Part shown: positions 1 to 39,679 of the stretch, in pieces
How positions within the stretch are numbered: position 1 is the stretch's first letter
How the letters are laid out: each line of letters opens with the position of its first letter
Virus record (IMG/VR): IMGVR_UViG_3300003631_000006
Coordinates: 1 to 39,679 of that record
DNA: 39,679 bases
Direction: 5' to 3' (one strand)
Source: a virus
Position numbers and translations under genes: made by a program
The notes under the pieces: generated by a model
The model's input: the letters and a program-made list of their open reading frames with translations, nothing else
Databases searched by the model: none
What the model was told of the DNA's origin: nothing

Positions 1-99
1 TAAACAACCCTGATAAATCTACCAGCGAAATAATACAATACGACCTGTCAACACCTTACGACCTTTCCACGGCCTCTGAAACTGCAACATTGACCTCCA
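1..99. repeat. Terminal direct repeat, copy 1 (circular join)
   Basis: The first 99 bases are identical to the last 99 (39581-39679). A coding frame runs through the repeat without interruption, and both copies sit inside the same tail gene. An exact repeat of this length at both ends of a contig is the usual mark of a circular or terminally redundant molecule closed by a k-mer assembler. A true virion-end repeat cannot be excluded from sequence alone. Confidence 0.9.
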
Positions 100-3000
100 A
101 CATTCCGGAAGTACGAGGACTGACAATAGAGGACGACGGACAGATACTTGGTGCAGCAGGATCTATAGCAACCCATCAAACATTTGAATTGTCGACAGCC
201 TACGACTTATCTACAGCAACACAGCTAAGCATTGAAGGAATAACCGATGCAGCAACACCTACCGACAACGAATTTAACCTTGACGGAACAGAATACTTTT
301 GGTCGAGACGACTCCATCGTAGCATACCCTGTCTCCACTGCTTATGACTTAAATACTGTAGGCGGCAGCAGAAGCCAGACACTAGCACTTGGATACTCGC
401 CAAGCAGCCTGCAATTCGCTGACTCAGGTTCAACAATGCGTGTAGCCGACCAATCCAGCACAATACACATATACGATCTGTCAACCGTCTATGACCTAAG
501 CACAGCCACAGAGACAGAAACAATCGACGTATCAGATACTACAACCAGTTTGACAGGCGCAAGCTTTTACAACCCGCAATTCCTGACTGACGGCAGTCAA
601 GTAATCCGCAGAGGGTTCGTAACAACAGCACAAGCCACCACGCAACAAGCCCTGCTGAAACCGACTTTTACCGGGCAGAATACAGATGCAACAGCCACAA
701 CACAGGCGGGTGCGTTAAACTTCCTTGGAACGTCAGGAGAGATAACGGTGCTGATCGACGGGCAGCGGATCGACACATACACCAACATCGATATAGAGAG
801 AAGGCTGAACGAAGTCGACACGTTCGCATTCGAAGCATTTATAGAAGACAGTACAGACCGGGCGCTAATCAACGAAGGAAACGACGTAAAAATAATAGAA
901 AACAATAACACACTGCTATTTAAAGGCAGGCTGACAGAGGTAGAATACCAGTCCAGCTTCCGAGCAAAATGCGAAGGAGACGGCATGGTAACCAAGCTAC
1001 TAAACAGAAAAACAGGTAGAGACACGTACACCAACACCGCCGGCGACGACATAGTTAAAAACGTGGTAGACAGCAACGTAATCAGTTATGGAGACATAGA
1101 AACTGCTCCACAAGTAAGCGTAAGATTTGATCACGACAACTGGGCAAGAGCTGTAGCCGGGATAGCAAACGCTACAGGCTACGACTGGTACATCGACCAC
1201 GGCGGTGTAGACTATGAAACAGACTTCCTGAACTTTGTGCAGGACGCAGGAGATACAGGAGTGCTTACACGAATCAACGTAGAAGAAGACTTCGAAGACG
1301 GAACGGTCAACGGTTTTACAGGCGGCGGCGACGTAACACTTACAGCAACAGGCACCAACCCGATCACAGGTACTTACAGCCTATCCGTCCAACATGACTC
1401 AGATACGGCGCCGTTCGGCAACGCTTCTTACAGCCACAGCAGCATAGACTCAGAATACGTTGCATCCTTCAAGTTTAAAGGGTTTGCTGACAACGACGCA
1501 GATGATCCAGTGCATCAGATCGAAGGATACGGCAGTGCTGGATCTATATGGGATATAAGCTATAGAGAAGATGCTTCAGAGATAGAACTAGATTTCGCAG
1601 ACGGGTCGGAAACCCTGTCTGTTACAGCAGGAGAGGTATACGACATCACGGTAAGAGTCCAGCCGGGAGAAACACTTAAATACACTGTAAACAACCAGAC
1701 TCGTTCTGGAAGCCCTGTCAACAACGGCCAGCCAGACGGTTTAGCAGTTTATGCATACACAGGCGGCCCGTTTGACGGCACAGTAACAGCTACAACGGTT
1801 TTCGACGACCTAACAATCGACACACCTGAAGCCGACAAGAAAACATTCGAAATCGGCGGCAACGCCCAAATGGTCGACAGAGACAAGGACGACGGATTCG
1901 TAGCAAATGACATAACACTGCTTGGGCGTGGAGACGGAATCAACCAGTTAGAAGCACGGGTGTTCGCAGCAACAACACACTACACAGACACTACAGAGGT
2001 AGTAGGAGAAAACCTTGACCCTATTCCAAGTGTTGAAGGCCCGTTCTTCAAAGTGGAGGATACGACACAGCTAGGTGATACAAACGATACTTTAAAGGTT
2101 CGTGTTGGAAGCGAAGTGATGCGTGTACAGGTAGATACAGACATAGCTAAGGAAAACCTCGAAGTCATAGACCGTGCACTAAACGATTATGAAGGAAACA
2201 GCACCGAGCAGATTAAGCACGCAGAAGGGATACGAGTCTGGCTTGTAGAAAACGAGACACAAGGTATCGGCCCGTTCACACCGGAAACACAGGATACGGC
2301 CGAAGATGGTTCAAGCGTAGAAGTTCGCGGCGTAAAACAAGAGCGAAGCACAGACAAGACACTAGTAGACATTACTACTTTAGAGAAGACAGCCGACCTA
2401 GAATTGAAGAACAGGTTCGAAGACGTATTCCGCGTACAGATAAATCCGACCGAGCCAAGAGTAACAGAATATCTAGACCTTGGAGATACAGTGCGCGTCC
2501 AAGACCTAACAGCGATGAACGTCGACAACACGTTCGACATAGTCGGTATAGATATAAGAAGGGCTAGCAGCCAAGAAGGTACGATTCTGCACCTAGCTAA
2601 CAGGCCTAGAAGGTTGACGGAACGGTTGTCGGATATTGAGCGCGACCGCAACACGTTGAACGCTCACATGCAGGGTGCTACAAACATTGACAGCCAGAAC
2701 TTCAACGACAACGCCGACAACACTCACCCTCTCAGCGCAGACCTGCGAATCCCTAACGACGCTGTAGCAGTAAACAAGACCGAGCTAACGTTTAAACGTG
2801 AACCGTTCAGAGGGTACGTCCAGCAGATTACAGAGTCAAGCGCAGAAACAGGAGAATATATAAACAGCGTATACAACATTGTAGAGGCTGGGCAAAGCGA
2901 CAGCACTCCGGGCGTGTTTGCAGACGCAGCACCATCGCCTACAGGCGCCGATGCAGGAGCAATAATCACAGCTACAATCTCCAACCAAGACAGCAGCAGC

Positions 3001-3513
3001 CACAACTATAACTACGACATAATCAACGATACTACAAGCACTACATTATCTACAGGTAGTGTAAGCATTTCGTCAGGCAACACGTCCACAATCAACTACA
3101 ACGCTACAAGCAGCGAAGTCAGCAGCGGAGATCAGATCAAGTTAGAGATAACAGGCGACAACCTTATAACGCCATCAAGCGGGATAACCTCAAGCTACAC
3201 TTCGCTAGTCATAAGCAGCAAATCCGACCACAACCACGGAACCGCAGCAGACTATGGAATATTCGAACCAAACAACGAACCAGATGTAGACGTAGACGTA
3301 ATAGTAGATGGCACCACCGTTACCACTGTCAACGATGTAAGCGTCGGAGATGAGGCAGGACCGATCAGAATCGAAGACGATCTCAGCGACCCTGTCAGCG
3401 GAGCCTACCACGACATCGAACTAAAGCCTGTACAGACAGGTGGCAGTGAAAACGGGCGTGCAAGGCTTAACGCAACAATTTACAGTAAGGTTTTCATCGA
3501 ATCGACATTGTAG
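1..3513 (+). CDS. Tail tip/baseplate hub-adhesin fusion, C-terminal part (5' part at 38236-39679)
   Basis: This continues the gene that starts at 38236 and crosses the circular join. The incoming frame is open to position 347 but stops being protein-like near 297-300. The frame one base later is open from 298 to 3513 and carries on the same repeat. With one T removed from the TTTT run at 297-300 the whole protein is about 1,618 residues. Order after the join: propeller-like blades with the YDLST motif (to about 600); a TGQNTDATATTQ linker; a hub-like beta domain starting near GEITVLIDGQ (about 740-1250), similar in style to Gp37/late-control-D tail hubs; a carbohydrate-binding-like beta insert (about 1280-1830); a second hub part ending around the LTERLSDIERDRNTL helix (2600-2660); then a Ser/Thr/Asn-rich beta C-terminus. 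It probably sits at the tail tip and contacts the host. The class call is by pattern, not by search. Confidence 0.75.
42..515 (+). repeat. Four YDLST propeller-like blade repeats in the tail adhesin
   Basis: The motif D/E-L-S-T-x-Y-D-L-S/N-T recurs with its first codon at 42, 186, 328 and 475. Spacing is 144, 142 and 147 bases, so each blade is 47-49 codons. The 142-base step is the only one not divisible by three, which places the frame change in the second blade. This phrase is common in phage tail proteins and is predicted to form beta-propeller blades. Confidence 0.75.
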
Positions 3514-3524
3514 CCTCCCGCAAC

Positions 3525-3536
3525 TATTAAATATAG
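3525..3536 (+). promoter_or_regulatory. Archaeal TATA box for the 3556 gene
   Basis: TATTAAATATAG lies about 26 bp before the ATG at 3556. This is the spacing expected when transcription starts at or next to the start codon, giving a leaderless mRNA. Confidence 0.6.
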
Positions 3537-3555
3537 GGTGAGACAATTGTGTTGT

Positions 3556-3834
3556 ATGACAATGAAAAACGCCGCAAAGGAAGCCATAGTAAACGGCGTG
3601 GTAATCGGTGCTTTAGTAGCAGGGGCGATGATTCTCTCGAACCAAGTGAACAACATCGTGATACTGCGTACAACCATGGGAGCGATGCTTCTCAGATTCG
3701 CTTTCTACATGATTGAGAACGTGGAGAACGTGGACGCTGGCGTTGTAGCAGACTACCTTGGCTTTGACACACGGAAAGGTAGCTGGGCGCCAACCCACTT
3801 CTTCCGACGATACCACATTGGAAAACTTATTTAA
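3556..3834 (+). CDS. Small membrane protein, unknown
   Basis: This is a 92-residue protein starting MTMKNAAKEA. The ATG at 3556 was chosen over an upstream GTG at 3538 because the TATA box is 26 bp before it and 3538 lies inside the promoter. Residues about 8-45 are hydrophobic (VVIGALVAGAMIL, then VILRTTMGAMLL), which fits one or two membrane helices. The C-terminus is basic and aromatic (FFRRYHIGKLI). The gene sits alone between the tail adhesin and the helicase. A holin-like or surface role is possible, but nothing specific supports it. Confidence 0.6.
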   Translation: MTMKNAAKEAIVNGVVIGALVAGAMILSNQVNNIVILRTTMGAMLLRFAFYMIENVENVDAGVVADYLGFDTRKGSWAPTHFFRRYHIGKLI

Positions 3835-3863
3835 TACTTCTTCTTACAAAACACTAATACTGT

Positions 3864-5897
3864 ATGGCTAGCAACGAAAGAGACTACATTATCCAGCAAA
3901 TACGTGCAAAAGCAGAGGAAGCTGACCACAGCTACGAAGATTTCAAGCCTGCTGAAGAAAAACTGTATATGCCGATTCAAAACGAGAAATGGGATCAGGC
4001 ATTGGAAGCTATCAACTGGACAGAAACAGAATACGACCTAGACCTCGACGCAGAGAAAGAATACGTAGCACGGATACGTGAAGAAGGCAAACTTGAAGGA
4101 ATCGACGACCCGGAAATCGACAAAGACGTGTCCGAAGGGGAGAAACTGTTGATGCAACGCCAGATACAGGAAAGCGAAGAAGACAACGTACTGGCTTATA
4201 CAGACGAACAAATCGGTATCGACCACCTGTTTAACCTGCAAGAAGCAGTGTACAGAAACACAGGTAAAAAATCATTTATAATCTCGAACCAACGCAAATG
4301 GGATGGCCGTATCTCGGTTAAAATGGGAGAAACCAAGAAAAAATACGAACTACTAAGCATCTACGAAGACAAAGAAGATACGCAACACTTCAAACACTTC
4401 GGAGAAAGCAACCCGAACAAAGGCTTTAACAAGGTTGGAGAATTCAGTCAAGGCTTCTACGAATACAAATTCCGTAGCGGCGACCAAGAATACCTAGCAC
4501 TAAGCACAGAAGAATTAGACACTGTTCGCTGCAAACTTTACGGCACACATGTCAGCCTCAACGATCTTACAACAGCAGGAGAAAACCGTAAACTAGCTTC
4601 TAAGACAGACATAATCTTCGTACACAGCGTAGACCCTGCTATAGAGGTAATGAGCGAAGAAGAGCTAGCAACTTACATGAAGCAGATTAACCATGACTTC
4701 CTAGCAGAGAAATTGTTAGGCGGTTGGCGTCAGCCAGAATGGTTTGAAAAATTTCTGTTGTCGATTATACTTGTAAACGATGAGAACGGGTTTCCGAGCC
4801 ACGTACTATGGAACAGCGAACCCGGAACAGGTAAATCTAAGGTTGTAGAGTCCATCATCCGTTCTACAGGTGAAGCGAAGCAAGAACCTTTTACAGGTTC
4901 AGGATCAACAGTTAAAGGATTAGTCCCAAGCTTCAAAGACAACCCTCCTGACGAAGGCTACCTCTTACAGACTCAAAGGGTTGCAGGCGTCGACGAAAAC
5001 ATGGACTTGCTAAGCAACACAGTACAAAGCGGTAACGAAAGAGTAGCAGACGTATTCCGTCCGTTGCTGAACCTGTTGACGCATGATACCAGAAGCTTTG
5101 ACTCAGGTAACGGCAGCATCAAAGGGCAGATGACTTCTACAATGTTTGCTGTCGGAAACTGGAACGCTTACGGCGTTAGAGATATGGAGGAGTTAGCGAC
5201 AAAAATCGATGATGCGTATCTTTCTCGCTGTATCGTATACAACCAGACTGACAGCCACATCGAGTTTATCAACAGCCGTGAGGCGGAGGTAAAGCAACGG
5301 ATGCAGGATGAAGGACTTACCGAGGACGACCTATTTCCTAAGCCTGATGACGACTTTATCTCCTTGATTGATACTATGCAGCAGCGGAAAAGCCGTGTTG
5401 ACTATAAAAAGATTCAAAAGCTGCACCGTGAATTGTGTGAGATGTGTCCGGGATACATGCTGCGCGGAAAGTTCAAGCAGAGAGGAGAGCATCACATGCA
5501 GAACGTGTTAGCAGGGATCTCCAAGTACCGTTTTTTGATCGGTGAAAAAGATAGTATTGACGCCGAGGAAGAGGACTACAACCAGATGATGGATATTTTT
5601 GAGATTATTGTAAGTAGTTGGGGCGACATCGAATTAAGCAAGTTGTCGAAAACAGCGCAGAAACAGGCGATTACCCCTGCCCAAAGAAGAGTGTATAACG
5701 TGGTCGAGGATAGTCCGGGCTGTACGGCTCTCCAAATCAAGGAGGAAGTACCTGAAGATGAGGTGGCGTGGATTCTCAAGGATTTGAAAGACGCTGACTT
5801 GGTCGGAGTAGCCGAAGATGAGGAAGGCGTCAAAAGGATTTACCCTTACTGGGCTGAAGAATTGGAGGATGACAGCGTGGTTTACCAAGAGGAGTAG
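3864..5897 (+). CDS. MCM-like AAA+ replicative helicase
   Basis: This 677-residue protein probably unwinds DNA at the viral fork. Residues 318-325 read SEPGTGKS (Walker A), 373-378 VAGVDE (Walker B), N432 in VGNWN is a sensor-1 asparagine, and R455 in YLSRC matches the MCM arginine finger (LLSRF in cellular MCMs). The stretch SGSTVKGLVPS after Walker A aligns by eye with the MCM GLTAS region. Residues about 610-665 look like a winged helix (TPAQRRVYNVVEDSPG onward), as at MCM C-termini. The N-terminal 280 residues are acidic and helical, and no zinc motif is seen. A TATA-like TTATTTAATAC lies about 30 bp before the ATG. An SF3-like helicase is the main alternative. No DNA polymerase is encoded here, so it would work with the host replisome. 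Confidence 0.75.
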   Translation: MASNERDYIIQQIRAKAEEADHSYEDFKPAEEKLYMPIQNEKWDQALEAINWTETEYDLDLDAEKEYVARIREEGKLEGIDDPEIDKDVSEGEKLLMQRQIQESEEDNVLAYTDEQIGIDHLFNLQEAVYRNTGKKSFIISNQRKWDGRISVKMGETKKKYELLSIYEDKEDTQHFKHFGESNPNKGFNKVGEFSQGFYEYKFRSGDQEYLALSTEELDTVRCKLYGTHVSLNDLTTAGENRKLASKTDIIFVHSVDPAIEVMSEEELATYMKQINHDFLAEKLLGGWRQPEWFEKFLLSIILVNDENGFPSHVLWNSEPGTGKSKVVESIIRSTGEAKQEPFTGSGSTVKGLVPSFKDNPPDEGYLLQTQRVAGVDENMDLLSNTVQSGNERVADVFRPLLNLLTHDTRSFDSGNGSIKGQMTSTMFAVGNWNAYGVRDMEELATKIDDAYLSRCIVYNQTDSHIEFINSREAEVKQRMQDEGLTEDDLFPKPDDDFISLIDTMQQRKSRVDYKKIQKLHRELCEMCPGYMLRGKFKQRGEHHMQNVLAGISKYRFLIGEKDSIDAEEEDYNQMMDIFEIIVSSWGDIELSKLSKTAQKQAITPAQRRVYNVVEDSPGCTALQIKEEVPEDEVAWILKDLKDADLVGVAEDEEGVKRIYPYWAEELEDDSVVYQEE

Positions 5898-5931
5898 GTT
5901 TAAAAGCTTTGCCTTCTAATTCTTTTCTACT

Positions 5932-6300
5932 ATGACAGACGACGACACACTATTCGATGCTGAAGACTGGGAGCCAGTGAACAGCGGCGACTATAACGCC
6001 TCCAAATTTGTAAAGCCCGGACAAGAAGAAGCAGAAGAAGGAGAGCATGCTCTTGAAGAAGGAGCTTACGTACAAGGAACTTTTAAAGGAATTGTAGAGC
6101 TTGGCGGAGTACCTAACTTCAAGGTTGCAAACGACGAAGAGGAAGTAGACTACATGTTCTCCACGCAAATGGTTCTAAAGTCTGAGCTTGAAAATGTCGA
6201 AGAGGGCGACCTAATCAGGGTTCGCTACGACGGCGAGAAGGAGAACGAAGACGGCACCAGAAGTTATTACGACTGGACGGTTCTACGACCAAGCCAGTAA
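5932..6300 (+). CDS. Small acidic OB-fold-like protein, candidate ssDNA-binding protein
   Basis: This 122-residue, very acidic protein has a disordered, Glu-rich first 45 residues and then a compact beta-rich half (YVQGTFKGIVELGG, ... GDLIRVRYDGEKENEDG ... YDWTVLR). Alternating strands with a GDLIRVRY strand are typical of OB folds that bind single-stranded DNA or act in replisomes. It directly follows the helicase, with its own TATA-like TTTAAAAG about 30 bp before the ATG, so a replication role fits the context. The fold is inferred from pattern only. Confidence 0.55.
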   Translation: MTDDDTLFDAEDWEPVNSGDYNASKFVKPGQEEAEEGEHALEEGAYVQGTFKGIVELGGVPNFKVANDEEEVDYMFSTQMVLKSELENVEEGDLIRVRYDGEKENEDGTRSYYDWTVLRPSQ

Positions 6301-6342
6301 AAAAATACGTGTTTTCTCTTTTTTCTATTTTTATACCGAAGG

Positions 6343-6362
6343 TTATATAAAAGTTTGATCCC
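6343..6362 (+). promoter_or_regulatory. TATA box plus TTTGATCCC element
   Basis: TTATATAA (6343-6350) is followed by TTTGATCCC at 6354-6362, and the next ATG is at 6380. The same pairing occurs before 18385, 20182 and 20947. TATA to ATG is about 35 bp, longer than in the leaderless genes, so this transcript probably has a leader of about 10 nt. Confidence 0.65.
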
Positions 6363-6379
6363 TAAATATTGGCAAGACA

Positions 6380-6658
6380 ATGAGTGACGACTACAACGTG
6401 CCGCACCTAACCAAACACGAAACGCGCGCACTACTACACATCGGCGAAGTAAACGAAACACGCAAAAAACCTGCTACAATAAGCGAACTAGCACAGGAAA
6501 CCGGCTGGAAAAGCAAATACTTCACAAAAGCATGGCAAAGACTACAGCCACAAGACATAGTGAACAGGATAGAAGACCAGCACCGTACACGGCTCGAACT
6601 AACTTCGAAAGGCATAAAAGCTTTCAGCCACTACAGCGAACTACAGGAGATACTATGA
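6380..6658 (+). CDS. Winged helix-turn-helix protein
   Basis: This is a 92-residue protein. Residues about 10-90 follow the MarR/ArsR-like winged-helix order: helix (KHETRALLHIGEV), helix-turn-helix (PATISELAQETGWKSKYFTKAWQRL) and a beta wing (DIVNRIEDQHRTRLELTSKGIKAF). It is a likely DNA-binding regulator. It heads a run of genes joined by ATGA or TGATG overlaps (6658, 7002, 7205, 7366), so it is co-expressed with the repair glycosylase and small proteins downstream. Confidence 0.7.
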   Translation: MSDDYNVPHLTKHETRALLHIGEVNETRKKPATISELAQETGWKSKYFTKAWQRLQPQDIVNRIEDQHRTRLELTSKGIKAFSHYSELQEIL

Positions 6659-7002
6659 CAAACTTTTGGATAGGAATACCGGCAGAACAACTATGCGACC
6701 AACACCTGCTAGGCGTACACAACGAACTACACCAAGAAACAGGCACAATCAAAAAACATCCTTACGGCGAAGCAGTGTTGACAGGGCATTGGAAGCTCGG
6801 ACAGGCAAGCACAGACCTGATCAATCAGAGACACGAAGAAGTCGTAGAAGAAATGACCGAACGCGGCTTCAACCACGACAGCCCGCTTGACTTCCACGAC
6901 GACATCGGCCTGCACACATCGCTTATCGGTGTAGACGTAGAAACCATGAACAAAGTATCGCTCTCAGCTAGATGCGACGAATGCGAGGTAAGTAAGGCAT
7001 GA
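6655..7002 (+). CDS. T4 endonuclease V-like pyrimidine-dimer DNA glycosylase
   Basis: This is a 115-residue protein starting MTNFWIG. The ATG at 6655 overlaps the previous stop as ATGA and leaves Thr as residue 2, which is the catalytic N-terminal residue in T4 DenV after Met removal. The segment CDQHLLGVHNELHQ resembles ADQHLMAEYRELPR of T4 endonuclease V, keeping the catalytic Glu but with Asn where T4 has Arg22. TIKKHPYG matches the AVRKH region, and VVEEMTERGFNH matches IAECLKRGFNI. The T4 enzyme removes UV-induced thymine dimers, which would suit a virus of a sunlit brine. Family membership is inferred from these matches. Confidence 0.75.
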   Translation: MTNFWIGIPAEQLCDQHLLGVHNELHQETGTIKKHPYGEAVLTGHWKLGQASTDLINQRHEEVVEEMTERGFNHDSPLDFHDDIGLHTSLIGVDVETMNKVSLSARCDECEVSKA

Positions 7003-7205
7003 GTTTAGCAGATAAAGCACAGAGAAACTTTGAAGAAAACGAAGACATGGATGTCCGCACAGCCACAATCATTGCAGTACAAGAATACATTGACGGGCGG
7101 CGTGAAGAAATCGAAGAGTACATGCAGAGTAATGCGTCCAGCAACTTCAAAGATTTCGGCCGTTTAAAAGAGCTAGAACACATTGAGAAAGAGGTGACCG
7201 ACTGA
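6999..7205 (+). CDS. Small helical protein, unknown
   Basis: This 68-residue, charged, helical protein (MSLADKAQRNFEENED) overlaps the preceding stop by ATGA and the following start by TGATG. It has no recognised motif. It belongs to the operon starting at 6380. Confidence 0.6.
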   Translation: MSLADKAQRNFEENEDMDVRTATIIAVQEYIDGRREEIEEYMQSNASSNFKDFGRLKELEHIEKEVTD

Positions 7206-7366
7206 TGACCAAGCCATCAAAAGACAAGCTCCGTGACATAGAACGCGCACTAGCAGACGACTACCAGATCGTCAAAGAACTACGTAAAAACCATTCGACA
7301 ATGACAGGCGACCAAATCAGAGAAAGACTGGACGACCTGCAAACAGACCGGATCGACCCACAATGA
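7205..7366 (+). CDS. Small helical protein, unknown (53 aa)
   Basis: The ORF starts with ATG overlapping the previous TGA and ends in a TGA that overlaps the next ATG (7363). It encodes 53 charged residues (MTKPSKDKLRDIERAL ... RERLDDLQTDRIDPQ) with a short two-helix look. It is below usual ORF length limits, but the tight overlaps on both sides support it. Confidence 0.6.
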   Translation: MTKPSKDKLRDIERALADDYQIVKELRKNHSTMTGDQIRERLDDLQTDRIDPQ

Positions 7367-7602
7367 CAAACTACAAAGCACTGCTGAAATACCTGCAAGG
7401 CCCGATAAGCATCGTAGGAAATGGCTTCCTATTCATGATATTCCTAAGCTGTACGCTAACCGGTAAGGCTGTAGTGCTAGAGCCGACAACACTGATAGCA
7501 GCTACAGAAATGGTTGTCTTCGGGTTAGGGGCTGCAATGTCTATAGGATACACCTGTCACGCACTGCACAAAATAATCGCGGAGGACGAACAACCATGGT
7601 AA
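7363..7602 (+). CDS. Small two-helix membrane protein
   Basis: This 79-residue protein has two hydrophobic spans, about residues 14-34 (ISIVGNGFLFMIFLSC) and 47-67 (ATEMVVFGLGAAMSIGYTC), with a short loop and an acidic C-terminus. It overlaps the next gene, also a two-span membrane protein, by 7 nt. Paired small membrane proteins like this can act in lysis, superinfection exclusion or membrane attachment of replication. Which applies here is unknown. Confidence 0.6.
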   Translation: MTNYKALLKYLQGPISIVGNGFLFMIFLSCTLTGKAVVLEPTTLIAATEMVVFGLGAAMSIGYTCHALHKIIAEDEQPW

Positions 7603-7781
7603 ACCTTACCTTTGTTATTATCTACTACTTCATGGCTGCGATTGTAGCTGCTATCAACCACGAACAGCTTGAAGAAATGATGGAGACTGACGCAGCATTC
7701 GTAACCGTGTCCTTTCTCGTAGCGTGGCCGGCATATCTCTTGTTGTTCATGGCTGAGCCGCCACAACATTTAAAAGATTAA
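7596..7781 (+). CDS. Small two-helix membrane protein
   Basis: This 61-residue protein has an N-terminal span (LTFVIIYYFMAAIVAAI), a short acidic loop (EQLEEMMETDAA) and a second span (FVTVSFLVAWPAYLLLFM). It overlaps the preceding membrane gene, so the two are probably made together. The TATA box for the phosphoesterase (TTAAAAGATT, 7771-7780) lies within its last codons. Confidence 0.55.
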   Translation: MVNLTFVIIYYFMAAIVAAINHEQLEEMMETDAAFVTVSFLVAWPAYLLLFMAEPPQHLKD

Positions 7782-7800
7782 ACATTCCTTCCTTTTCTTA

Positions 7801-8988
7801 ATGAAGACCGAACTCGGCAACCTAGACAATTTTGACAGCTTACTCGAAGACCTTGAAACAAGCGGACTAACCTACAAAGAAATGATGCAGCAATACTCTC
7901 TTACGCGCTGGGGTGCACGCAGATTAGGCGACAACACCGTGGTAAACAGCGAGAGACAAGGCAGAGAAAAAATATTCACTTTAGACAATGCAGAAATCGC
8001 ACGTAAAGAATTAAAACATGTTGAAGTGCCGGTAAGCGACGAGCCACACCACAGTGAAGCAACAAGAGAACAATCGCAGACCAAACAGACGCGGACACGG
8101 AAAGCCAATACCTATTTAGCGCAGCTTGAAAACGAAGTCAAAAACACAGAAACAAGTTCTACCGAGTTCACGCCTGCCGAGACACGAGAAACAGGTACAA
8201 CCGCGTTGATCCACGAAACCGATCCGCACTTCTCCGCACAAGTCAAAGATAGGCACGGCGAAATAATTTACGACACCAACATCGCCGAGATGAAAACTAT
8301 CGAAGCCTTCGATTTCTACATCGAAAAAATACTTGAACAACAACCAGTCGATGAGATTGTTTTGATGCTTGGCGGCGACCTAGTAGAAGGAGAGGACATT
8401 TACGGCGGTCAAGCACATAAAATCGATGACACGCTAAACCAGCAAATCAGATCAGCCCGCAAATGCTACATGCAGCAGATTCGCCGTTTAAAAGACTGGT
8501 TCAACGTACCTGTAAAAGTTGTATGCGTCTCAGGTAACCACGGCAACATGAACACCGGCAGCAACGCTAACGCTGACGACCTAATCTACCGGATGCTGGA
8601 AGACATGGTCAACCTAAGCGAATTGGAGAACGTGAAGTTCGTGTACTCAGATCGAAGCGACTACACCACATTCACTTACCGCGGCGGCAAGTACACAGGT
8701 TATCTGACTCACGGAGAGAACCGCAGCCACCACATCGGCACATCTAGCCCGCAAAGCGATTGGCTGGCGATTAAAGACGACATCGGGTTCGATGCTGCTT
8801 GGAGAGGGCATTACCACAACCAGAAGCAGGAGAACGTTAATGGCACGCCAATCTTCATGACGAATAGTCGGAAGCCGGGTGATGACTACACCGACAGTAT
8901 TGCTACGTTCGGGCAGACTGGTAACGCAGTCTACTTTGCTAGCGATGATGAGTCTGTCGGCCGTGTGGAGGTCGAGACAAATGTTTAA
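7801..8988 (+). CDS. Calcineurin-like metallophosphoesterase (Mre11/SbcD-like)
   Basis: The protein is 395 residues, with a leaderless ATG about 27 bp after a TTAAAAG box. All metal-binding motifs of the family are visible in order: D141-P-H143, GGD193, GN246-H247, H304 in LTHGEN, and GH337-Y-H339. The first 130 residues contain a helix-turn-helix-like stretch (TYKEMMQQYSLTRWGARRLG) and a linker rich in Glu, Thr and Arg, so it may bind DNA and act as a nuclease. Phosphoesterases of this type are frequent in archaeal tailed viruses next to replication genes. Substrate and partner are not shown; no Rad50/SbcC ATPase is present in the window. Confidence 0.8.
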   Translation: MKTELGNLDNFDSLLEDLETSGLTYKEMMQQYSLTRWGARRLGDNTVVNSERQGREKIFTLDNAEIARKELKHVEVPVSDEPHHSEATREQSQTKQTRTRKANTYLAQLENEVKNTETSSTEFTPAETRETGTTALIHETDPHFSAQVKDRHGEIIYDTNIAEMKTIEAFDFYIEKILEQQPVDEIVLMLGGDLVEGEDIYGGQAHKIDDTLNQQIRSARKCYMQQIRRLKDWFNVPVKVVCVSGNHGNMNTGSNANADDLIYRMLEDMVNLSELENVKFVYSDRSDYTTFTYRGGKYTGYLTHGENRSHHIGTSSPQSDWLAIKDDIGFDAAWRGHYHNQKQENVNGTPIFMTNSRKPGDDYTDSIATFGQTGNAVYFASDDESVGRVEVETNV

Positions 8989-9041
8989 AGAAGTACTTAA
9001 AATAGAGCTAAATTCTGCACAAGAAAAAAATACTAGACAAG

Positions 9042-9374
9042 ATGAGACGTAGATTCGGTGTACCAGTCTTCCACAGCACCGAAGCCCTTATAAAACATGT
9101 CACACAAGAACAAGACATGGAATGGCAATACCACGACTCCGACATCTACGAACACGCATGGCAAAACCGTGACGGCCTCGACCTATGGATCGAAGACGCC
9201 GCAAACATTCTCAGCCCTACACAGCAAACACACCTAAGCGACTTCAAAAACGACCGTTACCGAGTCCTAGAACAAGAATTCTACCAGCCAGAAGCCAATC
9301 TACAGGAAACCTTCGACGACATGGATGATGCGCTCGACTACGTAGAAGAAAACTACGACATCGAAATAGGATGA
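9042..9374 (+). CDS. Hypothetical acidic protein
   Basis: This is a 110-residue protein with a basic start (MRRRFGVPVFHSTEALI) and an acidic C-terminus (DDMDDALDYVEENYDIEIG). No known motif is recognised. A TATA-like CTTAAAATAG is about 40 bp upstream, so the mRNA would carry a short leader. It stands between the phosphoesterase and the membrane/lipoprotein pair. Confidence 0.6.
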   Translation: MRRRFGVPVFHSTEALIKHVTQEQDMEWQYHDSDIYEHAWQNRDGLDLWIEDAANILSPTQQTHLSDFKNDRYRVLEQEFYQPEANLQETFDDMDDALDYVEENYDIEIG

Positions 9375-9448
9375 ACCGTACTCGTAAAAATCTTTTCTCC
9401 ACATTTATAGCACTACACCTCCTAGACAGTCACTCGACATGGTGCTGA
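9371..9448 (+). CDS. Possible 25-residue peptide
   Basis: An ATG overlaps the preceding stop (ATGA at 9371) and opens 25 codons with a hydrophobic centre (NLFSTFIALHLL). The overlap is the only support. The rest of this 154-bp gap is AT-rich and ends in the TATA box (ATTTAAAAC) of the 9529 gene. Confidence 0.2.
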   Translation: MNRTRKNLFSTFIALHLLDSHSTWC

Positions 9449-9528
9449 TTAACATAGTGTATATTGCAGTCGTAATCCTTAACTACACCAACATTTAAAA
9501 CATTTTCTTTCTGTATTCTTTCATACAC

Positions 9529-9990
9529 ATGAAACACACAAAGAAGCTAGCAGCTTTCGGACCGGCAGTAGCTCTCGTCCTAGCCTACGTTGTCGCCGTT
9601 GCTGTAGCGCCTGTTGTCAACCAGTATTTCATACAGCAGAACGCAGCAAACGACATCAACCAGAGAACGGGTAGCGCAGAGTTCGCAATGGATACGCGCG
9701 AATGGTTCGCGCAGCAAAGAGAAGATATTAAGTCGATGCAGAGACAGATAGAGAACCAACGCACACAGATCAGAGACTTTAAAGAAAGACACGACATGGA
9801 CGAACTGAGCTACACGCAACAGAAACAGTACAACCGTATGACCAATCGTCTGCTTGGTTATCGGAACCAGTACGAAACATACGTCGCAGACTACAACGCA
9901 AAAATGAACGTCAGTTATTACAAGCAGTACAACAAAGAACTTCCGCTCGACATGCAAGAGAAGTTCTGGACAGGAGACTTGATACCATGA
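9529..9990 (+). CDS. Membrane-anchored coiled-coil protein (spanin-like layout)
   Basis: This 153-residue protein has a short basic start (MKHTKKLA), one strong membrane helix at about residues 10-30 (PAVALVLAYVVAVAVAPVV) and then an external helical, Gln/Arg-rich coiled coil (MQRQIENQRTQIRDFKERHD ...). The next gene overlaps by ATGA and encodes a lipoprotein. A TATA-like ATTTAAAAC lies about 32 bp before the ATG. The pair looks like the i-spanin/o-spanin layout of bacterial phages, but archaeal hosts normally lack an outer membrane, so an envelope, exclusion or lysis role remains open. Confidence 0.6.
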   Translation: MKHTKKLAAFGPAVALVLAYVVAVAVAPVVNQYFIQQNAANDINQRTGSAEFAMDTREWFAQQREDIKSMQRQIENQRTQIRDFKERHDMDELSYTQQKQYNRMTNRLLGYRNQYETYVADYNAKMNVSYYKQYNKELPLDMQEKFWTGDLIP

Positions 9991-10592
9991 ACAACAAGAA
10001 GAAGATTCTAGCCACATTTCTAATCGCCGCAATCGTAGCTGTTTCAGGCTGCACAGACAACACAGACAAATCATCGAACAACCTAGCCAAAAACTCAGGT
10101 ATCGACGTAGAAGATGTCGTGCCCGGAACCGCCTTTCTTGCTGAGATGAAATCGACAGAGAAAAACCAGCAAGGCCTAATTAAGAAACGGCCGATTCCGA
10201 AGATGGATGACAGCTTGGAAAGACAGAACCTTATCAAGAGATATGAGACCTTGAACGATCAAAACGAAGTCTTCCACGTCTACCTGATGAGCCACGGAAA
10301 GGTTGTCTCCTACTTCACAGCACAAGGCAAAGTCAGCTCTGTCAACAGCAAGTTGACCCAGCCACAACAACTTGTTCCATGTCAGAGAGACGGCACGTAT
10401 GGCGGCAACGAAGAATGTGTTGTAGCTAGTCCTCAGCTTGACGGAAGCTACGGAACCAACGGAAACGGAGTATTCTTCTACACCACAGACGGTTCCTATG
10501 TAGAATGGAACGGAGAATACGTTGTCAGCGAACGTCCTTTAAGCATTCAGACACCGCTTTCGCTCGAAGCCGAAGTCAATGTCAGCCAGTAG
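9987..10592 (+). CDS. Viral lipoprotein
   Basis: This 201-residue protein has a classic lipoprotein signal: basic MNNKKKI, hydrophobic LATFLIAAIVAV, then a SGC lipobox with Cys near residue 22 and a Ser/Asn/Asp-rich linker. The mature part is beta-rich and repeats Gly-Thr-Tyr-Gly patterns (RDGTYGGNEE, LDGSYGTNGN, TTDGSYVEWNG). Its start overlaps the membrane coiled-coil gene by ATGA. It is probably exported and anchored on the outer face of the host membrane. A surface-modifying or superinfection-exclusion function is inference from location. Confidence 0.65.
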   Translation: MNNKKKILATFLIAAIVAVSGCTDNTDKSSNNLAKNSGIDVEDVVPGTAFLAEMKSTEKNQQGLIKKRPIPKMDDSLERQNLIKRYETLNDQNEVFHVYLMSHGKVVSYFTAQGKVSSVNSKLTQPQQLVPCQRDGTYGGNEECVVASPQLDGSYGTNGNGVFFYTTDGSYVEWNGEYVVSERPLSIQTPLSLEAEVNVSQ

Positions 10593-10630
10593 AAAAAACC
10601 TTTTTAACCTTTCTTTTTCCTTTTATTTAT

Positions 10631-11548
10631 ATGCTTCGACAACTACTACGTAAAACCAGAAATGTTCTCAACCAACTTAAAAACAGGTTAGCCGCACCAC
10701 TACACATGGCGGATCGACCCGAACACACCCACGAAATAGAGCGGTACCTAGACGGAGAAGACCGCCGCCACTACCAGCAAAACCAACACGACGTATACAG
10801 CGTAACCACGATACTAGACGAGCTTGACACCGGCGGAGGCGAAGGACTGAAATGGTGGAAAAGACACAACAACGGCGAAGGAGACAACCCTGACTGGCAA
10901 CACATACTAAGCTACAAACAAGACCGTGGAACACTCGCCCATCACGCAGCAATGGCTGACCACTACGAAGCACTGAACGACGGCGAACAGCTTTGGAGCG
11001 ACGACGAAACCCGGTCACTGTACAGAGTCATGGACAACGCTAAAGACCAAGATTTCCTGTACAGTATCATGGCCGACAGGGCATGGGTAAACAGTCGAGA
11101 AAGCTTCGAAAACACGTTGCAGGAGAGAGAAAACATCGAATTAGACGAAATACTAGGCAACGACCTCGAATATTTCACCAACGAGTACGACAGAATCGCA
11201 GAAGAACGCGGAATCAACCCCGACACTTTAGAAGCTGTGGAAGAAATGTTTGTCGTACCTCCGAACGGGGAGCATGACGGGTACGGAGGACAAGCCGACC
11301 TAGTTTACCGAGATCCGACAACTGGTGGCGTAGTTGTAGCAGACCTGAAAACTTCTTCCGCAGTCAGAGATAAACACAAATATCAGGCAGCTGCATACGC
11401 AAAAGCCGTGGAGAAAAACAACGATCTTGATGTTGAGCGTGCGGAAATAATCAGGATCTACCCTGATGAAGAAGAATCCGAAGTCTATAGTTTCAGCGAT
11501 TTTAACCAGTATTGGAGCGAGTTTGCGGAAACCACGAAAGAAATGTAG
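10631..11548 (+). CDS. PD-(D/E)XK exonuclease, Cas4/RecB-like
   Basis: The 305-residue protein starts at the ATG at 10631, after T-rich promoter-like sequence; an upstream in-frame start at 10505 lies inside the lipoprotein gene and was rejected. The nuclease core is near the C-terminus: D223 in GGQADLVYRD, D238-L-K240 in VADLKTSS, then KYQAAAYAKAV, the QxxxY helix of RecB/Cas4-family nucleases. No four-cysteine iron-sulphur cluster is seen, so it is not a canonical Cas4. It is likely a recombination or end-processing nuclease acting with the helicase and XPF nuclease. Confidence 0.75.
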   Translation: MLRQLLRKTRNVLNQLKNRLAAPLHMADRPEHTHEIERYLDGEDRRHYQQNQHDVYSVTTILDELDTGGGEGLKWWKRHNNGEGDNPDWQHILSYKQDRGTLAHHAAMADHYEALNDGEQLWSDDETRSLYRVMDNAKDQDFLYSIMADRAWVNSRESFENTLQERENIELDEILGNDLEYFTNEYDRIAEERGINPDTLEAVEEMFVVPPNGEHDGYGGQADLVYRDPTTGGVVVADLKTSSAVRDKHKYQAAAYAKAVEKNNDLDVERAEIIRIYPDEEESEVYSFSDFNQYWSEFAETTKEM

Positions 11549-11594
11549 AACATAAGTGTTTTGACCGGTTTGCCGGTGTCGTATAGTTCTTCAG

Positions 11595-11756
11595 TCATTT
11601 CATCCTTCTTTTTAAGCGCCAGATTTTAGCTTTTAGCCAGTCGAAGATTGTCAATTCTTCTTTTAAAAGCCGTTTAATTTTCTTCTCGCTGTGGTATCTG
11701 TCTGTAATCTCCAGTACGCACGGCTTTTTCCCTCCATTCTCCCTGGATGTCGTCTC
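11595..11756 (-). pseudogene. Remnant of a reverse-strand coding region
   Basis: On the reverse strand a 53-codon open stretch has protein-like content (CVLEITDRYHSEKKIKRL ... IFDWLKAKIWRLKRRMK) but has no ATG or GTG start and follows an in-frame TAG. It ends in TGA overlapping another possible ATG (11598). It looks like the decayed tail end of the reverse operon that begins at 13153. Nothing else is seen in the 11549-11821 gap. Confidence 0.35.
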
Positions 11757-11821
11757 CTATCCGTAAGCTAGTGTATTTTGAGGTTATTATGCAAGGATTA
11801 ATAGTTTTCCCTGTTTGTGGT

Positions 11822-11878
11822 TCATATTATTTGTTCGGCGTTTTTAGATTCTAGCGCTCTCTCAATGTTCTCAGTCAT
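11822..11878 (-). CDS. Possible 18-residue peptide of the reverse operon
   Basis: An 18-codon ORF (MTENIERALESKNAEQII) has its ATG overlapping the previous stop. It continues the ATGA chain of this operon, but its size makes it doubtful. Confidence 0.2.
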   Translation of the reverse strand: MTENIERALESKNAEQII

Positions 11879-11964
11879 GTGAACCGCTTCTCGCCGTATT
11901 CTACCATGGTTTTGTTCGAAGTTCTGTTTTTCTGGTCGAATATTGAGTCTTCATGTTCTGTCAT
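11875..11964 (-). CDS. 29-residue peptide, paralogue of the 12231-12338 product
   Basis: Its ATG overlaps the stop of the upstream gene (ATGA at 11961-11964). The start, EDSIFDQK, matches EDSIFNQK of the 35-residue ORF at 12231-12338, and the DNA is 24 of 25 identical there (11928-11952 versus 12308-12332). This suggests a local duplication followed by decay. The function is unknown. Confidence 0.35.
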   Translation of the reverse strand: MTEHEDSIFDQKNRTSNKTMVEYGEKRFT

Positions 11965-12212
11965 TCTTGAGTACACCACTTTTCATATTCTTCTTTGTTT
12001 GCGACCTTTATCGTTCCTATGATGATTCCTCCTTCTTTTCTCTCAAGTTTTAGCTCTATGACTTTGAAGGTCTTAAAGGACGAGTATTTCTTGTCACTAT
12101 CTTCTGCTACATCGGTAAGGGTTGTACAGAGCTGTATGTCGTCTCCTACTTCTATTCCCTTGGCTTGTTCTTGTTCGACTGTGAACTCGTGCATCGTAAC
12201 TGAGCTATTCAT
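11961..12212 (-). CDS. Small beta-rich protein, unknown
   Basis: The protein is 83 residues from the ATG at 12212; a GTG at 12221 would add three. Visible pieces are GIEVGDDIQLCTTL and FKVIELKLERKEGGIIIGTIKV, which suggest a small beta barrel. It shows a weak resemblance in order to the C-terminal half of the 26293-26733 product (IEVGD, then paired strands, then an acidic aromatic tail). It is the fourth gene of the reverse operon headed by the pentapeptide-repeat protein. Confidence 0.6.
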   Translation of the reverse strand: MNSSVTMHEFTVEQEQAKGIEVGDDIQLCTTLTDVAEDSDKKYSSFKTFKVIELKLERKEGGIIIGTIKVANKEEYEKWCTQE

Positions 12213-12230
12213 GTCTATCACTTCCCATTG

Positions 12231-12338
12231 TCAAGTCTTCTCGCTTTTTTCCTCGATTTTTTCGGTTTTGAGCTCTCCGAAGTCTGCTGCGGTTTGGTCG
12301 ATCAAACTTTTCTGGTTGAATATTGAGTCTTCGTACAT
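12231..12338 (-). CDS. 35-residue protein sharing the TEKIEEKSE box with the 26293 gene
   Basis: The ATG at 12338 directly follows the TAA of the upstream gene. The product starts MYEDSIFNQKS and ends TEKIEEKSEKT. The 28 nt coding TEKIEEKSE (12240-12267) are identical to 26650-26677 in the same frame of a gene 14 kb away. It could be the truncated 5' part of a copy of that gene, with 11961-12212 as the rest, or a peptide kept for the shared motif. Confidence 0.5.
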   Translation of the reverse strand: MYEDSIFNQKSLIDQTAADFGELKTEKIEEKSEKT

Positions 12339-12629
12339 TTATTTTTCCCCTCTCTCTTCATCGCTGTCCGTGAAAAAATATTCGGCACATTTACTAGGCT
12401 CTTTAACTATCTCAATACTGTCAACATAATCAGCAGTCATGTCAAGAAGTTCGTCCTCTGTCTTCCCGAAAATATCTCCTTCTTGGATGACTAAAGAAGT
12501 TTTATGAAGCGCTCCAAGTCTGTCATCTACAGTTACAACGAGGAATTCTGAAATCTTGTTTCCTTCTTCGTCTTTGGCGAGTATTATGTCCCCGTTACCG
12601 GCTTTTCTCGGTTCAGATTCTTCGGTCAT
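12339..12629 (-). CDS. Small acidic protein, unknown
   Basis: The protein is 96 residues from the ATG at 12629, which overlaps the stop of the pentapeptide gene as ATGA; a longer start at 12677 was rejected because it overlaps that gene by 50 bases. The middle is beta-rich (GDIILAKDEEGNKISEFLVVTVDD, broken by Gly) and the C-terminus is acidic. No family is recognised. Confidence 0.6.
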   Translation of the reverse strand: MTEESEPRKAGNGDIILAKDEEGNKISEFLVVTVDDRLGALHKTSLVIQEGDIFGKTEDELLDMTADYVDSIEIVKEPSKCAEYFFTDSDEERGEK

Positions 12630-13153
12630 TGTTCTTCTGCCTCTTTGTCTTCTATTTTTTGGCCGCAGCATTCGCATGTCTCAGGCTCTTCTTTGAATTC
12701 GATTTCACTATCAAGGCATTCATACAAGCTGTTGTTTCTTCTGCCTTCAATACTTCTGCATTTCAAGGATTTGCGGCTGATACAGAAAGCGTAAAAAGAA
12801 ATATTGTCTGCATCTATATTCCCTGCATCAATATTCCATGCATCAATATTCTCTGCATCAATATTCTCTGCACCAATATCCAGCGCATCAATATTCCCTG
12901 CATGAATATCCGCTGCATCAATATTCTCTGCATCAATATTCCATGCATCAATACTCGCTCCATCAATATCCGATGCATCAATACTCGCTGCATTAATATC
13001 CGATGCATCAATACTCTCTGCATCAATACTTCCTTTTACTGTTAGATTGAAGTTTCTTCCATCCTTGCAATAGATATTGCCGTGGACTTTAATACTTTCT
13101 TTAAAGGTTTTGTGCTCTTCCAATACTAGGTCATCTTCAAAAACAATTGTCAT
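12626..13153 (-). CDS. Pentapeptide-repeat protein with C-terminal zinc knuckle
   Basis: The 175-residue protein starts at ATG 13153 (MTIVFEDDLVLEE). Residues about 45-125 are about 16 consecutive five-residue repeats with I-D-A at fixed places (ENIDA, WNIDA, GNIDA, SDIDA), the pattern of a right-handed quadrilateral beta helix. C-terminal CECCGQK is a probable zinc knuckle, also found in the 17732 product (CDCCGQK). Pentapeptide proteins such as Qnr and MfpA mimic DNA and protect or inhibit gyrase. Whether this one does is unknown. It leads a reverse-strand operon of tiny genes. Confidence 0.75.
   Translation of the reverse strand: MTIVFEDDLVLEEHKTFKESIKVHGNIYCKDGRNFNLTVKGSIDAESIDASDINAASIDASDIDGASIDAWNIDAENIDAADIHAGNIDALDIGAENIDAENIDAWNIDAGNIDADNISFYAFCISRKSLKCRSIEGRRNNSLYECLDSEIEFKEEPETCECCGQKIEDKEAEEQ
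12806..13032. repeat. 15-bp tandem repeat array coding the pentapeptides
   Basis: Units of 15 bp (plus strand: GCATCAATATTCTCT and variants) are repeated about 15 times. They are in phase with the five-residue repeat of the reverse-strand protein. The units are near-identical at DNA level, so the array could expand or shrink by slippage. Confidence 0.85.
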
Positions 13154-13187
13154 TATTTCTGCACCAATACAACAAAACACGTGTTAA

Positions 13188-13200
13188 ACTTTTAAATAGC
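13188..13200 (+). promoter_or_regulatory. TATA box for the 13219 gene
   Basis: ACTTTTAAATAGC is 26 bp before the ATG at 13219, giving a leaderless start. The TTTAAA core is symmetric and may also serve the divergent reverse gene at 13153. Confidence 0.6.
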
Positions 13201-13218
13201 TTCCGCCCATACAAAGCT

Positions 13219-13575
13219 ATGGGAAAATACAAGACAAGCATAGACAACCAATCCGTTACAAGCAGCGGCGGCACACAAACAGGTTCCAAAGTAACCGTAG
13301 ACGATAGAGACACAATCGCAGTACAAGTAGAAGGCGACAGCGACAGCTCAAACTTCGACCTCGAACTCCAAGGAAAAAACGGTGCAGAAGCATCAAACTA
13401 CGGAGACATAGACACCACAAGCTACACAGGCCAAGACATCACAAACAACACAAACCAATCAAAAATATACTTATTCGACGTCTCAGGCGTAGCAGACATC
13501 AAACCAAAAATCGTGAACAACGCAGCATCAGACACGACCATCACTGTTACGGTCGGCGTAGACCTCAACAACTAA
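13219..13575 (+). CDS. Small beta-rich structural-type protein
   Basis: The 118-residue protein starts MGKYKTSIDNQS. It is Ser/Thr/Asn/Asp-rich and beta-like (VTVDDRDTIAVQVEGDSDSS ... TTITVTVGVDLNN). It precedes the beta-helix spike by 6 bp and shares its promoter, so it may be a spike base, capsid decoration or fibre component. An upstream in-frame start at 13147 lies before the TATA box and was rejected. Confidence 0.6.
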   Translation: MGKYKTSIDNQSVTSSGGTQTGSKVTVDDRDTIAVQVEGDSDSSNFDLELQGKNGAEASNYGDIDTTSYTGQDITNNTNQSKIYLFDVSGVADIKPKIVNNAASDTTITVTVGVDLNN

Positions 13576-13581
13576 AAACAG

Positions 13582-14781
13582 ATGACAGATCGCGCACCCG
13601 GCCGCGCACCACGCGGATTTCAACTACCTAGAACCGAAAACCACAAAATAATCAGAAGCAGCAACGACCTGCCCGGAACCACCAACGGCAGACACCAATT
13701 AAAAGACAACACCATCTACGAATTCGCAGGGTTCGTAACAAGCCCTCACGGACTCGAACTAGGCAACAACACACCGCTTACAGGCCGGTTTGGGAGCAGC
13801 GACGGATTCATCTGTACAGGTGGCGGCCCAGCAATCTACGGCCGTGGCAGCGGATTCTTCATGTCAGACATGTACGCACACGCCCCCGGCGGAACCATGT
13901 TCGACCTGCAAGCAGATATAACCACCGAAATGCTTGTATACGACTCAGCGTTCAGCGACGCAGCAGGCATCGCAAACATAGCCGACATGGGTACGATCGA
14001 CGGGTTTAGAGTACCGTCATTTAAAGGCTGCAACTTCGAAAACTTTGACGCAGGAATAACATTTACAGGCGACAGCGACAAAGTGTTCTTCAGCAGCTGC
14101 CCGTTCAGAGGGGTGGAGGCTTCAAACGTAGTCGTCCTCGACTTCGATGCCAACAGCAACATCGGCATCGTAGATATTACAGACTGCTACGTAAAAGGAG
14201 TGCAGAGCGACACAGAAATTATCAACGTCGACGCATCCAGCCTACCCGACACCATACTACAGTACCGTGGAACAACCCACGACAGCACCGTTACACGGTC
14301 AAACATTATCAACGGCGGAGTCTCCGAAGACAGTAAAGGCGTAGCAGTACGCGACAGCTTCCCCCTTCCAAACTCCAAAGTGACCGGAGACCTTTCTCTC
14401 AACTCTCCGACAACCGTTACAGGTTCAGGCGCCGCACCAACCCAGATCGCAGGGTCAACCACTTTAAACAACTCGATAAGAACACTTAAAGCAGCAGAAG
14501 GAGTAATCCAGTACAACAGCAAGTACCAAACACTTGACAAAGTATTCGGCAACGTATCCGTAACAGGTATCAACGGCGAGTTCGCAATATGGCTGGCAAA
14601 AAACGGGTCAATCATTCCAAGAACTAAATCGCTCGGATTCGCAGCAAACAACAGCAGCGCCTTCGGAGCATCAATCTCAGGTACTTTAGACCTGCAAGAA
14701 GGCGACACCGTAAGCATGTACGTGGAGAACGTCGGCGGCAGTTCAGACGTAACCATTGAAGAATACAGCCTCAACGTATAA
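13582..14781 (+). CDS. Beta-helix spike/receptor-binding protein with jelly-roll-like C-terminus
   Basis: This is a 399-residue protein. Residues about 45-250 show regular short strands and turns with N-G-G, F-D and D-G steps typical of pectate-lyase-like beta helices (FKGCNFENFDAGITF, VDITDCYVKGVQ). Residues about 290-399 (VFGNVSVTGINGEFAIWLAKNG ... LDLQEGDTVSMYVEN) look like the C1q/TNF-like trimerising domain found at the ends of viral fibres. It lies outside the main virion cluster, as accessory spikes often do. It could be a second host-binding protein besides the tail adhesin. Confidence 0.65.
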   Translation: MTDRAPGRAPRGFQLPRTENHKIIRSSNDLPGTTNGRHQLKDNTIYEFAGFVTSPHGLELGNNTPLTGRFGSSDGFICTGGGPAIYGRGSGFFMSDMYAHAPGGTMFDLQADITTEMLVYDSAFSDAAGIANIADMGTIDGFRVPSFKGCNFENFDAGITFTGDSDKVFFSSCPFRGVEASNVVVLDFDANSNIGIVDITDCYVKGVQSDTEIINVDASSLPDTILQYRGTTHDSTVTRSNIINGGVSEDSKGVAVRDSFPLPNSKVTGDLSLNSPTTVTGSGAAPTQIAGSTTLNNSIRTLKAAEGVIQYNSKYQTLDKVFGNVSVTGINGEFAIWLAKNGSIIPRTKSLGFAANNSSAFGASISGTLDLQEGDTVSMYVENVGGSSDVTIEEYSLNV

Positions 14782-14806
14782 AAGCATTCACGTTTAATAC
14801 GTATGT

Positions 14807-15082
14807 ATGAAACGCCGAAGCAAATACATCGCAGAAATATGCGAGCTTCTAGACGCAGACAACAGCCGTAGAGACAACCAAGTCTCCGCACAGGCCACGC
14901 ACAAAATGTATGTGACAGTTACAGGCAACCCTGCGAAGCCTATGGATGGTCGTGGCTGGCACATTAGAAAGGTGAACAAAGCATTAAAGATAGAGACAAA
15001 CAAAGGATACTACAACGACGACGCGCAAATCACTCAAGACGTGCTGAAGCAATGGCAGGAGTGGTTGCAGGAGCAACAGTAG
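14807..15082 (+). CDS. Small protein, unknown
   Basis: This 91-residue protein has a basic N-terminus (MKRRSKYIAEICELLDAD) and a helical C-terminus (QDVLKQWQEWLQEQQ). A TATA-like GTATAAAAGC lies about 30 bp before the ATG, overlapping the end of the spike gene. A nearer ATG at 14803 gives only a 21-codon frame. No family is recognised; the basic/aromatic content (GRGWHIRKVNKALKIET) could fit nucleic-acid binding. Confidence 0.6.
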   Translation: MKRRSKYIAEICELLDADNSRRDNQVSAQATHKMYVTVTGNPAKPMDGRGWHIRKVNKALKIETNKGYYNDDAQITQDVLKQWQEWLQEQQ

Positions 15083-15159
15083 CCGTCTTCAAAACAGGGA
15101 TGGCTCTCGCCCTACTTTCTTTTAACTTTCTTAAATCCTTACGTAAAATACTTTTTTAA
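15052..15159 (+). CDS. Possible 35-residue hydrophobic peptide
   Basis: An ATG inside the end of the 14807 gene opens a 35-codon frame (MAGVVAGATVAVFKTG ... LSFNFLKSLRKILF) with one membrane-helix-like span and a basic end. There is a weak purine-rich ribosome-site-like stretch before it. It may simply be a chance ORF. Confidence 0.25.
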   Translation: MAGVVAGATVAVFKTGMALALLSFNFLKSLRKILF

Positions 15160-15182
15160 AACTTGCGGACTATACAGTTTTC

Positions 15183-15623
15183 ATGCCTAAATCACACGAA
15201 TCAACACAAGAAGTACGTATAAGAGACGACGGCGACGTAGCACTGATCAACAATTCTACACAAGTATTCGACCGAGAAGACTTCGTCGAAATCTTCAACG
15301 AACACGTCGAAAGACTACAACAGCTCAACCAGCAAATCGAAGACAACGAAGAAGAAGTAGTCGAAAAACTGGAAGAAAACAACATAGGTGCGTTGCATAC
15401 AGCGCTAGAAGGCGAGCCAAACGACAGCACCGATGTAGAACCTAACAGCATTACCGCCGAAGACCTTCAAGTATACCAAGAACTTCAGCAGCTTAAACAG
15501 CAGAGAGAACAGCTAAATCAGAGAAGCCAACAGTTCCGAAACATGCTTGAAGCATCGGAGGAAGCTGTACAGCAGATTGCAGACGGCAACGAAGACCTAG
15601 AAGTCGACGACATACCAGAGTAA
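15183..15623 (+). CDS. Acidic coiled-coil protein
   Basis: This 146-residue protein has two heptad-like helices (HVERLQQLNQQIEDNEEEVV and YQELQQLKQQREQLNQRSQQ) separated by a short acidic linker. A TATA box (TTTTTTAAAAC) lies about 28 bp before the leaderless ATG. No catalytic motif is seen. Prefoldin-like or scaffold-like behaviour is possible, but the order of parts is not diagnostic. Confidence 0.6.
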   Translation: MPKSHESTQEVRIRDDGDVALINNSTQVFDREDFVEIFNEHVERLQQLNQQIEDNEEEVVEKLEENNIGALHTALEGEPNDSTDVEPNSITAEDLQVYQELQQLKQQREQLNQRSQQFRNMLEASEEAVQQIADGNEDLEVDDIPE

Positions 15624-15628
15624 GTCGT

Positions 15629-15760
15629 TCACGTTTTCTCCCCTTCTTTATCTTCTTTATAAGTACACTTCATTCGTGGACAAGAAAAAACCGTTTCTCC
15701 GGTCAAAGGGTTACGGGTTTTTACAAGCCTCTCGCCGTGACGTTTGCAGAATCCGCTCAT
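15629..15760 (-). CDS. 43-residue zinc-finger microprotein
   Basis: The reverse-strand ORF starts MSGFCKRHGERLVKTRN and continues GETVFSCPRMKCTYKED. The C-x2-H ... C-x4-C spacing fits a single zinc finger. On the reverse strand a TTTTTAAC box lies about 27 bp before the ATG, as for other leaderless genes here, which supports a real gene despite its size. It is convergent with the 15183 gene, 5 bp apart. Confidence 0.55.
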   Translation of the reverse strand: MSGFCKRHGERLVKTRNPLTGETVFSCPRMKCTYKEDKEGEKT

Positions 15761-15834
15761 AAACAATAAATTGTAGAAGAAAAGTTAAAAAGGGTTGCGG
15801 CCGCACCATGACGAACAGCCACAACTATTGAAAT

Positions 15835-16071
15835 TTATTCGGACGAAGCTTTATAAACCTTTACACTCGCCAACTTCATCGTGTGAATAAACACGAACTC
15901 GCCAGTCTCAGCATCACGCATAACAATCATCGGATCAGCCTTCTCCAACAAAGACTTCATCTTGTCACGAGCAGCACCCAAATCCCCGTAAGGCATACAG
16001 ATCTGCTCAGTGACCATACCATTCTTCGTATCAAGATTGAACTCCGCCATAATCATAGTATCTTCCGTCAT
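15835..16071 (-). CDS. Small protein, unknown
   Basis: The protein is 78 residues from the ATG at 16071 (MTEDTMIMAEFNLDTKNG). This start is 26 bp downstream of a reverse-strand TTTTAAAAGG box, so it was preferred over a TTG at 16077. The sequence alternates strands and helices (DPMIVMRDAETGEFVFIHTMKLASVKVYK) and ends in a lysine/valine strand. It has no recognised family. Confidence 0.6.
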   Translation of the reverse strand: MTEDTMIMAEFNLDTKNGMVTEQICMPYGDLGAARDKMKSLLEKADPMIVMRDAETGEFVFIHTMKLASVKVYKASSE

Positions 16072-16102
16072 AACCAATAGTTATGGAGCAAACCTTTTAA
16101 AA

Positions 16103-16432
16103 CTAACTTTGCTCAAGAAAAGACTGGCCGATCACATCCCACTCCGGCGCAAAATGATCCTCAGCACGCTCCAACTGCTGCCCGGCCTTGTACAAGTCAC
16201 CGCGAGTGCTTTTAACCTCGACGTAAAGCGCCAACTCGCGGTCATAGTTCACAGCCAACACGTCAAACTCGCCTTTCATACGGCCTTTATCGCCGCTTGG
16301 CTCCTCGTAAGGCAGATCCTGCTCTGCATAGTATTCTTCCTCGGTAAACACGTCATCCCACACACCGGCGTCCAGCGAATTTTCAAGCGCTAAACGTTTC
16401 TTCGTAACACCGCGGCTATGCGCATCACTCAT
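16103..16432 (-). CDS. PD-(D/E)XK nuclease-like protein
   Basis: This 109-residue protein has the core E55-F-D57-V-L-A ... Y-V-E72-V-K74-S, matching the D-(E/D)-x-K signature of the restriction-endonuclease fold, followed by a helix (GDLYKAGQQLERAEDHF). An N-terminal helix carries ENSL. It resembles small archaeal-virus nucleases of the Hjc/VRR class. Its start overlaps the stop of 16429-16803 by ATGA, so it is the last gene of a four-gene reverse operon. Confidence 0.7.
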   Translation of the reverse strand: MSDAHSRGVTKKRLALENSLDAGVWDDVFTEEEYYAEQDLPYEEPSGDKGRMKGEFDVLAVNYDRELALYVEVKSTRGDLYKAGQQLERAEDHFAPEWDVIGQSFLEQS

Positions 16433-16803
16433 GCAGAATCACCATCCTCGTAGTATTCGCCGCTTTCAATCTTGCTTCTAGGCACATCATCAACCTTATC
16501 CAGCTTATGAAACTCCTTATGCACTGTGTGCGTAACCTCTGGCTTCTCACCTAACAACGCTTGCTTTGCGCGTTCCTTGGCTTCGTCCTCGCTAGTCGCC
16601 TTTAGCTTAACGGTCTTTTCGGCTGCAAGATGCTCAACCACTCGGAACTCAAAAACTTCTAAAGTCTCGTCGTCAACATCTTCAACCTCTTCTATGAAGG
16701 TTTCAGCTACTCTATGCGGCACATCTTTACTATCCGCGATATGTTGCCTAGCCGGTAAGCGCCTTTTAAACTTTTCGCCGTCGTGAGCAACATAATCAGT
16801 CAC
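16429..16803 (-). CDS. Hypothetical protein, acidic
   Basis: The 124-residue protein has a GTG start at 16803 that overlaps the end of the zinc microprotein gene (stop 16796-16798). The middle is a two-strand/helix unit (EVFEFRVVEHLAAEKTVKLKA, TSEDEAKERAKQALLG) and the ends are charged. It has no recognised family. It is co-transcribed with the nuclease downstream. Confidence 0.6.
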   Translation of the reverse strand: MTDYVAHDGEKFKRRLPARQHIADSKDVPHRVAETFIEEVEDVDDETLEVFEFRVVEHLAAEKTVKLKATSEDEAKERAKQALLGEKPEVTHTVHKEFHKLDKVDDVPRSKIESGEYYEDGDSA

Positions 16804-16924
16804 GAATCAGCACCTCTTGATTATCGGCCTTTACATCAACGCCCGCCAACGTACAATCGCAGCAGAACGCCTCACCCTCACTAAACGAGCAAAACCTTCC
16901 GCAGCAACGACACCTAGCCGTCAC
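16796..16924 (-). CDS. Zinc-finger microprotein, about 42 residues
   Basis: A GTG-started frame (16924, or GTG 16933 for 45 residues) encodes CRCCGRFC ... FCCDCTLAG, two cysteine pairs set for one zinc ion. It overlaps the gene before it by 11 bp and the gene after it by 8 bp, as expected for a coupled operon. It is below normal ORF length limits. Confidence 0.5.
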   Translation of the reverse strand: MTARCRCCGRFCSFSEGEAFCCDCTLAGVDVKADNQEVLIRD

Positions 16925-17009
16925 AGCGCTCACACCTGCATACAGGCTCGATCTCACCGGTTTCAGGACAAATCAAAGACGTATCGTTCGCAGTCGAATT
17001 CGCCGTCAT
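16914..17009 (-). CDS. 31-residue zinc-binding microprotein
   Basis: The ATG at 17009 lies about 25 bp after a reverse-strand GTATTTAAGG box. The product has LICPETGEIEPVCRCERCDG, four cysteines in the C-x9-C-x-C-x2-C order. It heads the reverse operon that ends with the PD-(D/E)XK nuclease. Confidence 0.5.
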   Translation of the reverse strand: MTANSTANDTSLICPETGEIEPVCRCERCDG

Positions 17010-17043
17010 AAACCATTATAAACAATCCAACCTTAAATACGTT
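17010..17043. promoter_or_regulatory. Compact divergent promoter pair
   Basis: Only 34 bp separate the divergent ATGs at 17009 (reverse) and 17044 (forward). The plus-strand box ATTATAAAC (about 17015-17023) is about 26 bp before 17044. The reverse-strand box ATTTAAGG (about 17031-17038) is about 25 bp before 17009. The two promoters therefore interlock, and transcription from one may exclude the other. Confidence 0.55.
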
Positions 17044-17439
17044 ATGGTCAACACCAGACGAAAAGGAAACAGGATCGAACGAAAATGCGAGAAACAACTA
17101 CAAAACCACGGCCTTCACACCGCCCGCATGCCACACACACGATACGGCGACAACGACCACTTCCAACTATACGACATAATAGCAATGAAACCCGAAGCCG
17201 CCTTTAAAATGGTGCAAGTCAAGAGCAACTCTCCGCCGAACCTTCAAAACTTCAAAAAGAAAGCGCTCGAAAAAACACCTTTAAAACACGCACAGATCGA
17301 AATATGGGTGCATCACGACCGAACAGGCTGGAAAATCCGGCGTTTAAACAGGGTAAACAAGGAATGGGACGTAATCATAGACGAAACCACGTCAAACTGC
17401 AAGATCGGAGAAAAAATAACAAAAGAAAAAACGGTTTAA
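17044..17439 (+). CDS. Hjc-like Holliday junction resolvase
   Basis: This 131-residue protein starts RRKGNRIERKCEKQL with E12, then D44 in QLYDIIAMKP and Q58-V-K60-S in MVQVKSN. This is the E ... D ... (E/Q)xK layout of archaeal Hjc resolvases, with Gln in place of the usual Glu. The length fits the family (about 120-140). It would resolve branched recombination or replication intermediates before packaging. Its last four bases overlap the convergent gene at 17436. Confidence 0.7.
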   Translation: MVNTRRKGNRIERKCEKQLQNHGLHTARMPHTRYGDNDHFQLYDIIAMKPEAAFKMVQVKSNSPPNLQNFKKKALEKTPLKHAQIEIWVHHDRTGWKIRRLNRVNKEWDVIIDETTSNCKIGEKITKEKTV

Positions 17440-17678
17440 AAGTTGTAGTCGTCGCCCGTCTTCTTCAACTGAATCACCTGCACAAAACTGTCATAACTAT
17501 CAACAGCTAATTCACGGAAATACTCCGCCTCATCGCTCTCGCCAGCACCATCCAAAACGCTGGCACGGCGCGCATAACGCTCAACCTCATCATACAAAGC
17601 CTCTACTTCATGTTCTAGATGTGGCATATCTGCTTCAAGCAGTGTCTCAACCTCTCCCCACTTCTCATCATCTACCAT
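17436..17678 (-). CDS. Small acidic helical protein
   Basis: The protein is 80 residues from ATG 17678 (MVDDEKWGEVETLLEADMPH), placed about 25 bp after a reverse-strand TTAAAAG box; longer starts run into the 17732 gene on the other strand and were rejected. It is highly helical and acidic. It ends tail-to-tail with the resolvase, the stop codons sharing four bases. Confidence 0.6.
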   Translation of the reverse strand: MVDDEKWGEVETLLEADMPHLEHEVEALYDEVERYARRASVLDGAGESDEAEYFRELAVDSYDSFVQVIQLKKTGDDYNF

Positions 17679-17700
17679 AAACAACTCTTTATGCAGCAAC

Positions 17701-17710
17701 ACTTTTAACT
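17701..17710. promoter_or_regulatory. Shared symmetric TATA core for divergent genes
   Basis: A single ACTTTTAACT core lies about 25 bp from both the reverse ATG at 17678 and the forward ATG at 17732. One near-symmetric box may serve both directions. Confidence 0.5.
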
Positions 17711-17731
17711 CTTGCCCCGTAATAAAGACGT

Positions 17732-18052
17732 ATGGACCTAGAAGAATACGTCCGGCGAGCAGCACAAAAATGCGACCAAAACCTAGAAGTACACTACAAC
17801 CTAGGTAGCGCTGCAGTAGAAACAGAAAGTGGCAACAAAATAGCTGACACAACACTGAAAACGCTTTTAAAACACAACCTTGCTGTAAGCGGTTTAAATT
17901 CAACACTTACGTCTAAAATTTACGTCAAACCAATAAACCAAGAAAAGCGCAACGTAACAACGACATGCGACTGTTGCGGACAAAAAACAACAGGGGAGAA
18001 ACTAGAAACCCGGCCAGCGGCTGTAGACAAAGTGGCTCGCGATGTCGCTTAA
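17732..18052 (+). CDS. Small protein with CDCCGQK zinc knuckle
   Basis: The 106-residue protein has a helical N-terminus (MDLEEYVRRAAQKCDQN) and TTCDCCGQKTTGEKLETRPA near the C-terminus, a three-cysteine knuckle nearly identical to CECCGQK of the pentapeptide-repeat protein. It overlaps the next gene by 11 bp. Its function is unknown. Confidence 0.6.
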   Translation: MDLEEYVRRAAQKCDQNLEVHYNLGSAAVETESGNKIADTTLKTLLKHNLAVSGLNSTLTSKIYVKPINQEKRNVTTTCDCCGQKTTGEKLETRPAAVDKVARDVA

Positions 18053-18260
18053 ACCGCTCAGCCAAGACCACATCACCCAGATAGACTACAGCAACAAACC
18101 TAAAACACTCGGCATAACACTTGTGGAAGGAATCAACAATCTAACACATCCTGACGTTCAAAACTACGAACGCCGTTTAAACAAAGGCGGCTGGCAGTTC
18201 CACACGGCAGAAATCACGCGAAAAGGACGGCTCCGGATCGAGTACAGACCTATAAACTGA
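18042..18260 (+). CDS. Small protein, unknown
   Basis: This 72-residue protein overlaps the gene before it. It has mixed strand and helix content with a basic C-terminal half (NYERRLNKGGWQFHTAEITRKGRLRIEYRPIN). No family is recognised. The following 124 bp hold AT-rich promoter sequence for the 18385 gene. Confidence 0.55.
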   Translation: MSLKPLSQDHITQIDYSNKPKTLGITLVEGINNLTHPDVQNYERRLNKGGWQFHTAEITRKGRLRIEYRPIN

Positions 18261-18343
18261 AACCGGCTTTTAAATAACGCGTGTAAGCGAACCAAATATA
18301 TATTATATTTTCTTTATTCTCCCAGCAGTGGTATCGGCAAAGA

Positions 18344-18362
18344 GTATAAAAGGTTTGACCCA
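18344..18362 (+). promoter_or_regulatory. TATA plus TTTGACCCA element
   Basis: TATAAAA at about 18345-18351 is followed by TTTGACCCA (18354-18362), a near copy of the TTTGATCCC element at 6354, 20147 and 20911. The ATG is at 18385, about 37 bp from the box. Confidence 0.55.
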
Positions 18363-18384
18363 CAATTACGGATTAGACCGAACC

Positions 18385-18722
18385 ATGACACTACAAACAG
18401 AAAAAAATGGCAACGCAACCACCACAACCCGTTTACTCCAAAACTTGTCGACATAAAACAAGCAAACGGCAACATCGTTGAACTAGCAAAAAGCAGAAGA
18501 AAAGAATTTTACGGCATCGCGGTATGGACAAAGAAAAACAACAACTGCGAAGTATGCAAAGAATCAAGAGAACCGCACCCAAGATTCGAAGCACTAAGCC
18601 ACGATCTAGCGAAAAGTTTTCATGATGAAGATGAAGCGAGAACATACTTCAGAATGATACACAGCAAGGTTGCAGCATACGAAGAAATAGAAGACATTCT
18701 CGAAGAGATGGAAGAACAATGA
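18385..18722 (+). CDS. Frameshifted gene with CxxC motif (A7 run at 18401-18407)
   Basis: From ATG 18385 the frame stops after 23 codons. The frame one base back (-1) is open from the A7 run and encodes WQRNHHNPFTPKLVDIKQ ... CEVCKESREPHPRFEAL ... EDILEEMEEQ, ending at 18722 with ATGA overlap to the next gene. One extra A in the run gives a single 112-residue protein. The run contains A AAA AAT in frame, a valid slippery heptamer, so either an indel or a programmed -1 shift is possible. C-x2-C with a following His suggests metal binding. Confidence 0.55.
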
Positions 18723-18922
18723 AAGAAGTAAAAAACGGCAAACTAAGAAGCGGGAGAAAAGTGTACAGAGTAATAGCAGAACAAAAACGAGAAAACTACA
18801 AACCCGAAACCTGCAGGCTAACATACCAAAGCGGAAGACACGCATTCGAAAACAGGACAGGAGAAACACCGCCACAGCCAGAATTCGAAGGAGTATACGA
18901 AAAAGAAGAGGTAAAAACATGA
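18719..18922 (+). CDS. Small basic protein, unknown
   Basis: This 67-residue basic protein (MKEVKNGKLRSGRKVYRVIA) is coupled by ATGA overlaps to the genes on both sides. The content (strand, then RKVYRVIAEQKRENYKPETC) could fit nucleic-acid binding, but no family is recognised. Confidence 0.55.
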   Translation: MKEVKNGKLRSGRKVYRVIAEQKRENYKPETCRLTYQSGRHAFENRTGETPPQPEFEGVYEKEEVKT

Positions 18923-19158
18923 GCCACACATACCCTGAACACGCACCAGCCGGAAAAGAAGACCAAACCCACAGCAAAAAACCCGGTTCCCAACCATGCA
19001 ACCACCAGCCAGACGGCATGGAACTAGATGTGCACGGAGACAACCGCATCACAGCACTATGCGAGAACTGCGGCCGCGAACTAATCGCTGAAGAAATCGA
19101 CCAGCACGCCATGCATCAAAACGGAGAACTAGCCATCACCACGTGGAGAGAAGCATAA
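18919..19158 (+). CDS. Small zinc-binding protein
   Basis: This 79-residue, His- and Cys-rich protein has CNHQPDGMELDVHGDN then LCENCGRELIAEEIDQHAMH. The C-x-H ... C-x2-C ... H arrangement suggests one zinc site. It is coupled by ATGA overlap to the 18719 gene. Its function is unknown. Confidence 0.6.
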   Translation: MSHTYPEHAPAGKEDQTHSKKPGSQPCNHQPDGMELDVHGDNRITALCENCGRELIAEEIDQHAMHQNGELAITTWREA

Positions 19159-19159
19159 C

Positions 19160-19450
19160 ATGGATAACCGGATTAACCACGACATAGTGAAAGCAGTCGC
19201 GAAACAATACCAAGCAATCCTTATGCAAGCACTGCCAGAGCCAGCAACACAAGCCAAGTTTGAGAAAACCAGCGAGGACATGATCAACATAGAGATCTGC
19301 ACAATGACAGGAACAATCAGTCAAACGCACAGAGTTAAGAGAATCGAGCAAGAAATCATGGAAGAAGTAGAATCATCAGAGAAACCGGAGCTAGAAAACA
19401 CTGAGGAATTGCCGGACGCGGACAGTGTAAAAGAAAAAGTGCTAGGGTAA
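19160..19450 (+). CDS. Hypothetical acidic protein
   Basis: The 96-residue protein starts 2 bp after the preceding stop. It has a helical N-terminus (HDIVKAVAKQYQAILMQAL) and an acidic C-terminal tail (EEVESSEKPELENTEELPD). It is the last gene of the 18385-19450 operon and is followed by a long T-run terminator. Confidence 0.55.
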   Translation: MDNRINHDIVKAVAKQYQAILMQALPEPATQAKFEKTSEDMINIEICTMTGTISQTHRVKRIEQEIMEEVESSEKPELENTEELPDADSVKEKVLG

Positions 19451-19468
19451 AAAGAGGATCGGCCCCGT

Positions 19469-19490
19469 CTTTCTTTCTTTTTTTTTTTTT
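19469..19490 (+). terminator. T-rich terminator
   Basis: A pyrimidine run (CTTTCTTTC followed by 11 or more T) directly follows the 19160 gene, in the form that ends archaeal transcripts without a hairpin. Confidence 0.65.
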
Positions 19491-19698
19491 AATCAAATCT
19501 CGGATCGTAACCTGAACCGGTTAAAAGCTGAGTTAAAGCAAAGTTCAGGACTTCATCGGTGCTGATTGTATTGTTGCCGGCCCTGAAATCTCTTGTTTGA
19601 AGATCGCCTTCCAATTCTTCTCTTACGTAGGTTTTCGCCGCTTTTAAAAGCTTCTCGGTTTCGTCCGTCAACCCTACTCTTCTACTGTAATCGGTCAT
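19489..19698 (-). CDS. Small candidate DNA-binding regulator
   Basis: The protein is 69 residues from ATG 19698 (MTDYSRRVGLTDETEKLLKA); a GTG at 19704 adds two. The ATG lies about 30 bp after a reverse-strand CTTTATAAGG box. The C-terminal half (NTISTDEVLNFALTQLL) resembles the helical part of small ribbon-helix-helix regulators, but the strand is not obvious. The TAATGTACATTA palindromes begin right behind its TATA box, so it may regulate itself through them. This is inference. Confidence 0.5.
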   Translation of the reverse strand: MTDYSRRVGLTDETEKLLKAAKTYVREELEGDLQTRDFRAGNNTISTDEVLNFALTQLLTGSGYDPRFD

Positions 19699-19732
19699 AC
19701 ACACCTAACAATGGCGAAAACAAACCTTATAA

Positions 19733-19812
19733 AGCTAATGTACATTAGCTAATGTACAATAGGGGGGGTAATGTACATTAGCTAATGTACAATAGGGGGG
19801 TAATGTACATTA
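19733..19812. repeat. 33-bp operator/iteron-like repeats with TAATGTACATTA palindromes
   Basis: The perfect palindrome TAATGTACATTA occurs at 19736-19747, 19769-19780 and 19801-19812, spaced 33 and 32 bp. Each of the first two is followed by a half site (TAATGTACAAT) and a run of seven or six G. The first copy sits inside a longer palindrome (AGCTAATGTACATTAGCT). The array is behind the reverse promoter of 19489-19698. It could be repressor sites or origin iterons. Confidence 0.8.
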
Positions 19813-20146
19813 CACCCCTCCCCCCTTTATAAAACCAGAAACATCCTTTATAAACAAAAACCCTAAACTCTTGAAGTAAAGACACACACCCCCGCCAACA
19901 CCCCAAAACACAAAACAAACACCCAAAACCAACGCACAACAACCAACAAGCAAGAAAAGTAGTGTGTTAGCAATCGTAATACATTGTATTACGTTTTTTG
20001 TTATATATTATCCCTTTGTGTTTCTTTAAAGAGTTGGTGTTCTTTATAAAGGGGTTTGTTGTGTGTGCTGTTTTTCTGCTTGTTAGCTCTTGGCTGGCTG
20101 AGTGGGGCTATAGGGTTTAGCACAGTGGGGGGAAGGGTATTTAAGG
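19813..20146. other. Control region with strand-composition switch; candidate replication origin
   Basis: No gene is seen here. From about 19865 to 19965 the plus strand is almost only A and C (runs such as AACACCCCAAAACAC). From about 19995 to 20135 it is rich in G and T. Between them lies the perfect inverted repeat CGTAATACA-T-TGTATTACG (19975-19993). Outward, similar CCTTTATAAA...AACTCTT blocks occur on opposite strands (about 19854-19875, and reverse-complemented at about 20023-20052), an imperfect large inverted repeat that includes TATA boxes. An origin, a lysis/persistence-type switch or a noncoding transcript are all possible. Confidence 0.5.
19975..19993. promoter_or_regulatory. Perfect palindrome CGTAATACA-T-TGTATTACG
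   Basis: This is an inverted repeat with 9-bp arms and one central base. Near copies (GTAATATGATGTATTAC) stand 5' of the promoters at 20870-20886 and 21551-21567, so one DNA-binding protein probably recognises all three. Confidence 0.7.
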
Positions 20147-20181
20147 TTTGATCCCTGATTAATGGTTAAGAGGTTGACACC
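20147..20181 (+). promoter_or_regulatory. Conserved promoter/leader block, copy 1
   Basis: A TATTTAAGG box is followed by TTTGATCCC (20147-20155) and a leader ending in AAGAGGTTGACACC before ATG 20182. Thirty-three bases (20148-20180) are identical to 20912-20944. GAGGT is a ribosome site about 7 nt before the ATG, so unlike most promoters here this one gives a leadered mRNA. Confidence 0.75.
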
Positions 20182-20766
20182 ATGACAAAAAACATTAAAG
20201 CTTATGAATTCGAAGAACTAGATGACGAAACCCGGGAAAAAATCGTTCAACGAGAAATTGACCGCCGCCGAAAACACGGAGACCCGTCACTACCTGACTT
20301 CTTGAAGCAAACACTCAAGCGGGAAATAGAAAACCACGATTTCTTAGAGCAAGGGGATTATGGCAGCGACCTAGAACTGTACTACAGTCTAGGATACAGC
20401 CAAGGAGATGGAGCAAGTTTTGAAGGCTCACTGGAATTCACCGACGAAGAAAACCAGATGTGGTATGTCACAATCAAGCGGAAAGGGCACTATTACCATA
20501 AAAACACTATGAAAGTTTCGACGGTAGAAGCGGCAGCGGAGACAGAAGAGCACTACAATTTCGAAGATATGACACGTCAAGAGATCGTCGAACTAGAACA
20601 AGAAGTAGGAGCGGTGGCGCTTGATGTGGCTAGAGGAATTGCTGACGACATCAAGGAACTAGGTTATGATGCGATTGACGAATATGAGAGCGAGGAGAGA
20701 GCGAGGCAGTACATCAAGGAATTCAAAGACTGTTTGTATTTAGAGGATGGAACGGAGGTGTGTTAG
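20182..20766 (+). CDS. Phage-type protein of the YEFEEL/GYSQGDGASFEG family, unknown function
   Basis: This 194-residue protein has an N-terminus (IKAYEFEELDDETREKIVQR) and centre (LGYSQGDGASFEGSLEF) that recall a widespread tailed-phage protein family (YEFDEL...A...A; GYSQGDGA.F.G). Its function is not established. It is the first of three consecutive gene units carrying copies of the same promoter-leader, downstream of the operator region, and so is probably expressed early or under the same repressor. Confidence 0.65.
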   Translation: MTKNIKAYEFEELDDETREKIVQREIDRRRKHGDPSLPDFLKQTLKREIENHDFLEQGDYGSDLELYYSLGYSQGDGASFEGSLEFTDEENQMWYVTIKRKGHYYHKNTMKVSTVEAAAETEEHYNFEDMTRQEIVELEQEVGAVALDVARGIADDIKELGYDAIDEYESEERARQYIKEFKDCLYLEDGTEVC

Positions 20767-20839
20767 GATGATGGAGAATGAAGACTTAGCCTTTTTTAAT
20801 CTTTTTCATTCTAGCTACGACATAGAGGTTGATTAGGGT

Positions 20840-20878
20840 ATGAGATCTTATTTTGTGGGCTCGGTAACTGTAATATGA
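20840..20878 (+). pseudogene. Deletion remnant of the 21425-21559 microgene
   Basis: The 12-codon frame MRSYFVGSVTVI matches the first seven and last codons of the 44-residue ORF at 21425. The missing part lies between CGGTGAAT copies present in the longer version, so recombination between those short direct repeats explains the loss. Confidence 0.45.
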
Positions 20879-20946
20879 TGTATTACGATTTAGTCGGAAG
20901 GTATATAAGGCTTGATCCCTGATTAATGGTTAAGAGGTTGACACTC
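20870..20946 (+). promoter_or_regulatory. Operator plus promoter/leader block, copy 2
   Basis: GTAATATGATGTATTAC (20870-20886), then GTATATAAGG (20901-20910), CTTGATCCC (20911-20919) and the AAGAGGTTGACAC leader precede ATG 20947. The operator half-sites keep six of eight positions of the palindrome at 19975. Confidence 0.7.
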
Positions 20947-21387
20947 ATGACAGAAAAAGAAAACGTACAAAACGAAACTAGAAACATCAAAATCTCATAC
21001 AAAGAATACCCGTCCGGACTCTACGGCCACGACTTCGATCTCACCACTATACAGGACGATGGCCGGCAAAAGTTCAAGGACTTCTTGCAGCGTCACGGAC
21101 TTTCAGAGTATCAGAGAACTCATTACCAGTACGTATGGCATAACCCGGAGAAAACAAAGTTCTTGGCCACCTCAAACAACCCAATCACGGGAGAATACCG
21201 ACAAGATGACGCTAGAAAGGGGGAAATCGGTTACGCCAGCTATATGAGTATCGAGGCCGCCGACCCACAAATCTTAGCTCTCATGGTTCTGGACATGCTG
21301 AAAACAGCTCGGCATGTCAAAGATCACGGCCACGGATTTACAAATCTGAATGGAAAGGCTATCGAGGAGTTAGGGCTACAGGATTGA
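20947..21387 (+). CDS. Hypothetical protein, second gene of the repeated-promoter cluster
   Basis: The protein is 146 residues from ATG 20947 (MTEKENVQNETRNIKISYKE), which carries the same start context (GACACTC-ATG-ACA) as its neighbours; the upstream in-frame start at 20926 is inside the leader. The sequence is mixed (SGLYGHDFDLTTIQDDG, HHY-type aromatic stretches, ILALMVLDMLKTARHV). It has no recognised family. It is followed by a hairpin terminator. Confidence 0.6.
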   Translation: MTEKENVQNETRNIKISYKEYPSGLYGHDFDLTTIQDDGRQKFKDFLQRHGLSEYQRTHYQYVWHNPEKTKFLATSNNPITGEYRQDDARKGEIGYASYMSIEAADPQILALMVLDMLKTARHVKDHGHGFTNLNGKAIEELGLQD

Positions 21388-21397
21388 GGCCTGTAGC
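21375..21397 (+). terminator. Hairpin terminator
   Basis: GCTACAGG (21375-21382) and CCTGTAGC (21390-21397) form an 8-bp stem with a 7-nt loop, followed by TCTTTCTTTCTT. The stem overlaps the stop codon of the 20947 gene. Confidence 0.65.
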
Positions 21398-21424
21398 TCT
21401 TTCTTTCTTATGGTGGAGTAGAGT

Positions 21425-21559
21425 ATGAGATCTTATTTTGTGGGTCCGGTGAATCATGCTGATCCCGGTATTTCGGATAATTGGTTGGCTTTCCAGCGTC
21501 AAGAATTACAGGCTTGTTTGTTACGGTATGGTAGTGACTGCTCGGTGAATGTAATATGA
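21425..21559 (+). CDS. 44-residue ORF, unknown
   Basis: ATG 21425 opens MRSYFVGPVNHADPGISD ... SDCSVNVI, ending within the operator of the next promoter. A deleted copy of the same frame is at 20840-20878, also just before an operator-promoter block, so ORF and promoter seem to have been duplicated as one unit. Coding status is uncertain. Confidence 0.4.
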   Translation: MRSYFVGPVNHADPGISDNWLAFQRQELQACLLRYGSDCSVNVI

Positions 21560-21626
21560 TGTATTACGATTTAGTCGGAAAGTATATAAAGCCTGAAATC
21601 ATAATTAAAGGTAAGAGGTTGACACC
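21551..21626 (+). promoter_or_regulatory. Operator plus promoter/leader block, copy 3
   Basis: GTAATATGATGTATTAC (21551-21567) is identical to the copy at 20870. It is followed by TAGTCGGAA, GTATATAAAG and the AAGAGGTTGACACC leader before ATG 21627. The TTGATCCC element is replaced here by CTGAAATC. Confidence 0.7.
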
Positions 21627-21775
21627 ATGACACAAAACAAAGACCCAGCAGTCAAAGAAGAACAAATACTCAGGCAAAACCTAGGCCTCAGAAAAGACAT
21701 CAACCAGAAGATCAACCAATAAACCAGCGACAAGCAGCAAGAGACGACTGGAAAGGAGACCTAGAAAAACAATAA
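21627..21775 (+). CDS. Small helical protein, probably frameshifted
   Basis: From ATG 21627 the frame gives 31 residues (MTQNKDPAVKEEQILRQN ... DINQKINQ) and stops at 21722. The -1 frame continues naturally as QRQAARDDWKGDLEKQ to the stop at 21773-21775. One missing base near 21715-21722 would join them into a protein of about 49 residues. Either the gene is broken or the consensus has an error. Upstream control is the third copy of the shared promoter. Confidence 0.4.
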
Positions 21776-21853
21776 CCCTTCTCTCTTCTTTCTCTTCTTT
21801 GTTACCACCCCCCAGTAGCTTCAGATCGTAATTTGATATATAGAAGCAGACCC

Positions 21854-21910
21854 GTCCAGTATTTTTGCAGCATTTTTCCAGTAATGCCGCTCTGTCCAGT
21901 ATTTTTACAG
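21854..21910. repeat. Direct repeat GTCCAGTATTTTTRCAG, two copies
   Basis: Copies at 21854-21870 and 21894-21910 differ by one base and are 40 bp apart, about four helical turns. They lie just upstream of the TTTTTAAGG box of the 21959 gene, a typical place for activator or repressor sites. Confidence 0.6.
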
Positions 21911-21958
21911 TGTTGGGGAAAGGTTTTTAAGGTTTGGGGCCGGTTTTTTTGTTACTGT

Positions 21959-22297
21959 ATGGTGAATAAGCGTTTTTCAGGCGAGTTGAAGCAACGGTTT
22001 AATGAACGCAGTGAGTTGGAAAGGTTCCGTGACCGGTTTTCAGAGGCTGAGCTACAAGGGTTTGTAGACAAGTATGCAGGTCTTTGGCGGCCGGCTTTTG
22101 AAAGGAATCATGGCAGGTTTGATGCCGGGGTTGATGGGTATCCTTTGCATCCGTGGAAGGTTTTAAAAAGGGAGAGGGAACGGTTTGCTGAGGAGGAGAA
22201 TGACGGCGACTGGCCGGAAATGCCGAAGAGGCATGCGCTCCGGGTTGTGAAGGAGGAGTTTGTTGAGAAGTGGCGTGCGGAAGCGTACAGCGATTAG
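21959..22297 (+). CDS. Hypothetical basic/aromatic protein
   Basis: The 112-residue protein starts at ATG 21959, about 35 bp after TTTTTAAGG; earlier in-frame codons lie upstream of this promoter. It is rich in Arg, Glu and Trp (FNERSELERFRDRFSEAELQ, GLWRPAFERNHGRF, ALRVVKEEFVEKWRAEAY). Codons turn from A/C-ending to G/T-ending at this gene. No family is recognised. It begins the block leading to the terminase genes. Confidence 0.55.
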   Translation: MVNKRFSGELKQRFNERSELERFRDRFSEAELQGFVDKYAGLWRPAFERNHGRFDAGVDGYPLHPWKVLKRERERFAEEENDGDWPEMPKRHALRVVKEEFVEKWRAEAYSD

Positions 22298-22350
22298 CGT
22301 TTAAAGGAACTGGCGAAAGCTTTTTAAAGGAGTTGCCCCAGTGTTTATTT

Positions 22351-22884
22351 ATGACTGATTTGCCGCGTGAGGATGAAAAGTTTATAATTCAGAAGACTGT
22401 CGACGGTTTTGAGCCGGAGGAGGTCGAGTATTTGCTTCGTGAGGAGCAGAATAGTCCTATCCGCGCGCAAACTATTGAAGGTTTTTTGGAGCAAGACAGT
22501 GTTCAGGAGCGTCTTGAGGTTGTCCGCAGCGTTCAGGAGAAGAAGGCGGAGATCAGCCGTGAGGATTTGATCCGCGAACTCAGTGAGCAGAAGGATTATA
22601 TTGTTGAGCAGCGGAAGCGTTTGCAGGGATCGAATGATGATATAAGCGATCAGCAGACTAAAAATCTTTTGAAGGCGATTAGGCAGTTGGCGGAGATGAT
22701 TGATGTTTTGCAGCAGAAGGATTCTGAGGGCGGCGGCAATGTTGTCAATATTAATAGGTTGGAGCAGTCGTTTGATGTTACTAACAGTGTCCAGTATTTG
22801 CCGGCTGAGGATAAGCGTTCGGTTGTCGAGCAGTTGCAAGATGATCCTGATGTTGAGGATTTCGTGATTAAGCAGAAACAGTAA
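22351..22884 (+). CDS. Coiled-coil protein, candidate small terminase subunit
   Basis: The protein is 177 residues from ATG 22351, 28 bp after TTTTTAAAGG; the longer in-frame start at 22270 was rejected. The N-terminal third (FIIQKTVDGFEPEEVEYLL, RAQTIEGFLEQD) could be a helical DNA-binding part, followed by a long coiled coil (EKKAEISREDLIRELSEQKD ... AIRQLAEMIDVLQQKD) and a C-terminal acidic tail. Size, layout and position upstream of the large terminase fit a small terminase. No specific motif proves it. Confidence 0.45.
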   Translation: MTDLPREDEKFIIQKTVDGFEPEEVEYLLREEQNSPIRAQTIEGFLEQDSVQERLEVVRSVQEKKAEISREDLIRELSEQKDYIVEQRKRLQGSNDDISDQQTKNLLKAIRQLAEMIDVLQQKDSEGGGNVVNINRLEQSFDVTNSVQYLPAEDKRSVVEQLQDDPDVEDFVIKQKQ

Positions 22885-22916
22885 GGTTTTTAAGGTTTAG
22901 GTTCTGTTGTTTTTGT

Positions 22917-23213
22917 ATGACTGACAAGCTTTTAAATTTGCTAGCGTGTATTGAGGATTCGCTCAGTGTTTACGATTCTAGTGTTTCACCTATGAGCATG
23001 GATGAAAAGTATGACTACATTATAACTGTTGAAAAGAAGAGATGCGTTGAAGGCCGAAGTATTTCCCGGTCGTGGGATTTAAGTGATATACAAGAGTTTA
23101 GCTCGGAGTTTGAGCGCATGGATTTCCGTACGAACGTGAATTTTGGCGGGCCGGACGTGTTTACGGATGATACGATGGTGCGTCATTGGCTTGAGATCAG
23201 GGTGAAAGAATAA
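22917..23213 (+). CDS. Hypothetical protein
   Basis: This 98-residue protein has a leaderless ATG about 28 bp after TTTTTAAGG. It has mixed content (KYDYIITVEKKRCVEGRSIS, FRTNVNFGGPDVF, VRHWLEIRV). The following gene starts directly after its stop. No family is recognised. Confidence 0.55.
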   Translation: MTDKLLNLLACIEDSLSVYDSSVSPMSMDEKYDYIITVEKKRCVEGRSISRSWDLSDIQEFSSEFERMDFRTNVNFGGPDVFTDDTMVRHWLEIRVKE

Positions 23214-23618
23214 ATGGATTATGTCGAATGGCTGGTAAACGAGTATGGTGTCGACTTTGTAAAGCCTGAAGAATTAGAAAACGGTCGAGAGCTTAAACCG
23301 TTGGATTTTGTGCCTATCGAAAGCTTTAAGCATTTGAAGTTGGCGGCGGAGAGGAAGAAGTCGCCTTACGAAAGTGGTGCGCCGAGAGCAGAGAGATTTA
23401 CAGACATTACTTTTGTATCCTGTATTTTTGAAGATGCCACTGAAAATTATAGTTATAAAGGCAGTGTTGTAGCGGTTACACCTTACGTCAGGAAAAACGA
23501 CATGGGTCACGCAGATTTCAAAACGAGATTGACTGAAATCTTCGACGAAGAAGGAGTTGAGGATAAATGGCGTGCGTGGAGGCGTGAAAAAGGTTATGAA
23601 AGCAATAGTGGACAGTAG
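23214..23618 (+). CDS. Hypothetical protein
   Basis: This 134-residue protein starts one base after the preceding stop. Strands ITFVSCIFEDA and YKGSVVAVTPYVR suggest a small alpha/beta fold. Its last 23 bases overlap the XPF-like nuclease gene, so the two are probably translated together. Confidence 0.55.
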   Translation: MDYVEWLVNEYGVDFVKPEELENGRELKPLDFVPIESFKHLKLAAERKKSPYESGAPRAERFTDITFVSCIFEDATENYSYKGSVVAVTPYVRKNDMGHADFKTRLTEIFDEEGVEDKWRAWRREKGYESNSGQ

Positions 23619-24273
23619 GGAGCCAACAGACGTAAAAAGCAGGTTCCACGCCACGGTTACTACCGGTGTTACCATGACTGAGGAGTTGCCGCAGGCGGAT
23701 TTCTACCTTGACGAGTACGATGTGGCGATCGAGCGCAAGGAGGCGTCGGACTTTGCCTCTAGCACTACGGATGGCCGGTTGTCGGAGCAGGCGGATCGAA
23801 TGGTTGCGGAGCATGAGCATGTTTTCGTGATTATTGAGCGGTCGAGCGAGCCGTTGTATGATCTGCCTTATACGAAGGTTTCGGATAATTCTTTGATCGG
23901 TATGCAGACGAGCTTGGCTGTTAAGCGTGGTGTAAGGATTATCTATACTGAGTCGGTTGAGCAGACTGTTTACGCTGTTAAACGCATTTTTGAACGTTTC
24001 TGTGACGGTGAGCATGAGAGGGCTGGAGGCGGCTATGTTAAGACGGCGGATACTGGCGAAGTAGATAATTTGGATGTTCGTATGATCGCTCAGATAGATG
24101 GTATATCTGCGGATAAGGCTAGAACTATTGTTGAGGAGGTTGGAGACTTGAACCGTATTTCTTGGAATGTGTCGGCGGAGCGCGGCGACACTCAAGGTAT
24201 TAAAGACGCTCTTATGCAGGTTAACGGTATCGGCCCGACACTAGCCGGTAGGCTTATAAATGTTTTTTCCTAA
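23596..24273 (+). CDS. XPF/ERCC4-family structure-specific endonuclease
   Basis: The protein is 225 residues from ATG 23596. The ERCC4 nuclease core shows V5-D-S-R8-E9 at the N-terminus and E46-R47-K48 ... D52-F, the ERKxxxD signature. Residues about 160-225 hold two helix-hairpin-helix units (IDGISADKARTIVEEVG and VNGIGPTLAGRLINVF), the usual DNA-binding tail of XPF, Mus81 and Hef. It is close to the short archaeal XPF (nuclease plus HhH) without a helicase domain. It likely cuts flaps, forks or recombination branches during replication or packaging. Confidence 0.85.
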   Translation: MKAIVDSREPTDVKSRFHATVTTGVTMTEELPQADFYLDEYDVAIERKEASDFASSTTDGRLSEQADRMVAEHEHVFVIIERSSEPLYDLPYTKVSDNSLIGMQTSLAVKRGVRIIYTESVEQTVYAVKRIFERFCDGEHERAGGGYVKTADTGEVDNLDVRMIAQIDGISADKARTIVEEVGDLNRISWNVSAERGDTQGIKDALMQVNGIGPTLAGRLINVFS

Positions 24274-24285
24274 TTTTTTCTTCCT

Positions 24286-24375
24286 ATGGAATGTCCTGAC
24301 TGCGGGTCAAACCGGTTTAGAAACGCTGAGGGCTGCAATATTTGCCCGGACTGCGGTTTCAGCAAATGCAAGTAA
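24286..24375 (+). CDS. 29-residue zinc-ribbon microprotein
   Basis: MECPDCGSNRFRNAEG then CNICPDCGFSKCK gives two CPDCG knuckles, a complete small zinc ribbon. TTATAAA at about 24254-24260 is about 28 bp before the ATG, so it has its own leaderless promoter. It is too short for usual ORF cut-offs. Confidence 0.65.
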   Translation: MECPDCGSNRFRNAEGCNICPDCGFSKCK

Positions 24376-24426
24376 AAAGCTCGTTGCTTACTTTTTTATA
24401 CAGGAATCTTCAAATCCTGTACCTGT

Positions 24427-24693
24427 ATGTTAAGCAGAGAGCGCTGGCCTGAAGGCCGCAAACAACAGCTTATACCGTATTACTACGGGCCTTTAAGCAC
24501 TTACGCCGAATGGCACTCGCTGGGTATCGGTTTTTACCACGGGTTCTCCGAGCATAAGCAGATACCGTCAAGTGTTTTCGGAAGTAACAGCGATGTTGCG
24601 AAGGAGCCGCATATGGCGAAAATTGGTTTTCCGCTAGGTGTTGCTGCGAAGTACGCCTTGATTGTATTGGCTTACAAATATGTGGCTGGGTAA
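24427..24693 (+). CDS. Hypothetical protein with hydrophobic C-terminus
   Basis: This 88-residue protein has an aromatic N-terminal half (LIPYYYGPLSTYAEWHSLG) and a C-terminal hydrophobic stretch (IGFPLGVAAKYALIVLAYKYVAG) that could be one membrane helix. A TTTTTTATA box is about 30 bp before the ATG. The inverted repeat ACAGGA/TCCTGT (24400-24420) sits between box and start and may be an operator. Confidence 0.5.
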   Translation: MLSRERWPEGRKQQLIPYYYGPLSTYAEWHSLGIGFYHGFSEHKQIPSSVFGSNSDVAKEPHMAKIGFPLGVAAKYALIVLAYKYVAG

Positions 24694-24729
24694 AGGCTAT
24701 TTTTAAATAGGTTTTCACAAGTAGTGGGT

Positions 24730-26307
24730 ATGCATGATCCAACCTCGGAAGTACGTACATGGCAAGATATTAAAAACAGTTGCGGAGTAGAGGACGAAGA
24801 CCAGCTTAAATACTTGGCTTCTAAAAACTTTGAATTCTTCATAGAACACGTGTTAGGTTTGAACACTGATTCGCCGGTTATCCAAAAGTCGATTGATTTT
24901 CATCAGAACCCGGAGAAGTACAAGGAAACCGATGAGCATATGGACTCTGTTAAAGCAGCGATCATGGCGCCGAGAGGGCATTCTAAGACTTTTTCGTGGA
25001 CGATTGCACCTATTTTATGGGTTTGTTTCAGCGAACACGGCAAGGAGATCATTCTATCCTCTGCTTCGCATACACAGAGTAAAGACATACTTAAAGATAT
25101 TAAAAGAATTATCAAACGTAACGAGATGCTGCAGCATTTAGAGTCTTCGACTGAAAATCTTGAAGAGCTTGATGCCGACATCAGCAGCGAGGAAGGAGCA
25201 TGGAACAAAGAAGAAATAACCACTACTACAGACGTACAAGTCAATATTAAGACGTTCAGCGACAGTATTCGTTCTAGCCACGTTGATTACGTGTTTTTGG
25301 ACGATGTGCTTAGTAATGATATGAAGGTTGAGAAGGAGAAAGAGGTTTTTTACAGTACGTTGACACCGATTGTTGAGAACAGTGGCGGCCTGCTTCAAAT
25401 AGTCGGTACACCGCTTGAGTATAACGACTTGATGATGGAGTTGATGGATAAGGACTCGTTTTATTCTGAGCGTTACCGTGCTTACGACCCTGAGACGAAG
25501 GAGGTTTTGTGGCCGGCGTTGTGGAGTTATGATTCTTTGATGGAGAAGAAGGCGGAGATTGGGCCGGGCAAGTTTGAACGTGAGTACATGACTTCGCCGA
25601 TGTCGATCGATGAACAGTTCTTCTCAAACGAGATGATTGAGTCTTCGCTTGGCTCTGATTGGATGCACAACCCGAACAAGGAGGAGCGAAGCAACTGGAT
25701 GTACGTTCTCGGTGTGGACATCGCCCTCTCTGACAGCAAGGATGCGGACTACACCGTCTTCACCGTTCTAGGGGTAGCCCCGTCTGGGGAGACACACCTT
25801 GTTAATTTGCAGCGTGAGCGAGGTATGTCGCCGACCAGTATTGCGGACAAAATCGATGAGCTTGACGAGTTCTACGGTTTTTCTAAGGGCTTGGTTGAGA
25901 AGAATGCTATCGGCGAAGGTGTTTGGAAGACAATCAAGAATAAGTGCCGTGTGACTGGACGTGTGGAGCCTTTTGATACGACGCGGAAGACCCGGCCGGA
26001 GATTCTCAGCAGTTTGCAGGCTGGTTTGAATCGTGGAGAACTGCTTCTGCATAGTCATGACGCTTTGATGCGTGAGATGCGCGGTTTCCACATGAATAGC
26101 AAGGGTAAGTTGGTAGGCCGCGAGCATGACGACACAGTTATGTCGTTGGCGATTGCTTATCGTTGTGTTGATGGTGGCGGTGTTGATTCGTCGATGAGTA
26201 TTATAGGCGGAGAAGAAAATAAAGGAGGAAATGAAGAGGGCGTGGATGGTATTGTCGGCGGTGATTCTGGTTCTGGCCGGAATGATTTCGACTTAGGAAT
26301 TGTCTAG
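24730..26307 (+). CDS. terL: Terminase large subunit
   Basis: The protein is 525 residues from ATG 24730, which is 28 bp after TTTTTAAATAG; a GTG at 24724 is less likely. It is the packaging motor: A80-P-R-G-H-S-K86-T (Walker A of the terminase type), V188-F-L-D191-D192 (Walker B), then the RNase H-like nuclease with D330 in LGVDIALSD, E390 in VEKNAIGEG and D467-D468 in REHDDTVMS. It cuts and pumps DNA into proheads through the portal. Codons change from A/C-ending to G/T-ending after about 25300. The last bases overlap the convergent reverse gene at 26293. Confidence 0.92.
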   Translation: MHDPTSEVRTWQDIKNSCGVEDEDQLKYLASKNFEFFIEHVLGLNTDSPVIQKSIDFHQNPEKYKETDEHMDSVKAAIMAPRGHSKTFSWTIAPILWVCFSEHGKEIILSSASHTQSKDILKDIKRIIKRNEMLQHLESSTENLEELDADISSEEGAWNKEEITTTTDVQVNIKTFSDSIRSSHVDYVFLDDVLSNDMKVEKEKEVFYSTLTPIVENSGGLLQIVGTPLEYNDLMMELMDKDSFYSERYRAYDPETKEVLWPALWSYDSLMEKKAEIGPGKFEREYMTSPMSIDEQFFSNEMIESSLGSDWMHNPNKEERSNWMYVLGVDIALSDSKDADYTVFTVLGVAPSGETHLVNLQRERGMSPTSIADKIDELDEFYGFSKGLVEKNAIGEGVWKTIKNKCRVTGRVEPFDTTRKTRPEILSSLQAGLNRGELLLHSHDALMREMRGFHMNSKGKLVGREHDDTVMSLAIAYRCVDGGGVDSSMSIIGGEENKGGNEEGVDGIVGGDSGSGRNDFDLGIV

Positions 26308-26733
26308 GTCCTGTTCTTCTTTGAAGTACCGGTTTACGTCCTCGGATTTGACAGATGTGTATGTTCGTTCGCCGTCTTCTTCCTTGTAGTTTAGCTCGGC
26401 CTCTGCTTCTATGACGAGTGTGCGCCGGTTGACAACCTCTACATCTGTTATACGGTCTTCCTTGATACTGTACACCGTGTTGTGGTTTATCGGCCAGCGA
26501 GGACCTCTTACATCATTGTACTTTATATCACCCACCTCTATCTCAGATACTCTTAAACCGGCTCTACGGTATCTAAGACCTTTAGCATAGCCTTCTTTCA
26601 TTATTGTTCTGTCTCTTCCTTTTCTAACTTTTACTTTTACGATGTCGTACTCGCTTTTTTCCTCGATTTTTTCGGTTCCGTAAGTTGTTTCAGGTTCTTG
26701 ATTCTCGTCTTTTTTTGTTGTGAATGGCCACAT
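26293..26733 (-). CDS. Reverse-strand insert gene between terminase and portal, unknown
   Basis: This 146-residue protein starts MWPFTTKKDENQEPET, contains TEKIEEKSE (DNA identical over 28 nt to 12240-12267) and continues as beta-rich strands (YDIVKVKVRKGRDRTI ... DVEVVNRRTLVIEAEAEL). A reverse-strand ACTTAAAGC box lies about 28 bp before its ATG. A single reverse gene with its own promoter inside the packaging genes is the layout of a moron. The C-terminal half may be related to the 11961-12212 product. Confidence 0.65.
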   Translation of the reverse strand: MWPFTTKKDENQEPETTYGTEKIEEKSEYDIVKVKVRKGRDRTIMKEGYAKGLRYRRAGLRVSEIEVGDIKYNDVRGPRWPINHNTVYSIKEDRITDVEVVNRRTLVIEAEAELNYKEEDGERTYTSVKSEDVNRYFKEEQDLDNS

Positions 26734-26760
26734 AACACTGCAATTTATACCGGCAAAGCT

Positions 26761-26791
26761 TTAAGTATGCTTTGGTTTTTTATATAGGGTT
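26761..26791 (+). promoter_or_regulatory. Late-type promoter of the portal gene
   Basis: The 31 bp from TTAAGTATGC to TATATAGGGTT are identical to 34491-34521, before another tail-module gene. The box is about 28 bp before ATG 26809. The TATATAGGGTT core recurs before 29020, 32566 and 37738. Confidence 0.8.
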
Positions 26792-26808
26792 CGGGTTTTA
26801 CGTGTATT

Positions 26809-28287
26809 ATGCCTTGGAACGAAAACGGAGACTACGTATACAACGACCAAATTTCTACTAAACAAGCAGCTGGAACCTTTGACGGTGAATGGGAGCAACC
26901 GCGCAGCCCTGACGCAACCGGTATCGGAATCGCAGCTACAAACTTCAATATTGAGCAAAACCGGGATTACAGCGGAGACCAAGTATTCCGCAGGATAAAG
27001 AACAGCCCGGAGATAGTCTCTGTCATGCAGGCGGTTATCGACGACATAATCGGCAGCGGGGTCAACATGCGTTATGTCGGACGGACATCTGGCGCTGCCA
27101 ATCCGGGTAAAAGAAGCATTGAAGACGCTGAACGATTCTGGCGTGACAATAAAGAAGTCATCGCCAACAGCATCATGGACGCAATGGCTATGGGCGACGG
27201 CTACCTATACAAGAAAGGCCTCGACCAAGAACAAGCTGAGAAAGCGATCAAAAACCATGTGCTAGCAAACCATAATTTCAACGACCAGCGTTATGAAGAG
27301 GTAGCGCGGAAATACTTTGAATCGAAGGCAGCAGACGACATTGAAGGCACGGAGGAATTGCAGATGGTGCCGGCGTCCAGCGTAGAACACGACATCGACG
27401 AGTTCGGAAACGTAGAGCGCTACATCCAAGAGGTTGGCGGACAGGATTACGACTTAGACCCTGAAAAAGTGATTAACCATAGTTACTTGTCTTTGGACGG
27501 TGAGACTTATGGTTTTACGCCTGTGGCTTCGTTGTTTGCCGAGCTTGATATGCTGGCGAATGCTAAAGATTACAACGGTGTCAGGTTTGATAACGCTGCG
27601 GTACCTAACAAACTGTTTAAAATGCCTAATGATGGGCCTAACGGCCAGAACTTTGAAATGGTTAAGCAAACTTTGCAGAAGTACCGTCAGTTGGAGAATA
27701 AGCACCGGGATCTTGTCTTGACTGGTGAGATTGAGGTTGAGGATTTGAATAATGCTACGGACATGGAGTTCCGGGAGCTTGCTCAGTATATTACACGTGT
27801 CATTGTCATGGCTTGGGGTGTACCTCCGAGCCGTGTTGGCGGTGTGATCGGCAGCGATGGTGCTACGGCGTCGGCGATGGCGCAGGAAGGATACAACAAG
27901 CGTATTAAACGTATGCAGGATAAGTACGAAACTATTTTGAACCGGCAATTGTTTGAACCGTTGTTTGATGTTCAGATATGGTTTGATGATCCTGACGTGA
28001 AGTCTGAGATTAGGAAGTCGGAGAGAGATTTGAAGAAGACTGAGGTTGTCAGGCAGCAAATGGCGCTGGGCTTGATGAGTAAGGAAGAGGCCATGCGTTA
28101 TCTCGGTAAACGGCGTGACCAAGTTGCTGATGTTGGTGAGGAAGAGATGCGTGAGACTGCCCGTGATTTGAATGGTTCGGGTGATTTGGGCGGTGATGTT
28201 GCTGAGTCTCAGGCTGAGCAGACTGTTAATGAGCAGATGGAGCCGGATAGGAACGGCGGCAATGATCCGTCCGTGGTCAACCAGTAG
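26809..28287 (+). CDS. Portal protein
   Basis: This 492-residue protein should form the twelve-part ring at the capsid vertex through which DNA passes. Family-typical pieces are KNSPEIVSVMQAVIDDIIGSG near the N-terminus, the mid-protein strands (MVPASSVEHDIDEFGNVERY), and ITRVIVMAWGVPPSRVGG followed by the long helix NKRIKRMQDKYETILNRQL. The C-terminal 60 residues are acidic and Gln-rich. The leaderless ATG follows the late-type promoter. Third-position use shifts from A/C to G/T near 27480, inside the gene. Confidence 0.85.
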   Translation: MPWNENGDYVYNDQISTKQAAGTFDGEWEQPRSPDATGIGIAATNFNIEQNRDYSGDQVFRRIKNSPEIVSVMQAVIDDIIGSGVNMRYVGRTSGAANPGKRSIEDAERFWRDNKEVIANSIMDAMAMGDGYLYKKGLDQEQAEKAIKNHVLANHNFNDQRYEEVARKYFESKAADDIEGTEELQMVPASSVEHDIDEFGNVERYIQEVGGQDYDLDPEKVINHSYLSLDGETYGFTPVASLFAELDMLANAKDYNGVRFDNAAVPNKLFKMPNDGPNGQNFEMVKQTLQKYRQLENKHRDLVLTGEIEVEDLNNATDMEFRELAQYITRVIVMAWGVPPSRVGGVIGSDGATASAMAQEGYNKRIKRMQDKYETILNRQLFEPLFDVQIWFDDPDVKSEIRKSERDLKKTEVVRQQMALGLMSKEEAMRYLGKRRDQVADVGEEEMRETARDLNGSGDLGGDVAESQAEQTVNEQMEPDRNGGNDPSVVNQ

Positions 28288-28302
28288 GCTCTTCTATCTC
28301 TT

Positions 28303-28380
28303 CTATTCTTTCGCCTCTTTTAAGGTGAGATTGAAGCTCCACGGGTTGCCTTCAACAATTATTTTAACTTCCGACTTCAT
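28303..28380 (-). CDS. 25-residue peptide of the reverse insert
   Basis: MKSEVKIIVEGNPWSFNL and a short helix (TLKEAKE). Its ATG overlaps the stop of the 28377 gene (ATGA), so it would be co-translated. It is short and its function is unknown. Confidence 0.35.
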   Translation of the reverse strand: MKSEVKIIVEGNPWSFNLTLKEAKE

Positions 28381-28853
28381 TGTTCTTTCACCTTGAGAGC
28401 GTGCCTATCTTCTGCCTTATCACATGCTACGTGCGGCCCGTCATGTCCTTCCTCAAGACTACAATAACAGCTACCTTCTATATCTATGTCGCACCATTCA
28501 TCCATATCACGGTGATACAGGCATTCGTGCTGACAAGCCGGCGTAGAATGACGCTCTTTTTCTAAGTATGTTTGCAGAATATTTGCATAATTCCTGAGAT
28601 CGCTTAGCGTGTCCGCAATTGTTTCGTCATCCACTGCTGCTTCTTCGTCGAGCAGGTTAAATATTCGCTGCATTTTATCGCTCATGCGGACGGCAATACC
28701 TTTTTCGACGCTTACGAGGCCGGCGTCTTCTACCATTCGGAAGTTTTGGAATGGGTCGCTGCCTTCTGCGTAGTCTTGGTTTTTGGCTTTGACGATTTCG
28801 ATGTCTTCTTCTTGGTGTTGTTCGAGTTTTTGCAGGAATTCGTCTCTATTCAT
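28377..28853 (-). CDS. DUF1599/MazG-like NTP pyrophosphohydrolase fold with Cys/His tail
   Basis: This is a 158-residue protein. Residues about 20-100 (AKNQDYAEGSDPFQNFRMVE, VSVEKGIAVRMSDKMQRIF, LSDLRNYANIL) match the pattern of the all-alpha DUF1599 family (also called nucleotide modification-associated domain 1), which is related to MazG-type pyrophosphohydrolases. It may adjust nucleotide pools or support modified bases. The C-terminus adds a Cys/His cluster (CQHECLYH, WCDID, CYCSLEEGHDGPHVAC) not usual for the family. It is in a reverse insert between portal and protease. Confidence 0.7.
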   Translation of the reverse strand: MNRDEFLQKLEQHQEEDIEIVKAKNQDYAEGSDPFQNFRMVEDAGLVSVEKGIAVRMSDKMQRIFNLLDEEAAVDDETIADTLSDLRNYANILQTYLEKERHSTPACQHECLYHRDMDEWCDIDIEGSCYCSLEEGHDGPHVACDKAEDRHALKVKEQ

Positions 28854-28950
28854 CTATATCACCGGGGTATTCTCGAATGTTCGTTGTGTGTGGCGGTCGT
28901 AATGTATGGTTGTTGTTGCTTCGCTGTTTTCTTGTAGTAGTTTTTTCCAT
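28846..28950 (-). CDS. 34-residue basic peptide heading the reverse insert
   Basis: The ATG at 28950 is about 27 bp after a reverse-strand TTTAAAAC box. The product (MEKTTTRKQRSNNNHTLR ... REYPGDIDE) overlaps the start of the DUF1599-like gene by 8 bp. It is basic, His-rich and probably unstructured. The promoter position supports it as the first gene of the insert. Confidence 0.4.
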   Translation of the reverse strand: MEKTTTRKQRSNNNHTLRPPHTTNIREYPGDIDE

Positions 28951-28988
28951 ACTCGGTTTTTTGTCCGTGAATGTTTTAAACCTTACCT

Positions 28989-29004
28989 TTTTTATATAGG
29001 GTTA
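28989..29004 (+). promoter_or_regulatory. Late-type promoter of the protease gene
   Basis: TTTTATATAGGGTTAA, the same core as the portal promoter, is about 26 bp before ATG 29020. Confidence 0.7.
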
Positions 29005-29019
29005 AACTTTTGTTACTAT

Positions 29020-30162
29020 ATGCCAGCAACAACGCTGCAAGCCAACGAAGAAACCGGCACCGTAACCGCATCCACACAAAAATTCAATATCAAAAGCGGA
29101 GTAACAGCCGACGGCAAAGAAGCCGAATTCGTCGAAGGATTCTTAGCAACCACACATCTCGACAAAGGCAACGACCGGTTTACCGAAGAAGCTTTAAAGC
29201 AGATGGCAGAAGATATTAATTCTAGCGTCGAAGAAGTTGACGCAGTATTCAACAAGGTCGACGAAGAACAAATCGGAAACCTTGACCACAACAACAACCC
29301 TGCAAGCCCTTTCGGCGACACACGTACCGTACCAGCATTTAAACTGGTAGACGCCAAGGTACGGGCGACAGACGACGGAGAAACAGGGCTTTGGATTAAA
29401 GGAGTGCTTAACACTGGTGGAATGCTTGCCGACACAGTATCGGCAGTTAAAAACAGTATTAGAAACGGTTTTCTCAACGCTTTCAGCATCGAATTCGTAC
29501 CGGAGAAGGTTCGGCAGGTACGTGAAGACAACAAAATAGTACGTATAATCGAGAAAGCCGCGGCAAAAGGCGCAGCCCTTACAGGAAGACCTATGAACCC
29601 TGAAGCCGACATGACAGACTCAAGCCTGAAATCGATGGCGGCAGAGTTCGAAGACGAAACTAAAAACGATATTACTATGTCAGAAGACGACGTTGACGCA
29701 TCAGAGTCCGAAGGCAAATCTGAAGACGAAGATGCAAAAGAAGAATCACAGGAAGCTCAGGAACAGGAGCAGCAGGAATCCAAAAACCTTGCTGAAGACG
29801 TTTCCGAGCTTAAATCGACTATTGAAGAAGTAAAGACCAGAAACGACGAGCTTGAAGAAAGAAATAACGAGCTGAAAAACAAGGTTGAAGACCTTAAAGA
29901 ACTTCAGGACATCAAGTCCGAAGTCGACGAGGTCAAACAGCTTCTTGAAGATGTCGAGCTTGAGGACGGCCCTAGAGCCGAACAAGAGCAGAAGCGTTTT
30001 GAAGAAGAGCAGGAGTCAAAAGCTGCTTGGAAGCAAAAGCTTGACAGAATGGACGAGTCCTTCCTTAAAGGGGCTGGCTCCATGAAGTCGAACATTGAAG
30101 CATTCGCAGAAAACCACAACATCGATACAGAGGAGGTGAAAAATTATGTCAACAAAGACTAA
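29020..30162 (+). CDS. Prohead protease fused to scaffold
   Basis: The protein is 380 residues from ATG 29020; the longer in-frame start at 28906 lies upstream of the promoter. Residues about 1-200 match the HK97 U35 prohead protease: FVEGFLATTHLDKGNDRF, H90 in NLDHNNNP and S156 in LNAFSIEF as the probable catalytic His and Ser. Residues about 225-380 are very acidic and coiled-coil (DVSELKSTIEEVKTRNDELE), ending with a basic segment, the layout of a capsid scaffold. It would guide assembly of the capsid protein encoded next, then be cut away. Its last 17 bases overlap the capsid gene, whose ribosome site (GAGGAGGTGA) lies inside it. Confidence 0.85.
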   Translation: MPATTLQANEETGTVTASTQKFNIKSGVTADGKEAEFVEGFLATTHLDKGNDRFTEEALKQMAEDINSSVEEVDAVFNKVDEEQIGNLDHNNNPASPFGDTRTVPAFKLVDAKVRATDDGETGLWIKGVLNTGGMLADTVSAVKNSIRNGFLNAFSIEFVPEKVRQVREDNKIVRIIEKAAAKGAALTGRPMNPEADMTDSSLKSMAAEFEDETKNDITMSEDDVDASESEGKSEDEDAKEESQEAQEQEQQESKNLAEDVSELKSTIEEVKTRNDELEERNNELKNKVEDLKELQDIKSEVDEVKQLLEDVELEDGPRAEQEQKRFEEEQESKAAWKQKLDRMDESFLKGAGSMKSNIEAFAENHNIDTEEVKNYVNKD

Positions 30163-31072
30163 AAATCAAGGATATGAAGGCAAAGCAACAGTAGACTCTA
30201 CTCTTGTAGACGCTTTCGATCCAGAAAGATTCATGGACATGGTGCAGGTAGCCGTAAGAGCTAACACAGTTGTCGAGGAGACAGCTATGACTGTCAACAG
30301 AGAACTTGTAGGCTCTCCGGGTTCAAGCATCAAAGTTCGTCAGATCGGTGCTACAACCGTCAACGATAAGACTGAAGGTTCTGCAACAGCAGAAACAGAT
30401 TTCGCACACGACGCAGTTGTAGTCGATACTGACCCATCCGCTACACAAGGATTTGTTAAGCAGTCTAACATTCCATTTACAGACGAGGCAATGGAGGATT
30501 CCAACCTCAACGAAATGGAAAGAGCTGCTCAGGAAGCAGGTAAGAGCCACGCTGAAGCCAGAGATCAGGAGCACTACGACCTGATTACAGGAGCTACACA
30601 GGGAGGCGCTGACCCGGCTGACGGAGAAGCATACAGCTTCGACGTATCATCCAGCGGAGTAGTATCTTATACAGACATTAAGGATGCTGCACAGTCTATG
30701 AGACAGGATAAGTACGACGTTGATTCTCTTATCATCAGTCATGATCATCACGGCGACCTGCTTGACGAAGACAAGTTCGTTCTTGTCAACGAGTCAGGTA
30801 CAAGCCAAGGACTGAGAGAGGGAATGGTTGGAACATTCAACGGCATGGATGTCTACGTGACAGCTATTGCCAACGGATCATCTCAGACTACTGACGATGT
30901 ACAGGCTGTCGTTATGGACAGTTCTCGTGCATACGCTGTAGCTGTTAAGCGTGATCCTACAATCGAAGAAGACCGTGATCCACAGGCAGGAAAGACCAGT
31001 CTTGTTATCTCACAGAGATTTGGTAACAAGCTAGTCGATGAGAATGCCATCGGGCTTCTAGTCAACGCTTAA
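30146..31072 (+). CDS. Major capsid protein, HK97 fold
   Basis: The 308-residue protein starts MSTKTKNQGYEGKAT after a strong ribosome site, the best in the window. The order fits the HK97 family: N-arm, early helices (DPERFMDMVQVAVRANTVVE), E-loop region (SSIKVRQIGATTVND ... DAVVVD), spine helix (NLNEMERAAQEAGKSHAEARDQ) and A-domain (IKDAAQSMRQDKYDVDSLI ... FNGMDVYVTAI, then VKRDPTIEEDRDPQAGKTSLVISQRFG). It is translated together with the protease-scaffold. Base use is more even here than in neighbours, as expected for a highly expressed gene. Confidence 0.85.
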   Translation: MSTKTKNQGYEGKATVDSTLVDAFDPERFMDMVQVAVRANTVVEETAMTVNRELVGSPGSSIKVRQIGATTVNDKTEGSATAETDFAHDAVVVDTDPSATQGFVKQSNIPFTDEAMEDSNLNEMERAAQEAGKSHAEARDQEHYDLITGATQGGADPADGEAYSFDVSSSGVVSYTDIKDAAQSMRQDKYDVDSLIISHDHHGDLLDEDKFVLVNESGTSQGLREGMVGTFNGMDVYVTAIANGSSQTTDDVQAVVMDSSRAYAVAVKRDPTIEEDRDPQAGKTSLVISQRFGNKLVDENAIGLLVNA

Positions 31073-31102
31073 ATGCGTTGGCGTCCTTTTTTCTTTCTTT
31101 TT
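31065..31102 (+). terminator. Terminator after the capsid gene
   Basis: AACGC-TTAAAT-GCGTT forms a small hairpin over the capsid stop codon, followed by CCTTTTTTCTTTCTTTTTAG. The next 120 bp are promoter sequence for 31224. Confidence 0.55.
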
Positions 31103-31223
31103 AGCGTAAGTAGCTGTATTTTCTTCAAACCGTTTTTTTGTATTCTCCGTAAATCTTGCCTAAGTTTTCTATACAATCATCAAACCCCTTAACTTTTAAA
31201 TAGCTTTTACCTTGTATATACGT

Positions 31224-31538
31224 ATGCCAGAAACTACTACTTTTGCCGACATAAAATTCACCGAAACAGTAGAAAACTACAGATTCGAAAAACAAGAATA
31301 CACATTCAACGAAGGCGATGTAATCAGCCTACCACACTTCCTAGCAAGCAAGTTCGTCAACCGCTGGAACCACGCCAAATACGACTCCGACCCATACGAG
31401 GTAACGGAGAGAGAATACGACGATGTAGCAGCAAGAACTAGAAATGAACCGAAAGACGCTGAGACTTGTGACGTTGAGAAGAGCGACGGCGAAGTCTGCG
31501 AACGAGAAAGACCGTGCCCATACCACGACGAAGAATAA
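31224..31538 (+). CDS. Small head/neck-region protein with Cys/His tail
   Basis: The protein is 104 residues from ATG 31224, 28 bp after CTTTTAAATAGC. The N-terminal part is strand-rich (FEKQEYTFNEGDVISLPHFL), a form seen in small head-completion proteins. The C-terminus has CDVEKSDGEVCERERPCPYH, a likely metal site. It lies between capsid and connector genes. Its role is not certain. Confidence 0.5.
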   Translation: MPETTTFADIKFTETVENYRFEKQEYTFNEGDVISLPHFLASKFVNRWNHAKYDSDPYEVTEREYDDVAARTRNEPKDAETCDVEKSDGEVCERERPCPYHDEE

Positions 31539-31553
31539 TTGAGGTGATCGGGC

Positions 31554-32375
31554 ATGGCTTATACAACCGCAGAAAAAGTTTTTAGAAGCATGGAGCGAAT
31601 CGAGCCAGCCAAAGAAACATTCACAGGTGTTTCAAACGGCGACACTCTCGATCTAGCCAACCTCTACCCTGTTAAAGGCACAGTAGTTGTAACTGTCGAC
31701 GGCAACGACCAGACTGAGGACACAGACTACACGGTTGACTACGACAATGCCGACATCGAGTATATTGGCAGTGATTCGGGCGAGGCAGTTGTCAAGTACA
31801 GTTTTGCTCCTTACAGCGATTCTACGGTGCAGAACAGTATTGATGCGGTTGAAAGTCGTATTGATGATTATACTAACTCTACTTACGACGGCTTGTCCAC
31901 GGTTACGGATGAGCTGTATGATTCTCCGGGTCAAGGTACACTGGTTTACCCGTTTGTCAAAAGACCTGTACGCAGTATTGACAGTGTAGAGGTTAATGAG
32001 CCGGAAAGCGGTAACAATCCGAACTATGTTGCTAAGACGGAAGGTTTGGGCGATGACTATGTAGACTACAAAGAACTGGGTCTGCGATGGGTTGACGGCG
32101 ATGCAGCACCAGTTAAAGGCATCGAAAAAGTTAAAGTTACTTACGATTATGGCTACAGCGGTGTACCGAGTGATTTGGCGAAGGCTGCTACCGAAATGGT
32201 TGTTGACGACTTAGTTCGTGGTACTGTTTCAGGTGCTATGGTTGATGGCCGTGACAACTTTGATCCGCAGACAATTGACGTAAATGTCAGCAGTTACCAG
32301 TCTGTTTTGGATCGTTACCGTGTTGAGCGGATGGAGAATATTGTTAATTTGGCTGAAGAAGGCAATATTAGTTAA
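31554..32375 (+). CDS. Head-tail connector/adaptor protein (gp6-like)
   Basis: The 273-residue protein has ribosome site GAGGTGA before the ATG. It begins YTTAEKVFRSMERIEPA, a helical start common to adaptors, has an inserted beta region (PVKGTVVVTVDGNDQTEDTD, TDYTVDYD), and ends VKVTYDYGYSGVPSDLAKAA ... a helix and long tail, the standard gp6-type finish. It would sit below the portal and bind the neck proteins. Codons shift toward G/T endings in the second half. Confidence 0.7.
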   Translation: MAYTTAEKVFRSMERIEPAKETFTGVSNGDTLDLANLYPVKGTVVVTVDGNDQTEDTDYTVDYDNADIEYIGSDSGEAVVKYSFAPYSDSTVQNSIDAVESRIDDYTNSTYDGLSTVTDELYDSPGQGTLVYPFVKRPVRSIDSVEVNEPESGNNPNYVAKTEGLGDDYVDYKELGLRWVDGDAAPVKGIEKVKVTYDYGYSGVPSDLAKAATEMVVDDLVRGTVSGAMVDGRDNFDPQTIDVNVSSYQSVLDRYRVERMENIVNLAEEGNIS

Positions 32376-32565
32376 AAATTGGAGGAAGGTTGTTTGCCGG
32401 GTTCGCCGCTTAACGACTACTTACCGACAGCGAATCCTTCTTATCAAACAAGTACGTGTTAAACCTTTCCTTTTTTATATAGGGTTTAACTGTTTTACTA
32501 CATAACGGTGAACACGGCTGCGGCCGTAAAAACCATTAGCACACCCTGCGGGGAGACAACCAAAG
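32376..32565 (+). promoter_or_regulatory. Late-type promoter and leader of the neck/tail genes
   Basis: TTTTTTATATAGGG (32471-32484) is about 85 bp before ATG 32566, so the mRNA should have a leader of about 55 nt, unusual here. A GTG at 32508 lies at the expected transcript start and opens a frame that overlaps the main gene, a possible leader peptide. GGGGAG upstream of the ATG is a weak ribosome site. The first 80 bp of the gap hold a short TTG frame with no clear support. Confidence 0.5.
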
Positions 32566-33075
32566 ATGGCAACTTACACAGAGATAAAAGGAGACAACCA
32601 GACCTCAGCACTCCAAAGCAATATTACAGCCTTGTTTGAAACCATCGACGACCCGCGCGGCAGAACAAACACCGCAAGCTACATTTACCAGTCCGACCCG
32701 CGTTCTAAAAGCGCCGACTTCGGCAGCTACCCAATCATCTATATAGAAGACTACAACATAGAGAACCAGTCCACTAACGCCGGCGGCAATCTTTTCACTA
32801 AAGTACTGAACTTCGAGTTTCACGTCATCATCAACGACGATTCCGCACAGCAAAAACAGTGGGGAGACCAGCTAGCTGACACACTAATGTATAAATTTGA
32901 TTTCGAACAACGTGATGAGCTAGCAGCAGTAGGTATCGGACAGCCAAGCATAGAAAGATCGAACCGTGTGACTGGAATCGACAGGAAAGACCAGCCAGTA
33001 ATCAGGAGAGAGTTCGAAATACAGGCTCCTACAATGATTGACATGGAACGGGTCAACGGTGATCCATATGCCTAA
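32566..33075 (+). CDS. Tail terminator/neck protein
   Basis: This 169-residue protein shows helix, then strands (YPIIYIEDYNIENQ, FEFHVIINDDSAQQ), then helix (GDQLADTLMYKFDFEQ) and final strands, a pattern of gpU/gp17-type tail terminators that cap the tail tube. Its position between connector and HK97 gp10-like gene fits. It overlaps the next gene by 8 bp. Confidence 0.6.
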   Translation: MATYTEIKGDNQTSALQSNITALFETIDDPRGRTNTASYIYQSDPRSKSADFGSYPIIYIEDYNIENQSTNAGGNLFTKVLNFEFHVIINDDSAQQKQWGDQLADTLMYKFDFEQRDELAAVGIGQPSIERSNRVTGIDRKDQPVIRREFEIQAPTMIDMERVNGDPYA

Positions 33076-33556
33076 AGCAACAATCAATATACGGCATAAT
33101 CTTGAAGACGGTATGAAGCTCGCACACGATCTGCAAGGCGAACTACCGAAAAGTGCTTCGGACGCTGCAAGAGTAATCGCATCCAGCTACATCAAAGATG
33201 CACGAATGGTTATGCAGCGACAAGGCAACGTAGGTACAGGTAAAGGACAACGAAGTCTACAAGCTAGACGTACAGGTAAAACCGAGTACAGCGTGTTCGG
33301 CGCTAGCTACCTTTACGAACTGCATACAGGTACCGGCCCGCACTGGCCAGACATCTCAAACCCTCGTTTCATTGCATGGGCTAGAATGCACGGTTTCGAC
33401 CGTTACCAGTTAGCACGTGTTATCGCCCGCAAAGGTACGCAGGCGCACCCGTGGATGATGGATGCATACAACAAAACCTTTAAGACAAGTAAAGACAGGG
33501 CAAAAGTCAAGATCGACAACGCTGTCAGGAAGGCTTCTGCCCGTGTAAAAGGATGA
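33068..33556 (+). CDS. HK97 gp10-like neck/tail-completion protein
   Basis: The protein is 162 residues from ATG 33068, which overlaps the stop of the previous gene; the in-frame start at 33038 would overlap by 38 bases. It is basic and helical at first (DLQGELPKSASDAARVIASS), with the family-like middle (YLYELHTGTGPHWPDI, a G-T-G-P turn) and PWMMDAYNKTFKTSKDRAK near the end. It joins head and tail. Confidence 0.7.
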   Translation: MPKATINIRHNLEDGMKLAHDLQGELPKSASDAARVIASSYIKDARMVMQRQGNVGTGKGQRSLQARRTGKTEYSVFGASYLYELHTGTGPHWPDISNPRFIAWARMHGFDRYQLARVIARKGTQAHPWMMDAYNKTFKTSKDRAKVKIDNAVRKASARVKG

Positions 33557-33780
33557 ATACTATGACACTTTACCGTGTTAGAAACCTTCACAGTATTCCA
33601 AGAGGGTTTACAAACAGCCAAGGCCAACGCATAAGTTTTGCGTCTGGCGAAGAAAAAGAGCTGAGAAGTAAACCTCCTCGAAGCGAAGAATTGTGGAGTG
33701 TAGAAATAATTGAACAGACAAACGACGACATCGAAACCAAAAAACCTGAAGAAGAAAATGACGATAATGGAGGTGACTAA
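33553..33780 (+). CDS. Small tail-region protein
   Basis: This 75-residue protein is coupled by ATGA to the gene before it. Strand content (LYRVRNLHSIPRGF, GQRISFASGEEKELR) resembles small head-tail joining proteins, with a disordered acidic tail (KKPEEENDDNGGD). The tail holds the ribosome site (GGAGGTG) of the tail tube gene. Confidence 0.5.
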   Translation: MNTMTLYRVRNLHSIPRGFTNSQGQRISFASGEEKELRSKPPRSEELWSVEIIEQTNDDIETKKPEEENDDNGGD

Positions 33781-33786
33781 TTACAA

Positions 33787-34434
33787 ATGACAAGCCCAAG
33801 CGTACTTCAAGACGCATCATGGCAGGACAGAGTGTTTGTCGGCATCAAAAAGAAAGGCGGCTCATCCGTTAAGTATTTCGCCGGTCTAACACAGGAAGTT
33901 GGTCTGCCAGAGCACAACAAGGATTTCGAAGGCACACCTGTTGCTAACGGTGGAAGAGTCCGTGAGAACAGCGCCGAAGAAGATCTTGAAATCTCTCTGA
34001 CACTTTACCCTATCGGCGTTCTTACCGGCGACGGTACTACACGGCCAGAAGGTATGACAGAGTGGTTCCTTACAAGCGACGATCTTTCCAGTGAAGGAGA
34101 AGGAGCTAGGTATGAGCCTAGACTTGAAAGATATGATTTCGCCGTAGCACTGCTTTGGACAAACGTGACAGACAGTGAGAACTCTACGTCACCTGTTGAA
34201 GCAGATTCCGCTATCGATACAAGCACTGATGGAGGGACTAAGGCTGCATTAAGAAGAGTGTATAAGAACGCTCAGATCACTGTAGACAGCCTTGGTTTTG
34301 ACGACATGGTGCATACTGCGGAGATTACGTTGAAGTTAAGTCCTTACGATGAGACAGGTAGTGCGAACTACTTTGTTGAGTCTACGCAGGATTCTTCGAC
34401 AGATACTCTGCCAGCAGTTCTTGACAGCTATTAG
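33787..34434 (+). CDS. Major tail (tube) protein
   Basis: This 215-residue protein is placed between tail completion and chaperone genes, as in siphoviruses. Its beta-rich content (VFVGIKKKGGSSVKYF, LEISLTLYPIGV, AVALLWTNV, AEITLKLSPYDE) fits the tube fold. It has a strong ribosome site (GGAGGTG) 11 nt upstream. It is followed by a hairpin terminator, as expected for an abundantly made protein. Confidence 0.7.
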   Translation: MTSPSVLQDASWQDRVFVGIKKKGGSSVKYFAGLTQEVGLPEHNKDFEGTPVANGGRVRENSAEEDLEISLTLYPIGVLTGDGTTRPEGMTEWFLTSDDLSSEGEGARYEPRLERYDFAVALLWTNVTDSENSTSPVEADSAIDTSTDGGTKAALRRVYKNAQITVDSLGFDDMVHTAEITLKLSPYDETGSANYFVESTQDSSTDTLPAVLDSY

Positions 34435-34442
34435 AAAAAATT

Positions 34443-34478
34443 AGGGAGGTTATTCTTTCCTCCCTACTAAATTTTTTT
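34443..34478 (+). terminator. Hairpin terminator after the tail tube gene
   Basis: AGGGAGG (34443-34449) pairs with CCTCCCT (34459-34465) around a 9-nt loop, followed by ATTTTTTTCC. Confidence 0.75.
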
Positions 34479-34490
34479 CCGAGTTAACTT

Positions 34491-34521
34491 TTAAGTATGC
34501 TTTGGTTTTTTATATAGGGTT
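34491..34521 (+). promoter_or_regulatory. Late-type promoter, identical to that of the portal gene
   Basis: The 31 bp are identical to 26761-26791 (TTAAGTATGC through TATATAGGGTT). The box is about 28 bp before ATG 34539. Confidence 0.8.
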
Positions 34522-34538
34522 AAACTGTTGTTACTATT

Positions 34539-34883
34539 ATGTCGGAACAGACAGAACGGAACGAAGAACAACTAGAACAGATAAAAGATAAAACAGGTAA
34601 AAAATACGAACACAGCAGCTTACACATTAACAGGGTGCCAGACCACGCTGTTGAAGATTTGAAGTCTTTAGCAGCCGATAAATTTTGCAACGACTACGGT
34701 ATGGCTCTAACCTTCTTACTCGAACTATACAACCTTAAAAACGAGTTTGACACACAGCTAAAAGCAACTACAGACAAGGTAATCGGGTTAGAAGAAGAGA
34801 TGCAGGCGCTTAAACAAGAACTGCAAAAACCGGCACAGGAAAAAGATAACGGGGACAGCACCAAAGTCTCCACAATAGGTTGA
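34539..34883 (+). CDS. Ribbon-helix-helix-like protein with coiled coil, in the tail cluster
   Basis: This 114-residue protein has SSLHINRVPDHAVEDLKSLA then DYGMALTFLLELYNLK, resembling a ribbon-helix-helix unit (strand, helix, turn, helix). A coiled coil follows (LKATTDKVIGLEEEMQALKQ). A DNA-binding regulator within the tail genes would be unusual. A tail assembly factor is the alternative. The gene has its own late-type promoter and probably leads the chaperone and tape-measure operon. Confidence 0.5.
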   Translation: MSEQTERNEEQLEQIKDKTGKKYEHSSLHINRVPDHAVEDLKSLAADKFCNDYGMALTFLLELYNLKNEFDTQLKATTDKVIGLEEEMQALKQELQKPAQEKDNGDSTKVSTIG

Positions 34884-34890
34884 TACTACT

Positions 34891-35208
34891 ATGACAGACA
34901 ATAAACTTGAACAGATCACAGCAGACGGTACAACAATCGAAATCGACGACGTAGAATTTGACGTAAAACCATTGACAATGAACGAATTCCTTAAAGCCCA
35001 GATTATCGGGCAGAACAAGGATCAAGGGAAAGCACTGCTTCACATGCTTTACCAGAGCCTAGACGAAGAAGACATCAGCAAAGACGACCTTCGAAATGCA
35101 CCTGCAAAACTTATCGGGCCTCTGCAGGAAGCAGTGGAGGATGTCAACGATTTCGGGGATTTTTTCGACGAAGACGAAAAACAGGAAGCACTCAACAAGC
35201 TGCAATAA
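34891..35208 (+). CDS. Tail assembly chaperone, short form (gpG-like)
   Basis: This acidic 105-residue protein has an N-terminal strand pair (GTTIEIDDVEFDVKPLTMNE) and helices, the usual form of gpG-type chaperones, and lies directly before the tape measure gene. A -1 frameshift near its end gives a longer product (next entry). It would coat the tape measure before tube assembly. Confidence 0.75.
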   Translation: MTDNKLEQITADGTTIEIDDVEFDVKPLTMNEFLKAQIIGQNKDQGKALLHMLYQSLDEEDISKDDLRNAPAKLIGPLQEAVEDVNDFGDFFDEDEKQEALNKLQ

Positions 35209-35432
35209 GCGAGATCAGGCAGCGAACCGAAGGACAGCCCGGCGGGAAAAACGCCCGCGGCGGGTTTGAAAAAGCATTGTACCAGCTTGTACGGCACTGC
35301 GGTTACACATGGCAGGAAGTCATGGAAGAAAAAGTTCCGCGGACACTATACAGCCTAGAACAGCTTAAAGAAGAGGCAGAAGAAAAACGTGAACGAAACA
35401 AGAAAGCAAAGAAACAAGCCAAGAAGGCATAG
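35177..35432 (+). CDS. Tail chaperone extension made by -1 frameshift (gpGT-like)
   Basis: The -1 frame is open from the A5 run at 35177-35181 (frame-0 GAA AAA CAG) to TAG 35430-35432. It reads SEIRQRTEGQPGG, GGFEKALYQLVRHCGYTW, EKVPRTLYSLEQLKEEAE and a lysine-rich end. It lacks a usual start with a ribosome site, so it is made as a fusion of about 180 residues, 34891-35432. This matches the conserved programmed shift in siphovirus tail chaperones. A slip of AAA by one A is the likely site, although it is not a perfect X-XXY-YYZ heptamer. Confidence 0.7.
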
Positions 35433-35450
35433 CAAGGAGGACAATTAGAT

Positions 35451-37205
35451 ATGGCGGCAGGAGGAATGGGTTCAAGCAACAAACTATTTCTTACAGTAGA
35501 CCTAGATATACTAGGAGATGAAAAACTAGGGCAACTGTCTAAAATGCTTAACGGCGTAGGAGTATCATCTCGGAACGCCGAGCAAGGCATGACCTCTATG
35601 CAGACATCTACGGATGCCGCCGCAGACTCGTCCAAGGAGGCGACAGGACAGTTCGGGAAGATGTTCGGTATAGGCATGAACCTGATGTTCCTCGGTATGG
35701 CCTTACAGCAAGTGTTCGGCAAGCTCGCCGGGTCGATGATGAAGACCACAGGAGCTTCCGCAGCATTCGGTGCCGCAGCCAAATCCACTCTGCTGCCATT
35801 CTTCATAGCTATAACACCGTTACTTATTAAAATAGCAATGCTGTTCACAAAACTACCTAAACCGGTTAAAATGGCGTTAGGTGCTTTCGTAGCACTAATG
35901 GCTGTACTCGGCACATTCTTGTTCTTCGGCGCACAGATAGCGTTGCTAGCGATAAGCCTGCAAGTCTCGCTGCTAGCATTAGCCAGCGCCATACTCACCG
36001 GTGTCGCAGCACTACTAGCAATAATGGTTGTGGCGGCATCCGTGGTCTACGTATTCCAAAGATTCGGTAAAGTAGCAGGGGCGGCAGCTGGTATTATCGG
36101 CGGAGCATTGCTGGTGGCGTTCCTTGAAATGATCGGAGCTACAAACTTGTTAGCACTAGGCTTCTATAATTTGACAGGTTCAACGACAACCCTTACGATC
36201 TCGATGTACGGACTCAACATGTCTATGACAAGCCTTGCTCTTATGGCAGGGACATTGGCACTATCTATATTACTGCTTAACCGTGTCTTCAAAAAGTTCG
36301 GGCCGATAGTCGGTGCACTAGCTACGATTATAGGTGCGGGGCTTCTATCAGCTCTCAGCCCTGTAGCAGCTATCGGATTAGCAATCTTCGGAGCGTTCAA
36401 GGCAGTAAACAAAGTGTTTAAAAAGTTTGGCAACATTGCAGGTGTAGTAGCTACAGGTGTTGTAGGCGCCATAGCTGTTCTTGCCGCACCTATTATAGGG
36501 CTTCCGGCAGCAATACTGATAGCGCTAGCAGCTGTAATAGCAATGTTCTGGAACTTGAAAGACGAGATATGGAGTGCGTTAAAAGCTGTTGGTAGAACTC
36601 TTGGCGGCTGGGCTACAGGAGCTATAGATGCTATACAAGGATTTGTAAAAGGTGCGAAGAACACTTTAACCAACCTACCGCAGATAATAAAATCAGCTGT
36701 AGACACAGGTGTGGAAAAACTAAAGACCTTGCTTGATTTCTTCATCAATCTACCGGTTAAAATAGCAGGCCAGCTATCGAACATAAACTCGGCAATGATC
36801 GAAATAGGAAAAGAAATGGTGAACGGGGTGGTCGACGGCATAAAATCTATCGCCGGCAACATCAAAGATGCTTTCTTCAATGCACTACCTCCCGGACTAA
36901 AACAAGCAGTTAAAGGAGTAAGCAAATTTTCATCGGGACTACTCAATAATATTCAAGGAGTTTTAACACCGAACGACTTCATACTGACTAGCGACGGCAA
37001 AATGATCCAACCGCATGCAGACGACACACTCATTGGAACCAAAAACCCTGAAAACCTTGGCGGCGGAGGCGGAGGCGGCAACGTAACGGTCAACATCAAC
37101 GACCCAGTAATGAAAGAAGACGTAGATGTCAAACGTGTAGTCGACGAAGTAGAAGAACGTGTCGACCGAAACACCCGTGGCCGAAGCAACCGTTCAGGGA
37201 TGTGA
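35451..37205 (+). CDS. Tape measure protein
   Basis: This 584-residue protein starts after a strong ribosome site (AAGGAGG). It has a helical N-terminus (DLDILGDEKLGQLSKMLNG), many hydrophobic helices between about residues 75 and 370 (LGAFVALMAVLGTFLFFGAQ, VAALLAIMVVAASVVYVFQ), the FKKFG phrase three times, and a glycine hinge (GGGGGGGNVTVNIND) before the C-terminal helix. It should set the tail length; at roughly 0.15 nm per residue that gives about 90 nm. It follows the chaperone, as in other siphoviruses. Confidence 0.85.
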   Translation: MAAGGMGSSNKLFLTVDLDILGDEKLGQLSKMLNGVGVSSRNAEQGMTSMQTSTDAAADSSKEATGQFGKMFGIGMNLMFLGMALQQVFGKLAGSMMKTTGASAAFGAAAKSTLLPFFIAITPLLIKIAMLFTKLPKPVKMALGAFVALMAVLGTFLFFGAQIALLAISLQVSLLALASAILTGVAALLAIMVVAASVVYVFQRFGKVAGAAAGIIGGALLVAFLEMIGATNLLALGFYNLTGSTTTLTISMYGLNMSMTSLALMAGTLALSILLLNRVFKKFGPIVGALATIIGAGLLSALSPVAAIGLAIFGAFKAVNKVFKKFGNIAGVVATGVVGAIAVLAAPIIGLPAAILIALAAVIAMFWNLKDEIWSALKAVGRTLGGWATGAIDAIQGFVKGAKNTLTNLPQIIKSAVDTGVEKLKTLLDFFINLPVKIAGQLSNINSAMIEIGKEMVNGVVDGIKSIAGNIKDAFFNALPPGLKQAVKGVSKFSSGLLNNIQGVLTPNDFILTSDGKMIQPHADDTLIGTKNPENLGGGGGGGNVTVNINDPVMKEDVDVKRVVDEVEERVDRNTRGRSNRSGM

Positions 37206-37209
37206 TACT

Positions 37210-37698
37210 ATGGCAAACACTTTATCTAAAACAGTTACGATAACCGACGGCAGCACAGTACTAGATATTCCTTGTACACGCCAAAAACATACGACAGCAA
37301 ACAATGTTACAAGCTTTTCACGGCCTATCAACGATCCGCCTAACAGTAACGGCGATTTCTACAAGCGTAGAGCGTTGAACATGAACCGTATAGAGCACAC
37401 TGTCCAGATACAGGCAACAGTCAGCGATGACTATGTAGAAGCCACCCACGACGGCTCCGGCAGCAAACCTGACTACAGTGATAAGGAAGAGTGGCTTGAA
37501 AAGTTGTGGGAGTTGTATGTCTCCGGCAGCATCCTAACTTATAAAGCTGAGAACGGGAAGACAGGTGACATAAACTCGGACGTATCTGTTGTTTCCGGTT
37601 ACATGCACAACATGGACTGGACTGAGAACTATAAGAAAGAAGGCAGCGTCTACGAAGTAACGTTGAAGATTATTCAGGAAGTACCTATGAACAGCTGA
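37210..37698 (+). CDS. Distal tail-type protein
   Basis: The protein is 162 residues from ATG 37210, four bases after the tape measure stop; the longer in-frame start at 37159 is inside that gene. It is beta-rich (SKTVTITDGSTVLDIP, IEHTVQIQATVSDDYVEA, YEVTLKIIQEV) with a helix DKEEWLEKLWELYVSG. The position right after the tape measure suggests a distal tail or tip ring protein. Confidence 0.6.
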   Translation: MANTLSKTVTITDGSTVLDIPCTRQKHTTANNVTSFSRPINDPPNSNGDFYKRRALNMNRIEHTVQIQATVSDDYVEATHDGSGSKPDYSDKEEWLEKLWELYVSGSILTYKAENGKTGDINSDVSVVSGYMHNMDWTENYKKEGSVYEVTLKIIQEVPMNS

Positions 37699-37705
37699 CC
37701 CTATT

Positions 37706-37722
37706 CTTTTTATATAGGGTTC
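37706..37722 (+). promoter_or_regulatory. Late-type promoter
   Basis: CTTTTTATATAGGGTTC, about 25 bp before ATG 37738. It is the fifth member of the TATATAGGGTT family. Confidence 0.7.
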
Positions 37723-37737
37723 GGCTTTTTTAACTGT

Positions 37738-38208
37738 ATGGGATTCCAACTTGTAGACCTAGGAGAAGAAGCATATCAATACCTTCTACAGCAAAGCTCA
37801 AACACTGTAAAAGTAACACTTTACGCTGACACGCAAGGCCCGAACGGCGGATCGATTACGGGCGCAGTAGATGTAGCTGACGGAGACGATATTGCAGCTG
37901 TTACAAGCGAGCCAAGCGGTTCAGCATACGCCAGACAAACCGTTACAAACACAAACATTACTATTCAAGACGATGGCTCTAGCAACGCACAGATAGATAT
38001 TCCTGACGTAACTTTCGATGTTTCGGATTCAAGTCAGGAGGTTAATGCGTATGCGGTTACAATCGAATTCCCTGCTTCCGTGTTTGCCAGCGATGGCGGA
38101 ACACCGACAGAACACTTGTTCTTTACAGGGCAGATGGATTCGAACTATGATTTAAGCCAGTTTAACTCGACTGTAGACTTTGCTGACGGAAGACTGACTC
38201 TTAACTAG
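37738..38208 (+). CDS. Tail tip-region structural protein
   Basis: This 156-residue protein has a leaderless ATG. It is beta-rich with many Asp, Ser and Thr (NTVKVTLYADTQGPNGG, VTNTNITIQDDGSSNAQ, YAVTIEFPASVFASDGG). It lies between the distal tail protein and the adhesin-hub gene, so it is likely part of the tail tip. No family is recognised. Confidence 0.55.
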   Translation: MGFQLVDLGEEAYQYLLQQSSNTVKVTLYADTQGPNGGSITGAVDVADGDDIAAVTSEPSGSAYARQTVTNTNITIQDDGSSNAQIDIPDVTFDVSDSSQEVNAYAVTIEFPASVFASDGGTPTEHLFFTGQMDSNYDLSQFNSTVDFADGRLTLN

Positions 38209-38235
38209 GTTGTCGATCGATTAGGTGAATAGAAA

Positions 38236-39679
38236 ATGGCGACAGTAAACACACAGAATTGGGGGTACGAAAAACCTGTTAAGGGCGACAGCCAAGCCAC
38301 AGCGCCGAACGGGGCGAAGGTTCAACCAGTTATCTTAGACGGGTCAATTAGTGAGGGAAGTACGGGGAACGGCAACATCGGCTATGACACGGCACGGATT
38401 GATACGACAGATGTTAATACGAAGTTGCAGAGTATTGTGTTCACTGAGCCAGACGGTTCTACGACCAAAAGTTATGAAGTAGAGAATCCTAAGGATTTAG
38501 GCAGTACGAATGAAGTTGTGGTCTGGATTTACGATTCAAGTTGGGCGACAGATGACACGGTAGCCTTTAATTTTTACAGTGGTGGCGGTGACGGCACAGA
38601 CTACAGTTACAGTGCCGACCCTAATTATACTCAGGATACAGGAGCGAATCCTTGGGGGCAGACAGGAATCAACGCTGTGATGGTACAAAATCTTCAGGAC
38701 GACCCACTTACCGCCACCGACAGTAGTCCGAATGGTAATGATGGTACCGTGAACGGCGCAATAGCTACGACTGGAGAGTTTGACGGAGCAGGAAGTTTTG
38801 ACGGAACAGATGACTATATCGAAAACCCTGTTCTCTCTACTTTTGACAGATCCGCAGATTTTACAGTTGTAGCTTTTGCTAAATCCGATTCAAACAGCAC
38901 GTCACAACAGCTTTCATATCAAGTTGATTCAAACGGGAACAGATTCGCTATCAGCTTCAATTCCAACGGAAATGATGAGGTCGCTACTAACATGGTAGAT
39001 TCTGGTTTTAACGGGCCTGTTACCAACATAGAGTTAAGCGGCACAGTTACAGACGTTCACCAGTATATTGTTACGTACGATACGTCAGCAGATGATATAG
39101 AACTCTATGTGGATTTAACACAGGCGACAGGAACTAGGTCTGGGAACAACTCAGAGCCAAGCGAGTCCCCTATATATCATATCGGAAACTTTAACGGAGG
39201 AGGCCAAACAAACATAAATAACTTTGATGGCTGGATTGACGCTTACAGAGTCTATAATGATTTAAAAAGTTCCAATTGGCGTCAAGCTGATTTTGATGCT
39301 TCTCCGAAGGGCGGGCAAATCTTCTTCAACGCAAATCAAGGAGCCGTCACACAGGTCACAGCAACAGGCCAAAACGTAGACGCCACAGCAACCACACAAC
39401 AAGGAACACTGACCGGCACCACAACCATAACAGGTCAAAACACGACAGCAACAGCCACCACACAAACAGCCAATCTGATCATAACACTGTTCGCAGAAAC
39501 CACTTCAGAACAAACAATAGACATACAAGACGCATCCGACGTAGTATTCGGAGACAGCGGAAGCAAAATGTATGTATCAGTAAACAACCCTGATAAATCT
39601 ACCAGCGAAATAATACAATACGACCTGTCAACACCTTACGACCTTTCCACGGCCTCTGAAACTGCAACATTGACCTCCA
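38236..39679 (+). CDS. Tail tip/hub-adhesin fusion, N-terminal part (continues at position 1)
   Basis: ATG 38236 opens an uninterrupted frame of 481 codons that runs off the window and continues at position 100 of the circle. Residues about 1-150 (TARIDTTDVNTKLQSIVF ... NEVVVWIYDSSWATDDT) look like a DUF2341-type domain. Residues about 155-360 are a LamG/concanavalin-like domain, with LTATDSSPNGNDGTVNGA, FDGAGSFDGTDDYIENP and FDGWIDAYRVYNDL, the signature phrases of sugar-binding LamG domains in archaeal and phage surface proteins. Two TGQN...TATTQ linkers and the first propeller blade follow. It probably binds host surface glycans. Confidence 0.75.
   Translation, partial: MATVNTQNWGYEKPVKGDSQATAPNGAKVQPVILDGSISEGSTGNGNIGYDTARIDTTDVNTKLQSIVFTEPDGSTTKSYEVENPKDLGSTNEVVVWIYDSSWATDDTVAFNFYSGGGDGTDYSYSADPNYTQDTGANPWGQTGINAVMVQNLQDDPLTATDSSPNGNDGTVNGAIATTGEFDGAGSFDGTDDYIENPVLSTFDRSADFTVVAFAKSDSNSTSQQLSYQVDSNGNRFAISFNSNGNDEVATNMVDSGFNGPVTNIELSGTVTDVHQYIVTYDTSADDIELYVDLTQATGTRSGNNSEPSESPIYHIGNFNGGGQTNINNFDGWIDAYRVYNDLKSSNWRQADFDASPKGGQIFFNANQGAVTQVTATGQNVDATATTQQGTLTGTTTITGQNTTATATTQTANLIITLFAETTSEQTIDIQDASDVVFGDSGSKMYVSVNNPDKSTSEIIQYDLSTPYDLSTASETATLTS
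39369..39479 (+). repeat. TGQNxxATATTQ linker repeats (two copies; a third at about 678-720)
   Basis: TGQNVDATATTQQGTL and TGQNTTATATTQTANL precede the propeller-like blades, and TGQNTDATATTQAGAL follows them after the join. The copies bracket the blade domain like inter-domain beta linkers. Confidence 0.65.
39581..39679. repeat. Terminal direct repeat, copy 2 (circular join)
   Basis: Identical to bases 1-99. Removing one copy gives a circle of 39,580 bp in which the tail gene is continuous. Confidence 0.9.

Follow-up and report, generated by a model that had tools for sequence, protein, structure and literature searches.

By its sequence, the 175-residue protein P0001 is the haloviral member of a family of small capped proteins, predicted to be β solenoids. 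Our preferred reading, whose chances we put at somewhat under even, is that it works early and inside the cell as a binder, with a fast-diversifying ladder of residues directed at a putative host target. The family is apparently undescribed and carries no name in the libraries searched. The gene was found in an entire IMG/VR virus record of 39,679 bases (the window), which includes terminase, portal, major capsid and tape-measure genes. An earlier note had placed it in a salt-adapted archaeon, and salt adaptation of the virus is borne out by the proteome, which is acidic overall, and by the exonuclease (a metallophosphoesterase), whose nearest kin are in haloarchaeal viruses, with Halorubrum virus VOLN27B at 31% identity. 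Searches of viral contigs with TerL and MCP recovered zero relatives. Scans for Rfam families, tRNAs and sigma-70 promoters gave nothing, or matches at chance level only.

P0001 (12,626–13,153, minus strand) heads six minus-strand ORFs of 175, 96, 35, 83, 29 and 18 residues that lie head to tail at 11,822–13,153, as their coordinates confirm. The cassette is placed between a recombination-type exonuclease gene and a divergent tail-fibre-like gene, and it does run against its neighbours, since both flanking genes (10,505–11,548 and 13,219–14,781) are on the plus strand. The start coupling that had been claimed is present: the junctions are ATGA (1/2), TAAATG (2/3), an 18-nt gap (3/4), ATGA (4/5) and ATGA (5/6). 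The longest chain of ATG-initiated ORFs (18 residues or more, spaced by −4 to +20) is six here. Dinucleotide-shuffling the 2-kb region 100 times gave a chain of five once and otherwise at most four; shuffles of the whole window gave a chain of seven in 1 of 30. A codon-usage model trained on the large genes of the window and scored per frame favored frame 0 in all six ORFs (0.30 to 0.70 bits per codon), and other frames scored at or below 0, except for one value of 0.17 (18-residue ORF). These data support a real, translation-coupled operon. The notion of an accessory-type cassette of small genes is supported too.

The five small proteins beside P0001 are orphans, and their ORFs, all on the minus strand, are supported by codon usage. 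P0002 (12,339–12,629) is an acidic protein of 96 residues whose start overlaps the P0001 stop; family-library and homologue searches gave no family or homologue, and its single-sequence structure model was poor (pLDDT 62). The 35-residue P0003 (12,231–12,338; 0.70 bits per codon) begins MYEDSIFNQK. P0004 (11,961–12,212; 83 residues) had no homologue in family-library and homologue searches. The 29-residue P0005 (11,875–11,964) begins MTEHEDSIFDQK and overlaps P0004. The 18-residue ORF (11,822–11,878) overlaps P0005 through ATGA and has a score of 0.56 bits per codon across its 18 codons; whether it is real is uncertain given its short length. PADLOC returned zero matches for the five ORFs of at least 29 residues. 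A 25-bp direct repeat (24/25 identical, 96%; none expected by chance) occurs at 11,928–11,952 in P0005 and 12,308–12,332 in P0003. Its copies lie right after the two starts and in the same frame (EDSIF[DN]QK), and it is likely to reflect a recent partial duplication. Such a repeat could be a coding duplication or, alternatively, a common regulatory site. A 17-bp repeat (94%; 11,743–11,759 and 12,132–12,148) places a fragment of the GDDIQ segment of P0004 again downstream of the operon, perhaps as a decayed copy. The divergent intergenic region (13,154–13,218) may serve as a common archaeal promoter, and it contains a TATA-like TTTAAA core that could serve either direction.

P0001 consists of an N-cap (residues 1–41), 16 five-residue units (41–120), a C-cap (about 118–155) and an acidic tail (about 158–175). 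The units, of which about 16 had been foreseen, place isoleucine at residues 43, 48 and so on to 118, and are encoded by a 15-nt tandem array at 12,800–13,033 on the minus strand (TRF, 15.5 copies). The zinc knuckle that had also been described was overstated. The acidic tail carries one CxxC (CECC), near the C-terminus; of the relatives checked, only two share a CxxC at that place with P0001. A single cysteine pair cannot by itself complete a zinc site. Pfam, NCBIfam and PADLOC offered no credible family for P0001; NCBIfam matches to SDR, phage hub and Gp58 models were dismissed as low-complexity. No paper with the repeat motif was found in the literature.

Direct homologue searches with P0001 against viral contigs, genome contigs and phages failed, and the probable cause is low-complexity masking of the repeats. 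Relatives were instead found by scanning DNA with a degenerate pattern that spans three A-x-[DN]-I-[DN] units and leaves x free; it matched 48 stretches of viral contigs and 19 of genomes. About 50 related ORFs were recovered from contigs of tailed phages, from mobile elements and from a small number of DPANN archaeal genomes. The family repeat criterion is at least three consecutive A-x-[DN]-I-y units, and P0001 has 16. Nearly all viral ORFs, and about half of those in genomes, share a short N-cap, repeats and a conserved C-cap. We regard these relatives as one family because both caps are conserved. Cap profiles were built from the relatives without P0001 and compared with 200 shuffles. With the profile of the conserved C-cap (I-x-[YF]YA-x-C ... 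C-x-SI-x-G-x-R ... CLD-x-E), P0001 scored 64.3 bits against 9.3 for the best shuffle, and with that of the conserved N-cap (D-L-x-L ... F-x-E-S-I-x-V-x-G) it scored 35.6 against 6.8. As the caps alone recognize P0001, its kinship is independent of the low-complexity repeats, and the profiles provide a way to find a family that such filters hide from ordinary searches. The novelty anticipated in the earlier note stands insofar as the libraries searched hold no name for the family, but the family itself is widespread in phages.

The N-cap subtype of P0001 also occurs in three phage contigs (L011, L017 and L049) and in Micrarchaeota and Pacearchaeota MAGs. A profile search found the family in 11 of 245 Micrarchaeota and in 1 of 279 genomes from the phylum of the Pacearchaeota MAG, a rare and patchy distribution. 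The family is likely to be absent from cultured phages; tblastn of the relatives against annotated phages gave nothing significant. Gene names at the archaeal loci (integrase, ribosomal) were read from the sequences unless a family scan is cited. In one Micrarchaeota MAG (G068), an identical family gene recurs at exact 25,989-base steps (C1:346956, 372945 and 398934; L099, L100). The 26-kb repeated unit, which also encodes very large proteins of membrane type and has a tyrosine-integrase-like ORF, is either an element integrated in tandem or an artefact of assembly. At two other Micrarchaeota loci (L062, L101), two or three tandem paralogues directly adjoin ribosomal protein genes, so some family members are chromosomal. 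Other short-repeat proteins, with CSDCSNC, ENASAVLW and classic pentapeptide repeats, adjoin the family gene in several contigs (L017:11008–11301, L002:10494–10727, L040:9144–9806 and L039:10561–11214), and the ORF at L050:22–1122 fuses the family solenoid to another repeat kind. It is as if short-repeat solenoids gather in one accessory region.

Structure prediction agreed with the β-helix fold that had been proposed. AlphaFold2, using an alignment of 41 rows, modeled P0001 as a β solenoid with a mean pLDDT of 94.1, continuous and with strands along residues 47–137. A Foldseek search of the model against the PDB gave no significant match. Among the candidates, the right-handed β helix of tapirin aligned over 152 residues (2.4 Å, Z 13.4). 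Left-handed helices (the acyltransferases GlmU and LpxA) reached Z scores of up to 15 with an rmsd of about 11 Å and were not taken as the fold. P0001 as predicted and the tapirin C-terminal domain (6n2b, 4wa0, 6n2c) are both right-handed β helices. However, tapirins are cell-surface cellulose adhesins of Caldicellulosiruptor and show about 10% identity to P0001, and shared function is not implied. As regards a four-sided right-handed solenoid, a solenoid is what was predicted, and pentapeptide proteins were absent among the matches listed, which is compatible with that fold.

Kinship with the pentapeptide proteins Qnr and MfpA, which the earlier note had drawn, was not upheld. P0001 shares with them a five-residue repeat, a (predicted) β solenoid, N/D at i−1 and an aliphatic residue at i. 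Capped and classic pentapeptide repeats even occur in one ORF (L050) or in adjacent genes (L039). Unlike Qnr and MfpA, the capped family lies outside the Pfam models, has a hypervariable i−2, alanine at i+2 and its own caps, and is not generally acidic. The Pfam pentapeptide models (PF00805/PF13599) gave no match to P0001 at E ≤ 1, while a protein neighbouring a relative matched PF00805 at 8.5e-39. Canonical pentapeptide repeats have a small residue (A/C/S/T/V) at i−2 and L/F at i. In P0001, i−2 breaks the canonical repeat, reading GESASAWEAGLEEWGD, and i is always isoleucine. Family-wide, i−2 is small in 35% and i+2 (Ala) in 94%.

P0001 has a net charge of −27, and an acidic rod of this kind could imitate B-DNA and so occupy gyrase or a restriction enzyme, in the manner of Qnr/MfpA, which bind gyrase with a DNA-like acidic surface and a C-terminal dimer. 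The predicted solenoid is consistent with this, as is a weak sequence similarity to a designed pentapeptide protein (4yfo, E 2.8e-6), although the latter is a low-complexity match. The acidity itself runs through the whole of this halophilic proteome, and most relatives lack it: the repeat domain carries −6.9 charges per 25 residues in P0001 against −4.3 to +2.0 in the relatives, whose repeats are in several cases neutral or basic and lined with Arg and Trp. Since strong repeat acidity is found in P0001 only and is not a family trait, mimicry is not supported as a selected property. With no Pfam match and the canonical small i−2 replaced by anything, we consider a DNA mimic or gyrase modulator improbable.

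The variable position x is codon 2 of the A-x-N-I-D unit. The search pattern leaves both x and the third base of the alanine codon free, so a contrast between them was not created by the search. Over 47 arrays, mean nucleotide entropy at x was 1.27, 0.85 and 0.52 bits (positions 1, 2 and 3), against 0.24 bits at the four-fold third base of alanine. For P0001 the x-codon entropies were 1.20, 1.84 and 0.00 bits, the third base being invariant. In 44 of the 47 arrays pN at the x codon exceeded unit-wide pS (ratio 2.06–3.56, bootstrap 95%); the arrays evolve in concert and hence are not independent data, so this excess is suggestive rather than a formal test. P0001 itself had a pN of 0.55 at x, a unit-wide pS of 0.10 and a whole-unit pN/pS of 2.21. 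Isoleucine and alanine probably form the core pair with x outside, given the residue pattern (i−2 hypervariable, i+2 small, and x freely W, R, G, E or L). Replacement in excess at this single exposed-type codon suggests that a binding face is under selection.

The arrays also change in length and order. Two near-identical viral contigs (L010 and L022) are 100% identical in the 1000 bp upstream, the N-cap and the C-cap, and the 19 differences within the gene are confined to codons 43–71. Unit number differs in three further pairs (L008/L025, L016/L028 and L013/L031) whose caps are 98–100% alike. An origin in a diversity-generating retroelement was considered but is not favored; several changes substitute an entire codon at once and resemble shuffling between units. 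Slippage turns over tandem DNA repeats even where selection is absent, as is expected of 15-nt repeats, and we attribute the turnover of the arrays to this process. P0001 might accordingly be a small structural or regulatory protein that functions through its caps, with the length and surface of its solenoid drifting as a neutral minisatellite. Caps far more conserved than repeats, and unit numbers that vary between near-identical viruses, are what such drift would give. It accounts poorly for the predominance of replacement over synonymous change at x, and for an x codon in P0001 that varies at bases 1 and 2 while base 3 is fixed; we think drift alone unlikely.

The genomic neighbours of the relatives bear on when and where P0001 would act. 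In bacterial phages, many relatives lie among genes for ERF annealing proteins, YqaJ exonuclease, DNA methyltransferases, primases and SSB, and the family gene is often ATGA-coupled to the downstream ORF; in the window, too, a recombination-type exonuclease gene is the neighbour. These early DNA-metabolism neighbours and the frequent coupling make an early intracellular role likelier than one in the virion. A virion role draws on the divergent gene in the window, which is tail-fibre-like, and on relatives near LamG or tail-like genes (L011 and L049). P0001 would then be a tail-associated binding rod, an adhesin or a bactofilin-like filament, and it has a cellulose adhesin, tapirin, as its best right-handed fold match and an N-cap (GDLxL...VxG) that recalls FapA/bactofilin (a weak FapA match in one relative). 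However, no signal peptide is apparent on reading the P0001 sequence, and the capped ends would argue against end-to-end polymers. PHROG tail proteins (phrog_26466, phrog_32822 and phrog_1330) have similar five-residue repeats, but these lie inside long virion-type proteins and align with P0001 in the repeats only, leaving the caps outside. We rate a filament or virion component as distinctly unlikely.

In the preferred reading, an intracellular binder, P0001 would be a rigid rod with pentapeptide-sized sides, closed by the conserved N- and C-caps. Isoleucine and alanine of each A-x-N/D-I-y unit would carry the core and x would point outward. The ladder of x residues would be altered by amino-acid replacement and by units being gained, lost or shuffled, with the caps unchanged, as seen in the relatives. 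P0001 would be made early from the putative divergent promoter, together with small partner proteins, and may bind stoichiometrically, its ladder gripping a molecule of the host. That molecule, most likely a target in defence or takeover, would be evolving to escape. The tandem copies beside ribosomal protein genes in some Micrarchaeota weaken this reading, as the function is then not only viral or anti-host. If the ladder is an arms-race binding surface, the family marks a host target that many unrelated viruses, in both domains, attack in common, and it provides a simple scaffold of natural origin whose specificity shifts one residue per repeat. A broader proposal is more doubtful: that these proteins are widespread, undescribed recognition rods of bacterial and archaeal viruses, kept by some DPANN, in which a fixed capped solenoid presents one hypervariable surface residue per repeat, is retuned by shuffling and selection to bind fast-evolving host targets, and so forms a natural modular scaffold.

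Two further repeats were noted in the window. The perfect palindrome AACACGTGTT occurs in the divergent region (13,176–13,185) and near the terminase start (24,845–24,854), two copies against 0.09 expected. A tandem repeat of TAATGTACATTAGCTAATGTACAATAGGGGGGG at 19,733–19,812, where genes are sparse, could act as a binding array or as an origin of replication.
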